Shown piece by piece: positions 1-64,000 of a DNA stretch of 64,000 bases. Position 1 is the stretch's first letter. The number at the start of each line of letters is the position of its first letter. The stretch is from Tilletia caries. Its lineage: Eukaryota > Basidiomycota > Exobasidiomycetes > Tilletiales > Tilletiaceae. The DNA lies in the NCBI GenBank assembly GCA_032718865.1, contig JALUTQ010000038.1, forward strand, positions 930,001-994,000, written 5' to 3'. The translations under genes and the position numbers were made by a program. Below the pieces are notes generated by a model, which was given only the letters and a program-made list of their open reading frames with translations, made no database searches and was not told the origin of the DNA.

Positions 1-1
1 G

Positions 2-106
2 AACGAGGCGAACACAGCTGACGTTTGGCACAAAGCTTTGCGCGCCTACAACAAAGCCAACAACGTTGAAGGTATTGAAATCGAATCATCCAAAGATGAG
101 CAGTAG
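2..106 (+). CDS. 3' end of an unidentified coding frame, cut by the window edge
   Basis: An open frame enters from the left edge and stops at TAG 104-106, giving 34 residues ending in IEIESSKDEQ. The tail is polar and charged, and I recognise no family. The bases around it are clearly richer in A+T than the genes that follow, and three copies of a 14-bp repeat lie 240 bp downstream. This would fit the end of a mobile-element gene, but that is inference only. It could also be an unrelated gene, or chance open sequence. Confidence 0.3.
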   Translation, partial: NEANTADVWHKALRAYNKANNVEGIEIESSKDEQ

Positions 107-348
107 ATGCTGAGAGAAGGGTCAATTCCAAGGCAAAATTCTCTCGGCCGAGAGGCGCTCTTTGTTCGCTTCGTTCTGCCCTTTTTTGCGCGACCATTGC
201 TCGACGGTGCGTCTCTCGAATTGTCAATAAAAAGCGGGAGGAGCTTCAGCGTGGGTAGCCGCGCTGCCATAGGTAGTTTCGACGTGTTCGAGCCTCTGAT
301 CGCCGTGGCGGAGCTTTTACTGGACATCCGAAAGTGGTGGTTCCAATC

Positions 349-411
349 GGGGGGTCATTCTGTACATGAGGGTCATTCTGTCAACTTAGATAAAAATGGG
401 GGTCATCCTGT
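349..411. repeat. Three direct copies of a GGGGTCATTCTGT-like motif
   Basis: Near-identical copies begin at about 350, 368 and 398, the last with one substitution (CATCCTGT). All are in the same orientation and lie between the edge coding fragment and the next gene. The remaining sequence from 107 to 506 shows no convincing gene. Repeated short motifs like this are common near transposon ends or in promoters, and the sequence does not decide which. Confidence 0.5.
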
Positions 412-506
412 GAAATTTCTCCTTTCGCCTCCCGCAAGAAGAAGAGAGCACGACTGCGAACCTTTCACGACAGCATCGACGTCCACGCACAAAGGTGTAT
501 CCAGCA

Positions 507-1649
507 ATGAGCAGTCTCTGTTTCCACATCGCAGGAGCAAGCGCAAGCGCGAGCACGGCCGTCGCCAGTGCGGGCGCTGTCGGTGCGCGGGCCACCACTT
601 CCACCCTCCTGGCAGCAGCAGCAGCCACCCAGCCCAACCCAACCACAGCCCGACGCTCCTTCTCCACCACCCCGTCAACCTCCGGACCGAAAGGCACCTC
701 TCCCAAAGCACACCGCGCCCACGAACGCACCCTGCGCTCCGCCATCGAGCTCTACCACCTCGGTCCCTCCTTCTTCCCCACCCCCGCCCAAACAGCCGGC
801 TTCGGCGCCCTCGCGTCCCCACCGGAACCCGAAGCCCAGGCACACGGCCGAGCGCTCGATTCCGTCATCCGCTCCTCGATCCAGATCATGATGGATATGG
901 AGTCCGGCATGCGGAACCAGACGAAGAATATGGACATCGTCCGGCCCGTGCTGGCGCTGAGGACGGGTGACTTGCTTGAGAATCTGGAGAAGCCGCGGCC
1001 GGCGAAGGATGGGCGGGCGGCGGGTGGACCGGTGTATGACCCTTCGCAGCCTGCTCCGCCCTTGATGGGCCGTATGGGTGGTTCCGGTGGGCGGTTCTCC
1101 AGTGACAGCCGTGTAGGGCCCGAAGCCGAGCGTTCCCTCGACCGCATCTTCGCACCCAAGCGATCGGCGACCCAGCCCCGTCCGTCCTCATCAAACCTCG
1201 GCGCACCGTTCGGGGCCGACAACAACCGGTCCAAGCTCCGCTTCATCGCTCCGCGCCATCAGAGCTCGAAGCAAGCTGCGAACCAGGACATCCTCACGCT
1301 GCACGCCCGACACAGCGAGGCCCTCCGCGTCGCCGGCGAAGAGCGGAAACGATACACAGACCCGTACGTCGGCACCCAGGCCCCACCATCCTTCGTGCCC
1401 GCCTTGCCACAGGCCGTGCTCAAGGCGTTGAAGGACCCGGGACTGCTGCCCGAGAGAGACGGTGGTGAGATTGATCAGGTGCAGACGACGGGTGTGCGCG
1501 GGACGAGTGGGACGGCTCGGATGGATCGACTGGACGAGCGCGCGGCGCGGGTGCGGGATGCGCTCTTTGGCACGGTGGCGGCGGAGTTGCCTGGATTGGA
1601 GGTTCTGCAGGAGCGCAGACGGCTGCGGCAGCTCAAGGAGCAGATGTAA
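507..1649 (+). CDS. Predicted mitochondrial protein of unknown function
   Basis: Single exon of 380 residues. The start at 507 is the first true ATG in the frame; the frame is open further upstream but without an ATG. The N-terminus is rich in Ala, Ser and Arg without acidic residues and reaches RRSFSTTPS near residue 50, typical of a mitochondrial presequence. It is followed by a basic helical segment (HRAHERTLRSAIELYHLGPSF) and a disordered middle rich in Gly, Pro and Arg. The C-terminal third is helical and charged, ending in RRRLRQLKEQM. The layout resembles small fungal mitoribosomal or mitochondrial assembly proteins, but I recognise no specific family. It converges with the PIG-Y gene, 173 bp away. 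Confidence 0.7.
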   Translation: MSSLCFHIAGASASASTAVASAGAVGARATTSTLLAAAAATQPNPTTARRSFSTTPSTSGPKGTSPKAHRAHERTLRSAIELYHLGPSFFPTPAQTAGFGALASPPEPEAQAHGRALDSVIRSSIQIMMDMESGMRNQTKNMDIVRPVLALRTGDLLENLEKPRPAKDGRAAGGPVYDPSQPAPPLMGRMGGSGGRFSSDSRVGPEAERSLDRIFAPKRSATQPRPSSSNLGAPFGADNNRSKLRFIAPRHQSSKQAANQDILTLHARHSEALRVAGEERKRYTDPYVGTQAPPSFVPALPQAVLKALKDPGLLPERDGGEIDQVQTTGVRGTSGTARMDRLDERAARVRDALFGTVAAELPGLEVLQERRRLRQLKEQM

Positions 1650-1822
1650 TGTTTCCACTTCCTGTCCTACCCCTACGCATCCTCTGCAACACAGACACAG
1701 ACAAACACAACCACACACACACACACATGATCCACGCAAGATGCCTTCCAGTTATGGAACAGACCGAGAAAGAAAAGGCTGAGATTGACGCCCCCCCCCG
1801 ACTTGAGTTGAGTCCCTTTCCC

Positions 1823-2071
1823 TCACGAATGCCGAAAGAGCTTGTCCCCAGTCCAGCGCGCAATGACCACATACAAAGAGAGTGGCACGAGGAGAGGTAA
1901 GAAGTAACCCACACTGAACGGCCACCGCAACACCGCCACCTCGCCGTCCGCAGGGACCGAGCCCGTGATCCATTCCCAGCCGCCGAGGACTCCGAAGATT
2001 GCCAGTGCCGTGGCTAGTCCGGTTAGGAGAAGTGTTCTCCGTCCTGCGAGTTCGAGGTCGGCTGTGCTCAT
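1823..2071 (-). CDS. PIGY: PIG-Y-like subunit of the GPI-GlcNAc transferase
   Basis: An 82-residue protein with two predicted membrane spans (about residues 10-30 and 48-68). It ends in ARWTGDKLFRHS, which matches the conserved end of PIG-Y proteins (W-x-G-x-K-L-F-R-H). PIG-Y is a small ER subunit of the complex that adds GlcNAc to phosphatidylinositol, the first step of GPI-anchor synthesis. The length fits the family, about 70-80 residues. I chose ATG 2071; an in-frame ATG at 2131 would add 20 Pro-rich residues. The assignment rests on the C-terminal motif and topology, so a different two-span ER protein is the alternative. Confidence 0.72.
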   Translation of the reverse strand: MSTADLELAGRRTLLLTGLATALAIFGVLGGWEWITGSVPADGEVAVLRWPFSVGYFLPLLVPLSLYVVIARWTGDKLFRHS

Positions 2072-2220
2072 GTGTCGTGCGTGGTTTGGCCGTGGGGGTG
2101 CGTACGGTAATGGGGGCGAGGGATGCGACATTGGGAGAGAGTTGTAGGAAAGGGTTGTGGATGATGATGGCACTGACTGAGGGGATGTTGGAGGTCGAGG
2201 TGTGTTAAATAATGGAACCA

Positions 2221-2241
2221 AAAAAATAAAAATTGCAAAAA
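2221..2241 (-). terminator. Pol III oligo-T terminator of the tRNA gene
   Basis: On the minus strand a run of five T (2237-2241) begins four bases after the tRNA 3' end. Further T-rich sequence follows down to 2221. This is the normal RNA polymerase III stop signal and supports the tRNA call. Confidence 0.8.
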
Positions 2242-2244
2242 GGT

Positions 2245-2331
2245 GGGAGATACCGGGATTCGAGCCCGGGACCCGCTGCAAGAACGTGGGATAAACCCAA
2301 AGCAGCTATCATACCTCTAGACCATACCTCC
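2245..2331 (-). tRNA. tRNA-Pro (anticodon UGG) with a 15-nt intron
   Basis: Read on the minus strand, the 87-nt gene folds as a complete tRNA. Its acceptor stem is GGAGGTA/TATCTCC with one G-U pair and discriminator C. The D arm starts GGTCTAG, the anticodon stem is GCTGC/GCAGC, and the T arm contains the B box GGCTCGAATCC. The anticodon loop begins TTTGGG, giving UGG, which reads CCA proline codons. A 15-nt insertion after position 37 contains CCCA, complementary to the anticodon region as in canonical eukaryotic tRNA introns. The mature tRNA would be 72 nt. The fungal Pro tRNA body and discriminator C agree. Confidence 0.95.
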
Positions 2332-2763
2332 ATGTTGCCACAAATTGCCATGTATTTGTATATAGACTACATTGCAAGCTGGAGCAAGTGTGCATCGTCC
2401 TCTTCACCCCCAAGGCCCAACGGGCATCCACACACATTACACTGATTCCATGAGTCGTAGGATACGGAGTGTGTCCATGAGCTTGTGTATTTCTACTGCC
2501 CGCCATCAAGACCCAGCGATCTGCCATGGCAGTTTGGCACCTTGCTGGCGGCCTTGGCGTGCTGTGGACCTGTGGTGCTGTGGCCGGTTGACCACGTGAC
2601 TTGCTCGGCAGGCAAAATGTCCCACGCTTCACTTTCTTCTTGGTCGCGCCTGCGCCTCGAACTGACGCTGCTCTCACCACCATCTACGATTTGTTCGGTT
2701 CTGCTTGTTGATCCTTTGACTCCCCTCAACAACCCCAACCCTTCACAAACACACACACTCAAA
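2332..2763. other. Upstream region of ribosomal protein S0
   Basis: This 432-bp stretch lies between the tRNA and the S0 start. It ends in a C/A-rich leader directly before the ATG, usual for highly expressed fungal genes. I see no additional gene in it. Confidence 0.5.
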
Positions 2764-3057
2764 ATGGCCTCCGCCCCCAAGTTGCCCGCGGCCCTCGCGC
2801 CCACCGAGCAGGACATCTCCCTCCTCCTCGCCGCCCAGACCCACATCGGCACCAAGAACTCGGAGAAGGCGATGGGCAGCTACATCTACAAGCGTCGCGC
2901 TGACGGTGTCCACCTGCTCGACCTCGCCAAGACGTGGCAGAAGCTCATCCTCGCTGCCCGCGTGCTGGCTGCGATTGAGAACCCCGGAGACATCTGTGTC
3001 ATCTCGGGCCGCACGTACGGCCACCGCGCTGTGCTCAAGTTCGCCTCGAACACGGGC

Positions 3058-3092
<35 letters not shown>

Positions 3093-3660
3093 GTTCACTA
3101 ACCAGGGCACTCGTTCGTTCAAGGAGCCCCGTGTCATCGTTGTCACCGACCCCCGCGTGGACCACCAGGCCATCCGTGAGGCGTCCTACGTCAACATCCC
3201 CGTCATCGCTTTCTGCGACACGGACGCTCCCCTCCGGTTCGTCGACATTGCGATCCCCGGCAACAACAAGAGCGTTCACTCCATCGGTCTCCTCTGGTGG
3301 TTGCTCTGCCGCGAGGTTCTCCGCCTGAAGGGCGCCATCCCCCGCACTGAGGACGGATGGGGAATCATGGTCGACATGTTCTTCTACCGTGCCCCTGAGG
3401 AGGTCGAGCGTGAGCAGCAGGAGGCTCTCGCTGCCAAGGCTGCCGGCCAGCAGACTTCCGGCCAGGACGGCGACGCTGCCCTCGTTGGTGGTGACCTCGA
3501 CTACTCGATTACCGACGGCGCTGCCGGTACCCTCAACCCCGCTGTGGCCGCCTCCATCCCCACCGGAGGCAACCTGGACTGGTCCGCCGACGGCGCTACC
3601 GGCCAGGACTGGAGCGCTGCGCCTGCTGAGGGTGCCGAGCCTGCCGGTACCTGGGAGTAA
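2764..3660 (+). CDS. RPS0: Cytosolic small-subunit ribosomal protein S0/SA (uS2)
   Basis: Intronless gene of 298 residues, matching the family length. The uS2 fold is obvious from the N-terminal HIGTKN motif through [33 protein letters not shown] and [11 protein letters not shown] to the [14 protein letters not shown] segment. The acidic Gln/Ala-rich tail ends in tryptophan repeats (LDWSA, QDWSA, AGTWE), the pattern seen in eukaryotic laminin-receptor-type SA proteins. It is needed for 40S maturation and sits at the 40S head-body junction. Codon use is strongly biased to C-ending codons, as expected for high expression. The absence of an intron is notable in a genome where most neighbours have several. 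Confidence 0.98.
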
Positions 3661-4209
3661 ATGCTGTCGTCCACCGACGCCCGCATTGCACACCACACGC
3701 CCGCATGCCCCCCTACGCCTTCTTCCAAGCCGAACACTTCCCACTGGTCTGGCCTCGACTGTTCCGGCTCTGCGTCCCCTAGTCAAGGACGTACGAGAAT
3801 GGACTTCTGCTGAAGTCCATGCATTCGAGCTCCCATCTTCCGAGAATATTAATTCCAAAAAAGATCATAGGCCTCCCTTCCTTTGTCTCTTCTTCGCCTG
3901 CTCGCAGTGTGTATTACCAATTACCATGTGGTGGAGCGCCGGAGTCGAGCGGACTGCGTACGTAAGCGATATGAGAATCAGGGGGCGTTGGGGAGCCTTA
4001 AAAATCGATTAGAGACGGCCGGCTGTGAATTACAAAGTTTGTAATTTGAGCACCCTGGCCTCTCCAGTCTCCAGTTGTTCGCCCCCTTCATCTCTTGTTG
4101 AACTCCGAGCTCGACGACAGCGAGGCCCTTGATCTCGACACCGACAGCGACACCGATAGCGACAGCGACAGTCACGTGCTCGCCCACCGCCCACCGCCCA
4201 CCGCCCACG
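3661..4209. other. Intergenic: S0 3' UTR and lyase promoter
   Basis: No gene seen. It contains a perfect 19-bp palindrome (4028-4046) and, just before the lyase ATG, a degenerate GACACC/GACAGC repeat tract at about 4130-4175. Confidence 0.5.
4028..4046. promoter_or_regulatory. Perfect 19-bp palindrome upstream of the lyase gene
   Basis: AATTACAAA, a central G, then TTTGTAATT form an exact inverted repeat 164 bp before the lyase start codon, in otherwise G+C-rich DNA. A binding site for a dimeric regulator is the simplest reading. No factor can be named from sequence alone. Confidence 0.4.
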
Positions 4210-5643
4210 ATGTCGTACAGCCACCCGCAAGACACGTACACACACTCCAATGCGTCCCAGTTCGACGACCGGTACCAGCAGGGCGCCTACCGCGATGAGG
4301 ACGCCAACTCGTATCCCATGCGTCCATACGCCGACTCCTTCGACCAGTCCTCCCTCCACTCCACCTCCAAGCTAGCACCCCCGCAGGGACAGGGCGCCCC
4401 CGGTCTCGCCGGCTCGCCACTCGGCACCCCTTATCAGTACAACAATGCACAGTGGGAACCACCAACCGGAGGCCCACGAGCACCCCTCGCAGGCCCAGGC
4501 GCCGCTGCAGCACAGACAAGACAGTATCCCGCCCGCACCAAGGCAACCACCGCAAAGTGGAAGAAGATCGGCATCCCCATCGTCCTCGTCCTCGTCGTCG
4601 CAGGCATCGTCGGCGGCATCGTCTTCTGGAAACTCAACGCCAACAAAGTGACCGCCAACACGACTCCCGTGTCCGCCGGCTGGAACGGCGCACCCGCATC
4701 CCGACTCAGCGCCTACCCAGAAAACGTCCTCTCCGCAGCCTCCGCAGCCGCTGGCAAGGGGACGGGTGATCAGCTCGCTTTCTTGGGCACGGACCTCTAC
4801 GGAAACCCTGCCTTCAAGGCGAACGCGAATACTGCCAAGCCTTCCGCGGGAGGGGCCGAGCCCGGTGGATGTGCAGCAGACTCAGAGACTCCCTCCATGA
4901 ATCAACCACGCAGCCACCCGCGTCTCTTTGCGCCCAAGTCCCAGTGGGACTGTCTCGCAAACCGAATTGCAAATGACGCGTATCTCACTGTGTGGGACTT
5001 CTCCATCATGCAAAATGCGACCAACTACTTGGGGATGCCTCCCACCAACTACTCCATCGATGGCGGCTTCGGAGGCTCCGGCATTCTCGACGTCAGTAGA
5101 GAGGTCCAACTCCGCATAAAGACCTTTGCATACGCATACATGCGCACTCAGGATCAGAAGTGGGTCGACCGCGCCTGGCTCGAGCTCTCGACCGCAGCAG
5201 GTGCTACAAGCACTCCCTTCGGTCAGACTCCTGTCGCCGATTTCCCCAAGGCTGGTCAGAACCAGGCCCCACACTGGAATCAAGTCCACTTCCTCGACGT
5301 AGCAGAAATGACCGCGGCATTTGCCATCGGGTACGACTGGCTCTACAACCACTGGTCCGACTCTCAGCGCACCCAGCTCGTCGGCTGGATCAAGGACTAT
5401 GGTCTGACTCCCGGCATGGACCAATACACCACCGCCGACGGATGGTGGAAGATGCCCGGAAGCAACAATGGTAACTGGAACTGTGTTTGCAACTCGGGTA
5501 TGATCCTCGGCGCCCTCGCCATCCTCGGCGATGACACTTCCGGCATCGCAAATCAGATTCTCACCAACGCTGTTCCCAACATGAAGATCGGCTGCATGAC
5601 GGGCGCGTACGAAGACGGAACTTGGAGTGAAACTGCCAGTAAG

Positions 5644-5694
<51 letters not shown>

Positions 5695-7178
5695 TTATTG
5701 GTCATACGCTCTCTGGAATGTGTGCTCACCGCCGTACTCTCTCCACAACCAGATTACTGGTACTTTGGTACCGCTGCCCAGGCGCGCGCGGTCTCTGCTC
5801 TCACCACGGCCGTCGGCAGTGACCAGGGCCTTTCGGATGCCAACCCGAACTTTGCCAAGACGGGTCTCTTCCACATGTTCATCGGTGGTATGGCCGGTCT
5901 GTTCGCTTACGGTGACAACGGACCCAACAGTGAGTAGCCAAAGCGGATGTACACATGCAACAAAACGCCGAATGCCAAGGTTTCTTACTTTCGTACTTGT
6001 CCTTCTCCACAGAGTACTCCGCAAACGCCAACGGCATGTTCTACTGGGCGCGGCTCTACCAGAACCCAATCTATGCGCTGTACCAGCGTGATCGCTCAGA
6101 TGCAGCTGATCCGCTCAGCATGTTCTGGTACGACACCACGACCAAGGGCGGTTTCTGGAACGGTCTTGCCCTCGACCAATGGTTCAACAATACACAGGGT
6201 AACTGGGCCTCGATGCGAAGCTCCTGGACCGATTTCCAGGGTACCTACCTCGGAGTCAAGTCTTCGAACGGCACAGGGCACCAGACCCACGGTGACCTTG
6301 ACGCTGGCGACTTTGTGTTCGACGCTCTAGGTACCCGATGGGCGGGCGAGTACGGTAACGGCAACTACCTCTCCTACTGCTACTTTGGATGCCAGACCCC
6401 CGCCAATGGCTTCGACTCCGGCGAGCTCTACAACTCGACCCGGTACATGTACTACCGCAAGGCGACGCAAGGCCAGAACACGCTCGTGGTCAACAACCAG
6501 AACCAGCTGACGAACTGCCAACCCACGAACACATTTGCATCTACAAACCCGTCCCAGTCGGAGGATCCCAACTACGTGCCGAGCGCGTCTGATGTTGCGT
6601 ACTTCGCCACCGACATGTCCTCGTGCTATGCTTCGACCAGTGGAGGCACCACTGGCTTCCCCTCCGGCTCGCTCGTCCGTGGGATCCGGTTCCTCAACGG
6701 CCGGAGACAGATCCTGGTCCAAGATGACATCGCGTCGACTGTGACGGGTGACATTGAGTGGCGCGTGCAGACGAATGCGTCTGTTGCGATCTCCTCCGAC
6801 GGCCTGACGGCCACCTTGCAGCAGAAGACGATCACGGGCGCCAATGCCGGGTACGACATCAAAGCGGATCTCGACAAGGTGGAGACGGTCAAAGTGACGA
6901 TTTTGAGCCCTGCTGGTGCCAAGTTTGCCGCTGCGATCGCGAGCTCGAAGAACTTCCTCTACCAGAAGGACGATGTCTCGATGGCGCAGTCGAACAACAC
7001 CATTGTGGGCAACATGGGCGACGCGCATGCGACGGTGCTGAGCATTAAGCTGCAGGGTGGCTCGCAGCAGAGCGTGCAGGTGCTGTGGCAGCCGCAGTGG
7101 GCGGTGTTGTCGGCGGCGGATACGAAGACGCCGCCGCAGGTTGCGTTGAGCGATTGGTCGTTGACGAGCCACAACTGA
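4210..7178 (+). CDS. Membrane-anchored heparinase II/III-like polysaccharide lyase
   Basis: Three exons (4210-5638, 5753-5929, 6013-7178) encode 923 residues, and both junctions restore frame. Residues 1-115 are a disordered cytoplasmic tail. Residues about 118-141 form one membrane span after a KWKK stop-transfer, giving a type II protein with an extracellular catalytic part. The alpha/alpha toroid region shows SHPRLFA, GYDWLYNHWS, NNGNWNCVCNSG and YEDGTWSETANYWYFGT. The beta-sandwich region starts with the HGDLDAGDFVFDALG motif typical of chondroitin AC/alginate and heparinase II/III lyases. The N-T-W/N-W and H-x-D-x-G-D segments are where catalytic residues sit in that fold. The polysaccharide substrate cannot be inferred. 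ATG 4210 is the only suitable start. A secreted wall-modifying role is inference. Confidence 0.85.
5646..5687 (+). repeat. (CT)21 microsatellite inside lyase intron 1
   Basis: A pure CT run of 42 bp lies just downstream of the GTAAGT donor of intron 1 (5639-5752). It may act as a pyrimidine-rich splicing element and is likely to vary in length between strains. Confidence 0.95.
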
Positions 7179-8230
7179 GGAGGGGTTCGGGTTTCCCTTC
7201 CCTCCCCCCCCCCTTGCTGCCTTTCGTACCAAGATCCTTTTTTTTCTTGCCGGCGCGGGCGTTCCCCCATTGGATCAACTCCGACCAGATCTTATACGAA
7301 TCCACCGCCCCTGCCATATCGCAATATACACACAAACACACGTCGTACGCGGGGCCTACGCCTTTTTCGGCCCCGCCCTCAATCTCTCCGGACCCTTCGT
7401 TCTCCCATTCTCTTTACCCTAGCTGAAACGGACTTTCCCCTCTCACACACACACAAGCCTCTCTATCTCTCTCTGCTTCTCGATCTTTCTCCCCCTCCCC
7501 CCGGGCCCGCCAGATTGTTTCTGATTCTCTTCCCGCGCTTGGTCTCTTTCTCGCCGCTCTCCCCTCCTCCTCCCTGGGCCCTGTCCTGTGACTTTCCCCC
7601 TCATCAGTCCCTGCTGTTTTTTTGTTCTCTCATCCAACTATCCACTACTTACCGCTCTCTGTCTCTCAAGAAGCTCTTCCATTTGCCCTGCGCTCCATCT
7701 TGTCCTGACGCCTCCCAGCACTCAGCAGCCCCGTCAGTCAGCCCCTCGTCTTCGGTCACCTCCCCACTTTCACTCTTGACTTCCTGCGAGCTTCATCCCT
7801 TGAAATGAACCTAATGGACCTTTGCCCCTCTCAGACGGACTCGCCGGCGGGGTGCAAGGCGATCTGAGTAAAGCTGGATGAATAAATGAGATGGGTGGGT
7901 GGGTAACTCGAAGTTGGGAAGGCACGGGATAATGATGCTGGGAGCAAAAAAGAGAGATAAGAGGGAGGGGGGGGACAAAGCGAAAGAAGCAAAGAATGCA
8001 AGCTGCGTTTCGAGACGGGTGGGCAAAGAAATGAGTAAAAGGAGGCTGATGGGGCAAAGTAAGTGTGTAAGGCCCGTGAGGCGTGGGGAGGAGGCGAGAT
8101 GGTTTCGCGATTGAAATGCTGAAATGCTGGGTTGTGTTGGACGTCCGGGGGAGCCCAATGCAGATTGGTCATAAGCGATCTGTGTGACTTGGGACTTCGG
8201 GACTTCGGGACTTAGGGCAGCGACAGGGGT
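7179..8230. other. Convergent intergenic region, strongly pyrimidine-biased
   Basis: The lyase (+) and AVL9 (-) end toward each other here, so about 1 kb should hold two 3' UTRs. From roughly 7370 to 7800 the plus strand is mostly C and T. A 20-codon ORF (7805-7867) follows, then the bias reverses to purines. No protein frame looks real. A non-coding transcript is possible but unsupported. Confidence 0.4.
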
Positions 8231-11200
8231 TCATGGAGCAGGGACGCTCGACGTGGGCGGATATGTGATCGACGACGTCGAGGTCGAGGTCGAGGGTGTC
8301 ACCTCTGCCACCGATTCCCGACTGACCGTGTCCGAGTCGTCAGCCACGACGTACACCTGTTCCTCTTCCTCCTCTTGCGGCACCTTCCCGTCGGCCGAAG
8401 TAAGCGGAAGCGGGACCGGAGGTGCGGGCGGGAGCGGCAGGTCCGGTACGTCTTTATGCGTCGCTGCTGGCACACCTTGTGCCTGTCCTTGAGCTGGCAA
8501 CGACGGTAAGGACTCCTTCTCCTTCGCCACAGACGGGGCGTACGACCAGGTGGAAGACCGGCGTTCTTGTTGGAGTGATGGGGCAGTAGTAGAAGTAGAG
8601 CCTGCAACAAGGGACGAGGCCCAATTGCCCAAGCCGGCCGCTGCGGCAGCAGCCGTCGTACCCGCGTTCGCCGTAGACGACTTCAAGGACGTCGCTATCG
8701 ACGCCGGACGCGATGCAGATCCATTCCCACCGGCCGCGGTTGTAGTGGTAGAAGCAGAAGAAGGGGACGAAGGACTCGGTGCAGCCCACTGCCGCTGCTG
8801 CTTAGCAAGGAACGACCCAAAGTTCCCAAACGCAGCGCGGACTTGCGTTCCCGCCTGTGCAGCAGCTTGCGCGGCGCGGTCGGCCGTTTGCGCCGCCACG
8901 TCTGCGATTTGGTTCGCCGTCGCTCCCGCCCCTGCCCCTGCCCCTGCCGATGGCGATGATGGGGATGCCGACGAAGAGACTCCCTCTACGCCCGCATTGG
9001 TGTGTGAGGAGGAGGAAGCCGACGTCGAAGGTGTCCCCGGTATTCTGAAGCTGCTCATGAACGAGCCTGGCGAGAGCGGGGTGGTAGCGGCCGGACTGGC
9101 AGGCAGCTCCTTATTAGCATTGGACGACGCCACAGACGAGACCGACGCACGCTTATCGTTCGTCGCCCCCGCGCTACCAGCCGAAAGCGTCCCCGACACC
9201 GGTCTCGAGCCACCTGCACCAGCACCAGCACCATCTTCATTCCCGGCGACACCAGCACCCAACCTCGCCTCCCGCAACTTAACGACCTCACTCCTCAACC
9301 CACTCGCGAACCGATAAAGCCCAGCGCCCCCAACCTGAATCGCAGAGCCAATCGCCAACCTCGCCGGCGCCGCCAAGTTCTCCTCAAGATGCATATCCTG
9401 CAATCCCGCGGCAAGTCGGAGGCCGACGTCTTCAATGGCGGAGGTCTTGCCGTCGCACGGGTGTCGGTGGTCGATCAGGTCGAAGATCATCGGGTCGGTC
9501 GAGTCGTTCCAGGAGGGGAAGGCTTTGGTGCGCATGAAGGCTTCGAGAAAGTCGGTGCCGAAGGCTTGGGTCGAGCTTGCGGCTGTGTTTTAGAGCGGGG
9601 CGAGCGAAGGTCAGCGAAGGTCCACCTATACCCACAACTGTGAAACCAAGGGAATACGTACAGGTACCAGCAAGCGCAGCATCACCCTTCCCCGCCCCCT
9701 GACCCAGCCCCTGACCCTGCTCAAACTGATAATACTTAACACTCGACAAAAGTGCACAGATATACTCCTCAAACCGCGCCCGCAGATGGTCATCGGACCC
9801 CTCGTACTGCATCCCCGCGGGCCGGGTCGGGTCCGCCGGGTTCCAGGTGGAGAGCACGAGCTGTTCGAGCTCGGCCATCCATTTGCGGTCGGGCGCTGTT
9901 AGGGCTGAGAGTTTTTGGGCGTGTGGGTTCACGAATTCGAGGGTGGAGTGTTCTAGCTAGTGAGGAGAAAGGTTAGGGAGGGAGAAATCTGTCAACGGGC
10001 TTCTGAGAAAAGGGGGGGGGGATCTTATCGAAAAGGAGAAAGGATGAAAAAAACTCACATCAACAATAACATCAATCGCACAATCCTTCTGCTGCCGATA
10101 GATACTATTACTAGTCCCGACCAAATAGGTGGCCCCCTTCAACAGGTCGATCTGCTGCAAGGGCAAATACGGCTGGAAGAAGGCGTCCCGCGCGAAGAGG
10201 TTCAGGGGTAAGCCCAGGAAGCGGAGGAGCGATTTGCGGTCGGAGGTGCGCAGGGATTCGGCTTTGGCGCGGGTGGAGGTGCGGGTGTCGAGCTTGGGCA
10301 GGCCGGCGTCTTGGAGGGAGGCGAGCAGGCCTGTTCGTTTGTTTGGAATGGGGGTTCAGCAAGAATGAAGGAGAGTAAGAGTGATGGGAGGAGAACACGG
10401 ACCTGGGATGAGCGATACGAGGCTATATTGTTGGGTGCATAGTTGTTCGATAGGGTATCCGTAGAACATGATCTGTAAAAGGTGTTAGAATGTGTGTAAG
10501 TCGTTCAGGCCAGGAGCAGGGAGGGGAAACCCTGATGGCCAATGGCAGCACGGGCGTGCCATCTTGACTTCTACTAACATTGCGTTGGAGCAGGAGCATC
10601 TTGACAAGGACCAACGTCTTCGATCTCCACTTGTAGATAAACTCACGAAGCGACGTTCCTGCAGCAGCAGAAGAAGAAGAAGAAGAAGAAGAAGAACTTC
10701 AATATCGATCAACCTGGAAAAAGGCCGCCTCGCAGTGTTGGCTGTGAACGCACCCATGTGAAGAGCGGCCTCTCGGTCGGAAGAGAAGCCCCCGCTCTGC
10801 AGCCCTGCCTCCAAGGTGGCATGGAAGTCGATCAGGATGTTGATATCGGCCAGATCGCCCTGTGCGAAGAAGGCGCGGGTGACGATACCCAGCTTTTCGC
10901 GGATCGGACCGAAGACGGGCTGGGTGTTTTTCCAGACAACCGAGTTTTAAGTATTTGTTCAATTGAGGTGCGAGAACAGGGGGGGGGGGAAATGAAGACT
11001 CACCTCGCGGGCGAGGACGACGACTGCCTTCTGGACGGTGCTGCGGGTGACTTCGGCTCCTTTGCGGAGGAGCGCGTCGGAGGCGATCTGCCGATTGCAC
11101 GAGATCCCGAAGATGGTCGAGGGCGAGAGGTTCGGGGCGTATAAGTGGAAGTAGCAGAAGTCTTCGTCGGACTGCTCCACAAAAAAAAAAAAAAGAGAGG

Positions 11201-11806
11201 CGATCAGCACAATGTTATTGAGACGGAGAGGGAGGGGAAGGAAAGGGGACGTACGAGATGAGAGCCATCCGGTAACGCAAGGAACGGCAAATTCGACGCC
11301 AGATCCGGATCGTCCAGCAACGAATTCGGATGCGCGAACTCGATCTGGGGACCGACGAGGTGGTTGAAATCCACGACGGCGATGCCCAAGATGACAGGTG
11401 TGCTGTCGTCCAGGATCTGGGAGGCGTCCGCTGTGGAGCGGTCGGCGAAGACTTCGTAGGGGGTGTGGGTGCCTGTTGGGGAGCCTGCTGTGCCTGTGCC
11501 TGGGGTTGCTGGTGTGGAGGTGTTGGGGGGGAGGGAGGGGCGGGAGAGTTCGATGGAGGGCGCTGGTTCGGATCTCAGCTGCTGCGAGGCTTGGGCTTGG
11601 GCTGGAGGTTCAGGTTCAGGCACTTGGTCTTGGTCCTCGTCGAGGGAGATGTTGGTCAACTCGGAGTCGTGTTGGTCTGGCTGTGACGCGAGCTCGGCTG
11701 CTGGAGCTGGAGCAGAAGCGGAAGCTGGAGGTGAGAGAGGAGCATCTCCGCCTTGGCTGCGTTGGCTTGGGGTGCTGGTATCTTGTTGCTGTGTGCTGCT
11801 ACTCAT
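8231..11806 (-). CDS. AVL9: AVL9-family DENN protein of the late secretory pathway
   Basis: Eight exons (11806-11255, 11171-11004, 10919-10754, 10658-10579, 10472-10403, 10330-10059, 9956-9662, 9582-8231) keep frame and encode 984 residues. AVL9 hallmarks appear in order: VVDFNHLVGPQIEF, LPFLALPDGSH, TIFGISCNRQI, TVQKAVVVLARE, SLREFIYKWRSKTL, IMFYGYPIEQL, SLVSLIPGL, YLPLQQIDLL, YLVGTSNSIY and a final DDHLRARFEEYICALL block. In yeast Avl9 acts in Golgi-to-surface exocytosis; the DENN fold suggests a Rab or Arf GTPase partner. The C-terminal 400 residues are Ser/Ala-rich and disordered. ATG 11806 starts after a hexamer repeat; an in-frame ATG at 11947 would add a His-Arg repeat to the N-terminus. 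Confidence 0.9.
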
Positions 11807-11820
11807 CCTGTCCCTTGTCC

Positions 11821-11880
11821 GATGGCGATGGCGATGGCGATGGCGATGGCGATGGCGATGGCGATGGCGATGGCGATGGC
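11821..11880. repeat. (GATGGC)10 repeat just upstream of the AVL9 start
   Basis: Ten perfect copies lie 15 bp before the AVL9 ATG and read GCCATC in the transcript. If translation begins at 11947 the tract encodes a His-Arg repeat; otherwise it is 5' UTR. Similar tracts precede ADE2 (27314-27370) and the kinase at 21207. Confidence 0.95.
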
Positions 11881-11947
11881 AACGAGCTGGCTGTGTGTCC
11901 GCTGTCTCGTGTCTGTCACTTGCGGATTCGGATTGGGACGAGGTCAT

Positions 11948-12203
11948 GGTGGAGCAACTCACGTGACAGCAACACTCCAACTGACTGCCACGTGCACTGA
12001 CCGGCTATCTCGGATCTCATCTCATATCCGCCCCCGCACCTCTTCCATCCCCAAGCGGGAAAGGGTGGTCCATGCTCGCGACTATGTACGAGTACCACTC
12101 CCCAGCATGCTCATCTGAATTGCTCATGTACCACCGCATCTCTTCTCTTCTCCTCCGCAGTCCCATTCTCTCTCTCTCCTCTAGATCGTCATCCATACAC
12201 ATC
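11948..12203. other. AVL9/DUF829 divergent promoter
   Basis: Together with the AVL9 leader this is about 400 bp between divergent start codons. A CT-rich leader (12140-12180) precedes ATG 12204. No gene is seen. Confidence 0.45.
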
Positions 12204-13760
12204 ATGCCCGCCGCTGCTCCTGCTGCTCGCACTGCTCCTCCCACTGGGAGCTCCATCAAGAACAAGAACACAGCCAACGGAGCATCACCTTCGAACAACA
12301 ACGACGCGCTCACAACCACAACAGCCAACGCGCCCGCACCCACCCTCCGCGCCATCAACCCCTTCCTCCACATCTACGACCCCACCGCCCTCCCCGAGGA
12401 TGCAACCACCACCGACAAAAGCAAAACAGCACACATCCCCTCCCTCCTCCCCGGCGTCCGTGCTCCCGCGGTGATCCTCCTCTTCGGCTTCATGGACGGG
12501 CCCTTACGCATCATGTCCAAGTACGTGAACCAATACACAGCCCGCTTCCCCACCTCGACCCTCCTGCTCCGACTGTCTACCTCGAAGAGCTTCTTCATCA
12601 GCCAGGAGGAGCGTTCGGCTAGGATGCGCAAGATTGTGCAGCTGGTGGAACGGGCGCAGGAGAGGGCGCTGGCGAGACGGGACTTGAGGCGCAAAATTCG
12701 GGAGATCGAGGGGACGAGGGGGGAGCGGTCGTTGGATAGCGAGGAGCAGCGGGAGGTGAGGAGGTTGAAGGCCTTACAAATCAAGGCGATGTCCGGGTCG
12801 CAGTTGAACGTGGCAGCTTCCGGCGTGGGAGGGGAGTCGCTGTCCATCAGCAAGATGGGAGCCTTCGAAGAGGGAGAAGACGGTGAGGATGCGGAGGAGA
12901 GTGATTTGGCTCCGGAACTACGGACGCCCCGCGGACTGCTCATCCACTCCTTCTCCGACGGCGGTGCACGCAACCTCTGGGCCCTCCTCAACGAGCTCTC
13001 CCCCTCCTCCTCCTCCCTTCGTTCACCAAACGCCCGCCTGCCCCCCCTCCGGACGCTGATCCTCGACTCCTCCCCAGGCTACCAAACAGCCTCCACCTCC
13101 GCGCTGGCACTCACCATCCCCTTACAGAAGAAGTACGCCGCCTGGATCGTGTTCCTCGTCCGGGCGGGGGTGTGGGCGTATGTTCGGGTGGCGCTGGCGT
13201 GGAGGATGTACGTGCGTCGACTGCCGACGGATAGTGAGCGGATGAGGGCTGCGTTGAACAGTCCGGGGAAGTGGGGTTGGGGATGGGCTTCCGCTTCCGC
13301 TTCTTCCGATAACGAGGAGGGACAGTGGAAACTCCCACCGAGGCTCTACCTGTACTCCCGCGCGGACGTGCTCATACCCTGGAAACAAGTCGAGCGACAC
13401 GCAAGGGACGCCGCTCGGATCCAAGTAGACGACACGCATGCGAACCCAGAACGGATCGAGCAAGAATCGGGGGAGCTTGAAAAGCAGGAGAAGAGTGCCC
13501 TGCAGGCGGCGGCACGCGCGGGCACGGTGGACCCGGAGATGGCGAAGTGGGCGGAGCTGAGTGCGAAGTTCGAGACGTCGTTTAGCAAGAGTCGGGAGGG
13601 GTCGACGACGGAGACGGACACGGGGGCGGGGGCGGGGGTACGAAAGGAGGAGACGGGTGTGCGGCTGGTGCGGTGGGAGAAGGCGGCGCACTGTGATCTG
13701 GGCCGACACGACCTTCTTGGCTACTGGCGCAGTGTGGACGCTTGGCTGGCGAGGGTGTAG
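12204..13760 (+). CDS. DUF829/TMEM53-like alpha/beta hydrolase-fold protein
   Basis: Single exon of 518 residues from ATG 12204. An in-frame ATG at 12072 would add 44 residues that read like a CT-rich leader. The family signature is LLFGFMDGPLRIMSKYVNQYTARFP with LRLSTSKSF downstream, then HSFSDGGARNLWALLNEL, LILDSSPGYQ and PRLYLYSRADVLIPWKQVERH. This is the order in TMEM53-like proteins (DUF829), which resemble hydrolases but lack a standard G-x-S-x-G elbow. A charged coiled region of about 110 residues is inserted between the first strand pair and the HSFSDGG turn. A hydrophobic stretch around WIVFLVRAGVWAYV may be membrane-associated. The biochemical activity of the family is not established. 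Confidence 0.82.
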   Translation: MPAAAPAARTAPPTGSSIKNKNTANGASPSNNNDALTTTTANAPAPTLRAINPFLHIYDPTALPEDATTTDKSKTAHIPSLLPGVRAPAVILLFGFMDGPLRIMSKYVNQYTARFPTSTLLLRLSTSKSFFISQEERSARMRKIVQLVERAQERALARRDLRRKIREIEGTRGERSLDSEEQREVRRLKALQIKAMSGSQLNVAASGVGGESLSISKMGAFEEGEDGEDAEESDLAPELRTPRGLLIHSFSDGGARNLWALLNELSPSSSSLRSPNARLPPLRTLILDSSPGYQTASTSALALTIPLQKKYAAWIVFLVRAGVWAYVRVALAWRMYVRRLPTDSERMRAALNSPGKWGWGWASASASSDNEEGQWKLPPRLYLYSRADVLIPWKQVERHARDAARIQVDDTHANPERIEQESGELEKQEKSALQAAARAGTVDPEMAKWAELSAKFETSFSKSREGSTTETDTGAGAGVRKEETGVRLVRWEKAAHCDLGRHDLLGYWRSVDAWLARV

Positions 13761-14083
13761 ACTGTCGATGGATCGCCGTTCGTGGCCCGTTTGTACTGTT
13801 GCTGCTGTGAAACTGCAAGGGACGTTCTGGTTTGAATTGGATGCGAGATGCGAGGCACGCCATTGGATTCATTGGGAAAGGCTCCGAGGTGGGGGAATGA
13901 ATGAATGAATGAATGAATGAATGAATTGTCATCATCCTGGCTCAGCTTGCGAATCTTCTGTTCTGTTCTGTTCTGTTCTGTTCTGTCTTGCTTGCCTTGC
14001 CTTCCACGACGTCCCTTCTTTCCCTCTGCCACTCACTCACTCTCTCACTTCTCTCTCTCTGCCATACGATACGATACGATACG
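13761..14083. other. Intergenic with three short tandem repeats
   Basis: Between the DUF829 stop and the deaminase ATG lie (GAAT)n at 13895-13926, (TTCTG)n at about 13956-13986 and (ACGAT)n at about 14065-14085, the last running into the start codon. No gene is seen. Confidence 0.8.
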
Positions 14084-16532
14084 ATGTCGGCAGCACCAGC
14101 ACCAGCACCAGCACCAGAGTCAGCCACGAGCTCAGGCTCAGCAGCAGATCTCCCCCAGCAGAAACAGCAACGCCCACCCCCCCACCTCGACCCGCAAGAA
14201 GCCGTCTGCCCGGTAACCCACGTGCCGAACCAACCCCTGCCCCCCGGCCACCCACCCGTACACGGCATCCCATCCAACCTCAAACTCCCCGGCGGCGCAC
14301 GCTGCGTCTTCTACCGCTCCCTCGAAGACTACAATACCAGCACCCCGCCGCTGTCCCGCTCGCCTTCCCTCGCGGCGTTTTACTCGACCAGTACCGCACC
14401 GCCTACGCCTACGCCTACGCCTACGCCGGGCGGGGAGGTCCAGCAGAGGAAGAATGCGGACGCCAATATAAACCCACTGCCAGACGGCGGCGGGTTGACG
14501 CTGGACCCGACCCACTCGCTCGTCCTAGCCTCTCGAAACTCCCAACTCGCACTGGTACAATCATCGCACGTCTCCACCATGCTCGACGCCCACTACGGCT
14601 CGCACTCCCCCGCCTTCCTGACCCGGTCCGACATGGCGGCGCACCTCACACCCGCGCTCCTCCCATCCAAGGCCGACGGCGCGCGCATACGCGAACGGAT
14701 CGACCTGATGGGCCTGCTCAAACCTTGTTATTTCCCGATTACGAGCATGAGTACGGCGGGCGACCAGAATCAGCGGAGCCCGCTTTATGTCATTGGTGGG
14801 GAAGGGAGGGCGATTTGGACGAAGGAGTTGGAAGTTGCGTTGCAGGAGGGTGCGATTGATGCTATTGTGCATTGTTTGAAGGATATTCCGACCGTTTTGC
14901 CGGACGGGTTGGAGTTGGCTGCTATTTGTGAGAGGGAGGATCCGAGGGATGCGCTTGTTGTTAAGAAGGGCTTGCCTTTTACGGTCAGTCCTCCTTTCTC
15001 TCGTCTTTGAGATTCTAGGTTCGGAATTGCTGATCTTATGTCTCTTGGTTTTTGCAGACCTTGGATGAATTGCCACCGGGCTCTGTGATTGGCACGTCTT
15101 CTGTCCGGCGCGTCGCCCAACTGCGCAGGCGATACCCGCAACTCGTCTTCTCCGACGTGGTACGTATCCCCCTCCCTCCCTTCCTTCCTTCCTTTCCAAG
15201 CATCAGTAGACTAAAACCCTCGTTCGAATGATGAAACAGCGCGGCAATATCAACACCCGCCTGACGAAGCTCGACAGCCCCTCCGGCCCGTACACCGCCC
15301 TGGTCCTCGCCGCCGCCGGCCTAATCCGGCTCAACCTCTCCCACCGCATCACCGCCTTCCTCACCTCCCCCGTGCTGTACTACTCCGTCGGCCAAGGCGC
15401 GCTCGCCATCGAAGTCCGCTCCCCGCCGCCCGGCGCCACTCCGAGGGAAAACAGGGACGCGCGGATCAAGATGATGATTGGCAGTATTGGCTGTTGGAGG
15501 GCTACCTGGAGGGGGGAGGCGGAACGGGCGCTGTTGAGGGAGTTGGAGGGCGGGTGTTCGATTCCTGTCGGGGTGGAGAGTCGCTTTGAGGATCATGGCG
15601 GGTGGGAGGCGGGGAGGAAGGAGTTGGAGGGCGTTCCTACTGTGTTGGTGGATGGGGAGACGGGGGAGGAGCGGCTTGTCGAGGGGCATTTCGCGCCGGT
15701 GCGACATGCTTATGATGGGTTCGGTCCGAACGGCGGTGCGAATGGGAACGGCGAGACAGAGAAGGACGCGGTGAGGCCCTTACTGTCATCCATGCCGTCG
15801 ATGTCGATCCCGACGACGGAGACGGAGGTGGAGCACCAGGCCCGACTGGACTCGCTCGATGCGGCCATAGCAGCCGCGGCCAACCCGACCGAGGACGAAA
15901 GCCCACCGTACGTGTGCCCGGTAGCAGCCGAGGACCTATGCACCCCACCGGCCTCCCCAGCCGTGCTGCACCTACACGCGACCGTCGTCTCCCTCGACGG
16001 TGCGCGCTCCTGCTCCTCGTCCCTCTCCTCCCCTTGCAAGAATGTGGAAGAGGCGCGCGCGTTGGGCGTACGCGTCGCGAGGGCGTTGATTGAAGGTGGG
16101 GGCGCGAGTGAGATCCTGGAGGAGGTGGAGCGGCATCGGAGGTGGGCTGAGATGGCTGATCAGGCGCGGAGGAAGGCGCGGTTGGAGGGGAAGAGTGAGA
16201 GTGAGGCTATGGCTATTGCTGCTGCGGGGATGTCGTCTGCGCGGCGGGCTGCCTCTTCTACTATTGCTGAGGAGGAGAAGGAAGAGGAAGGGGCCACGGT
16301 CGTTCCCGGTCTAGGACCGTACGCGACGGAGGAGATCGAGAAGCGACGGAAGTTGGAGGAGACGCTTTCGCGCGCTCCGAGGCGGGCTTCTTCCTCTGCT
16401 GGGGCAAACGGGCGTCCGAAGGTGGAGGGCCTGTCGCAGGTTCCTGGGAGCGGGACGGCGGGGGTGCAGGTTGAGGTTGATCGGAGGTTTGTGCCGAGGG
16501 ATGATGGGCAGGCTAAGGCTTGGGAGGTGTGA
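14084..16532 (+). CDS. HEM3: Porphobilinogen deaminase with large N- and C-terminal additions
   Basis: Three exons (14084-14983, 15058-15159, 15240-16532) encode 764 residues, about twice the usual 340-370. The enzyme joins four porphobilinogens into hydroxymethylbilane in heme synthesis. Visible motifs are [14 protein letters not shown] (about 145), [30 protein letters not shown] with [29 protein letters not shown] and the dipyrromethane-cofactor loop GGCSIPVGV with its Cys near 438. Domain 3 resumes as [10 protein letters not shown] after a 100-residue insertion, and a charged tail of about 150 residues follows. Cys-Pro motifs lie in the N-terminal extension (VCPVTH, about 42) and in the insertion (VCPVAA, about 560). 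Confidence 0.93.
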
Positions 16533-16720
16533 GCTTTTCTCTCGTATGCATCTTGCTTTCTCTACCCCTTGCTTATTTACGCTTCAAGCGCTGTAGATAA
16601 ACTCTTCGAGTTTGAACTCTTTCACCAAAAATGGACATCAGAACGATGGCTTCTGCATTTCGAAGTTCCTGAATTGGGCCTGGAGGAGAACATGTGGTGT
16701 GAAGGACTGGTGTATTCTCT

Positions 16721-17863
16721 CTATTCGTGGGTGAACTTGGCCTGTGAACAAGTCGTCGTAGGAAGTCAGAGGAAAATACATGGTACGATGAAAGTGAGGG
16801 AGGGAGGGAGGGAGGGAGGGAGGGGAGAACGTACCTTGCGCTTCTCTGCGAATGCGGCCATGCCTTCCTTCTGGTCCTTGGTGGCGAAGAGGGACTGGAA
16901 GAGACGGCGTTCGAGACGGTTTCCCTCGGCGAGGGAGAGCTCGTACGCTGAACGTTGTTATCAGAGATTAGTGAAATTTTCCAATGTTGACAATGGAAAG
17001 GACGACTCACAAGCATTGACGGCCTCCTTGCCAGCCTGTACGGCCAGCTGACCCTTGGCAGCGATCTTGGCAGCAACCTTAAGAGCCTCATCGACGACGT
17101 TGCCGTCCTTAACGACGCGACTGACGAGGCCCGCGGCAGCAGCCTGGTCGGCATCCAAGTTCGCGCCCGTCAGTATGATCTCCATGGCGCGTGATTTGCC
17201 GAGGGCTTTGGTGAGACGCTGTGTGCCGCCTGCGCCCGGGATGACGCCGAGGTTGATCTCGGGCTGGCCGAAGACTGCGGTGGGTGAGGCGAGGATGATG
17301 TCGCACATCATGGCGAGCTCGCAGCCTCCGCCCAAGGCGTAGCCACTGACGGCGGCTACGATCGGCTTGCGGACGGTGGTGAGCAGGGTCCAGTGTCCGA
17401 GGAAGTTGTTCTTGTAGACATCTGCGTAGAGGTTGTCCTTCATCTCCTTGATGTCGGCACCGGCTGCGAATGCTTTGTCGGAGCCTGTGATGACGATTGC
17501 GCTTACGGAGGGGTCTGCATCTGCTTGTTGTGCGGCGTGGTTGAGCTCGGTGAAGAGTGCTGAGTTGAGGGCGTTGAGTGCCTTGGGACGGTTGAGGGTG
17601 ATGAGGGTGATGCGTGGTGCGGGGTGGGAGACGAGGATGTTTTGGTACTCGGTTGTGGGTGTGGGTGTGGGTGTAGATGTGTCTGTGTTGGAGTGGGGAG
17701 GGGAGGTGGAGAAGGTGCGGCGTGTAGATGGTGCTCGTGCTGGTGCTGTTTGGGAATGGGGCGTGCGAGGGAGGAGGGAGAGAGCGAGAGAAGGTGCTGC
17801 GGTGGTGGTGCTGCGGAGGAGGGTGCGCGAGGTGAGCGCGAGCACAGAGGATGAGCAGCGCAT
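16721..17863 (-). CDS. Mitochondrial enoyl-CoA hydratase (short chain)
   Basis: Three exons (17863-17011, 16947-16835, 16741-16721) give 328 residues; the last exon codes only seven residues (AKFTHE preceded by Ala or Lys context) and ends in TAG. Residues 1-60 are Ser/Thr/Arg-rich with RRTFSTSP, a mitochondrial presequence. The crotonase core shows [22 protein letters not shown] (oxyanion loop), [14 protein letters not shown] and [19 protein letters not shown], including the catalytic Glu region. It hydrates 2-enoyl-CoA in fatty acid and branched-chain amino acid breakdown. Similarity to ECHS1 is high across the whole length. Its promoter, shared with the divergent kinase gene, has been expanded by about 3 kb of nested transposons. 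Confidence 0.93.
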
Positions 17864-19930
17864 GACTGGCAGGGAGATCTGTGAGCGAGGAGTTGACTTG
17901 ACTCTGGGAACGATGGGGGAGCACAGATCGATCCTGGCTGGCTGGGGGTGCCGGGTGGACTGGACGGAGACTTTGCCACGTGACATGTGACATGTGAGAG
18001 ACTGACACGTGCATGCCGGATAAACATGTGCATCATGAGCTGGCACCCATGAATTTTACCCCCAGGTTTTACCCACTCGGGGGTAAAATTGTCCATGCGC
18101 CTTTTTAACCTCCACTTTTACCCATCCTTACCCACGCAGGGTGCCCAAATTTACCCAACTCATTTTACCCCTCGGGGTAAAATGGCTCAGGAAATGGGTA
18201 AAAGTGCTGAATTGAGATGTGGACTCTGACTTTTACCCACAAGTCTTTACCCCTTGTGGGTAAGTCGTGGGGTAAAAATATTTCCTCACTCCCATGCCCT
18301 CGAATTTTACCCATTCAAGTTTTACCCAGTGACTACTTTTAAAATCGAAGTTATGGTCCCCACGATTGCCTCCCTTCTCGTCTCGGCCTAGAAATCGTTC
18401 ACCCTGCGGCTCCTCGTCGAGATGGGAGTGCTCGAGCTCATCGTCGGGGATACCGGAAATATACCGCGGCCCTGCGAGTGCTGGCTCGGAGAAGCGGAAG
18501 TGGTCAGAGGGGTCTCATATAGGGTAGACCCCCAAGCACGTGGTCGAGACTCGGGGTCTCTCCGTCTCAAGGGGTAAAGCGCTTGTGGGTAAAACCCGCT
18601 CCTCAGTGGGTAAAAGTGAGGATTTGCAAGTGAGATGAACAATTTTACCCCTTCCGGCACCATTTTTACCCACGTGGGGTAAAAGTTCCAGGGTAAAATT
18701 TGGGGGTCTGCATGGGTAACGGTGGGTAAACATGGAAGCTTAGAGGCCGCCTATTCAATCATTCAGTTTTACCCACTTTTTACCCCCGCGTGGGTAAAGT
18801 GGCATGGTAGTCTGGTCACACCAGACCGTCGCTCGCACGTGATGAGGGACAGATCCCGTGGAGACGGTCTGGGGACACTCGAGGCAGTTTTGGCTGGATC
18901 TCCCACTAATGGGGGGCCCAACTTGTCCCCTCCAACGTCTCATTTCGATTCCCATACACCACAAGACACCACAAGACGCACGGATCCCCTCCACGTCATG
19001 TAAGCAGCTCATTCGCGCGGCGCGCCCGCTGCAAACGCGCTTCCACAGCTTACGGCTTGCTGTTCACTGGATCACGACCTTGTGCGCAGCTGTGAGTTCC
19101 TCCATCATCCGTCTTCTGCTGTACGGTATATCAAGCTGATTGTTCTGCGGTCGTGTGCTCATGCCTCCCCATTCCCTATCCTCTCTTCATCCTGCAGCCC
19201 GCACGCCTATTGCACGCCAGCACGACCACTCGACTACCCGGTACGCTTCAAGATTCTTTCACCATCCCCTGGAGTACCAGTGAGCTTCCCGTCCCCGCGC
19301 TACTGCATTGGCCTATATACGGAACTGATACGTGCATGATGCGCCTTTTTACTTCTCCCTCAGACATGCCAGGCCATGCTGTACCATGCTCAAGACCGAG
19401 TCGCGTTCCGTTCGCGGTCTTGGACAACGTACCTCATCCAGCATCAGCCAATCCTCAGCGCCCATCTCCCGCTGACGAAATCGTCGCGCCTGCCTTCCGA
19501 CATCGGATATGAATCATCTCCTTGTAGTTCAAAGGTGCGCACCGAGAATAGCGTCAGAGGTCAGAGCTTGAATCGCACGCGGCTAATATCTGACTGTGAT
19601 CTTTTCCCTTATTCTCATCGCCCAGAGACGTCGGATTTCTTCGCCGGAGCCCGGTGTTGGGCCAATCAATGCTCGGCAGGGATCAGATCAAGTGGAGGAC
19701 ATGGAAATGTGAGCGTCTGCCTCACATGGCATTGAGACACGCGCCAGCAAACGCAAAAGTGAGTTGCTTTCGATGTGTGATTATGTGGACTGTTGCCGGC
19801 TACTCATATACAGATTTTTTCTGGTTACCTTTCTTTTCCCTTCCACAACACAGGACCCAATACAACTCGAGTGCGACCTCGCCTGTCTGGGAAGGAGCGA
19901 GATGTGCTACCTCCCAGACACATATTGATT

Positions 19931-20140
19931 GAGAGGGTGCGCGCTGCCATGAGCACGCGTGATTTTCCATTCGAGCCGAAGCCATGGCAGGTTGAGGCGG
20001 TCTATCGTTTGCTCGGCGGCATGGATGGAGTCGTTGCTGCGGGGACGGGATCAGGCATGAGTATGATCTGGGTCTTTGCCTCCCTTCTTCTTCGTCTTCA
20101 CAAGGCCAATTTTTTGGTTTTAAAACAAGGAACAATGGTT
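19931..20140 (+). pseudogene. RecQ/DEAD-type helicase fragment inside E2
   Basis: A 70-residue stretch reads FEPKPWQVEAVYRLLGG, a Q-motif-like segment, followed by VVAAGTGSGMSMIW. This matches the Walker A region of RecQ-like helicases (GTGSGKS), but the catalytic Lys is replaced by Met. The frame stops soon after and no further helicase motifs follow. Upstream pieces (for example 19370-19520) have coding-like character and possible introns, so this may be the remnant of a larger element-borne gene or a captured host exon. It is not functional as it stands. Confidence 0.6.
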
Positions 20141-20441
20141 GTCAGTGATTCTATAGAGTATAGACCCGCCGATGGACGAAACTGCGGTTGTCACCTTCCT
20201 CGCTTGCAGCACAGTAGCAAGCCGCTGCACCGTCGCAAAATGTCTGTCTGAGCGTGTGTGCATTATACTCACCGAGGGTGCTCTGCTTGGGGCGTCATGT
20301 TTGTGAGGATGCGTGTTGGTTCCGGTGTGAAGCATGGGGATATGGTGATAGTAGTACATTTGGAGTTGTCCAGATACTAATAAAATCGGGTCGAGTGTCC
20401 CCAGACCACGTACAGCTGAACTGGAGTGGTCTGGTGTGACC

Positions 20442-21033
20442 GCTCAGTAGAAAAAACTGTGGAGGATTGGTGGAGAAATTGCCCAAATGGACCGTTTGTG
20501 GGGCTTTTGTGGAGCATCCGTGGAAAGCAAACCGCAACCCCTGCCAAAAGCTGATCTGCCACCTTTGCCACGTGAGCGTTGTCCAAATTTGCGTTGCGGT
20601 TGAGAATCTAGTCGCCGAGCATCGAAAACGATCACGTGGAGTTTTTTTCACCACCTTCAAAAACAGTCACACACCAAAAGGGAGCATAACGATCCTCAAT
20701 AAAAAGACGCAACAACGCCGTTTGAGGCAAAACTTACGCGAGAGAGGGCATGCTGATGAGGTTGAGTGACTGTGGATGGCTACAGGAGCGCGTGAGAGCG
20801 GGAGTGCAGAAGGAGAGGGGGCAAGGGGAAGGCGTGCGTGCTGGGCCTAGGGAGCACACACAGGCGCTTTCCACTCATTTTTACTGTCGGGCAAAAAGCG
20901 CGCTAAGCCAAATTTAAAGAGTGAAGTTTGGTGGAGCTTTCGTGGAGCTTTCGTGGAGAAAAAAGTTCATTTTGGAGGTTTCGTGGAGACTCCACCAAAC
21001 CTCCACGAACCATCCACATTTTTTTCTACTGAA
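20442..21033. mobile_element. Element E3: small transposon inserted in the right end of E2
   Basis: The 592-bp unit interrupts the E2 terminal repeat; removing it with one copy of TGTGACC (20435-20441, 21034-21040) restores that repeat exactly. Its own ends are inverted: CAGTAGAAAAAA then TGTGG on the left, and the complement on the right. Both subterminal zones are full of GTGGAG or GTGGAGCTTT repeats. No coding sequence is seen. A 7-8-bp duplication is compatible with hAT or Kyakuja/Dileera/Zisupton-like elements, but ends alone do not settle it. Confidence 0.72.
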
Positions 21034-21206
21034 TGTGACCAGACTAAGTGGCATGGGTAAAATTCGAGACTCTCATCATGAGCTAACCCTTGGCTGAGGC
21101 ATTTTGGAACTCAGCCACCTTCACCTCACCTCATCTCTCTCCGTGTCTGGCACTGGCTGAGGGATGATGATGATGGCGATGGCGATGGCGATGCGTACTA
21201 CTGACG

Positions 21207-24200
21207 ATGCCGGACTCCTCCTCAGCATCCCCACTGACACCCCCCAACGCAGCCGCTCTGCCCAGACGCTCACCAGCAGGGAAGGTGCACCAGCTGCCTC
21301 CGCTCTCCCTCCCCGACTCCGTACGCATGACTCAGACCAGCACCACCAACAAGAACGACATCTTCAACGCGCCCTCTCCCATCCTCACTCCCGCACCCAA
21401 GCTGCCCTCCCTCAGACCGACTCACAATCCCACCCCCACCCCCGTCCTGCCCAAACTACCCACAATCCCATCCCTCCGCATATCCGCCACCACCACTCCA
21501 TCACCAGAAATCATCACACACCCACCACCACCCGCTTCATCCCTCCCCGGACGCGCACGCTCGCCACCCGTCTCCACACTAGACATCCGCATCAGACTCA
21601 TCCTCAGCAACCAGTACCTCCTCGGCATCGGATCACACTCAGACGTATATCTCGGCTCATACCGCTTCCGCTTCCAGCAGGCCAGCTCCCCAAAATCACG
21701 ACCATCATGGCATCTCTGCGCCATCAAACGGCTTCATCCTGATCGCGAATCGCTCCTGCTCGGCCTGGACGAGGTCTTTGTTCTCAGGAGATTGGGCCCG
21801 CATCCCAATGTCGTCAGGCTGATCGATGTTAGGGATGAAGTCGATCTCGTCCCCGAGCGAGGCGCCGGCGGCACTCACTTGCTCAGCACACGACTTCCCC
21901 TGGCCGGTCGAAGATTCATCTCCTCATCCTCCTCATCGACAGCCAGGGCGAAACAACAACAGCCTCTCTCCGCCGTGCTCCGCGCCAACCCCGGCACGCC
22001 AGTCGAACACCGCCTAAGCTCCCTCTCCGCATCCTCCTCCCTCGCTCCATACGGCATCCGATCCATAAAGGGCCTAGCCGAGCTCGAGCCAGACTCCCCG
22101 CAGCGGCCCAATTCGACCTTCCTCCTCGCAGCGCCCACTCAACGCAGCACCCGTCTCCACCAGTCACACCACGCACGCTCAACGAGCGATACCTACGGCG
22201 ACCGCTCACCCACCCCTCCCACCGGACGCGTCCCCGATCGATCATCCCCTCCCTCCATCTCGGTCGACAACCCACCGTCCCCGTCCCCGTCCGCTTCCCT
22301 CCTTCCTTCGAGCGAAACCTCAACAACGCCGAACCAAGACCCGCCCCGGATGCTCCTCCTCCTCGAACTCCTCCCACACCAACTATCCACCTACGCCCGT
22401 CTGCACCCACACCGCGTCACCTACGCCCAATGGCTCCAATGGGCCCACAACCTCCTCTCCGCCCTCGCTTTTTTCCATGCGAGGAACCTCGCACATGCCG
22501 ATATCAAGAAGGAGAATTGTCTGCTCACCGAGGACCTCGTCTTGAAGGTCGCCGATTTGGGCAGTGCGAGGTGGATGGATGTCGGCAGTGGCAGTGGCGG
22601 CGCTGTCGGTGGGGCCGGATTGGGCACCTTGGCTTATTCTGCGCCGGAGTTGGCTAAGACTGGGCTGCACGGCGGAGCAGCCGGCTTTGGGGCTGGGGCC
22701 AGGAGGTATGTCTCCTCGGAGGCGGGAGGGGAGCAGGGGAATGTCTTTGGAGTCAAGGTGGATATCTGGAGTGCTGGTACGTCCTCATCCCTCCTTTCTC
22801 AAGGGAGGGGCCCCGCTGACTGACTCCCCACGCATTCACAACAGGCGCAGTCCTCTACTCCCTCGCAATCGACCAACCCCCGTTCGCCCGCGCCCGCTCG
22901 ACCCTCGACATCCTCAACCGGAAACGGAACTTCTTCCAGACCGAGGAGGCAGACCGCACCTCCCGCTTCGATCTCGAGGTCGGCATGTCGGCGATCTCGT
23001 CCAGGCCGGGCTCGAGGGCTTCTGTGGGGAATGGAGGTGGGAATGGGGTGGGCAGTCGGACGGGGAGTTTGAGGGGACGGAAGGGGGTGGGGGGTGCGAG
23101 GGGGTCCAGTGAGAATTTGATGGGGGCGGGGCCGGGGGCGGCAGGGGTGGGGGCTGGATCGGGGGAGGGTGGGAAGGTGCTCTCGCTCGGGTTGGGCGCT
23201 CCTCCTCCTCCTTCGTCGCCTTCCAAGCAGCCCAGCGGGATCATCAGTGTCAGCGGGAGCGGCCACAGTCACAGCCACAGCTACCCCTCGCTCCTCCTCC
23301 GCCAATCTGCGTCCTCCTCCATCCCGTCGTCGTCCTCGATGGCGACCATCTTCGGACGTGAGGAGGGGAGGGAGAGGGAGAGGGAGAGGGAGAGGGAGAG
23401 GGAGAGGGAGAGGGAGAGGGAGAGGGAGAGGGAGAGGGAGAGGGAGAGGGAGAGGGAGAGGGAGAGGGAGAGGGAGAGGGACAGCTCGACGGACAGTGTG
23501 GACAGCCTTGCGTCGAGTATTCAGAATATGGATGGGCGGAGTCCGAGTGCGCTTGCTGTTGCTGCGTTGCTTGCTGATGATGGGGAGGTGGAGGTGGAGG
23601 TTGAATCTGAGGCGGGGGAAGGAGGAGGAGGAGAAGGAGGGGGGCCGTTGAGGAGGAGTGTTCCCACGACGACGTCGGTCGGGTTCTTGGCTGCCCCCGC
23701 TGAGAACCCTCCTTTCGGATCGGCGTCGGGGTCGGCGTCAGGGGACTCCTCACCCCTGAGAAAAGGGACAGCCGCGCTCCTTTCCCACTCCCAAAGTCGT
23801 CAGCGCTGTCCCCCGGGTCTGACCGTCGACTCCTCCTCCTCCTCCGCGTCGTCGTCGTTGTTCCCCGCGGCGGGAGCGCAGATGGGCGGTGGCGGTTGCG
23901 GTGCGGGGGTGAGGAGGACGCCGAGTATGCCGTTTCGGTATGGGGCTGGGCCTGCAGCGGCGGCGGGGGCGGTGTCGAGGCATCATAGTGTGAAGCTGCA
24001 TGCTGGGCCTGGGGGTGCGGGTGCGGGTGCGGGTGGGCTGGGGTTGGGGATGGAGGTGCCTTCTGCTTCTGTGGCGCGGGGGAGGGCTACGTCCATTGGT
24101 AATATGGGTGTGGGTGGTGGTGCGGGCGGGAGTGGGTTGCGGGCGGTTGTGAATGCGAGTCATGCTGGGGCTGTGGGTCGGTCTGGGATGGAAGTGGATG

Positions 24201-24757
24201 GCGCTGGGTCCGGGACGGGGCCGGGGACGGGGGTGTTGTCTCATGATGATGATTTCTTCTACGCGCCTCCTACGCCTATCGCCGAGACTGGCGAGGGCGA
24301 GGATGGGGATGGGGATGGGGACGGGGACGGGGGATACTACCGCTCCTTCGACAACTCCACCTCGGTCTCCCCCCAGAAGAAGAAGAACGGCGGCGGAGGC
24401 AGGCCTTCGGTCCCGCTTGTGCGTGGGATGGGATACCGTGGTCAGCGCTCGTTCTCTGGTCAGACACAGCCGCAGAAGCATCCGCATCCGCAGGCGCATA
24501 CGAGGAAAGCACCATCGATCTCCTCCCTCTCCTCCGCCTCGACAGCGGGCTCCTACCCGCCCTTCGAAGCTTCGGACTCCGACTCCGAAGAGGAAGAAAG
24601 AAGGGCGTACGTGTCGGACGGGGCGCCTGCGATTGTGCTGCCGGGTGGCGGGCGGCTGCCGGATGCGGCGCGGGAGCTGTTGAGGGCCATGTTGGAGACG
24701 GATCCGAGGAGGAGGCCTAGTGCTGTTGAGGTTCTTGGTGTTTTGGAGAGGTTGTGA
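21207..24757 (+). CDS. Protein kinase with very long insertions in the catalytic domain
   Basis: Two exons (21207-22776, 22845-24757) encode 1160 residues. The kinase begins near residue 139 ([13 protein letters not shown]) with the lysine in AIKRLH. About 160 disordered residues then precede the hinge segment [14 protein letters not shown]. The catalytic loop is HADIKKEN (about 430), where HRD is HAD; the metal motif is DLG instead of [13 protein letters not shown] and [14 protein letters not shown] follow. After helix G another insertion of about 550 residues intervenes before [23 protein letters not shown] closes the domain. The catalytic Asp, Asn and Lys are present, so activity is likely. 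I do not recognise the subfamily. Upstream ATGs in a GATGGC tract (21170-21192) are out of frame. Confidence 0.82.
23367..23480 (+). repeat. (GGGAGA)n hexamer repeat coding for an Arg-Glu run
   Basis: About 19 copies of a six-base unit encode an alternating Arg-Glu tract of some 38 residues within the second kinase insertion (about residues 699-737). Such sequences often form a stable charged helix. Pure hexamer repetition predicts length variation without frameshift. Confidence 0.95.
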
Positions 24758-25201
24758 GGGCCGGGGGGGCCGTCCGTTCCCGTTCCAGCAGTGCGAGGGG
24801 GTCGGGTTGCGGAAAGCCAAGCCCTCCCTCCCCCCCCCGCGCGGCCCTCGTCGTTTTCTTTCCCTTCCTACGTACTCCTTTTCCCTCTCTATACTCCCCT
24901 CTCTCTCTCTCCATCTCGCTACCCTCCTCTCCGACTTGCTTTGCCCGGCTTTGCACACTGAGCGTACGTACATAATTCACCCCTTGCTTAAAAGATCCTC
25001 CCCCATGTAATAATCTTGTCCCCCCCTGTTCTGTCTTGGCTCGCTCTTCCCTTCTCTTTGCAACACAATCAAACCATACAGATCTATCAGGTTCGTCGCT
25101 AGACCAACTCGCACGTGTGCCCGAATCATGCGCGAGCAGAGCGTTGAAAGGCATCAGGTTCTCTTCTATTTCCGGCCCCCATATAGTTCGTTGGGCGCGT
25201 T
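24758..25201. other. Convergent 3' UTR region, kinase/ADE2
   Basis: This holds C/T-rich stretches on the plus strand and then ordinary sequence up to the ADE2 stop. No gene is seen. Confidence 0.5.
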
Positions 25202-27296
25202 TCAGAACTTCGTAGCAGAATACTCCCACCCCAACTCGCCCATCTTCTCGATCTTCCCGCCAACTTCCTCCTCCATCTGGCGCATGTAGGTCTCCATCTG
25301 GTCCAGGTAGGCCGGCACGCCGAGCATGCGGATGGCGAGGAGGGCGCCGTTGGTGCTGTTGTTGATCGCCACGGTGGCGACGGGGATGCCGCGCTGTGGA
25401 GAGAGAATGGTTCAGATAAAAACCGGGGGGGGGGAGGGGGGGGAAAGGAGAGAGAGAAGGAGGGGAGATACTCACGGGCATCTGCAAGATACTGTGCATC
25501 GAATCAACCCCATCCAACGCACTCCCCTTAATCGGCACCCCAACAACCGGCAGCACAGTCTGCGCCGCCAACATGCCCGGCAAATGCGCCGCCCCGCCCG
25601 CGCCCGCCACAATACAGCGCAACCCCCTCGCGCGCGCCGTGCGCGCATAGGCGATGAGCCGGTCCACGGTCCGGTGCGCGGACACGATGGTGAGCTCGTA
25701 CGGGATGTTGAAGGCGGTGAGGATGTGGGCGGCGGGGAGCATGGTGCGCAGGTCGGAGTCGGAGCCCATTACGATTCCGATGAGCGGGTGCGGGTGGGAC
25801 CAGTCTGCTGGACTGGAGGCCTTCTTCTTCTTCTCTGTTGAAGAAGAGGAGGGAGTGGTGTTGACGTCGGCAGCTTCCTTGATGGCGCCGTCTAGGGTCA
25901 GGTCGGAGTCCAGTTTAGACGAGGGGCCTTTCTGCGCGCTCGACCTCGCTCGTTCGAGGGCGTCGTCGATCAGCCGGAGTCGTTCAGCCACAATGGCGTC
26001 CGTGGGTCCAACAACAGTCACATGCCCCATCTTCCTCCCCACCCGACACCCCTGCTTCCCATACAGATGCACAGTAGCCCCGGGCACACTCAACGACTTC
26101 ACGCTCATCGCGTACGTGCGTGCCAGTGCCTCGCCATCGACATCGAGGTCAGACAGTCCGAGGATGTTGATCATGCCCGCCGCGGGCACTTTGAGTGCTG
26201 TCGAGCCGAGTGGCCAGCCGAGGATCGCGCGCAGGTGGTTCTCGTACTGGGACGTCTCGCATGCTTCGATGGTGTAGTGTCCGCTGTTGTGTGGACGGGG
26301 TGCGATCTCGTTGATCAGGAGCTCGCCGTGGGAGGAGAGGAAGAGTTCGACACCGAAGACGCCGGCGCCTGGGAAGGTTGCTACTGCTTGTTTTGCGATG
26401 GTCTCTGCGCGCTGGGCGAGGGTGGGATCCGGGAAGCCGGATGCTGTCATTGCTATCGACGATGGTGATGCTGAGGATGTGGGCTGGTGGATCTTGGTAG
26501 GTGTGAACCGGGGCCGGAGCGGAGCCGTGACGGTATGGCAGATGTTGTCCCTATGAACGGTCTCCACCGCCGGGTACGCACGCACCTCACCGTTCACGCT
26601 GCGCACGACCATGACGGCGACCTCGAGCTGGAAGGGCACCCACTTCTCCGCGTAGAGACCCTGTTTACCTTCTTTGCCCAGCGAGCGCACGGTGGGTTCG
26701 AGGTGTTCGGGGGAGCGGACGACGGCGTTGCCCTTGCCGTCGTAGGCGTGTCTGCGGGATTTGAGCATGAGGGGATAGCCGAATTGCTGTGCTGCGGTCT
26801 TGGCGTGGGTGAGTTGTGCGGCTGCGATGTCGGATGCGGACACAGTGGGGTCGTCTTCGGGTGCGGGACCGATGGGGACGAACTGGCCGAGAGGCAGTTT
26901 GTGTTTCTGGAGATGACACTTCTGCGCGTACTTGTCCTGGATGAGGGCGATGGTCGCTGGCCGTGGCTGGACGTCGAGCACGAGGTTGTGATCCAGGACC
27001 TGCTGGAGGGCGGCGGTGTTGACGTGTTCGATCTCGATAGTGAGGATGTGTGCCCTGCGCGCGAGTTGCTGGATGGACGCTGTGTGTGAGAAGGGCCCGT
27101 CGATGTGTCCGAGGTGGGAGTCGTCTTCGTGTGTTGGAGCAGAAGTAGATGATGGCTGGAGGACGTTGATCTGCTTTGCGGGTGTGTTTGTGCCGGAGTC
27201 GAGGAGGATGACGCGTACGTTGAGGCGTGCTGCTGCCTCGACGAACATGCGCCCGAGCTGTCCTGCGCCGAGCACTCCCACTGTTCGTCCTTCCAT
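25202..27296 (-). CDS. ADE2: Phosphoribosylaminoimidazole carboxylase (PurK-PurE fusion)
   Basis: Two exons (27296-25476 and 25393-25202) encode 670 residues. The N-terminal PurK-like ATP-grasp part starts VGVLGAGQLGRM and contains LKSRRHAYDGKGNAVV, EKWVPF, AVETVHRDNICH and NEIAPRPHNSGHYTIEAC. After a linker, the PurE-like part shows GIVMGSDSD, SAHRT and AGAGGAAHLPGM, with NSTNGALLAIRMLG in exon 2. Together they carry out the AIR-to-CAIR step of purine synthesis, as in yeast Ade2. ATG 27296 gives the exact PurK N-terminus. Upstream 5' UTR holds a (GATGGC)n tract 18 bp before the start. The gene diverges from RPC82. Confidence 0.97.
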
Positions 27297-27313
27297 TGCG
27301 CGCTGTTGTTGAC

Positions 27314-27370
27314 GATGGCGATGGCGATGGCGATGGCGATGGCGATGGCGATGGCGATGGCGATGGCGAT
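27314..27370. repeat. (GATGGC)9.5 repeat in the ADE2 leader
   Basis: Perfect hexamers end 18 bp from the ADE2 start and read GCCATC in the transcript, the same unit and orientation as in front of AVL9. The repeat is in the 5' UTR. Confidence 0.95.
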
Positions 27371-27639
27371 CAGGTTGGAGGTCGTCGACGTCGCCAGCCA
27401 GCTTCTTCGCGAGTCGCGAGCTTCCAACTTTTTTTGACTGGGCCGTTTCACACCCGTTTCGAACGGCTTCCTCTCGAACGAGTTGAGAACTGCTGCCTCC
27501 GTTCAACCCTCTCTCTCCCAAAAATTTCGATTCGACTTTCGATACTTCGCGCCTGGCTTCATCTTGACATCGACCACCTCAACCACGACACCGACGCGCT
27601 TGGGAGAGTGACAGCGAGACAGAGACGCGTAGTGAAGGG

Positions 27640-27641
<2 letters not shown>

Positions 27642-27673
<32 letters not shown>
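27642..27673. repeat. (GA)n repeat immediately before the RPC82 ATG
   Basis: A 32-bp AG/GA run ends three bases before ATG 27677, so it would form the last part of the 5' UTR. Confidence 0.95.
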
Positions 27674-27676
<3 letters not shown>

Positions 27677-30580
27677 ATGTCGGTGAGCGAGAGCCACCAC
27701 AGCCAGCAGAAGATCAAGCTCTGCAACCAGATCATAAACGACCACTTCGGATCCACCGCAGCAGCCATCACCGCCGTCCTCCTCGCACGCGGCCGACTCG
27801 CAACCCCGCAGATCGTCAAGTTTGCCAACTCCGCACCCGCTGCCTCCACGGGCACACCCTCCGCCGTCGGCGGTGCCCCTGCTGGTGTCGGCGCAGGCGT
27901 GCCGAGCGGTGGGCCCCTGGGCATTGGAGGTAGTTCTGCGACGTCCTCTGCGCAGGGGGCGGGCGCGAATACGCCCACTCGTATCAGTCCGGCCACCGTC
28001 GAACATACGCTCCTCGCGCTCATCCAGCACAACTGCGCATGGCACGTCCTCGTCTCCAACGAGACAGGCGCCGCCGTCTTCGGTCAGGCACTCAAGGAGC
28101 TCCATGCCAAATGGGCAAAAGCAACCTCACCCGCGGAGGCCGCTTCCATGCGCGCGGGATACCAGGAGTACTTTGAGATCAACCCGGACGAGATCGTCCC
28201 GCGGCTCCGCTTTGGCTCGTACATCGGCATGGCGCAGGATCGCTTCGGGAGCGATGCGGCTGATATCATTCAGCTCATCCTCAAGCACGGCAAGCTTCAG
28301 GCCAAGGACATCTGCAACAAGCTCAGCGCAGGTGACACCGACAGTATGTTGCATTCCATCTTATTACTACTGCTCTGTGGTGCGCATTTGCTCAACCGCT
28401 TGTGTCCCTTCTCTTCCCATCTTCCGCAGAGAGCCGCAAGATCGCACGCTTACTCCTCCTCCTCCTCCACCGCACCTACATCCGTCCCTCCCTCGCATCC
28501 TCACACATCTCCCCACGCGACAAGTTCATCGCATACGAAGTCGAAGGCAAGCTCAAGCGTCGCGGTAACATCTTCACTCCTAAAGAACTCAGAGAACTCA
28601 AGGACAACGTCGCAGCTCGTATCGAGGCTGAGGAGCGTATGGAGTGGGAGGGTGGGGGAGGACAGGCTGCGGCTATTGCTCAGGTTGTCAATACTGCGGC
28701 ACAGAATGGGAGTGGGAAGGCCGGGTTGGGGTCGACTGGTCGATTAGGCATTCGGGTATGTAGTCTCCCCTCCCTTCTATTCTAGCCCCAACAGCTGCCC
28801 CACTAATTTCTAAACCCACCCTTCTCCACACAGCGCGTCCGCGACGCGACCGCAGCAGCAAAAGCAGCCGCCTCCTCCATGTCCCGCGCCAACAAGAAAC
28901 GCAAGCTCGACGCAACACGCTCCGCAGCCGGCGGATCCAAGGGACCAGCAGGCGATGATCACCACGCTGCGGCTGAGTCCGCGGTGGATGATGGGATGGA
29001 TGAAGATGCGCTCCTGGCTAGACGCGGGAAGTTGGATCATATGAACTTGACTCATCCTGCGTTGATTGGATGTGAAGTTGATGTGAGTTTCACAAAGGAG
29101 AGGGAAATGACCAGATGGCCCAGATCCTCTTTTACTAAAACCCACTTCGTTCCCTTCTTGCTGCTTTTCTCCCAGATGGACATCTACCTCCGACTCAACT
29201 ACGACCGCTTCGACGTCCACGTGCGCGACAGTGTCGTCTACCAGGCCGTCCGGGCACAGTACAACACCGTGACCGCGGACGTGTTCCGGCTCTTTGCCCA
29301 GGCGGGCGAATTTGGAGATTCGGCTGCCGGTGCTGGAGCTGGAGGTGCTGGTGTTGGTGGTGGGGGAGGAGCGGGCGGCGGGGAGGGGGGAATGAGCTCG
29401 GTTATGACGAGCATAAAGGATGAGCGGAGTGGTGAGTGTTGAGCTCCTCCCTTCCGTTGGGGACATCGGCAGTGAAAGTGTTTTCGTTCAAACTGACCTC
29501 AGAAATGCTATTCCTCTCAAAGCTCCCATCTCCCTCAACGCCCTCTCCATCAACCTCCCCGAAGGACTGAACCTCCACCACGGCTTCCCCAAACGCGCCT
29601 TCAACACCACCACCTCCTCCTCCTCCTCTTCCTCGAAACGCAAAGACAAAGACGCAGGCGGACCCTCCCGCGCCGAGCTCATTGCCGAGTACGCCGCCGT
29701 GCTGAGCTGTGCGGAGGATATCGCCGGCGCCTCGCGCAAGCGACGCTTCTTGGCGCCGGCGTATACGGCTGTGTCTGCTGCTGCCGGCGGCGATTTGGGT
29801 AAAGGCAAGGGCAAAGCGAACGGTGACGCCCCCGGCGCCGGCGGTGGGACGTCATCCCGCCCCACCTCGTCCAAATTGACCGGTGCCGCTGGGGGTGGTG
29901 CGGGTACGACGGTCTCGGCGGGCGGGACGCGGGTGTCGAATGTGTATGTGGTGGAGTATGCTGAGATTTGTGCGAGGCTGAAGAGGGCTGCGCTGAAGGA
30001 TGTCGTTGGGGAGAAGTTTGGGCCGGCGGCTGTGCGGGTGATTGGGGTGTTGTTGGAGAAGGGCAAGTTGGAGGAGAAATACGTGAGTAGTGTGGGGAAG
30101 TCTTCTCTTTTGGATGTACCCTGTTTCCCTAACTCTGACACCCATCTCCCCCCTTTCTTCACCCCACAGATCTCCAAACTCGGCTTGCTCAGTCTCTCCC
30201 ACACAAGACACATCTGCGCCCGCCTCTTCGAATCCTCCCTCCTCGGCCTACAAGAAGTCCCCAAATCAAACGACCGCCAACCAGGTCGGACCTTCTTCCT
30301 CTGGTACGTCGACCTCCCCTCCGCGTACGCCTGGCTCCTCGAGGGCATGTACCAAACGCTCGCCCGGCTCGGCGAGCGGCGCGGGGAGGAGTTGAGGCGG
30401 GAGCGCGCGCTCGTTAATAAGGTGGAACGGACAGATGTTGCGGCGAGCATGACGGCGCTGTTGAGTGCGGGGGAGAAGGCGGCGTGGGAGGCTTTGCAGG
30501 AGTCGTTGGCCCGGTTGGCGGTGGCGGAGCAGCGGGTGGCGAGCGAGGCGTTCGTGCTGGCTAGCTTGCCTGGTGAGTAA
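27677..30580 (+). CDS. RPC82: RNA polymerase III subunit C82 (RPC3)
   Basis: Six exons (27677-28343, 28430-28755, 28834-29082, 29176-29431, 29523-30082, 30170-30580) encode 822 residues. Winged-helix segments of the C82 family are visible: an N-terminal KLCNQIINDHFGSTAAAI helix, RFGSDAADIIQLILKHGKL, GEKFGPAAVRVIGVLLEKGKLEEK and the conserved ICARLFESSLLGLQEVPKSNDR with RTFFLWYVDL. C82 is part of the C82-C34-C31 initiation subcomplex. Several Gly/Ala-rich loops are inserted relative to yeast. The exon 5 acceptor is chosen at 29523 because the AG at 29504 gives the wrong frame. TAA 30580 lies inside a GTGAGT-like sequence, so a further 3' exon cannot be excluded. Confidence 0.9.
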
Positions 30581-30969
30581 GTTGGGTGAAGCCGACCGGC
30601 GCCCACGTATGGGACTTCTCCTATCCTCCCTTCCGCCCGTTTCCACAACCCGAAGCATGCAAAAGTATACGGAAAAATACCTCCATCCATCGCAGAACCA
30701 AATCAAATGCAAACCAAATCTAGAGCGAGACGATGATACGACGCGAGTTACAAGAAGACGTTCTGATGTACGGGGCGTGGAATTCATTAGGATGGTATCT
30801 ACGTGACGAGAATAATTGGAGAAACACTACTACAGCAACGCAAAAGGCAGACAAGCGGGCAGAAGGTAAACAAAAAAGATGCGACGTAGAGTAATACAGA
30901 AGGGAGCGTGAAGCGAAGAGAAAGGGAGGGAAGTGAGGACAGCGCAATGCGGATGCATGTGATCGGTGC
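30581..30969. other. Convergent 3' UTR region, RPC82/SNF2
   Basis: A 389-bp stretch, purine-rich in the second half on the plus strand. No gene is seen. Confidence 0.5.
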
Positions 30970-33900
30970 TCAGGCAAACCGAGCTCGTTTCTTCGAAGGG
31001 CCGGGCTTCGAAGGGCTCGGCACGGGAGACTGTTGCTCCTCCTCCTTCAAGCTGCTGTTCTCCCGCTTCACGCCCGCAGAGGAGCGCCGAGCGACCGCAA
31101 CCGCAACCGCGCCAGGACTGTTGTTCTTGTTGCCCTTGCTCTTGCCCTTGTTCTTGCCGTTCTCACCCGTCCGACCCGGCTTGCGTCCCTGACTTTGATT
31201 TTGGTCCTGATGAGCTCGAGCAACCTCAATCGCGTCCCGAAGCTCGATCACAGCCCGGGCCTCGTTCGCGGGTCCATCCCCGATCCGGTTCGCGTTCGCG
31301 TTCGCGTTCCCGCTCGGCTGTGCACGCTCTGCTGGTAGAACACGAACTGCTGGTTGGGCAGAAGCTGCTTCGATCGCTGCGCGGTTCTGGATCCGCGCGT
31401 TGGCAAGGGACGCCGGCAGTGCCCGGGCGACCCGACGGCGGGCGGGTGCGACGACAGAATTCCGCACTCCTCCCGGCTCCTCCTCGTCTTCGTCGTCCGC
31501 TTCGAGCATCAGCTGGCCGGTGGTCGGGTGGTAGTGCGCAAAAGGATACATCGGATGAACAAGTCTGGTGAACGGTAGCCGTTGCGTTCCCTCCTCTTCG
31601 ACGTCTGGCTCCAACTCGACATACCGGGCCCGACTGAGGAAGTCCCTCATCGTCGGGTCGGACAGGATGTCGGTCTGTCGACCGCCGACGGAGGTAGAGA
31701 CGCCAGACATGTACGTCGTGATACTCCCATCGGCCTGTTGACGCTTGATCGTCTTCCGACGCGCCATGATCTCCTGCTCGAACGAGCCCCGCATGACGAG
31801 CGTCGTGACATGGACCTCCCTCTTCTGACCCAGCCGATGGAATCGCTTGATCGCCTGAAGTTCTTGATCAAGATTCCAGACCGGCTCGAGTAAGAGACAG
31901 TGCGAGGCACACTGGATGTTATGACCCCGGCCACCGGTCGTGAAATCCATGATCACCGCACGCACGATGGGCTTGTCACGGAACCGATCGAGCGCGGGGC
32001 CATGTTCGTCCTTGTGGACTTCAGGACAATGCATAGCGTACTCGATCTGCGCGACTTCGAACGCATTTGCCACCGCCAGGCGGATGTTGTGCATCGAGCT
32101 GAAGATGGCCACCTTCTCGTCCGCAGGAATCCTTCGCACATAGTTGATCACCCAGGAAAGCTTCGTCGAAGACGTGGCCTGCAGTTGCGTCTTCGCAACG
32201 GGAGGAGGCACATAGCGATCTGCCGTGATGCGCGCGTAGTCCACCGCCCGGTCGTTCCGCTTCTTCTTCGCCATTTTGTATCTCGGCATCACTGGCTTGT
32301 TGGGATCCGCAACTCCAGGCGAAGGATCGAACAATTCATCATAATCTTCTTCAGAGCCTGAGCCGTTGAATGCGGTGTTGATCATGGTATCGTAATAATG
32401 CCGGAGGCTTCGAAGCGTCGCCTCCGGTCCGAATCCTTGACCTGCATATTGGACCTCGTCCAACGCACGCCTCACTGAGATGATAGCCTCTGGGGTGAAG
32501 TTTTTGGGCAGTGCATCGTTCACCGGCTTTACGGCTGTCCACGAGGCAATAGATGGATCTGTGGCCGCACTGAAGTATCGAAGAGTACCCCCAGGACGAC
32601 CATTCTCATCGACCTCTGTGATCGCAAGACGCAGCTGACGGAATGCTGCTTCCTGCTCATCGATCTCCTTTTGCATCGGACGGTACAGCGCCTCCGGTCT
32701 CTTTAAGGCGTCCTCGACCAGCTCGGGTGTTTCCGGTGAGTGGAACCAAAACGTAGCCAACTTGATGCTGAGGGAGGAGACGTTGCACATCAGTCAAGGA
32801 ATGTCCCACGAACAGGTAGAATCGGACTTACTTCTCTATCACCTGGGCGCGATATTTTTCGTTGCCCTTCTCGTGGAAGCCCTTGGCACCAGACAAATTG
32901 TTGAGTGCGATGAGCGCTTGAATCGCATTGTACGTGACTCGTTCGGCTGAATTCATCCGGAGCTCCACGACTTGAGCATTGCACCGCGGCAGATTCACTT
33001 CTTCCTTCGCCTCGTTCCCGCTGCGCACGAAGATGCGAGCAAAGATTTTGCGGAGTCGTTGAACTGCACCTACGTCAGGAGCAACAATTTCGCTCTTGAT
33101 GTTGAGTGGCGCCATAACGTCTCGATTCCAGTCGCGTTGTGCCAGCCTCTTTCCGTCGTCGTCGTCCACCGCCGCGTGGTTGGATTTTGGCTGGAAGGTG
33201 GGGTGGAGGAAGAAATTCTCCATCAATCGGCCCACTCGCTCCAAATCCCTTGCTTCAGCTCCCGTCCACTTGTGCTGCGAAGAGCTGGATGACGGCAGGC
33301 CCATCCCGATGTCTTCATGTGCAGTACCGACGAGATTAGCTGTTGGTGTTCCGCTCACGAGCAGCCGAGATTGGCATTTCATGGCTTTGGCCATCGAGAC
33401 GAGATTGCTAGTCGTGCTGGCAAGGACGTGGCCCTCGTCGACGATGATGCGCCGGAATTGGCACTGCATCAACGGGGACACTGGAGCATCCTCCTCTTTG
33501 TTCTGCTTTCCAGAAGATATCGTTTTGAGATGCCGCAACACAAGTTTTAGTCAGGCTCGGAGCTAAGATGGAGACAGATCGACTGGAGAGCGTACTCGCC
33601 TGACATGTACATTTCTTACTCATTAGGGCACACTGACACTTTTGCCCGACCCCTCGATAACGCAGCATCAGTCCGCCACATCGTTTCCATTCTGCCTGGA
33701 GTCGACGGATGGTGAGCAGGATGATGTCGTACGTCGCAAGCTCAGCAGCTGGCGGTATCTCGCCCGTGTTTCCACGCAAGATCAGCACCCGCAGTCCTCG
33801 TTCACCGTCGCGCCTCACTTGATCTATATTGCCAGACCGGATCCCAAGCTCGTCCTCCTCCTCATCGTCATCACCGTTCCCGGTTGCACCTCCTACGTCG

Positions 33901-35444
33901 AGGAGGTCGTCATCATATCTGTTGTGGCTCTTGCGCGACTCTTTGCCCAAGATAGTGATTTCCGGGGGGACGGCAAGGTGTTCCTCCAGCTGGTCTGTCC
34001 ACTGCCTGAGCAACTCGATCGGGACACATACCACATTTGCATACGACCGGAAGATCCGGAGCGGTTGGACTTGTTGCATGGCCACGCGAGGGGCGCGATG
34101 ATTCGCACGAGGGCGGTGCAAGGGCCGGGGACGACAAAGAAAGGAAAACGGCGGTGGTGCCTCCTGAACCTCATCGTCGCTGTCGCTCTCATTATCAGGC
34201 GTCTCATCGATGACTTCGCCCGGAGGATCCAACATGGCACGTTGCTTGCGAGTGGACAGGATGAGCGCGATGCATTCCAGCGTCTTGCCCAGGCCCATAT
34301 GTTCGCTCAGGATGGATCCTGAACAATCAGGGAGCGCCCGTCGCCGACGCGAGATCGTGAAGTTGGAGCCGTCCACATAGAATCTGGCGCCGTTCAGGGA
34401 TGTACACTCGATGAGGCGCGGATCACAGATGGGGTCCACGCCAGCATTGAGCTCCCTAACGAGCAGCTGTGCGACTGTGTGCCGCTGGTAGTTGAACATT
34501 TTGGTCCGAATGCCTGGCGGGGCGTCGTCGCGAACGAGAGACTTGACCAGTGTTTGCCAACGTTCCGAAACATTTCGCCAGGGCTCTCGAGGAGGGGAGG
34601 GGATTGCATTGTAGAGCTCGCGCAACGTAAACTTGGCGTCCGCGTCGGAGTCATGGAGCAGCCAGCGCGGGGCGGCTTGTACAGCTGCTGCCATCGAGAA
34701 GCCCTGCTTCTTGCTTGCCGCATCGTCGGTTCTGAGAGCATAGAGGAGGTCCTTCCGATTTTGAATCGCATCCTTCGTTTCGCTCCTTGCTAATGCTCGT
34801 CTCGAAGCAAGGGACACCTGGCCTGACTCCCGCTTGACAGCTAGCCGCGCTACCGCCTCTCCGTCTTCTTCTGCGTAGATCGAGACCCGAATGACCAACA
34901 GGTACCGCGTTGTCCGCTGCGCCGTCTCCGACTCCTCCTCCATCGTCCACTCCGCTTCAGCTTTTCCTTGCGCAATCAACACGAACAGCGCCCACAAGGC
35001 AGCAGTTCCATTGCCGGCCGAGCGCTTGAGCGGGATGGGAGCAACGTCGTTGTCATCGTCATGTCGCCTCCGTATGGTCCGCCAGGGAAGAGTTATCTGC
35101 TCGTCCGCAAGATCCACGTCGAACGTGCGCCAGACAGTGCTGCTATCGGAGCGGCTCAGGAAAGCGAGCAAGCGTGGTTGGTCGCGCGAGGCCTCCACGG
35201 CGCTGGTTCGTTTGCGTTCCCCAGCGAGCTCGAGGACAAGAGCGCCGGCCGCGAGTGCTGTTGGCGTCAGAGCAGATCCAAAACGCGGAGGTCCATCGAG
35301 CATCTCGAAGCCGTCCTCTTCCATGTCAGAAGGGCGGCGCGCTGGATGACCGTGGCTCCATGGAGGTCGGACCAAGCGTTCCCTCTCGAGCGAGCATCTC
35401 GACATTCGAGCCAGCTTCAGACGCAAATTACCTTCGAAAATCAT
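30970..35444 (-). CDS. SNF2-family ATPase without a visible RING domain
   Basis: Three exons (35444-33620, 33495-32832, 32767-30970) encode about 1428 residues. Helicase motifs are complete. Motif I is EHMGLGKTLECIALI. Motif II is a DEGH variant (RRIIVDEGHVL). LLVSGTPTANLVG is motif III. The C-terminal lobe shows KVAIFSSMH, VIMDFTTGGRGHNIQCA and IKRFHRLGQKREVHV. Partial similarity is to Rad5/SHPRH-type proteins, yet no RING Cys/His cluster is seen between the lobes, so ubiquitin ligase activity is not supported. The tail is basic and ends in PSKKRARFA, a probable nuclear signal. The first intron could use other splice sites. ATG 35324 (MEEDGFEML) is an alternative start. Confidence 0.8.
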
Positions 35445-35501
35445 TAATCATTAATCATTAAAAAAAAAGTAAACAAAACGGCTATGAGGCATCCCCAACT
35501 C

Positions 35502-38500
35502 TCAGTGGAGTAATGATCCCCGTCTAGAAGCTCGCGGCGTGGGATCGCTGGAGCCGGCTGCAGCCTGGAACTGAGCCTCGAACGCACTGGTGCTCCCACC
35601 CAGCACACCGAACAAATCTTGTGTGATCTCTCCGAGCTGGACGGCGAAGAAATCCGAAGAAGACGGTCAGCAATCTCCACCAGACATGGGGCAAGCATGA
35701 CTTCCTGGAATAACTCACGTGTAGCAGCTGATCGATGACATCTACGATGGGATGTTTAAGAAATGAAGATTGTCAATGGAGTTCAGTTTCGAATCGGTCC
35801 GGAAAGTATCAAGCCGCAACTCACCCTTCATCGCCAGCACATAGGAGAAGTAAAGAAGGTATTCGCTCGAACCACGAATCGAACGCCTCTGGACGACTGG
35901 CAGCTCGCGAATGCGCGCAATCAGGGCCTCTCGACTGCTCTTTACCGGTGGCATGTACGGCGGCATAGGCGTCTTGAGGTGGAACGCCGACCCGAGCATC
36001 CAAAAGAATAGCAAAACGTTACCGACCTGTGTGTAAAAGTTGTGAACATGGCGGTCAGTCTACAAAGCTCCCATCTCGTCGGGCGGAAACAGAACGGAGA
36101 ATTCGCTCACCATCTCTCTCCGTTGCGCATCAACTGGGATGACAAAGTCGCGGCGCACGTCCTTATGCCAGGCATCTCGCGTTGTCACGCAACGCATGCT
36201 GTGCAGCTTGTCCAAGATAGCTTGGCAGCATCCGAGAAGGGACTTGTACGTCGAGACTGGGAAAGGACCTGAAATATAGCAAAGGAAGTGAGCACAGAAA
36301 TTTTCACTCCAAACAGACCTGACTCTCATCGACGCGCGTACCTTTAAGTCGTGGCTCGTGCCGTGTTTGCGCCAGTAAGCCCTCGAGCTTGATGATGGAC
36401 AGCTGCAGATGCAGCTCCCTGTGAGGAAAGCATTTGAGTCAACCTTTCCCGAAAGCATCGATGGAGACCTGATAGAAGGTGGGCCACTTACATCGCTTGA
36501 AAGTCCGCGCCGATTCGATCCCGCTTGCTCGAGCGTAGCAGCGGCTGAGCTTCCGGGTCTGCAGCTAGAATATCTTCGTCCTCCTCAAAGGCTCCGTCCT
36601 CTTCCTGCGACGAGTACGTGAGCACCAGACGCTGGTACAGCCAGGCGAGCTTGAATAGAAGGCTGCAGGAAAGCAACATGAAAATAGTACAGGAGGAATC
36701 TGTTCAGTCACTTCGGACCTTTGCGAGACGAGAGCGCTGATCAAACTTACTCTGAGACGCCAAGTCCGAGCTCACGACGAGCCTCGAAAGGCCAGATCAT
36801 AAGGTTGAGCAGAGTCGCCCACACAACACCGATGACGACAGCCACGGTCCGATGGAAGGCGACCTGCTCAATCTCGACGCCCACGATGCGAAGATTGTAA
36901 GCATATACTGTGGAGATAGAAGAGTGACATGTCAGCTAAACATTGAGATATGCAAGGACTCCATTATCCATGTACGTACGAGCGGTAAGGTTGTAGGTGA
37001 GCAGGACGAATCGTGCACTGGAAGCAAACTGAGGCTTGGCCACGATGTACCGGAAGCAAGGCAGGGAGAATATCGCGCCGATAACTGAAGAGTCCCCATA
37101 AGCGGTTACTTGTAAGCGACAACAAATTTGCATTCGTGTGTTTGCTTGCAGGCCGGTGGCAGGACTCACTCGGAAGTACGGTGCTGTTATCCGGAAAGAG
37201 CGTGTACGCTCCGCATGCCACCAAAGCTCCAACGATGGTACCTGTGATGGAGATGCCCCATCAGTACCACGCCATCGACGGCCATGAAAGGAAAGCTCGA
37301 CTCACCAATGACCCGATGTAAGCTATTCTCAGGGTGAAGGAATGACAGCTTGAGTCAGTAACAGAACTCTTTGACGAACCAAGTAGATCCCTCAAGAGTC
37401 AACGCACCTCATCTGATTGCTCTGCCCAACGGTTGGCGAGAGTACCACCATGAAACTGACAAGAGCCCATTGACCCTGATACTCCGTGAAAATCGGGCGA
37501 GTCGCAGAAATAAAAGCAGGGGCAGCGAGCGCGGCAGCTCCCAGTCCCGTCTTGATGGCAAACTTGGTGTCCGGCTGTTCCATATCCGTGACACAGTAAA
37601 TTGAAGACTCAGCTCTGGAGCTCTATGTAGCGACGAGGAGTGCCAGGAAAACGTACCTTGCGTAGCAGCTCGCCGATGGTCCAGACGACTTTCTGGACCT
37701 TCTGGCGGAACGTCTGTGCTTTTGGTGTTTGGGTAGTGTTAACCTGGTGACGACGCGAGGAAGGAAAGATCGGACCCGTCCTGGGCTTCGCTGCCCAGGA
37801 TCCTTGGCGGACTGCATCGCAAGAATGTCAAGGCGGCGTTAATCAGTACGAATACCTCGTAGAATTCGATCTCGAACGAGCACTCACACAGCCGCTGAAG
37901 GAACGAAGCAAACCGTCCATGCTTGCTACTTCCCTTCCCCGCAGCCTCCTCAGGCACCGTCTCAAACTTCCAAAACTTCCACCACCCCATCCTCCGATTC
38001 CTCGCAATCCGTTCCTCCTCCGCCCGAATCGCAGACAACTCTCGCAGCAAGACGGAGGTCTCCTTCGCGAACTCCTCCAGGTTGAACACAAAGAAGAACA
38101 CGAGAAATACTTCCTCGTCCGGGTTGATGTCGGCGGCTCCGTACCGCGCGGCAGCCTGGTTGATATGGGCTGAGAGAATTGAGTCCGCTGAATCACCGTT
38201 GCCGCCATTGCCACTATGGCCGTTCCCATTCTGACTCTGTGAGTTGCGTTGGGACACGGTCGCTAGCATCTTCGAACGTCGCTTCGCCTCGTCCGCGGCC
38301 CCTTGAGGCGGTTCAAGGGTGTACATGCGCTTGATGGAAACGGTCTGCTCGGTCTGGAAGCGGACGAGAGCCGCAGCGAGATTTTCAATGAGGTGAGAAA
38401 AATCCCCCGATCCGAGACTGATGGTCGACGGTCTGCGGTCGTTCATGCGGGATGCCAGGGTTGGTTGAGCCGATAATGTAAAGGTACCCCTTGCACGACG

Positions 38501-41311
38501 CAACGTGCGTGTGCATGTGAACTGGGATTTCATTTCAAGATGGCACGTCAGATTTGGGATCCCAACGAAGTGCCTTCGAGAAATCGCTCGTTTGAGAATC
38601 TCAAACACTCACCACAAGACTGCGCATGTGAGGACCAATATTGGCAGCAAAGTGCTCAAAGGAAGATGCGCGGGCCTGAAGCGTGTCCAATCCCCGCTTC
38701 CGTCGCTGATACGAGCTATCCTCGGACCCGGGCTGCTTGACAGGATCGGCAAAAGGGTCTTCATCCTCACCCAGTTCGTTGGTCATCTCGTTTCTGCGAC
38801 GATCCATCATAATCTGATGTTGTAGGCCACAGCTACTTCGGAGACTGTGGGGGATGCAATCTGGTTCATGGTCAGCAAGTGCAATCTATCCAGTGCGGAG
38901 TGAGGTTGTCGCTGGACTGACCCGGTCAGATGTTGAGCGAGACGATTCATGGATTCGACCGCTTTGACATAACGATCGCTGACATGTCGCATCCTTGCAT
39001 CCACGAAAGCCTCCATCTTCGCCTCTTGAAGATTTTTCCGCAACTGTTCGACAATAGGCCCAAGACAATCGTTAGCTACCGTAGGCTAGAAGAGTCCTCC
39101 CATCCTTTATCATACGCACGCTGATGAAAGAAGCATGATGACTGTCAATGGCACGCTTGATCCGCTCCGAGTTGTAGTGGAATTGCGAAGGGTCGTCCAG
39201 CAGGAATGTCTTTGTAAGTACCTTGAGCAAGGTCGAGAAGCCGCTCAAGTTCCGAACGATGTCCTCTCTGCACGTAGATGATTTAGCGAGTGAACGGTCA
39301 GACGTAGTCCGTCTTCCCAATTCAAAGCAGAGCGACTCACTGAAGGTTTGTGCAGGCACTTTGCGGCCAGATCAGGAAACAGATCACGTTGGAGACAAGA
39401 ATTCCAGTCACTACGACAATCGAAACCTGGAGGTATCACATGCCAGTCTTTTTAGCTTGAGCCTTTGGGGAAAGCGAGAGAGGCACTCAACCCAGCTCAC
39501 CTGCCATATCTTGTCCGCAGAGAACACTCCGAGATGAGCGGAGCCCTCTTTGGCAATTCTGGTCGCGGGAAAGGGCTCAGCCAAAAAAACCAGGCAAGTT
39601 GTTGAGCATGGAGGAAGCGTATCTCACTCACACAGTAAAAACAATGACACCAATCATAGAGCAAGCCACGTTGAACGTCGGCTTGGCGATCGTGACCTTC
39701 GAATATCCGACCAAGGCCATACCCACCCCGAGGAAGAGGAGCACGCTGATGATGTTTGAGAAGATGGGATGGCCTGCGTCGTGTAGCCAGACCGCCACTG
39801 CCATGGAGCTCAGCCCGAGAGCGACGGAGTATACGAAGGCCAGGAAGGCAAACATGTCGGCCTCTAGCATGGCACCCAGTGTCTTTGCCGGATGAAAGTA
39901 GACGGCGATGGTGGCGATCATGTGCAGGTTGGACTGCAAAGGGTCCCAAAGAACTTCCGTCAGTACCGAGCGGAAAAGGCCATCGTCCAGATCGCCATGC
40001 ACTCACAAATGGTACTTTGATATCTGGATCATGATTCGGGAGGAGACTGGCTGTCCAGTCCGAAAGGATCTTGGAGAATGTGAACAGCTCGCTGATGTAG
40101 TACGCAATGGCGCATTTCACTGTTCGAAAGGAACTTCAGCAACACTCGTCAAAGCCACTCTCCTTGCCATTCATGAACTCACAAATTCCCTTCTGGTCGA
40201 TACTCAGAATCTCGCCAGCGAAGAGGTTCTTCAGCCTGGTCTCCGCCTTCTTCCTCAAGCTCGACTGTCTGTATTTCTGAAGCCGGGCCTGAGCCATGCG
40301 ATACGCATTTTCCTCGTCCTCCTCCTCGGAATCGTCATCGAGAAGATCATCGCCATCGGCATACTCGAGCGGATCGGCATCATCGGGAATACAGTCTGTG
40401 TCTGGGTTCAGCATGCTGTCTGGCTCTGCAGAGAATGACTGGCGATGGATGTTGGGCGGAGGCGAAGTGAAGCGAGAGCCTCTGTTGGACGGGGAGGTGG
40501 CACGGGGAGTGGCCGGAGACTCGTCCTCTTCCTGGTGTGTCGCCCATGAAGCAGAGAGCATCGAAGACGCTGAGGATCGGATAGTCGAATTGCGAGTTGA
40601 CCTTCGTGTGCGGGAGAAAGGTCGCATGGGATTCTGTCTTTCGGTCCGGGGAGTGGAAGCTGCAGACGGCTGGGCGTCCGAAATGCCAGATGACTGCGGA
40701 TGATGAGAGGCGAAAAAGGGCGAGGTAGTGTGTTCATGTCGAGGTGTGGGGCTTTGCGGACCTTCGAAGAGATGGGCAAGACTTTGCCAATTGTCGGTAT
40801 ATGTGCCTGAGAGCGGGCGCAGGGTACCGGACATGCCCTCGTCATCAATGCCGCTGTGTCGGTTCGCATCCCTGGAGCTGGAGCCTCCGGGTCTCCGTCT
40901 GAGTGCGTTGGCAGCTGTTACAGAGGAGCTCACGGCTCTCCAGAGCTTGCTCTTTGACTGCGACTGCGGGTTATTCAGCGAGGACGAGGTCGCATTGGCT
41001 TGTCCGCCGATGGTGCTGTATCTGAGGTCCTGGGCCGAAACTGAGCGAGAGTTGGACCTGGCTGGAGAGTCGTCGAAAGAGCCGTAGCCGGTGCTTGGAG
41101 AGTGCTCAACTTGGGTGCGCCCTGCTGTACGAAGGCTGGCGGAGGCCCGAGTGTTGCTGCTGTGGAAGCCTGGGGACTGCGAAGGGTCCAGAGGGCCGAC
41201 CGGCTCAGGACGTTGAACGTCATCTTCATTACGCGAGGTCGCCGCCACTGTCGCCGCCGTCGCCGCCGCCGCGGGGGTCTGTGTATCTGCGTTCGCAGAG
41301 GGTTCCGACAT
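35502..41311 (-). CDS. Bre4/ArAE-type multispan membrane protein (DUF2421, FUSC-like)
   Basis: Twenty-one exons from 41311 to 35502 join in frame to 1432 residues; starts include 40119, 39933, 39558, 39426, 39267, 39075, 38844, 38521, 37811, 37574, 37322, 37241, 37084, 36907, 36662, 36418, 36268, 36026, 35741 and 35636. Exon 12 (37322-37306) is 17 nt. Residues 1-370 are disordered. The first membrane block begins LKCAIAYYISELFTF, then HMIATIAVYFHPAKTLGAMLEA, characteristic of the ArAE N-terminal domain. The second includes KFAIKTGLGAAALAAPAF, WALVSFMVVLSPTVGQSN and RVIGTIVGALVACGAYTLF as in FUSC proteins, followed by a DUF2421-like cytosolic tail. S. pombe Bre4 affects brefeldin A sensitivity. 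The transported substrate is unknown. Confidence 0.88.
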
Positions 41312-41911
41312 TCCTCCTGTACGATGCGAATAAATGCGAATGGGATGAGAATCGAGTGAGGGTGGGGAAGAAGTGGTGGAAGCCAGGCAAGGGGCCCGCT
41401 TCGAAAGTACACGCTCACGCCCAACCGGCAACCTCATCTGGATTAAACGCTCCGAGCGCTGCCCGATGCTATCTTATCTTATCAGAAAACCAGCGAAAAC
41501 GCATCGCTCGAAGAAAGAAGAAACTGAGTACTCTTGGACCTTGGCCTTGCATACGAGTTGCTTACCTCCTGAGATCTTACCACCACCTTCGAATCCTCCT
41601 CAACATCGAGGTTACTGTTAGCCAGTCAGCAGCACGCTCTCTGCATTCGCGCCCGCTTCTGCTGAACAACACCTTCAACCCTGTGGTGGCCGTAAACTTC
41701 AGGCTCTCACCCAAAAAAGCCCTGACCCGCCTGGACCGAGAACCCCTCTCCCATGCTCGCCGCCACCAACCTGCGCGCCTTTTCTTCCGTTACTTCTTCT
41801 CAATAAGATAAGCTTGGGATCATCGTCAGATCCCTTCCCCTTCGTCTTTGTCTCTTTCCATACAGGCCGGACTAAATTCGACCCACTCCTTCGACTCTTC
41901 AGCTTAGCATC
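41312..41911. other. Bre4-like/NHA1 divergent promoter
   Basis: A 600-bp shared promoter. It contains the 23-bp GATA element (41461-41483) and a further GATAAG at about 41808-41813. CT-rich leader sequence precedes the antiporter start. No gene is seen. Confidence 0.6.
41461..41483 (-). promoter_or_regulatory. 23-bp element with two GATAAG motifs, copy 1
   Basis: On the minus strand it reads GATAAGATAAGATAGCATCG plus GGC, 150-172 bp before the Bre4-like start codon. An identical copy lies before the purine nucleoside phosphorylase gene. GATAAG is the core site of fungal GATA factors. Confidence 0.6.
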
Positions 41912-44645
41912 ATGCCTGAGTCACCAATTCACACAGACCTTTCCCAGGTCTCCAAGTCCTTCGCCGTCCTGGGCGGCTTCATAGTCTCAGTGAGCGTCTC
42001 TTTCCATGCTCTCTGGAATCACATGCATTCTCAGTAAAAATCACTGACATCTACTTGATTCTCTTTTGCAGTATGGACTTATCTCCTACGTGGCTAAGGA
42101 GCGACTTTACCTGAGCGAGCCCATGATTGCCATGACCGTAGGGTGAGCAAAAATGTCGCCGTCTCCCTAACAGTCTGAATCGATCTGATGCATTTGTATT
42201 TGCAGCATAATCGTCGGTCCCTACGTCCTCAACTGGGTCAATCCCTCCGAATGGGCCGAACCGGATATGGTGAACGAAATCACCTACCAGTTCACCCGTC
42301 TTGTGTGAGTTCCCTGTCTACAGAAACCTCCTGAGCAGACTCCCCCTTTTGCTGAAACGAGCTTCGACTGCTTCCAGGCTCGGCACGCAAGTCCTCTTCA
42401 CCGGCATCAGTTTGCCAGCAAAGTATATCCGCAAGGAGATCCTGTCCCTCACCGTCCTTCTCACCCTGATCATGACCACCGCCTGGTTCGTCACCTCTCT
42501 CCTCATCTGGGGCATCATACCGGGCCTCAGCTTCCTCGAGGCTCTCGTCATCGGAGCCGCTGTGACGCCCACCGACCCCGTGCTGTCCAACTCTATAGTC
42601 AAGGGGCGCTTTGCAGACAAACACGTTCCTTCGGCTGTTCGAAACATTATCAATGCGGAAGCGGGCGCTAACGACGGCCTTGGATTCCCTTATTTGTTTC
42701 TGGGCCTCTATCTCTTGGCGCGCTTCGACCAGGACCGCGGCACGTCCGTTGGTGAGGAGATTGGCCGATGGGCCTATGGAGTACTCGTCTACCAGATCCT
42801 CCTCTCCATCGCATACGGAACAGTCATCGGCTTCGTTGCTCGGAAGACGCTGCGCTGGGCCGAAGAAAGGCAGCTGATCGATCGCGAGTCCTTCTTCAGT
42901 TACGGTCTCGCTCTTGCTCTCTTCACCCTCGGCACCACCGGTCTCTTTGGCTCTGATGACATATTCGCCTGCTTTGTCGCGGGAAATAGCTTCACGTGGG
43001 ATGACCGTTACCGTATCTCGTCCGAGGAGAGCGATGTTCAGGTGGGTACAGTGTTTGAAACACGAATCGGACAGGGCGCTGACTTCCCCATTTTTGAACG
43101 TCCATCAGGACATCCTCGACATGTTGTTGAACAACGCAGCATTTCTGTACTTGGGACTGATCATACCTTGGGATGCTTACAAGAATAACGCTGAAGGTAT
43201 CGCCGGTTGGCGATTCGTGGTCCTTGCTGTGCTAGGTGAGCCCCCTCGTGATAGTCCATTGTTGTCCTGACGCCTGCTCATTCCCATCGTTTGCGTCTCA
43301 GTCCTGCTTTTGCGCCGTCCGCCGTGGGTTCTCGCCTCGTACAAGATCATTCCCGCCTTGTCGAACTGGAAGGAAGCTACCTTCACTGGCTGGTTCGGGC
43401 CCATTGGTAAGCCGAGCCCTACTGCTCCTGAAGGCCAACTCTATTGCACAAACAAAGCTGACCTCTGCGGCACTGCGCATAACAGGCATCGGTGCAATCT
43501 TCTATGGCCAAGTGGCACTCCGAGAGCTTCCCAACGACGAGCTCCGTAACCGTCTGCGCGAGATCTATAACCCGATCATTCTGTTCCTGGTCTTTGCATC
43601 CGTGTTGTGCCACGGCGTTACCATTCCCATTGGCAAGCTGGGTCCCAATGTCGTCCGACGCACAGCTACGCTGACACAAACGAAGAGCATAACCTTCAGT
43701 TGGCCTACTTCTCGTCCCACCAGCGAGGCGGGAGACAAGCAGGTGAGTACAGCCCGCTCCACCCTTATTCTAGCGGAGTTCGCTGGCGCTAATACAAGAA
43801 CTCACTTCTCTATTCGATGGTAGCCATGGAATCCGTTCCACGCCCTTTCCGAGTTCGCACTGGACGTCGTCTGCTTCTGGCGTAAGGACAGTTTCTGGCG
43901 TCGCAAGCCGAAGAATGGACCCGGTGCCGTTCGAGGCAAGACCATATCCAGTCCTGCCCATGCCGTCAAGCAGCGTGTGGTCGGAGACAAGGCCGATACT
44001 AACGACACCACCGAGAGTGGATCAGGCTGCTCGGACGGAGATGAGGAACGTCAGCGTGTGGGCCAGGCCGGAACTGGTGGGAGTGAGGAAGATGCTATGG
44101 CGGAGGGTCATGGCGACAAGGAGGCCGGAGAAGGTGGCGGTATGCCGCGCTTCGTTCGCCCTCCGCCGGCTTCTCTCAGTCTGCCGCTCGCTCACAGCGT
44201 CAGCGACGTCCAGCGCGCCGGCACCGCCAGCACCACCCCCGCCGCCGTTCCCGACGACGCCCGCGATTCGAAACGGTTCAGCAAGACACCCCCGTCGATC
44301 CTCCAGCAGCAGGTGGCTGATCCGTCCACGATTCCCCGCGCCGGAACACCAGTCACCTCCTTCCGTCTTCCCGGCGAGCCAGCTTCGCCCCCTGCTGTTG
44401 CTGCTTCTTCCTCCTCCTCCTCTCCCCATCTCGACCGACCCGCACCAGTCCAGTCGAGCGGGTCCCACCTCGCCCAACTGCGCCGGACGTTGGGAGATGA
44501 GATGGATCGGGAGCGTAAGGAGGCGGCGAAGGAGACTGAGGAGGGATGGCCTGAGGAGGTGAAGAAGGAGATTGCTGCGCTTGTGGTGGCGGCGGCGAAG
44601 GAGGGGAAGGAGGATGAGGGTGTGCCTCCGTCTGCTTCGGGCTGA
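41912..44645 (+). CDS. NHA1: Plasma-membrane Na+/H+ (K+/H+) antiporter, NHA1/SOD2 type
   Basis: Eight exons (41912-41989, 42072-42142, 42206-42304, 42378-43041, 43109-43235, 43302-43406, 43486-43742, 43824-44645) encode 740 residues. The fungal NHA core is clear: YLSEPMIAMTVGIIVGPYVLNW, LFTGISLPAKYI, a VTPTDPVLSNSIVKGRFADKHVP block and the ion-binding AEAGANDGLGFPYLFL. LFTLGTTGLFGSDDIFACFVAGNSFTWD and LYLGLIIPWDAY follow. About 430 residues of membrane domain are followed by a cytosolic tail beginning PWNPFHALSEFALDVVCFW. Nha1 exports Na+ and K+ in exchange for protons. The tail is shorter than in S. cerevisiae and otherwise unconserved. Confidence 0.95.
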
Positions 44646-45047
44646 ACTCGTCCAACATCCTTAGGCAGGTTCTCCTTCTCCGCACTGTGACTCGCTCTCT
44701 CACTCCTTTCTTGCAGCTTGGCATCCCATTCAGCTTCGATCATCGTCATCCATCAAGCATCAAGGCTCACTCATCCTCATGTTTTCTTCTTCCGTCTCTT
44801 ACCTCACCATGTCCTGCTTTCCAAATGGCATCCTTACATTTCTTCCGAACCTGATCTCTGCCCATAATGATTGTGTATGTTACGATTCAGCGGAAGGGAG
44901 GTCGTTCCTCGCGGAGATTGGAGAAGCTCCCTGCACATGCAGGATGTCAAGCCAGTGAAATTCGTTGTGCATTCAGAGCAGTAGTAAGCATTGATTCGCC
45001 TGTTGTTCGTACTTCCTATGTAGGAGGTGTCAAAGCTGTGCCTCTCC
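44646..45047. other. Convergent 3' UTR region, NHA1/QutR
   Basis: A 402-bp region with no gene seen. Short pyrimidine-rich runs occur on the plus strand. Confidence 0.5.
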
Positions 45048-48000
45048 TCAGCCATACCGCATCCCCGCCAACGCCTCCGCAGCACCTTGCTGATCACGCT
45101 CCTTCCCCTTCCCTTTTCCCTTCCCCGTCCCGCTAACCTCCACATGCCCGTCCACTTCCATCTCCGTGTCTCCTCCATCCGCAACCCCAATAGCCTGTTC
45201 ATCCCCTCCACCACAACCACTGCCAAGCGCACGCAGGTACGCCGTCCGCATCGTCGCCTTCGGCGCCCGTTTCCGCGTCCACGGCTCGAAGATCCCATGC
45301 GCGAGTCGCTCGAACTCGAGCTGGGCAGACGAGACGCTGATCCAACCCCGCTTAAGTAGCTTGGCTTCGAGTGTAGGCGGCCGAAACTGGGTCGTCGCTG
45401 TTGTCGTTGTCGTAGGGATTGAGATGCAGACCCCGCCCAGTGGTCCGTTCCACAATTCGGCGGGCAGGGGTAGGTCGGCCCGCTCCGAGGGAGAGAGTGA
45501 GCTATCGAAAGGCTGCTCGTTGTCATGAAAGATCGAGCTCAGGGCCAGGTCGTGCTGGGCTTCGGAGCCGCCGATCAGGATGACAGCCGAGGGTGTCCGG
45601 ATCGTCTCTTCTGGCTGTTTGGTGGCATCCCTGCTCGCAGCATTGCTGCTCCCCTCTGACGGCCCTTCCGCACCTCGGTCAGACTCGCTGAGATGTGACC
45701 GCGAAGAAGCCTTCATATTCCGAGGCAGATCCACCAGCGCACTAGACGGCTGCAGCTCAAAGCACGTCCCCTCCCCATCGGCATCCTCCGACGGCGGTCG
45801 CACAAAGTTCGTCAACTCCGAGAGGTCCATGCCTGGGTACGATCCGCAGACGACAACGGCACAATGGCCAAACCCAAGTTTCTTCACAGCCCTTGCCGCG
45901 GATCGCAACCCAATCGTCAGGCCAACATGCCACGCATCGCTTTGGGGCAGGACGATGACGGCCGAAGAGTCCCGACCGGGCTTGTTGAGTGGGCTGAAGT
46001 GGTCTGTAAGACAGCGTTCCAGAGCATGCGGGAGCGAGTGATGCGCAACACAGCGGGGAACAGCATGTGCCTCCTGCCGTCTCTGATTACCCTGCACCCG
46101 CACGCCTTCAGGCTCCAGCTCGGCTAAGCAGACCTGGTCGACCGCGCCGACGACGATAGCTTCCTCCGTCATGCTGAAGGTGAGATCTTCCTGCTTTACA
46201 ATTTCGAAGAGCCTACTTTGCAACTCGTAGGTGTGCGCGGGAAGAGCAGCACCTCCGAAGCTGTCGTCGCGGAAGCGATCCAGCATCGTCATCCGACCCG
46301 ATTCCATCTCGATATTCACAGAGTAAGGCAGACCAATTCGCTGGATCGCCTGCCGCAGCACCCGAGCTTGGACGAGATCTGGACTGGATCCAGATCCATT
46401 ATCTCCGCGTACCCCGCTGAACAGGACGAACTTGCGAGGCTTGATGATGCCCAGCTTGCCCGCAATCTCCGTCATCTCCTGTAAGCTGAGCTGTCCTGGC
46501 GCAGCGACCGACGGTTGGGCCGGGTGACCCACAGGCGAGAGAATAGGCTGGAACGGCCGACTGGGTTGTCCGATCTGCCCCATATTGATGGCGATGAGAG
46601 GTGGCCGCGAGGAGTCGGCTGCAGCGGCAGCGTTGACATGCGACGCAAACGAAAGCAAGTGCCAATTCTGATCGACCCGCAACGCTGTCCCGATCAGTTC
46701 GACGAGGTCTGGATCGAAACTGGAAGCGCGGTCGTACAAAGCCCGGGCATTGGGAGAGTCCCACCGCAGAGCACCTACAAGGTCGTGATAGGAACACATG
46801 ATCTTGGAGTTGCCCCTCCGACTTGCGAACTGTTTAGTTGCTTCCGGAGCCCATGCCAGCTCGAGATCGATAATCTCCACGCCCATGCTGAGAGCGATAT
46901 TCAAGAGAAGGAAGTAGAAGCCTTCGCTATGAGCCGACTTCATGGAACCGGAGGCGTGATCTCGATCATCGTGGTATCTGCCGCCTTCGCGCGACGTACG
47001 GACAGTGAAGATAAGTGGCAGATTCACACTCTTGCACAACGCTCGTGCCTTCTCGATCTGGATTGCCAGTTCAACAAAATCGATCTGCTGCGATCCCTGA
47101 ATCACGCCATGCTCGGCTAGGAGTGCCTCGTAGGCCTCTCGCGTGGTGCCAGCCATGCAATCGAGGAGATCGGCACGAAGCTCGACAGCGTCGACGCCCT
47201 CTACGACTTGTTCGAATAGTGCTGGGTCGACCTTGCGCAAGTCTGGGAAGGTGAGGGATAGGTATGACGTCTGGCCGGCCCGGAGCAGGGAGTCGCGGTC
47301 GGTTGCGTCTGCGATACCTGGCAAGGCCGAGACTCTTCTCCAGATGTCGTCGACAGAGTCCATCATCTTGTCATCTTTTTGACGGCCTTGTTTCTTGTCT
47401 TGCCCACGACCGGAGGACGAGGAGGTACCACCAGGCGGCGAGGTCATCGCTCCGGGACCATCTGTGGTCACAAAGTCGAGCAGGCGAAGGAAGGACTGGG
47501 CGACGCTCTTCAAAGCAAGAGGGTGTCTGGAAGCTGATCGTGGCTGGCTTGTGTCATGTTCTGCGAGCGCAGAGATGGGCTGCGTCAGGTTCGCAAATAT
47601 ACAGTTAGACGACATCCAGAAGAAGGGTTCGCGTCGCCTCCAGACCTTCACCGGATCTTCGTCGTATCGTTTCCTGTTTTGTTCAAGAGAAAGATACCGT
47701 GCGACCTCTTCGCGCTCCCGGACGACATGGATGACAGGATGTTTCAACTTGAGTGAGAAGAAGAGGGTCGGGATACGGGTATCATCTACCAAGCTTCCCC
47801 CACAGGAAATGATGGCATCGAAGGGGAATTCGGCGAGCAAGGACTCGAACACGGTGGCTTCTTGGTTGCAATATTCCTCGTAGCCGCTTTTGCTGATAAA
47901 TTCTTGTGCAGACATGCCGAGGTGATTGAGGAGAACCTTGTCCGCATCAAGGAAACGAAACCCAAGAGCTGAGCTGGCTATCAGTCCGAGTGTGGTCTGC

Positions 48001-49346
48001 GTAGATATGGAAAGCGAATGTTCAGTTGACATGGTTAGAAATCCGAGCTGCGCATGCTGAAATGCTCCTCGCACACACACCTTTCCGACTCCACGCATGC
48101 CTAATAGGATGATAGTCGATCTTTTATGCGGTATTGGGATCCGAAGAGCTCGCTTGTTGCTCTCAAGCACAGTTGAGAGGGCGTCTACGTTGATCGACTC
48201 CGGCCCGACACTGGCTTTTTTAGGAGCTTGGACTGGAGCTTGACGTGGAGCTTGGACTGGAGCTGTATTTGGAGTACGCAACTGGGAGGCTGGAGCTGTA
48301 CTTGGAGCGCGCGACTGGGAGGCTGGAGCTGTATTTGGAGTGCGCAACTGCGAGGCTACGAGCTTCGAGGCAGAAGCACGTGCGATCTCGAGAATCGCTT
48401 CCGAAGAAGGCAATGAACCGGAGGGATGACCCCCTTGGCTTCCAGACATCAAAGCATGGACAGCGTCAAGGAAGGATTGTGGAGGAGGCGGTATAATGGA
48501 GGGAAGGTCATCTTGGGATGAGACGCCAAAGTCATGGCGACCTACGGCATCAAGCAATGCCTGCGGAGGAGGCGGTATAATGGAGGGAAGGGCACCTTGG
48601 GATGAGACGCCAGAGTCAAAGCGACCGATAGCATCAAACAGTGACTGCGGAGGAGGCGGTATGAAGTTTGGTGAAATGAAGGCGGAAGCTGCAGCAGGAG
48701 ATATGTTGAGGAGGGAAGCTGGTTGCCGTGGGTCGTTGGCGAGCCGTGATGGAGGTGGAGGCATGCGCGCTGCAGATGATGATGGCGGGTTCGATGGGAG
48801 AAGGGGCGCACCAGAACTGAATCGTTCCGAGAATGCTGAGAGTGTGCGAGAGTACTGTGAGAGTGCATTGAGCTGAGTCAACGGATCGTCGCCTTCGCGC
48901 AATGTAGGGGGCGGGGGGAACCCTGGAGGGAAATTCAGTCCTGCGAAGGGTGTTCTGGAAGCTTCGGCTGATCTTGCATTCGCATCTCCCCGTGCTGACT
49001 GGAGCTGGGCTTGAAGACTCGTGGGGGCCAGTCCATCAGCCTCAGCCCGAATTGCATCTGACATGCCCGCATCCGCATCCGCGTCCGCCTGTATTGGTGC
49101 TGCGGATGATAACGACGTAGGCGTAGAAGTAGAAGCAGAAGCAGAAGCAGAAGCAGCTTCGAGTTGACCGCCTGCAATCGCTGTTGATGAAGGTGACTGT
49201 GCTGTCGGAGAAGGAGACGGTGCTCGGTCTGCCGTCCTAAGAGAGCGGGATGCCGCTGCAGCCGCAGCGGATGTCGGTGGATAGGGCGCTGCTGCTTGTC
49301 TCGCCGCTGCTGAGCTCGACGATGCCTGGTCCCGAATCACTGTCAT
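45048..49346 (-). CDS. qutR: Quinate-repressor (QutR/QA-1S)-like protein
   Basis: Two exons (49346-48081 and 47996-45048) encode 1404 residues. The last 980 match the C-terminal three domains of the AROM protein, the architecture of QutR. Shikimate-kinase-like: IILLGMRGVGK then TTLGLIASSALGFRFLDAD, ISCGGSLVDD and RYLSLEQNRKRYDEDP. Type I dehydroquinase-like: VDAVELRADLLD, LIFTVRTSREGGRY and IMCSYHDL. A diverged shikimate-dehydrogenase-like region follows. In Aspergillus and Neurospora such proteins repress quinate catabolism; no quinate genes lie near here. The N-terminal 330 residues are low-complexity with tandem modules. The 84-nt intron sits inside the P-loop, has no stop and keeps frame if retained. 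ATG 49346 is the first true ATG in the frame. Confidence 0.87.
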   Translation of the reverse strand: MTVIRDQASSSSAAARQAAAPYPPTSAAAAAASRSLRTADRAPSPSPTAQSPSSTAIAGGQLEAASASASASTSTPTSLSSAAPIQADADADAGMSDAIRAEADGLAPTSLQAQLQSARGDANARSAEASRTPFAGLNFPPGFPPPPTLREGDDPLTQLNALSQYSRTLSAFSERFSSGAPLLPSNPPSSSAARMPPPPSRLANDPRQPASLLNISPAAASAFISPNFIPPPPQSLFDAIGRFDSGVSSQGALPSIIPPPPQALLDAVGRHDFGVSSQDDLPSIIPPPPQSFLDAVHALMSGSQGGHPSGSLPSSEAILEIARASASKLVASQLRTPNTAPASQSRAPSTAPASQLRTPNTAPVQAPRQAPVQAPKKASVGPESINVDALSTVLESNKRALRIPIPHKRSTIILLGMRGVGKVCVRGAFQHAQLGFLTMSTEHSLSISTQTTLGLIASSALGFRFLDADKVLLNHLGMSAQEFISKSGYEEYCNQEATVFESLLAEFPFDAIISCGGSLVDDTRIPTLFFSLKLKHPVIHVVREREEVARYLSLEQNRKRYDEDPVKVWRRREPFFWMSSNCIFANLTQPISALAEHDTSQPRSASRHPLALKSVAQSFLRLLDFVTTDGPGAMTSPPGGTSSSSGRGQDKKQGRQKDDKMMDSVDDIWRRVSALPGIADATDRDSLLRAGQTSYLSLTFPDLRKVDPALFEQVVEGVDAVELRADLLDCMAGTTREAYEALLAEHGVIQGSQQIDFVELAIQIEKARALCKSVNLPLIFTVRTSREGGRYHDDRDHASGSMKSAHSEGFYFLLLNIALSMGVEIIDLELAWAPEATKQFASRRGNSKIMCSYHDLVGALRWDSPNARALYDRASSFDPDLVELIGTALRVDQNWHLLSFASHVNAAAAADSSRPPLIAINMGQIGQPSRPFQPILSPVGHPAQPSVAAPGQLSLQEMTEIAGKLGIIKPRKFVLFSGVRGDNGSGSSPDLVQARVLRQAIQRIGLPYSVNIEMESGRMTMLDRFRDDSFGGAALPAHTYELQSRLFEIVKQEDLTFSMTEEAIVVGAVDQVCLAELEPEGVRVQGNQRRQEAHAVPRCVAHHSLPHALERCLTDHFSPLNKPGRDSSAVIVLPQSDAWHVGLTIGLRSAARAVKKLGFGHCAVVVCGSYPGMDLSELTNFVRPPSEDADGEGTCFELQPSSALVDLPRNMKASSRSHLSESDRGAEGPSEGSSNAASRDATKQPEETIRTPSAVILIGGSEAQHDLALSSIFHDNEQPFDSSLSPSERADLPLPAELWNGPLGGVCISIPTTTTTATTQFRPPTLEAKLLKRGWISVSSAQLEFERLAHGIFEPWTRKRAPKATMRTAYLRALGSGCGGGDEQAIGVADGGDTEMEVDGHVEVSGTGKGKGKGKERDQQGAAEALAGMRYG
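48481..48668. repeat. 84-bp tandem repeat in the N-terminus of the QutR-like gene
   Basis: Copies start at 48481, 48565 and 48649 with the shared core GGAGGAGGCGGTAT. They encode 28-residue modules beginning IIPPPPQ and continuing LLDAVGR. The third copy diverges after the core. Confidence 0.85.
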
Positions 49347-49614
49347 GTCTTTGCTCGTACCCTTCGCGAGTCGCTGTCCGAGTCTGTCATGCAACTGCAA
49401 GTCCCGAAGAATGAATGAATGGTGTTCGTATCGCGCAGGCGCACAGGTCGACTTTCCAGGCGAGGGTCGAACCAAAATTCGAAATCTCGAACGGATAAAC
49501 GTTTGTTTGCTTACATCAGCGCGTGAAACTCATCGCTTGCCCTGCTTCCAAACAATCGCTTCCTCAATTTCAACGAATCCTTCCTTCCTTCATCGCTTCA
49601 CCGCTAACAGCAAG

Positions 49615-51267
49615 ATGGCCAACCACAATGAGGTTCTGTTGGAACTCGGTCAGAACCTGGACGATATATTCATCGATGGCGAAGGGAACCATGGCGACGG
49701 TCCCAGTGTCACGCAAGTCAAGAGCTCCGCCATTGAGAGTGAAGGTAGCCCAGCCGAATCGCCTCGAGAGGCCCGGGTTCGAAGAGCCATCGAAGAGGCA
49801 AAGAAGAACTTCGAGCCCGTCCGAGAAGACGACTCGTGGTTCCTCTCGCAAGAACTCATGGGCATCCTCGGCGCTCATATCTCCCAGTCCCATCAAAGCC
49901 TCGACGACGTCTGGCAGGATTCCGACCGAGTTCAGCTTGAAGCCCCTGCGCTTGATCATTTTCTCAGAACACAGCTACAGACCGATAAACGTGCTTCTCA
50001 CAAACTAGGTGAGTCTGACCTAACTCTGTTACCAGTCGCTTTCTACTTGTTTGGCAGAACTCATGACGATCGGTGTCTTTCCCACCCAGTTCTGCAGATT
50101 GGTCGCTTACGGCTCTATACGGGAACAACTGCCCTCGAGCAGCCTTGACTCTCGCCACAGCCTTCCTTCGTAACACAACAGAATGGTCCACACATCTCTC
50201 AACATGGTACCAGGCTGAAGCCTCATCAGGCGACATCTCACGATGGGAAATCGCAGGGCCTGGGGAAGCTGGTCATGGCAAAGGACAGAAGGCTAAGAGT
50301 AAAGAAGTCCAGTTCTCTTATGCCAAAGAGGCTTTAGACGTCGCCCTTCGCAGCGCAACCAAACTACTATCTTCGGATCCTGCCTCTGCCGACCATGACA
50401 TAGCCCGCAAACTCGCTCTCCGAATCGCGAGTCGCGTGCTTCCACAGCTTCCACATGACGGCTTGCGAGAGGCTATCTGGGACGGGTCAGAGGAACGCTC
50501 AGATGGTTGGAAGTCTGTTCATGTGAGTAGGATGTCCTGTCCATTCTCAACAACCTGCCACATACTAAATCCTTTCAAAACTCATATAAGTAGTGGACAA
50601 ATACCCCAGGGATCACTCTTTCAATGGGAAACCTTTGCTCCCAACTCGGACATTGGAGGGGTGAGTTGTTCATCTCTTTGACCAGATCGCGGCGAGTTGC
50701 ATAGCTCTTCTTCATCTTCGACTTTGCTAAGACAACCTTCTTTCAACAGCCGCCACACTGGCTTACGCCATGTACATCGGACTGCGAGGCCCAGTCCGCA
50801 TCGTCTCCCGCTGTACCGCCATCGCACTCGCCCAGCTCGCCGCATCCACAGAAGCAAACGCATCCTCACCTTCGGAAGCTCGCAAAGCCTGTATCATTCT
50901 CGCAAGGGCTTTCGCAGCTTCCTATATTGGTTCGACTCGACCTGTTCAGAGGGCAGCAGCCATCCAAGAGGTGCGCGAAGGAAAGCTCCTTCCCCTCGAG
51001 TTCTTGTCTCCGTCCTATTCTTCACTCGAGAAGGGGGAGGGAAGCAAGATCGACGGTGAGGCTGTCCTTCGTGCTTTGCTCAGCTGCGATCTTATGCATC
51101 CCGAGAGCGCCATTGCTCTTGTTCGATGCGGGCCGGCGAGAAATACGGCGATGGATCAGTGTGTTCGGAGATTGGAGCACTTCCTTTCTGGTACGGACGA
51201 TGTGGCTATTGCAGCGGAGGATGACGATGATGGCGGCGTCCAAATACGAAGTGTACGGACGCTATGA
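49615..51267 (+). CDS. Unrecognised helical protein
   Basis: Four exons (49615-50008, 50098-50522, 50594-50660, 50750-51267) encode 467 residues and keep frame at each junction. The N-terminus is acidic (LGQNLDDIFIDGEG) and followed by a charged helix. The remainder is built of amphipathic helices such as NCPRAALTLATAFLRN, AKEALDVALRSATKLL, ARKLALRIASRVLPQL and EARKACIILARAFAASY, resembling an alpha-solenoid (HEAT/TPR-like). The C-terminus is acidic (EDDDDGG). No signal peptide or membrane span is seen. I cannot assign a function. It shares a 268-bp divergent promoter with the QutR-like gene. The exon 2 acceptor at 50098 is required by frame, although an earlier AG exists. Confidence 0.7.
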
Positions 51268-51972
51268 TTGCCCGAAATCGGAACGCGGCGTATCTTCAGC
51301 GTGCTTCACATGCAGCAGTGTCTGACAGGTCAAGTCATTACCAGCAGTGGGCAAGGCAAAGGAAGGGGTTGTATCCAGAAAGCAACATCGCACGCAGACC
51401 GAAGGCAAGATTCAAACAAACGCAGTGTATGCATTCGAAAAACCAGTGGAATAAGAAGAGAAGGCGAGACAGACTCGCGCGCCACAGGCTTTCGAGATGG
51501 GGAGAGGTGGGAGAACAATGCTACAGCTGCGATTAGGGACAGATAGAGGAGAACAAGACTAGAGGATGGAGAGAGAGAGAGGAGAGAGAGAGAGAGACGA
51601 TGACGAGAGTGGAAATAGGTGGGCTACAGAGGGCGAGAGCGTATTACGGCCCGTCCCTTATCAAGAGAGTGTGGTATCTGTGACTGTCGAAGCCGTATTC
51701 CGGAGTAGGCCGCTCGTGGTGGAGGTCCCATACCGAAGGCTGACAATAGAGAGGAGAGAGCCGAGAGGTAGAAAATGAGTGTGGGGTGGGGTGGACCGGG
51801 TGTTGTTCCTCGATTGGGCGAGGCTTCCGATAGAGAGAGGAGACGCTATAGTTGTGTGGCGGTGAGGAGGGGATGTCTATTCGACGGGGAGGCGTTGCTG
51901 GGGGAGTCCCAAGGCGGGGGAGGCGAAAGGAAAGCGGAGTCGGAGTCGGGGGTGAAGGTGAAGGGGGCGAAT
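51268..51972. other. Convergent intergenic region with a GA-rich tract
   Basis: About 700 bp between two converging genes. It holds purine-rich GA repeats at about 51568-51600, and the minus strand shows pyrimidine-rich 3' UTR-like sequence. No gene is seen. Confidence 0.5.
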
Positions 51973-53506
51973 TCAAAGAAGACCGCCCAGACCCGCGCCA
52001 CCCAATAGACCGCCGCCGTTGCCGCCCAACAGGCCACCACCGGTGCTGCCCAACAAGCCGCCACCAGTGCCGCCCAAGAGGCCACCAGTGACCGAGTCGC
52101 CCTTGTTCCCGCTGAGCACGTTCAGGCCGACCTTGGCACCCTTAAGGTCGACGAGGTCGTTGTCCTTTACGATCGTCTTGCCCTTGTGGGAAGAGTGGTG
52201 CTTGTGGGACGATCTCCGGACGCAGCAGCCGTGCCGGGAGGTGCACTTCCACTTGGGGGTGTTGTCAGCGTGGCCGTCGCACTTGCCGTTGGAGCTCAGC
52301 AGGCAGATGTTGAGAGTGACGTCCTTGAGGTCGAGGAGGTCGTTGTCACTGTAGTAGGCGCTGCCGCATGAAGACTCGTAGGAGACTGTTCAGAGAGAAA
52401 GGAGCAAGGCAAGTTGGATGAGTAACAGGGTACAAAGTGAACGAGTGAGGTGAAGACGGGAGAGACTCACCACGCTTGTATTCGGCAGGGCATGACTGGT
52501 AGTTGCTGCTGCTACCGTGCCACTTGTTGGGGTGCGACTTGTAGTTGCCAGGGCGCGAGGTGGGACGGTGGTTCCAGTTGTGCGAAGGGCGGTACTCGTA
52601 GTTGTGGGGCAGCGAGATGCAGTAGTGAGACTTTCCAGAGAGCAGGTTCAGGTTGACACCGAGGCCCTTGAGGTCAATGAGGTCGTCGTCCGAGTAGCTG
52701 AAGTGGCTGCGGCGCTCCAAGTCTTCGCCGATGTTACCGATCAGCTTGACATTCTTGGCATCGACGAGGTCCTCATCGGCAACCTGGGTGATCTTGCGGC
52801 TGGGTTCCCGGCGGTCAAAGTCGTTAAGGGCGTTCAGCACAAGCTTGGCTCCCTTGGCGTCAATGAGGTCGTTGTCGGCTACTTGTGTAATCTTGCGGTG
52901 AGGCTCGCGGCGGTCAAAGTCGTTGAGGATGTTGCCTACCAGCTTGGCTCCCTTGGCGTCGACCAAGTCGTTGTCCGAGATCAGGTTGATCTTGTGGTAA
53001 GGTTCCCGCTTGTCGAGGTTCAATGCGTTGACAATGACCTTAGCACGCTTGGCATCGACGAGGTCGTCGTCAGCTACTTGGGTGATCTTGCGGTAGGGAT
53101 CCCGTCTGTCGAAGTCGTTCAGTGCGTTGACGACCACCTTGGCTCCCTTGGCGTCGATAAGGTCGTTGTCAGAGATTTGAGTGATCTTGTTGCAAGGCGC
53201 TCGCTTCTTCTCGAAGCTGTTGAGGACGTTGCCGACGAGCTTGAGCCCCTTGGCATCGATGAGGTCGTTGTCGGCGATCTGGGTAATCTTGGTAGCTGAT
53301 CGCTTCTCGAAGTCGTTTGCAATGTTGCCGATGACCTTGACGCTCTTCAGGTCGAGGCCGTCGTTGTCCGACTTGAGCTTGTAGTGGGTTGCGCTGCGCT
53401 TCGCTGGTGACGAGTTGGAAGACTCTGCGTGTGAGCGAGGGTGGGCAGCGGCGATGCTAGAGCCAATGGCCAGGAAGGCGACGGAGGTGGATAGGATAGA
53501 ACGCAT
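51973..53506 (-). CDS. Secreted Kex2-processed repeat protein (candidate peptide precursor)
   Basis: Two exons (53506-52471 and 52385-51973) encode 482 residues. A signal peptide (MRSILSTSVAFLAIGSSIAAA) is followed by a short propeptide ending AKR. About seven units of 28-33 residues then follow, each built around KITQVADNDLIDAKGAK with NALNDF. Nearly all end in a dibasic Kex2 site: EKR, KKR, DRR, DKR, DRR, DRR, ERR. Three more diverged DNDL.DLK units follow, separated by Cys-rich and Tyr/His/Asn/Pro-rich segments (SHKHHSSHKG). The C-terminus is a Gly-Leu repeat (GGGLLGG). This is the architecture of fungal KEP proteins, whose products act as signals, surface repellents or toxins. I recognise no named homologue; the peptide function is unknown. 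Confidence 0.85.
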
Positions 53507-55178
53507 CGTAGTTGATCGCTTGGGTCTGCTGAATAGGTGAGGACGAGCTTTGAGGTGTGCCGGTGTGGGCGACGAGGATATTGGGTAAGAATAAGTGATT
53601 AAGGTAAGCCCTCCTTTAGATAGCGTCGTCCTGGACGGAAGGAGGGAAAAGAGGTCCGATTAAAGAGAGTGAGGGAATGGCACAGCCACGAGAAGAGAGT
53701 GATGAGTTAATGAGGAGAGAAGAAGGGAAAAAAGTGTCAGTACATCGATGCTCTTTAAAGGATCTGGAAACGAGAAGCATGCCCAGCGCAGTACCTCATG
53801 CTACCTCAGCGGCCTTTGACATGCGATCGCTTCGGAGGGACCCGAGGATGCGTTCCCAGTGTCAACGTCAATGGCAGGGGAGTGTGCGAGTGTCCTGGCA
53901 CATTCGGCGTCACGGACCCGGCACTGGGAGTCAGGCGCAAGCCTTGACGGCGTTGCTCATCCTGTCCCCTGTGCGAGACTTCAGCAACGGACGTCTCCGT
54001 CTTGCCCGGCGTGTGGTATTGTTGCGTGTGAACTGTGAGGGGTTCAGCTTCGGACTAGTGAGAAGGTCACTAACTCTGAAAGTTCGAAGGCAGAGAGTAG
54101 CTTGTTGATTACCCGAAAACGTGACGCGGCTGGTCTCTCCGTACTCTGTGTGCCTGCCTCAGAAAAGGATGGACATTAGCCTTACGCCTGCCCAGGCAAG
54201 TCTCATCCGGGAAAGAAGGGGCAGAGCGGGACGATGTCAAGTGGGCGGTGAGATTAGAGAGGCGCAGGGTCGGCGCACTGGATATACACTAGCGTGAGAA
54301 TATCGGTAGGTTCATGTTCCAGGATCTACCCGTCCTTCCGTTCTTGTTCGTCGCGATGTCTTGGGGATGGAGGCGCATGTTGCCTCACAAAGACTCTGGA
54401 AGCTCCTCAATAAACCTTCAGCGCCTGGCCGAGGAGAAGTGTGGGGCCGAAGACCGAAGTATATCGACCTGCCTGGTCACTTCTGTACAGGAGGTGGGAT
54501 TGGGCTGAAGAAGGTAAAAGAGCTGGGAATGGATGGGAATGGTGAAGAAGCTGTTAGCTTTAAAGTGACCGTTGAACGTCAACCCAAGAGAGTGGTTAGT
54601 GAGCTGTGACTTCTCCCCCCTTGGCCTCTCAACAATAATCAGAGTGTGCCCAGTCAAGCAGGTGGTGGCAATAACATCGAACAGGGTCAATCAGGCCATC
54701 AGGGGATTTCCAGCTCGTTACGACCTGGCTTGAGCTTTAGACCATACCATACCCATCCCGACGGCGATTGCTTTGGAGGACGACCGGTGCCTGGGTGCCC
54801 GGGTGCAGCCGCGCTCACCCTGGTGGTACAGGTACTGAGCATAGCAGACATAGGCTTCCCGAATCCGACCCTGAAACGCTTCTGCTTCAACGGACAGGGA
54901 CGTTTGGGAGGCTGCTCGAGGGAAGGAACTCCTTTGGACCGTGAGAACTTCACGTTAAAAAGTGGAGGCCGTGGATAAGATAAGATAGCATCGGGCGCCC
55001 AAGAACCCGCGCACGGCTGCTCGGCGCTCGCGGGCTCGCGGCTCTCTATCTGGCCGATTCCCACAACTGACTGCCTCGGCTTTCTCCTTCCCTTGCTCCC
55101 AACAACCTTACTCTCATCCTCCTTCTTCTCAGACACTTCCCCCCTGGACTCCTGGATCCTGAAACTACTACTGTCTCC
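53507..55178. other. Long divergent intergenic region, repeat protein/phosphorylase
   Basis: At 1.67 kb this is the longest transposon-free gap in the window. Short open frames here lack coding character. It holds the second copy of the 23-bp GATA element near its right end. A long promoter would fit complex regulation of the secreted repeat protein, which is inference. Confidence 0.5.
54974..54996 (+). promoter_or_regulatory. 23-bp element with two GATAAG motifs, copy 2
   Basis: It is identical over 23 bp to the complement of 41461-41483. It lies 183-205 bp before the phosphorylase ATG, in the same orientation relative to its gene as copy 1. Confidence 0.6.
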
Positions 55179-56678
55179 ATGTCCGCCGCCGCTCTTGACG
55201 TCTCTCTCCTGCCTCCGCAATTCGCAGCCGCCGTCACTGCGATCCGCGAAGCCGTTGCCGATCCTACCCTCCAGAAGCCAGTCTGGGGCATCGTATGGTA
55301 AGGAGTTGACGTCACGTCCCGAAGGGGGAAGGGACAGGAAGCTCTGACACCGCCCATGGCTTTTCCCTCCCTGAATCTTCTCTTTGAATGTTGTGCGTCC
55401 CAGTGGTTCCGGTCTCTCGGGTCTGGCAGCTAGCCTCGTCGACAAGGTCGAGGTTCCATACTCCCAGATTCCGGTGAGTACGGCCTGCTGGGATCCTCCA
55501 GAGCGGCGATCTTTCAGAAGATGTGCCGGTCGTCAACGCAAAAAAAAGAGCTGACAATCGCTCTGCTGGACCTTCCAGGGCTTCGCACACTCTTCCGTCG
55601 CTGGACACGGCTCAGCGCTGGCGTTTGGATATCTCACCTCCGCCGAGAACCCAAAGAAGCGCGTTCCTGTCGTTGCCTGTCTTGGTCGGTTCCACTACTA
55701 TGAAGGCTATGCGCTCGACCAGGTCGTCTTCCCTGTCCGCGTCATGCGGTGCCTGGGCGTCCAGGCCGTTGTCAGTGAGTCTTAGCCCATGAAATTGCTC
55801 AAGCTGTGTGTATGCGGTCTGTGCTGAACGGCCCTCACCTGCGCATTATTCAGTCACCAACGCGGCTGGAGCCATCAATCCCAAGTTTGAGGTTGGAACT
55901 ATCGTGGCCCTGCACGACCATATCTCGCTGCCATCTTTGACGGTGTGTGCACCACGGCGTCGGCCTATGCTAAAGATGCAAATGACTCTGACATGCGAGC
56001 TTTTTCCGATAACAGGCATCTAACCCTCTGATCGGACCCAACCTCGCCTTCGGTCCTCGCTTCCCGCCACTCTCCAATGCCTACGATGTCCCATTGCGCA
56101 TGGCCCTCTTCCGCGCCGCAAAGAAGCTCAACTTGCTGGGAGCCCCCCTTCCCAAGAGCGACGCTTCCAGCATCAGCGCAGGTGTGGAGCACACTGCTGC
56201 CGTCGTAGCGAACGCCTCCGATCCTAACAGCGCCAGCGACACGGGCACGGCTGCGGACTCCACCGCAAATTCCACAGCGAGCTCGGTTGCGAACTCCGTC
56301 CAAGAGGGTACGTACGCCTGGGCACTCGGACCGACATACGAGTCTCGCGCCGAATGTCGCTTCCTCCTGGCGGCCGGTGCGGACTGTGTAGGAATGTCGA
56401 CGGTGCCCGAGGTAATAGCCGCGACGCATTCGGGCATGCGTGTGCTCGTGCTCAGTCTCATGACCAACAAGGTCGTCGTCAGTCCGTACTTTGACTGCCG
56501 AACAGCTTTGGCTGAGGAGTCGGAAGGAGAAGAAGGGAAGGTTGATGTGGGTAAGGCGGTCGCTGCGAAGGAGAAGGCTGAGGCGGCTAATCACGAGGAG
56601 GTGCTCGAGGTCGGTCGCAAGCGGGCCAACGATATGCGCCGACTCGTCGAGACGGTGATCTGCGAGACCGAGCTCTGA
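55179..56678 (+). CDS. PNP1: Purine nucleoside phosphorylase (trimeric class)
   Basis: Five exons (55179-55297, 55404-55473, 55579-55774, 55854-55942, 56016-56678) encode 378 residues. Family motifs in order: WGIVCGSGLSGL (phosphate loop), GFAHSSVAGHGS, CLGRFHYYEGY (phosphate and ribose contacts), VVTNAAGAINP, LHDHISLP, NPLIGPN and YAWALGPTYESRAECRFL. The base-binding part VGMSTVPEVIAATHSG then leads to LSLMTNK. It splits inosine or guanosine to base and ribose-1-phosphate for purine salvage. A Ser/Ala/Asp-rich insertion of about 50 residues separates the substrate loop from the GTYAW segment, and the C-terminus carries a charged extension. MTAP is related, but the Asn in LSLMTNK and the overall pattern favour PNP. 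Confidence 0.92.
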
Positions 56679-56781
56679 GTCTTCTGGATTCTTGCATGTA
56701 TGGAATTATAATTTGCGTCCTCATACGAAGTATACAACAAAAGCTGGTCACGCATCTCGCCGGGAAGGCCCATGCCCGTTG

Positions 56782-57743
56782 TCATGCGGCCTCTTCCAGC
56801 TCCTTCCTGGCTGCTGCCTCTGCCTCTCGCTCTTCTGCGGGAAGTTGATCCCCCTCCGTCTTCTCCCCACGAATGAGTCCGCGAAGAAGCTCGTATGCAC
56901 GATCGAGGGTATCATTGACGACGACGGCATCGAAGGAGTTGGGCGTCCGTGCGTATGCAAGCTCTTCGGCGGCCATACCTAGCCGCCGTCTGATCGAATC
57001 TGAGGTTTCGGTCCCACGACCGGTCAGACGTGCCTTGAGAGCGGAGAAAGAGGGTGGAGAGATGAAGATGAAGAAAGGGTTCAGATAGGCGTGGTTCGTC
57101 TTGATCAATCGGACACCCTGGAAGCCTGAGATGATTAGCAATCTAGGGCAAAAAAAAGGCAAACGACAGCTTCCAGCGTAAATGCGCACCTGTGCATCAA
57201 TATCGAGAACAGCGCGCCTGCGCTTGCCGTCCTTGGTCGTGAGCTGGGACACGGCTTCCACCGCTTTGGCCGTCGTTCCGTACCGATTCCCTCCGAACTG
57301 GGCATGCTCCAGAAAGGCGCCTTGCTCGATGAGCTGTTCAAATTCGTTCCGGGAGACGTAGTGGTACGACTCTCCGGGCACCTCGCCCGGCCTGGGTCCG
57401 CGTGTGGTGTCTTGACAATCCGGCCAAAGATGAATGTCAGCTCATCGGTCCATCATGAACGCACTTGCTTGAGAATTTGGCATTACTCACGGCTGACGCT
57501 GAACCCGTACTCTTCAGGGTACTGCTCGAACAATTTTTTGAGCAGGGTACTCTTCCCGACGCCGGAGGGCCCACAGAGAACGATGGGCCGAGCTTCAGAC
57601 GAAGACGAGGCGGAGGCAGCGGAGTCCGACGACATTCTGCTGGTGGTCCGTGACCCGAGGAGGGGTGTCAGGAAGAGACGGAGAGGGCGAGCGGTGCGGG
57701 TGAGAGAGGCGATACGGGGAGGAAGCGCGCGGACGATGCTCAT
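56782..57743 (-). CDS. GUK1: Guanylate kinase with possible mitochondrial leader
   Basis: Three exons (57743-57491, 57410-57190, 57117-56782) encode 269 residues. The P-loop is [10 protein letters not shown]. The GMP-binding part reads [28 protein letters not shown] and the GNRYGTT loop, then [14 protein letters not shown]. The lid segment is [17 protein letters not shown]. The enzyme makes GDP from GMP and ATP. Residues 1-36 are rich in Arg, Leu, Ser and Thr with no acidic residue, like a mitochondrial leader. A second ATG (57635, MSSDSAAS) sits exactly before the kinase domain, so two products from one gene are plausible. An acidic 30-residue C-terminal tail extends past the normal end. Confidence 0.94.
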
Positions 57744-57851
57744 TAATGTATGCGCGCAGGCCGGGGGGATGAACGAGACGAGGCAGCCGACGACGGGGGA
57801 GCACCGAGCAGCAGCAGGGGAGTTGCGCTTCGAGATGTGGTGAAGGCAAGG

Positions 57852-58523
57852 TAGTCTGGTACGAGTATGAGACCAGACCGTGACTTCAGACTTGTAGCAG
57901 CGGAGGCGCAGCGTACCCGTCCGAAGGACGGTCTGGTAGAACTCAACACCATTTTAAAGGAACCACCGACGCTGAGGGTCGGATTTTGAGCGAAGCACCA
58001 CAACTGGTGGACCTTCGACCACTTATAAAATGTCACTCAAACACTTAGAAAACCACATGAGCAGTTGCTCTACTCCTCACAGACCATGCTCGTGTCATCT
58101 TTGGCCTGATCACTTGGAGGAATGGGGGTCAAAATCAACTGGCAGTAAGAGGCACTTCGCTGCCAACGAGATTAAGCTTTCCTTATAGATGGTCGGCGAT
58201 GATCATGGCTTTTTCTGATCATTTCTTGAAAGGTCAAATACTGGGAAACACCACCAGACCACAGGCCACAGGACAACATGACCTGAAGCATTAAGCAAAG
58301 GTGGTGGCGACTTGTTGGAGCAGGTACTGCCGCTTTCCGTTCTGTAAAAGGTGTTGTATTGGCTCAGATACGTGACATCCGTCCGGGAAAAAATGTGGAG
58401 GCCAACGCCGGAGGCCTCTGAGTGAGGGGTGGTGTTAAGTAAATCGCCTCGAATCTTGCCAGACCGTGTACACGGCAAGATGCTCTGGCATCACGTGACA
58501 CGGTCTGGTCTTCTACCAGACTA
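57852..58523. mobile_element. 672-bp non-autonomous transposon of the E2 family
   Basis: Perfect 9-bp duplications AAGGCAAGG (57843-57851 and 58524-58532) flank the unit. Both ends read inward TAGTCTGGT, a short spacer, then ACCAGACCGTG, so each terminal repeat is itself palindromic as in E2. The complement of the right end also shares CACGTGATG with the E2 left end. There is no coding sequence, so it is a MITE-like derivative. It sits 109 bp upstream of the guanylate kinase ATG in the promoter shared with the TM9 gene. Confidence 0.88.
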
Positions 58524-58779
58524 AAGGCAAGGAAGCATGCATGGTCAGATCGTAGCCACGTGGGGTGGGTCCCAGCCTTTCTTCTCGCTCGCCTCGCTCT
58601 GGCCTTCATGCATGGGCACGACCATCATCAGGGACTGAAGTACATACTCTCGCATGGAAATGGTGCGCCGAGTCGGAGCGAGCATGGAAGCCTCGAAGTG
58701 CACGGGAGCGCAAGCATTCCCCACCACGATGCGGCCCGGGAGAACATCAAGATCGACATCGACATCGACACCGGCGAGG

Positions 58780-61365
58780 ATGCTGACCGTGCTCAGCGCC
58801 TGCCTCGTCTTGATCCTCGCATGTGCTCAGCCAGCACGGGCGTGGTATCTGCCCGGCTCAGCCCCCAACTCGTACCGTAAAGGCGACCTGATCCCCTTCA
58901 ACGTAAACCGGCTCGTACCTGCTGCCTCGCAAGATAAGATCAAGTCGGTCTATTCGTTCGACTACTATACCCCTGCCTTCCACTTCTGCCCGCCCCGGGA
59001 TCCCCTCACAGGCAAGGCTGTCGACCCAACACCCCAGAGCGAAGGACTTGGGAGTGTTCTCATGGGCGATCGGATTTATAACAGTCCCATGGCCGCCCAT
59101 GTCCTCCAGAATGAGTCCTGTATCCACATCTGCACGTCGGAGGTGCCTCAGCAGAACAAGGACTACGGGGACGCTATGCAGATGAACATGTTCATCGAGC
59201 AGCAATATGTTGTCAACTGGATGATCGATGGCCTTCCTGTCGCACAGGAGAATATCGTACAAGAGACCCACGAGAAGTGTGAGTGAACCGAGTCGCCTCT
59301 GGACTTCTGCTTTATCAGAACTCACATTCTCACAATCAAAATCTTCCCATCTTGCCTGCGCTGCGGTTCATGGCTGCGCTCAGGGCTCTCGATCGGCTTC
59401 TTCATGGGATCGATACTCGACGAAAACAACAAGCCGCTCAAACCCCCGGCATTGCATAACCACTTCGAGGTTTATATCGACTACCACGAGCGATCGCCAG
59501 GCGAGTTTCGCATCGTGGGCGCCGTCGTCTACCCGATGTCCATCAAGTCCCTCAGCTCGGGAAGCAGCCAGCCCAACTGCAAGACACCGAGTCCCTTCCA
59601 GCTCGATACGAAGGAGGGAGCCAGAAATCCGGTCGCGTACACGATGAGCACGTACTGGCGACCCAGCCCGGTACCGTGGGCGACGCGGTGGGACAGTTAC
59701 TTGAAAGTCTTTGACCCTCGGATTCACTGGCTCAGCTTGGTCAACTCAATCGTCATTGACACCTTCCTTTGCATCATGGTACGTGTGCTTCTACCTCTCA
59801 AACTCAAAGAAGTACCACCCTGTGCGTCCTCAGAAAGGAAGAGGAAGAACTAACACCCCCTTGCCCGTCCGATTCTCTATTCAGGTCGCAATGATTCTCG
59901 TCCGATCCATCAGCCGCGACCTGACCCGATACAACGCCATCGACCTCACAGAGGACGTCCAAGAAGACTTCGGCTGGAAGCTCGTCCACGGCGAAGTCTT
60001 CCGCCCACCGCCCTCGCCCATGCTCCTCGCCATCATGGTCGGCACGGGCTCGCAGCTCATCGGCATGGCCTGTGCCACGCTCCTCTTTGCCGCCCTGGGC
60101 TTTGTGAGCCCGAGTAATCGGGGAAGTATCGCGACGGTCATGATCGTTACCTGGACTCTGTTTGGCATTATTGCTGGCTGGGTTGGCATGCGGGTGTATG
60201 CTAGTCTTGGCGGTGAGTTGGCATCCGAGTGGATGCTGGGAAGGTCCTATTTTCCAATTGTGTGCTGACTTTTTTATTCTCACTTTGACAGGCGACAACT
60301 GGAAGCGAACCATCTTCTTGCAGGCCACCCTCTTCCCGTCGCTCATCTTCGCCATGGTCAAGTAAGTGTCGAGGCGCAGTCATCCATCCTGCTCCTCACC
60401 TCTAAACTCACGTTAACCGCTTCCGAATCTCCCCCTTCTCCCCTTCCTTCCAATCAACACTAGCCTACTCAACTTCTTCCTCGTCTTCTCCGCCTCATCC
60501 GGCGCAGTTCCCTTCGGCACCTTGCTCGCCCTCGTCGCCCTCTGGTTCCTGATCAACGTGCCCCTGACCCTGCTGGGCTCGTACGCGGGCATGCGCAAGG
60601 GAGGTTTCACCCAACCGACCCGGGTCAACCAGATCCCACGACAAATACCTCCGACGGCCTGGTATCTCCGTCCACTGCCGTCGGCACTGATCGGAGGTAT
60701 TTTACCGTTCTTGGCTGCGTTCGTGGAGCTGTTCTTCTTGCTGAACTCGCTCTTTGGGACCAAGGTGAGTCCCAGTCTCGGTTTTATGCACTTGCACCAC
60801 TTTCTGATTGGGAGCATGAGGAGCTGATGGCATTTTGTTCGAACTTCGACAGGTGTACTACGCTTTTGGCTTCTGTGCCCTGACCTTTGCCGCTACGGCG
60901 TTGGTGAGTTGCTTCTCAGCTTTTTGCTTCAGGCCACAGATGGCTTCCCTGGCTGATGCATGTACGCTTCCTTTACCCCTCAGACTGTTGCCACGATCAC
61001 GATCCTGCTCTGCTACCAGCATCTGTGCGCAGAAGAGTACAGATGGCACTGGCGAGCATTCACGACGGGCGGAGGATGTGCATTCTGGCTCTTCGCATAC
61101 GGGGTACGTCTCCTCTCTTCCATACTCTTTCTCCCTGATCAGGGCACTCACTGACCCCCTCGTTCCTCTCTTTCTTTGTCCATCACGAAAACAGCTGTTC
61201 TACTGGGCAACCCGCCTCGACCTGCCCGGGATCGCGAACAAGGTGCTCTTCCTCGGCTACCTCTCGCTCATCTCGCTCCTCACCTTCCTCCTCTTCGGCA
61301 GCATCGGGTTCAGTGCTTGTTTCTGGGCGTGCCGAAGGTTGTACCAGGCCATCCGCGTCGATTGA
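58780..61365 (+). CDS. Transmembrane 9 superfamily protein (TMN/EMP70)
   Basis: Eight exons (58780-59278, 59384-59778, 59885-60212, 60292-60361, 60464-60764, 60853-60903, 60984-61103, 61195-61365) encode 644 residues. A signal peptide (MLTVLSACLVLILACAQPARA) precedes a lumenal domain beginning WYLPG..P..Y..GD.IPFNVNRL. The typical WDSYLKVFDPRIHWLSLVNS junction leads into nine membrane spans. Other family landmarks are LTEDVQEDFGWKLVHGEVFRPP, VFSASSGAVPFGTLLALV, PRQIPP and CAEEYRWHWRAF. The C-terminus ends AIRVD, close to the K-V-D type retention signal of the family. These proteins act in Golgi/endosome sorting and adhesion. ATGs at 58729 and 58654 are upstream alternatives. Confidence 0.94.
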
Positions 61366-62395
61366 AGTGGGGGGAACCGAAGCAGGAACTGGTTTCCTTC
61401 TCATGCGAACTGTGGGGATTGCTTCTTCCGTCGCAAAGTGATCCATCCCACTGGACGCCTTCGAGCGTGCTGTACATACATACTTGGCACTTGCCCAGTC
61501 GCTTCACAACTCCAATAAAACTTTACGAAACGAGGAATAATGGTCCACATGCTTCAGCCCTTCTTGACAACCTTCAGACGAGGCGCGAACCAGATAGGGA
61601 TCGATGAGAGAAAGACGACCCCTTCGCTTCACAACGAGGGGTGGGAATGCTGACTTTGGATTTTGGTTTGGTGGAACGATATCGGGACCCTCCTCTACAG
61701 TGATGGAGAAAAAGAAAACTGAACCCCTTTTGATTTGATAAAGGAGGGCCGATGGGGAGTGTAAGGTTGGGCAGATGATCTCTGCGTTCGACGTTTTGCT
61801 GCTGTATGTGAGATGATGGTGCGTGGAGAGCATCCTCCTGTTTCCGTGGTCTTGAGGATGGATGTATGGAAACTCGGACAGAAGCCAAAGACGTCCCCCA
61901 GAAGTGGGGAAAGGGGGCCGACTTGCTGCGGACGAAGGTGCCGGAAAGGAGGAGGAGGTGCGTGTGGGTCTTGGACAGAAGGGAAGAAATGGCGAATGGC
62001 GAACGGCGCAGAGACAAGACCGAAGTGCAGGAGCGTTGGTAGAAAGACAGCAGGGAGATGCGAGGAGGGAGAGGAAAGGGTCGAAAGGGCGGGAGGCGGA
62101 GGCGGGCAGTTGACAGGTACTAAAACAGGCGGGAGATGGCGTCGCAGGAAGAAGTTGCGGGGAGGCCTGGGTTGGCTTCCAAAATGGAACGGAAACGCCG
62201 CCCAGACCTTGAAGTTGGAGGGAGGGGATGGAAGGTGAGGGTTGACCGGACCTGGCAGAGTCGATAATGATAAGGAGGAAAAAAAAAGCGGGAGGTGTCC
62301 CTGCACCCTCTTGTACGACCGAGGAGCCTTGAACGCAATCAACGAATCCTTGATCAGGATCGTCCAAACCCCCCGCCTGCTGCACTCATCGCTCA
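61366..62395. other. Convergent intergenic region
   Basis: About 1 kb between the TM9 stop and the stop of the partial gene on the minus strand. An open minus-strand frame (61504-62385) is Pro/Ser-rich and low in coding character; I treat it as 3' UTR. Confidence 0.45.
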
Positions 62396-64000
62396 TCAGG
62401 CACCTCGACCGAACCGGCCCCCTCCACCCCTAATCCCAAACCCTCCTCGAATCCCAGCGCCCGCCGCACCTCCCGACCCATTCCGCGGACGTTCGCCTCC
62501 TCCCCCAAACCCATCCTCAGTTCCTGACCCGTTCCCATTCCCATTCCCATTCCCACTTCCACCCTGTCCCTGTCCCTGATTCCGGCTCACTCGCAGCTCA
62601 TCAACAAGCATCCGAACCCGGCCCTCCCACTGCTGGATCTGATCCCGCAGCTCTCGACCCTGCTCCTCAGCCAGTCGTACGCGCTCCATCGCTTCATCCG
62701 TATCCCGGTCCGCCGTCGCTCCATTGCCGTACGCAGACCCGCCGCTCAACTGGTGTTGTTGTTGCTGCTGCTGCTGCTGGGATGGGAAACCATACGGATA
62801 TGCTCCTCCGTATCCTCCACCCGAGGGTAACGGAGTAGTCGAAGGGGACGAAGAAATCGCAGCAGCACGGTACGGAGGTCGTCGTCCCCCAGCGGGCGAA
62901 CTGGACAGACCATGAGACTCCGGAGTTCCCACGCGCGGGAGAGCACCGGACATGCCAGAGGAAGAGGGAGCGGCGCCACCTAGCAGGGCACTGGACGAAT
63001 TCAGCGCAGAAAGACCCGCCGCCATGGCCTCAGCCCGCTCCGCAGCAGCGGCCGATGCGGGATCGTTCATGTTAAACCGTATACCGTGCTGCTGATGTTG
63101 ATGTTGCTGTTGCTGCTGATGGGCCATCACAGACCGGCTGGGCGGGCCTTGTGGTTGAGCTTGAAGAAGAGTCGACGTGACAAGATCGAGGGCGGTCCGC
63201 AGTGAACGCAGCTCGCCCGTTAGAGTCTGTATCACATCCTCCGAATGGCCACCGGCAGCAGGAGCCACAACAGCACCACCACCACCCTGCTGGCCCTCAT
63301 AGGGACCAGGAAGCCCAGGAGAGATAGGACCAGCCCCAATCATCGTCCCCGCTCCAACTCCAGCTCCAGCTCCGACCGGTCCTCCCCCCGGAGCGGTCGC
63401 AGGCGAATGAATCGAACCGCGCGATCCAGCCCCAAAGCGACCGGCCGCAGCCGTCCCCACTCCACTTGACGGCCTGCTGCCCGACCCCGCACCGAACGAA
63501 AGCTGTCGGCCCGAGCCCGGAGCAGCCGATGACGCACCAGCAGCAGCTGTACCCCCGCGTCCAAACCAAGTACTCGCCGACGACCCCCGACCAAAGCCCC
63601 CACTCCCAACGCCACGAAGCGAGTCCGACGACGTCGCAGCAGAACCAGAACCAGAGGCACCAGCCGCAGCACCCAGCGGCCCTACGCCACCCGTGACGCC
63701 CATCCCAGGCCCCCCGCTCGGCAGCCCACTGGAACCAACACCACCCCTGGCAGCCAACGCCGAACCCAACGCTCCCGCCCGCTCCAGCGCCGCCCCCGCC
63801 CCCGCCGAAGGCCCCCGTCCAATGCCTACACCAGAACCAATGCCCATCCCCATACCAGCGCCTCCCCGCCCGCTCATCCCGCTGCCAATGATGCCGGGTC
63901 CCATAGTGCCCATCCCCCGAGTCGACGTGGGTGAGGACGACAGCCCACTCAGACTACTGGCACCACTACCTCCCAACGCACCACTACCCCAGCCCGCACC
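62396..64000 (-). CDS. Gly/Ser-rich coiled-coil protein with RGG tail, N-terminus outside the window
   Basis: The frame is open from the right edge for about 534 codons to the stop at 62396. The N-terminal half is Gly/Ala/Ser-rich. A short helix (IQTLTGELRSLRTALDLV) and a later longer one (DEAMERVRLAEEQGRELRDQI) look like coiled coils. Two Gln runs (about 63108-63125 and 62755-62782) and an Asn-Gly repeat lie around them. The end is RGG-like (GIRGGFGIRGG and GGRFGRGA), typical of RNA-binding or condensate-forming proteins. I cannot name a family. The 5' part and start are missing. Confidence 0.65.
   Translation of the reverse strand, partial: GAGWGSGALGGSGASSLSGLSSSPTSTRGMGTMGPGIIGSGMSGRGGAGMGMGIGSGVGIGRGPSAGAGAALERAGALGSALAARGGVGSSGLPSGGPGMGVTGGVGPLGAAAGASGSGSAATSSDSLRGVGSGGFGRGSSASTWFGRGGTAAAGASSAAPGSGRQLSFGAGSGSRPSSGVGTAAAGRFGAGSRGSIHSPATAPGGGPVGAGAGVGAGTMIGAGPISPGLPGPYEGQQGGGGAVVAPAAGGHSEDVIQTLTGELRSLRTALDLVTSTLLQAQPQGPPSRSVMAHQQQQQHQHQQHGIRFNMNDPASAAAAERAEAMAAGLSALNSSSALLGGAAPSSSGMSGALPRVGTPESHGLSSSPAGGRRPPYRAAAISSSPSTTPLPSGGGYGGAYPYGFPSQQQQQQQQHQLSGGSAYGNGATADRDTDEAMERVRLAEEQGRELRDQIQQWEGRVRMLVDELRVSRNQGQGQGGSGNGNGNGNGSGTEDGFGGGGERPRNGSGGAAGAGIRGGFGIRGGGGRFGRGA

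What the first reader, a model, noticed from the sequence alone, without database searches (positions are those of the whole stretch)
51973..53506. Candidate multi-peptide precursor with Kex2 sites between repeats
A signal peptide, seven repeats ending in dibasic sites, three diverged repeats, a Cys-rich segment and a Gly-Leu tail occur in one secreted protein. The DNDL.D.KG.K core is strongly conserved while boundary residues vary, as expected if the released peptides matter. Repellents and mating-type or toxin precursors share this plan, but the core motif matches none I know.
Basis: partly seen in the sequence, partly recalled or inferred. Interest (0 to 1): 0.85.

Follow-up and report, generated by a model that had tools for sequence, protein, structure and literature searches.

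The report
Smut-fungus precursor of secreted peptides
A wheat-bunt fungus gene encodes a secreted protein that looks built to be cut into seven similar short peptides plus a cysteine-rich remainder, one of a little-described smut-fungus family that probably coats the fungal surface like the known 'repellent' peptides.

Summary
Minus strand 53506-51973, one 85-bp intron, 482 aa: signal-like start, seven DNDL repeats each followed by KR/RR, three more DNDL modules (one in a Cys segment), Gly-Leu tail. It fits the KEX2-processed repeat proteins (KEPs). The genome appears to be a wheat-bunt Tilletia: one paralogue matches a T. laevis protein at 399 of 400 residues. Cut sites are kept in orthologues (16 of 16 scored linkers in three proteins) but are rare in Cys-only relatives that share the motif. 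New: all seven predicted peptides begin X-Ala or X-Pro, the Ste13 trimming signature, and repeats show dS about 1.1 against dN 0.3. Profile comparison joins the motif to GHNV-NENK repeats of Thecaphora frezii; a 2022 paper reports a Rep1 (repellent) orthologue in these bunts, gene not named in the passages read. Best reading: repellent-like surface peptides plus a Cys-bearing C-terminal fragment with the same motif. Cleavage, assembly and function are untested; structure prediction failed and peptide conformation is unresolved. New variant of a known kind.

The parts
51973..53506 (-). whole gene: exon 1 53506-52471, exon 2 52385-51973, 482-aa predicted secreted precursor
   Evidence: gene model; orthologues P0001/P0002 51/54% identity over 93/94% of the query
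52386..52470 (-). intron, 85 bp, GTGAGT...AACAG
   Evidence: orthologue P0001 aligns across the junction
53444..53506 (-). signal-peptide-like N-terminus, residues 1-21 (cut after IAAA assumed)
   Evidence: by eye; similar starts in P0001 and P0002; SignalP not available
53306..53395 (-). predicted peptide 1, residues 38-67 (30 aa)
53210..53299 (-). predicted peptide 2, residues 70-99 (30 aa)
53108..53200 (-). predicted peptide 3, residues 103-133 (31 aa)
53012..53101 (-). predicted peptide 4, residues 136-165 (30 aa), with an extra KR inside at 153-154
52913..53005 (-). predicted peptide 5, residues 168-198 (31 aa)
52814..52906 (-). predicted peptide 6, residues 201-231 (31 aa)
52715..52807 (-). 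predicted peptide 7, residues 234-264 (31 aa)
52709..53401 (-). stretch holding the eight dibasic sites that bound the peptides: residues 36, 68, 101, 134, 166, 199, 232, 265
52637..52690 (-). diverged module 8 (core DDDLIDLK), in the C-terminal piece
52222..52621 (-). Cys segment, residues 296-400 (8 of the 9 Cys), spans the intron
   Evidence: Cys columns shared in alignment A2
52294..52347 (-). module 9, inside the Cys segment (core DNDLLDLK)
52111..52164 (-). module 10 (core DNDLVDLK)
51976..52086 (-). Gly-Leu tail, residues 446-482
   Evidence: DNA repeat of 3.8 copies of 24 bp; Gly-Leu tails also in P0001, P0002, P0008, P0009

Best explanation
It is a secreted Kex2-processed repeat precursor of a wheat-bunt Tilletia. 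Inferred steps: (1) signal peptide removed; (2) kexin cuts after KR/RR, freeing seven 30-31-residue peptides and a C-terminal piece of up to 216 aa; (3) a carboxypeptidase removes the basic ends; (4) a Ste13-type dipeptidyl aminopeptidase removes the N-terminal X-Ala or X-Pro, leaving 28-29 residues; (5) the peptides and the Cys-bearing C-terminal fragment, which carries the same motif three times, associate at the cell wall or hyphal/spore surface as a repellent-like amphipathic coat. Shown by sequence: anatomy, conserved sites, trimming signature, constraint, homology within the family. Inferred: all processing, disulphides, assembly and function.
For: Sites: [KR]R in 16/16 short linkers of type A (window, T. 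horrida P0001, T. maclaganii P0002); X-A/X-P after the last dibasic in 15/16 against 142/1475 background, Fisher 1.7e-14; window alone 6/7, the exception being the junction into the C-terminal piece. All seven window peptides begin X-A/X-P. Counting every [KR]R listed for the three type A proteins, 21 of 32 are followed by X-A/X-P: 7 of 11, 8 of 11 and 6 of 10, all of them in the N-terminal repeat half. Cys-only relatives P0007, P0010, P0012, P0013: [KR]R in 1 of 17 linkers. Repeats 1-7: pooled pS 0.576, pN 0.251, JC dS 1.09, dN 0.30. The genome holds a kexin-like ORF (Peptidase_S8 plus P domain) and a DPPIV-type peptidase ORF. Hydrophobic alternation at positions 9/11/13/15 ranks 1 of 35 in six of six groups. 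Type A modules match the GHNV-NENK Kex2 repeats of P0016 (Thecaphora frezii) and P0017: hhalign probability 94%, score 27.0 against at most 12.8 in 40 column-permuted controls. PMC9172201 passage: a putative Rep1 (UMAG_03924) orthologue by tBLASTn in the wheat bunts. The plan matches Rep1 (repeats of 34-55 aa, final 228-aa piece; PMC4617103 passages).
Against: Windowed hydrophobic moment of the window peptides (6 scored) favours a helix (0 of 500 shuffles reach it at 100 degrees) and not a strand (486 of 500 reach it at 170 degrees); P0001 the same (4 and 498), P0002 weaker (29 and 384), type B and C neither clearly. This speaks against a cross-beta picture for this gene. AlphaFold2 failed: mean pLDDT 38.4 and 49.1. 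X-A/X-P is nearly absent from type C (1/63) and absent from group E (0/5), and from the type A dibasics around the C-terminal part. One P0002 junction reads SR, not dibasic. The extra KR at 153-154 would break repeat 4. No expression or peptide data.
Confidence: 0.55

Rival explanations
1. Signalling peptides: an alpha-pheromone-like KEP whose trimmed peptides are read by a receptor of the fungus or of the host.
For: Kex2 plus X-A/X-P is the layout of ascomycete alpha-pheromone precursors and of some basidiomycete KEPs (PMC6339444 and PMC9769878 passages); type A 15/16 and type B 11/14 junctions.
Against: The seven repeats are not near-identical (mean 60% identity over 23 residues), the peptides are about 28 aa, and the same motif sits in Cys modules without flanking cuts; basidiomycete mating pheromones are a-type (PMC6339444 passage). 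Type C paralogues have almost no trimming signature (1/63).
Confidence: 0.15
2. Apoplastic effector or antimicrobial/membrane-active peptides, in the manner of other KEP products such as candidalysin.
For: Predicted secreted protein of a crop pathogen; window peptides have a strong helical moment; the Cys segment resembles small Cys-rich secreted proteins by eye.
Against: Peptides are anionic (mean net charge -2.2 in the window and in both orthologues); amino-acid change between repeats is held down rather than raised; a relative (P0013, E 6.9e-3 by single sequence, three cores) is in Meira, which as I recall is not a smut pathogen.
Confidence: 0.17
3. An uncut repetitive cell-wall protein: the repeats work as a chain and the dibasic sites are incidental.
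For: Cys-only relatives use the same motif almost without cut sites; repeats alone do not show cleavage.
Against: Dibasic sites far above chance (1 of 20,000 shuffles; 11 against 3.5 expected), kept in register across species, genes and repeat types; the X-A/X-P placement makes sense only after cutting.
Confidence: 0.1

Closest known systems
Rep1 repellent precursor of Ustilago maydis (UMAG_03924)
   Same: secreted, amphipathic repeats separated by Kex2 sites, long C-terminal piece (216 aa here, 228 aa in Rep1; PMC4617103 passages); a Rep1 orthologue is reported in the wheat bunts (PMC9172201 passages)
   Different: DNDL core; X-A/X-P at the peptide starts (not compared with Rep1); the C-terminal piece here still carries the repeat motif, whereas that of Rep1 is described as without similarity to its repeats (PMC2515848 passage); sequence homology to Rep1 not tested
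Hum3 of U. maydis
   Same: 17 amphipathic repeats of 31-36 aa, 14 separated by putative Kex2 motifs (PMC4617103 passage)
   Different: Hum3 repeats are followed by a hydrophobin domain; no Pfam hydrophobin match here
KEPs with Ste13 signature in basidiomycetes (PMC6339444; PMC9769878)
   Same: Kex2 sites followed by X-A/X-P
   Different: the examples named in the passages read are short peptides; here they are about 28 aa with a DNDL core; supplementary tables could not be consulted
GHNV-NENK repeat proteins P0016 (Thecaphora frezii) and P0017
   Same: homologous module by profile comparison, KR after most modules, P0017 has a C-terminal Cys module
   Different: ENKLVDLS core in place of DNDLIDAK; DUF7430 above its cut-off in P0016 only (38.7 bits, cut-off 27), not listed for the window protein

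Membership tests
KEX2-processed repeat proteins (KEP, pipeline of PMC6339444 section 24) | at least four fragments of two or more residues after cutting at KR/RR | tested here: met
   12 fragments after residue 21
KEX2-processed repeat proteins (KEP, pipeline of PMC6339444 section 24) | at least three similar fragments; repeats at least 15% of the protein | tested here: met
   9 fragments with a core, last piece left out, make 73% of the precursor (two of the nine belong to the C-terminal part); similarity judged by the core pattern, not by their FIMO step
KEX2-processed repeat proteins (KEP, pipeline of PMC6339444 section 24) | signal peptide and no membrane anchor (SignalP/TMHMM) | not testable with these tools
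   signal-like start by eye, similar in orthologues; programs not available
KEP with Ste13 signature | X-A or X-P after the Kex2 dipeptide | tested here: met
   7 of 7 predicted window peptides; 15 of 16 scored type A junctions
Repellents (Rep1 type) | amphipathic repeats separated by Kex2 sites with a long terminal piece | tested here: met
   comparison values from PMC4617103 passages
Repellents (Rep1 type) | sequence homology to Rep1 | not testable with these tools
   Rep1 sequence not at hand and its primary papers not held; indirect only:
Repellents (Rep1 type) | surface-active amyloid-like fibrils on hyphae | not testable with these tools
   needs peptides; strand preference itself is inconclusive
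Hydrophobin fusion (Hum3 type) | hydrophobin domain | tested here: not met
   four Pfam families listed at E up to 1, none a hydrophobin
Ustiloxin-type RiPP (dikaritin) | UstYa/DUF3328 enzyme encoded near the precursor | tested here: inconclusive
   0 matches in the genome, but the control rang nowhere either

The most novel reading that the evidence does not exclude
An old smut-wide surface-peptide family in which one precursor encodes both the building block and its own anchor: kexin frees many amphipathic DNDL peptides, while the Cys-bearing C-terminal fragment of the same molecule shows the same motif and seeds or tethers their assembly. Type C genes would be near-pure monomer suppliers with variable module number (15, 17 and 27), type A/B genes the ones that also make the anchor, and Rep1 a derived relative whose anchor lost the motif.
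Probability: 0.2. Interest if true: 0.72.

Novelty: new variant of a known kind. Interest (0 to 1): 0.52.

Why it matters
Kex2 repeat precursors are widespread in fungi, but most have no known function (PMC9769878 abstract), and the trimming signature in basidiomycetes is unexplained. The window protein has no Pfam match above its cut-off. The family spans Tilletia and Meira and, by profile, Thecaphora, and holds the same motif in two contexts, free peptide and Cys module. That makes the peptide-to-surface question testable in the wheat bunts and may show where repellents came from.

Tried and rejected
Structure: AlphaFold2 on P0003 (12 rows) gave mean pLDDT 38.4, and on the exon-2 part (15 rows) 49.1; no fold search was made because such models give meaningless matches. 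Pfam on the window protein: four families, each below its cut-off. On relatives, TcfC on P0007 (34.9 bits, cut-off 29.4; one 28-residue stretch) and DUF7430 on P0016 exceed their cut-offs among the six proteins; neither was pursued further. PDB by profile: 0 matches. Prokaryote contigs: 318 stretches matched a pattern, none a relative. UstYa and DUF7430 searches of the own genome gave nothing, with silent controls. Paper text searches for DNDLID and for GHNV with Ustilago: 0 papers each. Concerted evolution: mean repeat identity is 0.60-0.66 within and 0.55-0.62 between proteins, so not supported. Pheromone and toxin-like readings are kept as rivals.

Counts to read with care: one search scored only linkers of at most 40 residues (A 16 of 25, B 14 of 27, C 63 of 64, D 0 of 17, E 7 of 22, of which 5 with [KR]R); of the long ones [KR]R occurs in A 8 of 9, B 4 of 13, C 0 of 1, D 1 of 17, E 7 of 15. 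Its core pattern misses one degenerate module each of P0001 and P0002. Group B holds the near-identical pair B_C39/P0003; taking B_C39 out by hand leaves 10 linkers, 8 with X-A/X-P. Group C holds two near-duplicate genes. Whole-protein [KR]R counts of the Cys-only proteins are 3, 0, 2, 2 against 2.0, 0.1, 1.1, 0.9 expected. In one search only 6 of the 7 window peptides were scored in the moment test, because repeat 4 is split by its inner KR. Permuted-column controls were run for 3 of the 15 profile pairs. Each protein search scored only the 7986-7995 candidates sharing most words.

Full report
WHAT IS THERE. The gene runs on the minus strand from 53506 to 51973: exon 1 53506-52471, intron 52470-52386, exon 2 52385-51973, 482 aa. 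Residues 1-21 look like a signal peptide (by eye). Then follow a 16-residue segment ending in KR, seven repeats each closed by KR or RR (sites at residues 68, 101, 134, 166, 199, 232, 265), and a C-terminal piece of 216 aa with three further modules, a Cys segment (8 of the 9 Cys) and a Gly-Leu tail. TRF sees 5.4 copies of 99 bp at 72% match, so the repeats are diverged.

MORE THAN CHANCE. All 7 linkers after cores 1-7 carry [KR]R; 1 of 20,000 shuffles reaches 7. Over 23 aligned codons of the seven repeats, pooled pS is 0.576 and pN 0.251 (JC dS 1.09, dN 0.30). Synonymous sites have changed far more than the peptide, so the amino-acid sequence of the repeats is constrained. D at core positions 0, 2 and 5, K at 7 and 10 and N at 14 are identical in all seven repeats.

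THE FAMILY. The protein search gave 13 hits at E up to 1: T. maclaganii P0002 (54% identity) and T. horrida P0001 (51%) are the closest; then T. laevis P0003, two more T. horrida proteins (P0005, P0006), seven without a name (P0004, P0007-P0012), and Meira miltonrushii P0013 (E 6.9e-3). The profile search added P0014 and P0015; a search with a paralogue added P0016 (Thecaphora frezii, E 1e-7) and P0017. In the own genome (38.1 Mb, 40 contigs) relatives lie at C39:511k, an inverted pair at C1:812k/815k, an inverted pair at C25:324k/334-337k, and C39:51k (the tool calls such counts lower bounds). The C39:511k protein differs from T. laevis P0003 at 1 of 400 residues, which suggests the T. caries/laevis/controversa group. 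One search returned no near-identical copy of the window protein, so it may be missing from public gene sets.

FOUR ARCHITECTURES. Type A (window, P0001, P0002) and type B (P0003-P0005, C39:511k) have Kex2 repeats plus a Cys module plus a final module. Type C (C25a 17 modules, C25b 27, C39 15) is almost only Kex2 repeats; P0006 is a type C relative with a Cys module. Type D (P0007, P0010, P0012, P0013) has Cys modules with the same core and no Kex2-bounded repeats. Short linkers with [KR]R: A 16/16, B 14/14, C 63/63; D has no short linkers, and 1 of its 17 linkers has [KR]R; a mixed group E (P0008, P0009, P0011, P0014, P0015) has 5 of 7. So the dibasic sites go with the peptide-releasing types, not with the motif as such. 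One junction of P0002 reads SR in place of a dibasic and was not scored.

THE TRIMMING SIGNATURE. After the dibasic, type A has SA 4, DP 4, EP 4, KA 2, AP 1, SH 1: 15 of 16 with A or P in second place against 142 of 1475 elsewhere in the same proteins (Fisher 1.7e-14). Type B: 11 of 14 (8 of 10 without the duplicate row). Type C: 1 of 63. Group E: 0 of 5. In the window gene all seven predicted peptides begin X-A or X-P, and the dibasics inside repeat 4 and in or before the C-terminal piece (153, 265, 344, 402) do not; the same split is seen in P0001 (8 yes, 3 no) and P0002 (6 yes, 4 no). This is the Ste13 signature as defined in PMC6339444 (passages and section 24), described there for some basidiomycete KEPs; PMC9769878 (abstract and passages) reports mushroom peptides that likely arose by such trimming. 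The genome has a kexin-like ORF (Peptidase_S8 133 bits, P domain 92 bits) and a DPPIV-type ORF (DPPIV_N 243 bits, S9 60 bits); whether the latter is the Golgi enzyme was not tested.

LINK TO REPELLENTS. Module profiles of the six groups align to one another in 15 of 15 pairs (probability 94-99%); type A against the GHNV-NENK group (P0016, P0017) is the weakest, 94%, score 27.0, with at most 12.8 among 40 column-permuted controls. P0009 is intermediate by eye (GHNV followed by DDDLIDAKD). PMC9172201 (passages) reports, for 56 characterised proteins searched by tBLASTn (at least 60% coverage, over 20% identity), six with putative orthologues in the wheat bunts, one of them Rep1 (UMAG_03924); the gene is not named in the passages read, and a member of this family is the natural candidate (inference). 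Rep1 gives amphipathic peptides that form surface-active amyloid-like fibrils for attachment and aerial hyphae (PMC4617103 passages).

WHAT SPEAKS AGAINST. Conformation is unresolved. Family-wide, hydrophobic residues alternate at 9/11/13/15 (rank 1 of 35 in each of six groups), as in a strand, but the windowed moment of the window's own peptides is helical (0 of 500 shuffles reach it at 100 degrees; 486 of 500 at 170 degrees). P0001 shows the same (4 and 498), P0002 a weaker form (29 and 384); type B (384 and 73) and the type C sets lean to neither significantly, and the type C sets fall below their shuffles at 100 degrees; the GHNV group is strand-like (3 of 500 at 170 degrees). AlphaFold2 failed twice. 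The inner KR at 153-154 is found in repeat 4 only. KR at 344 is not kept in P0001 or P0002, RR at 402 is; if both were cut, the C-terminal piece would fall into three fragments with one core each. Of five neighbouring ORFs of 280 aa or more scanned between 40 and 64 kb, two have Pfam matches, shikimate-pathway domains and an Na/H exchanger; this limited look shows no processing gene nearby.

LITERATURE. Tilletia with Kex2 gave 2 papers, by title on killer toxins and KP4 (listing). Tilletia with repellent gave 8, of which only PMC9172201 looked relevant by its listing. DNDLID gave none. PMC7329392 and PMC6339444 do not mention Tilletia in their main text; their supplementary tables were not consulted, so prior listing of these proteins there cannot be excluded. 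Rep1's primary papers (Wosten 1996, Teertstra 2009) were not held and are known here only through other papers.

VERDICT. A KEP by the criteria that could be tested, in a new variant: Ste13-type trimming sites plus the same motif in free peptides and in a Cys-bearing remainder. Most likely repellent-like surface peptides (0.55).

Noticed in passing
L027 (ORF 2858-4657 +) and L028 (ORF 3419-6124 -), i.e. G000:C25:324k and 334-337k: Inverted pair of type C precursor genes, alike at the N-terminus, with 17 against 27 modules: strong copy-number variation of Kex2-bounded repeats.
   Followed up: partly
L026 (G000:C1:812k - and 815k +): Inverted pair of very similar type B genes; each copy's open frame is interrupted at a different place, either assembly error or decay. 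Left as found.
   Followed up: no
P0007, P0008, P0011, P0012, P0014 (unnamed proteins): Several relatives share a second segment of the kind DAALDVLRRANYN followed by KR, ahead of the Cys part; possibly a further Kex2-bounded unit (seen by eye).
   Followed up: no
P0015: A diverged 197-aa relative (5 contigs, E 7.2e-6) with INILSRRGD-type junctions and Ser runs before the core; its source organism is unknown.
   Followed up: no
window 45051-49529 (-): Open frame with shikimate kinase and type I dehydroquinase domains near the finding; an ordinary neighbour.
   Followed up: partly
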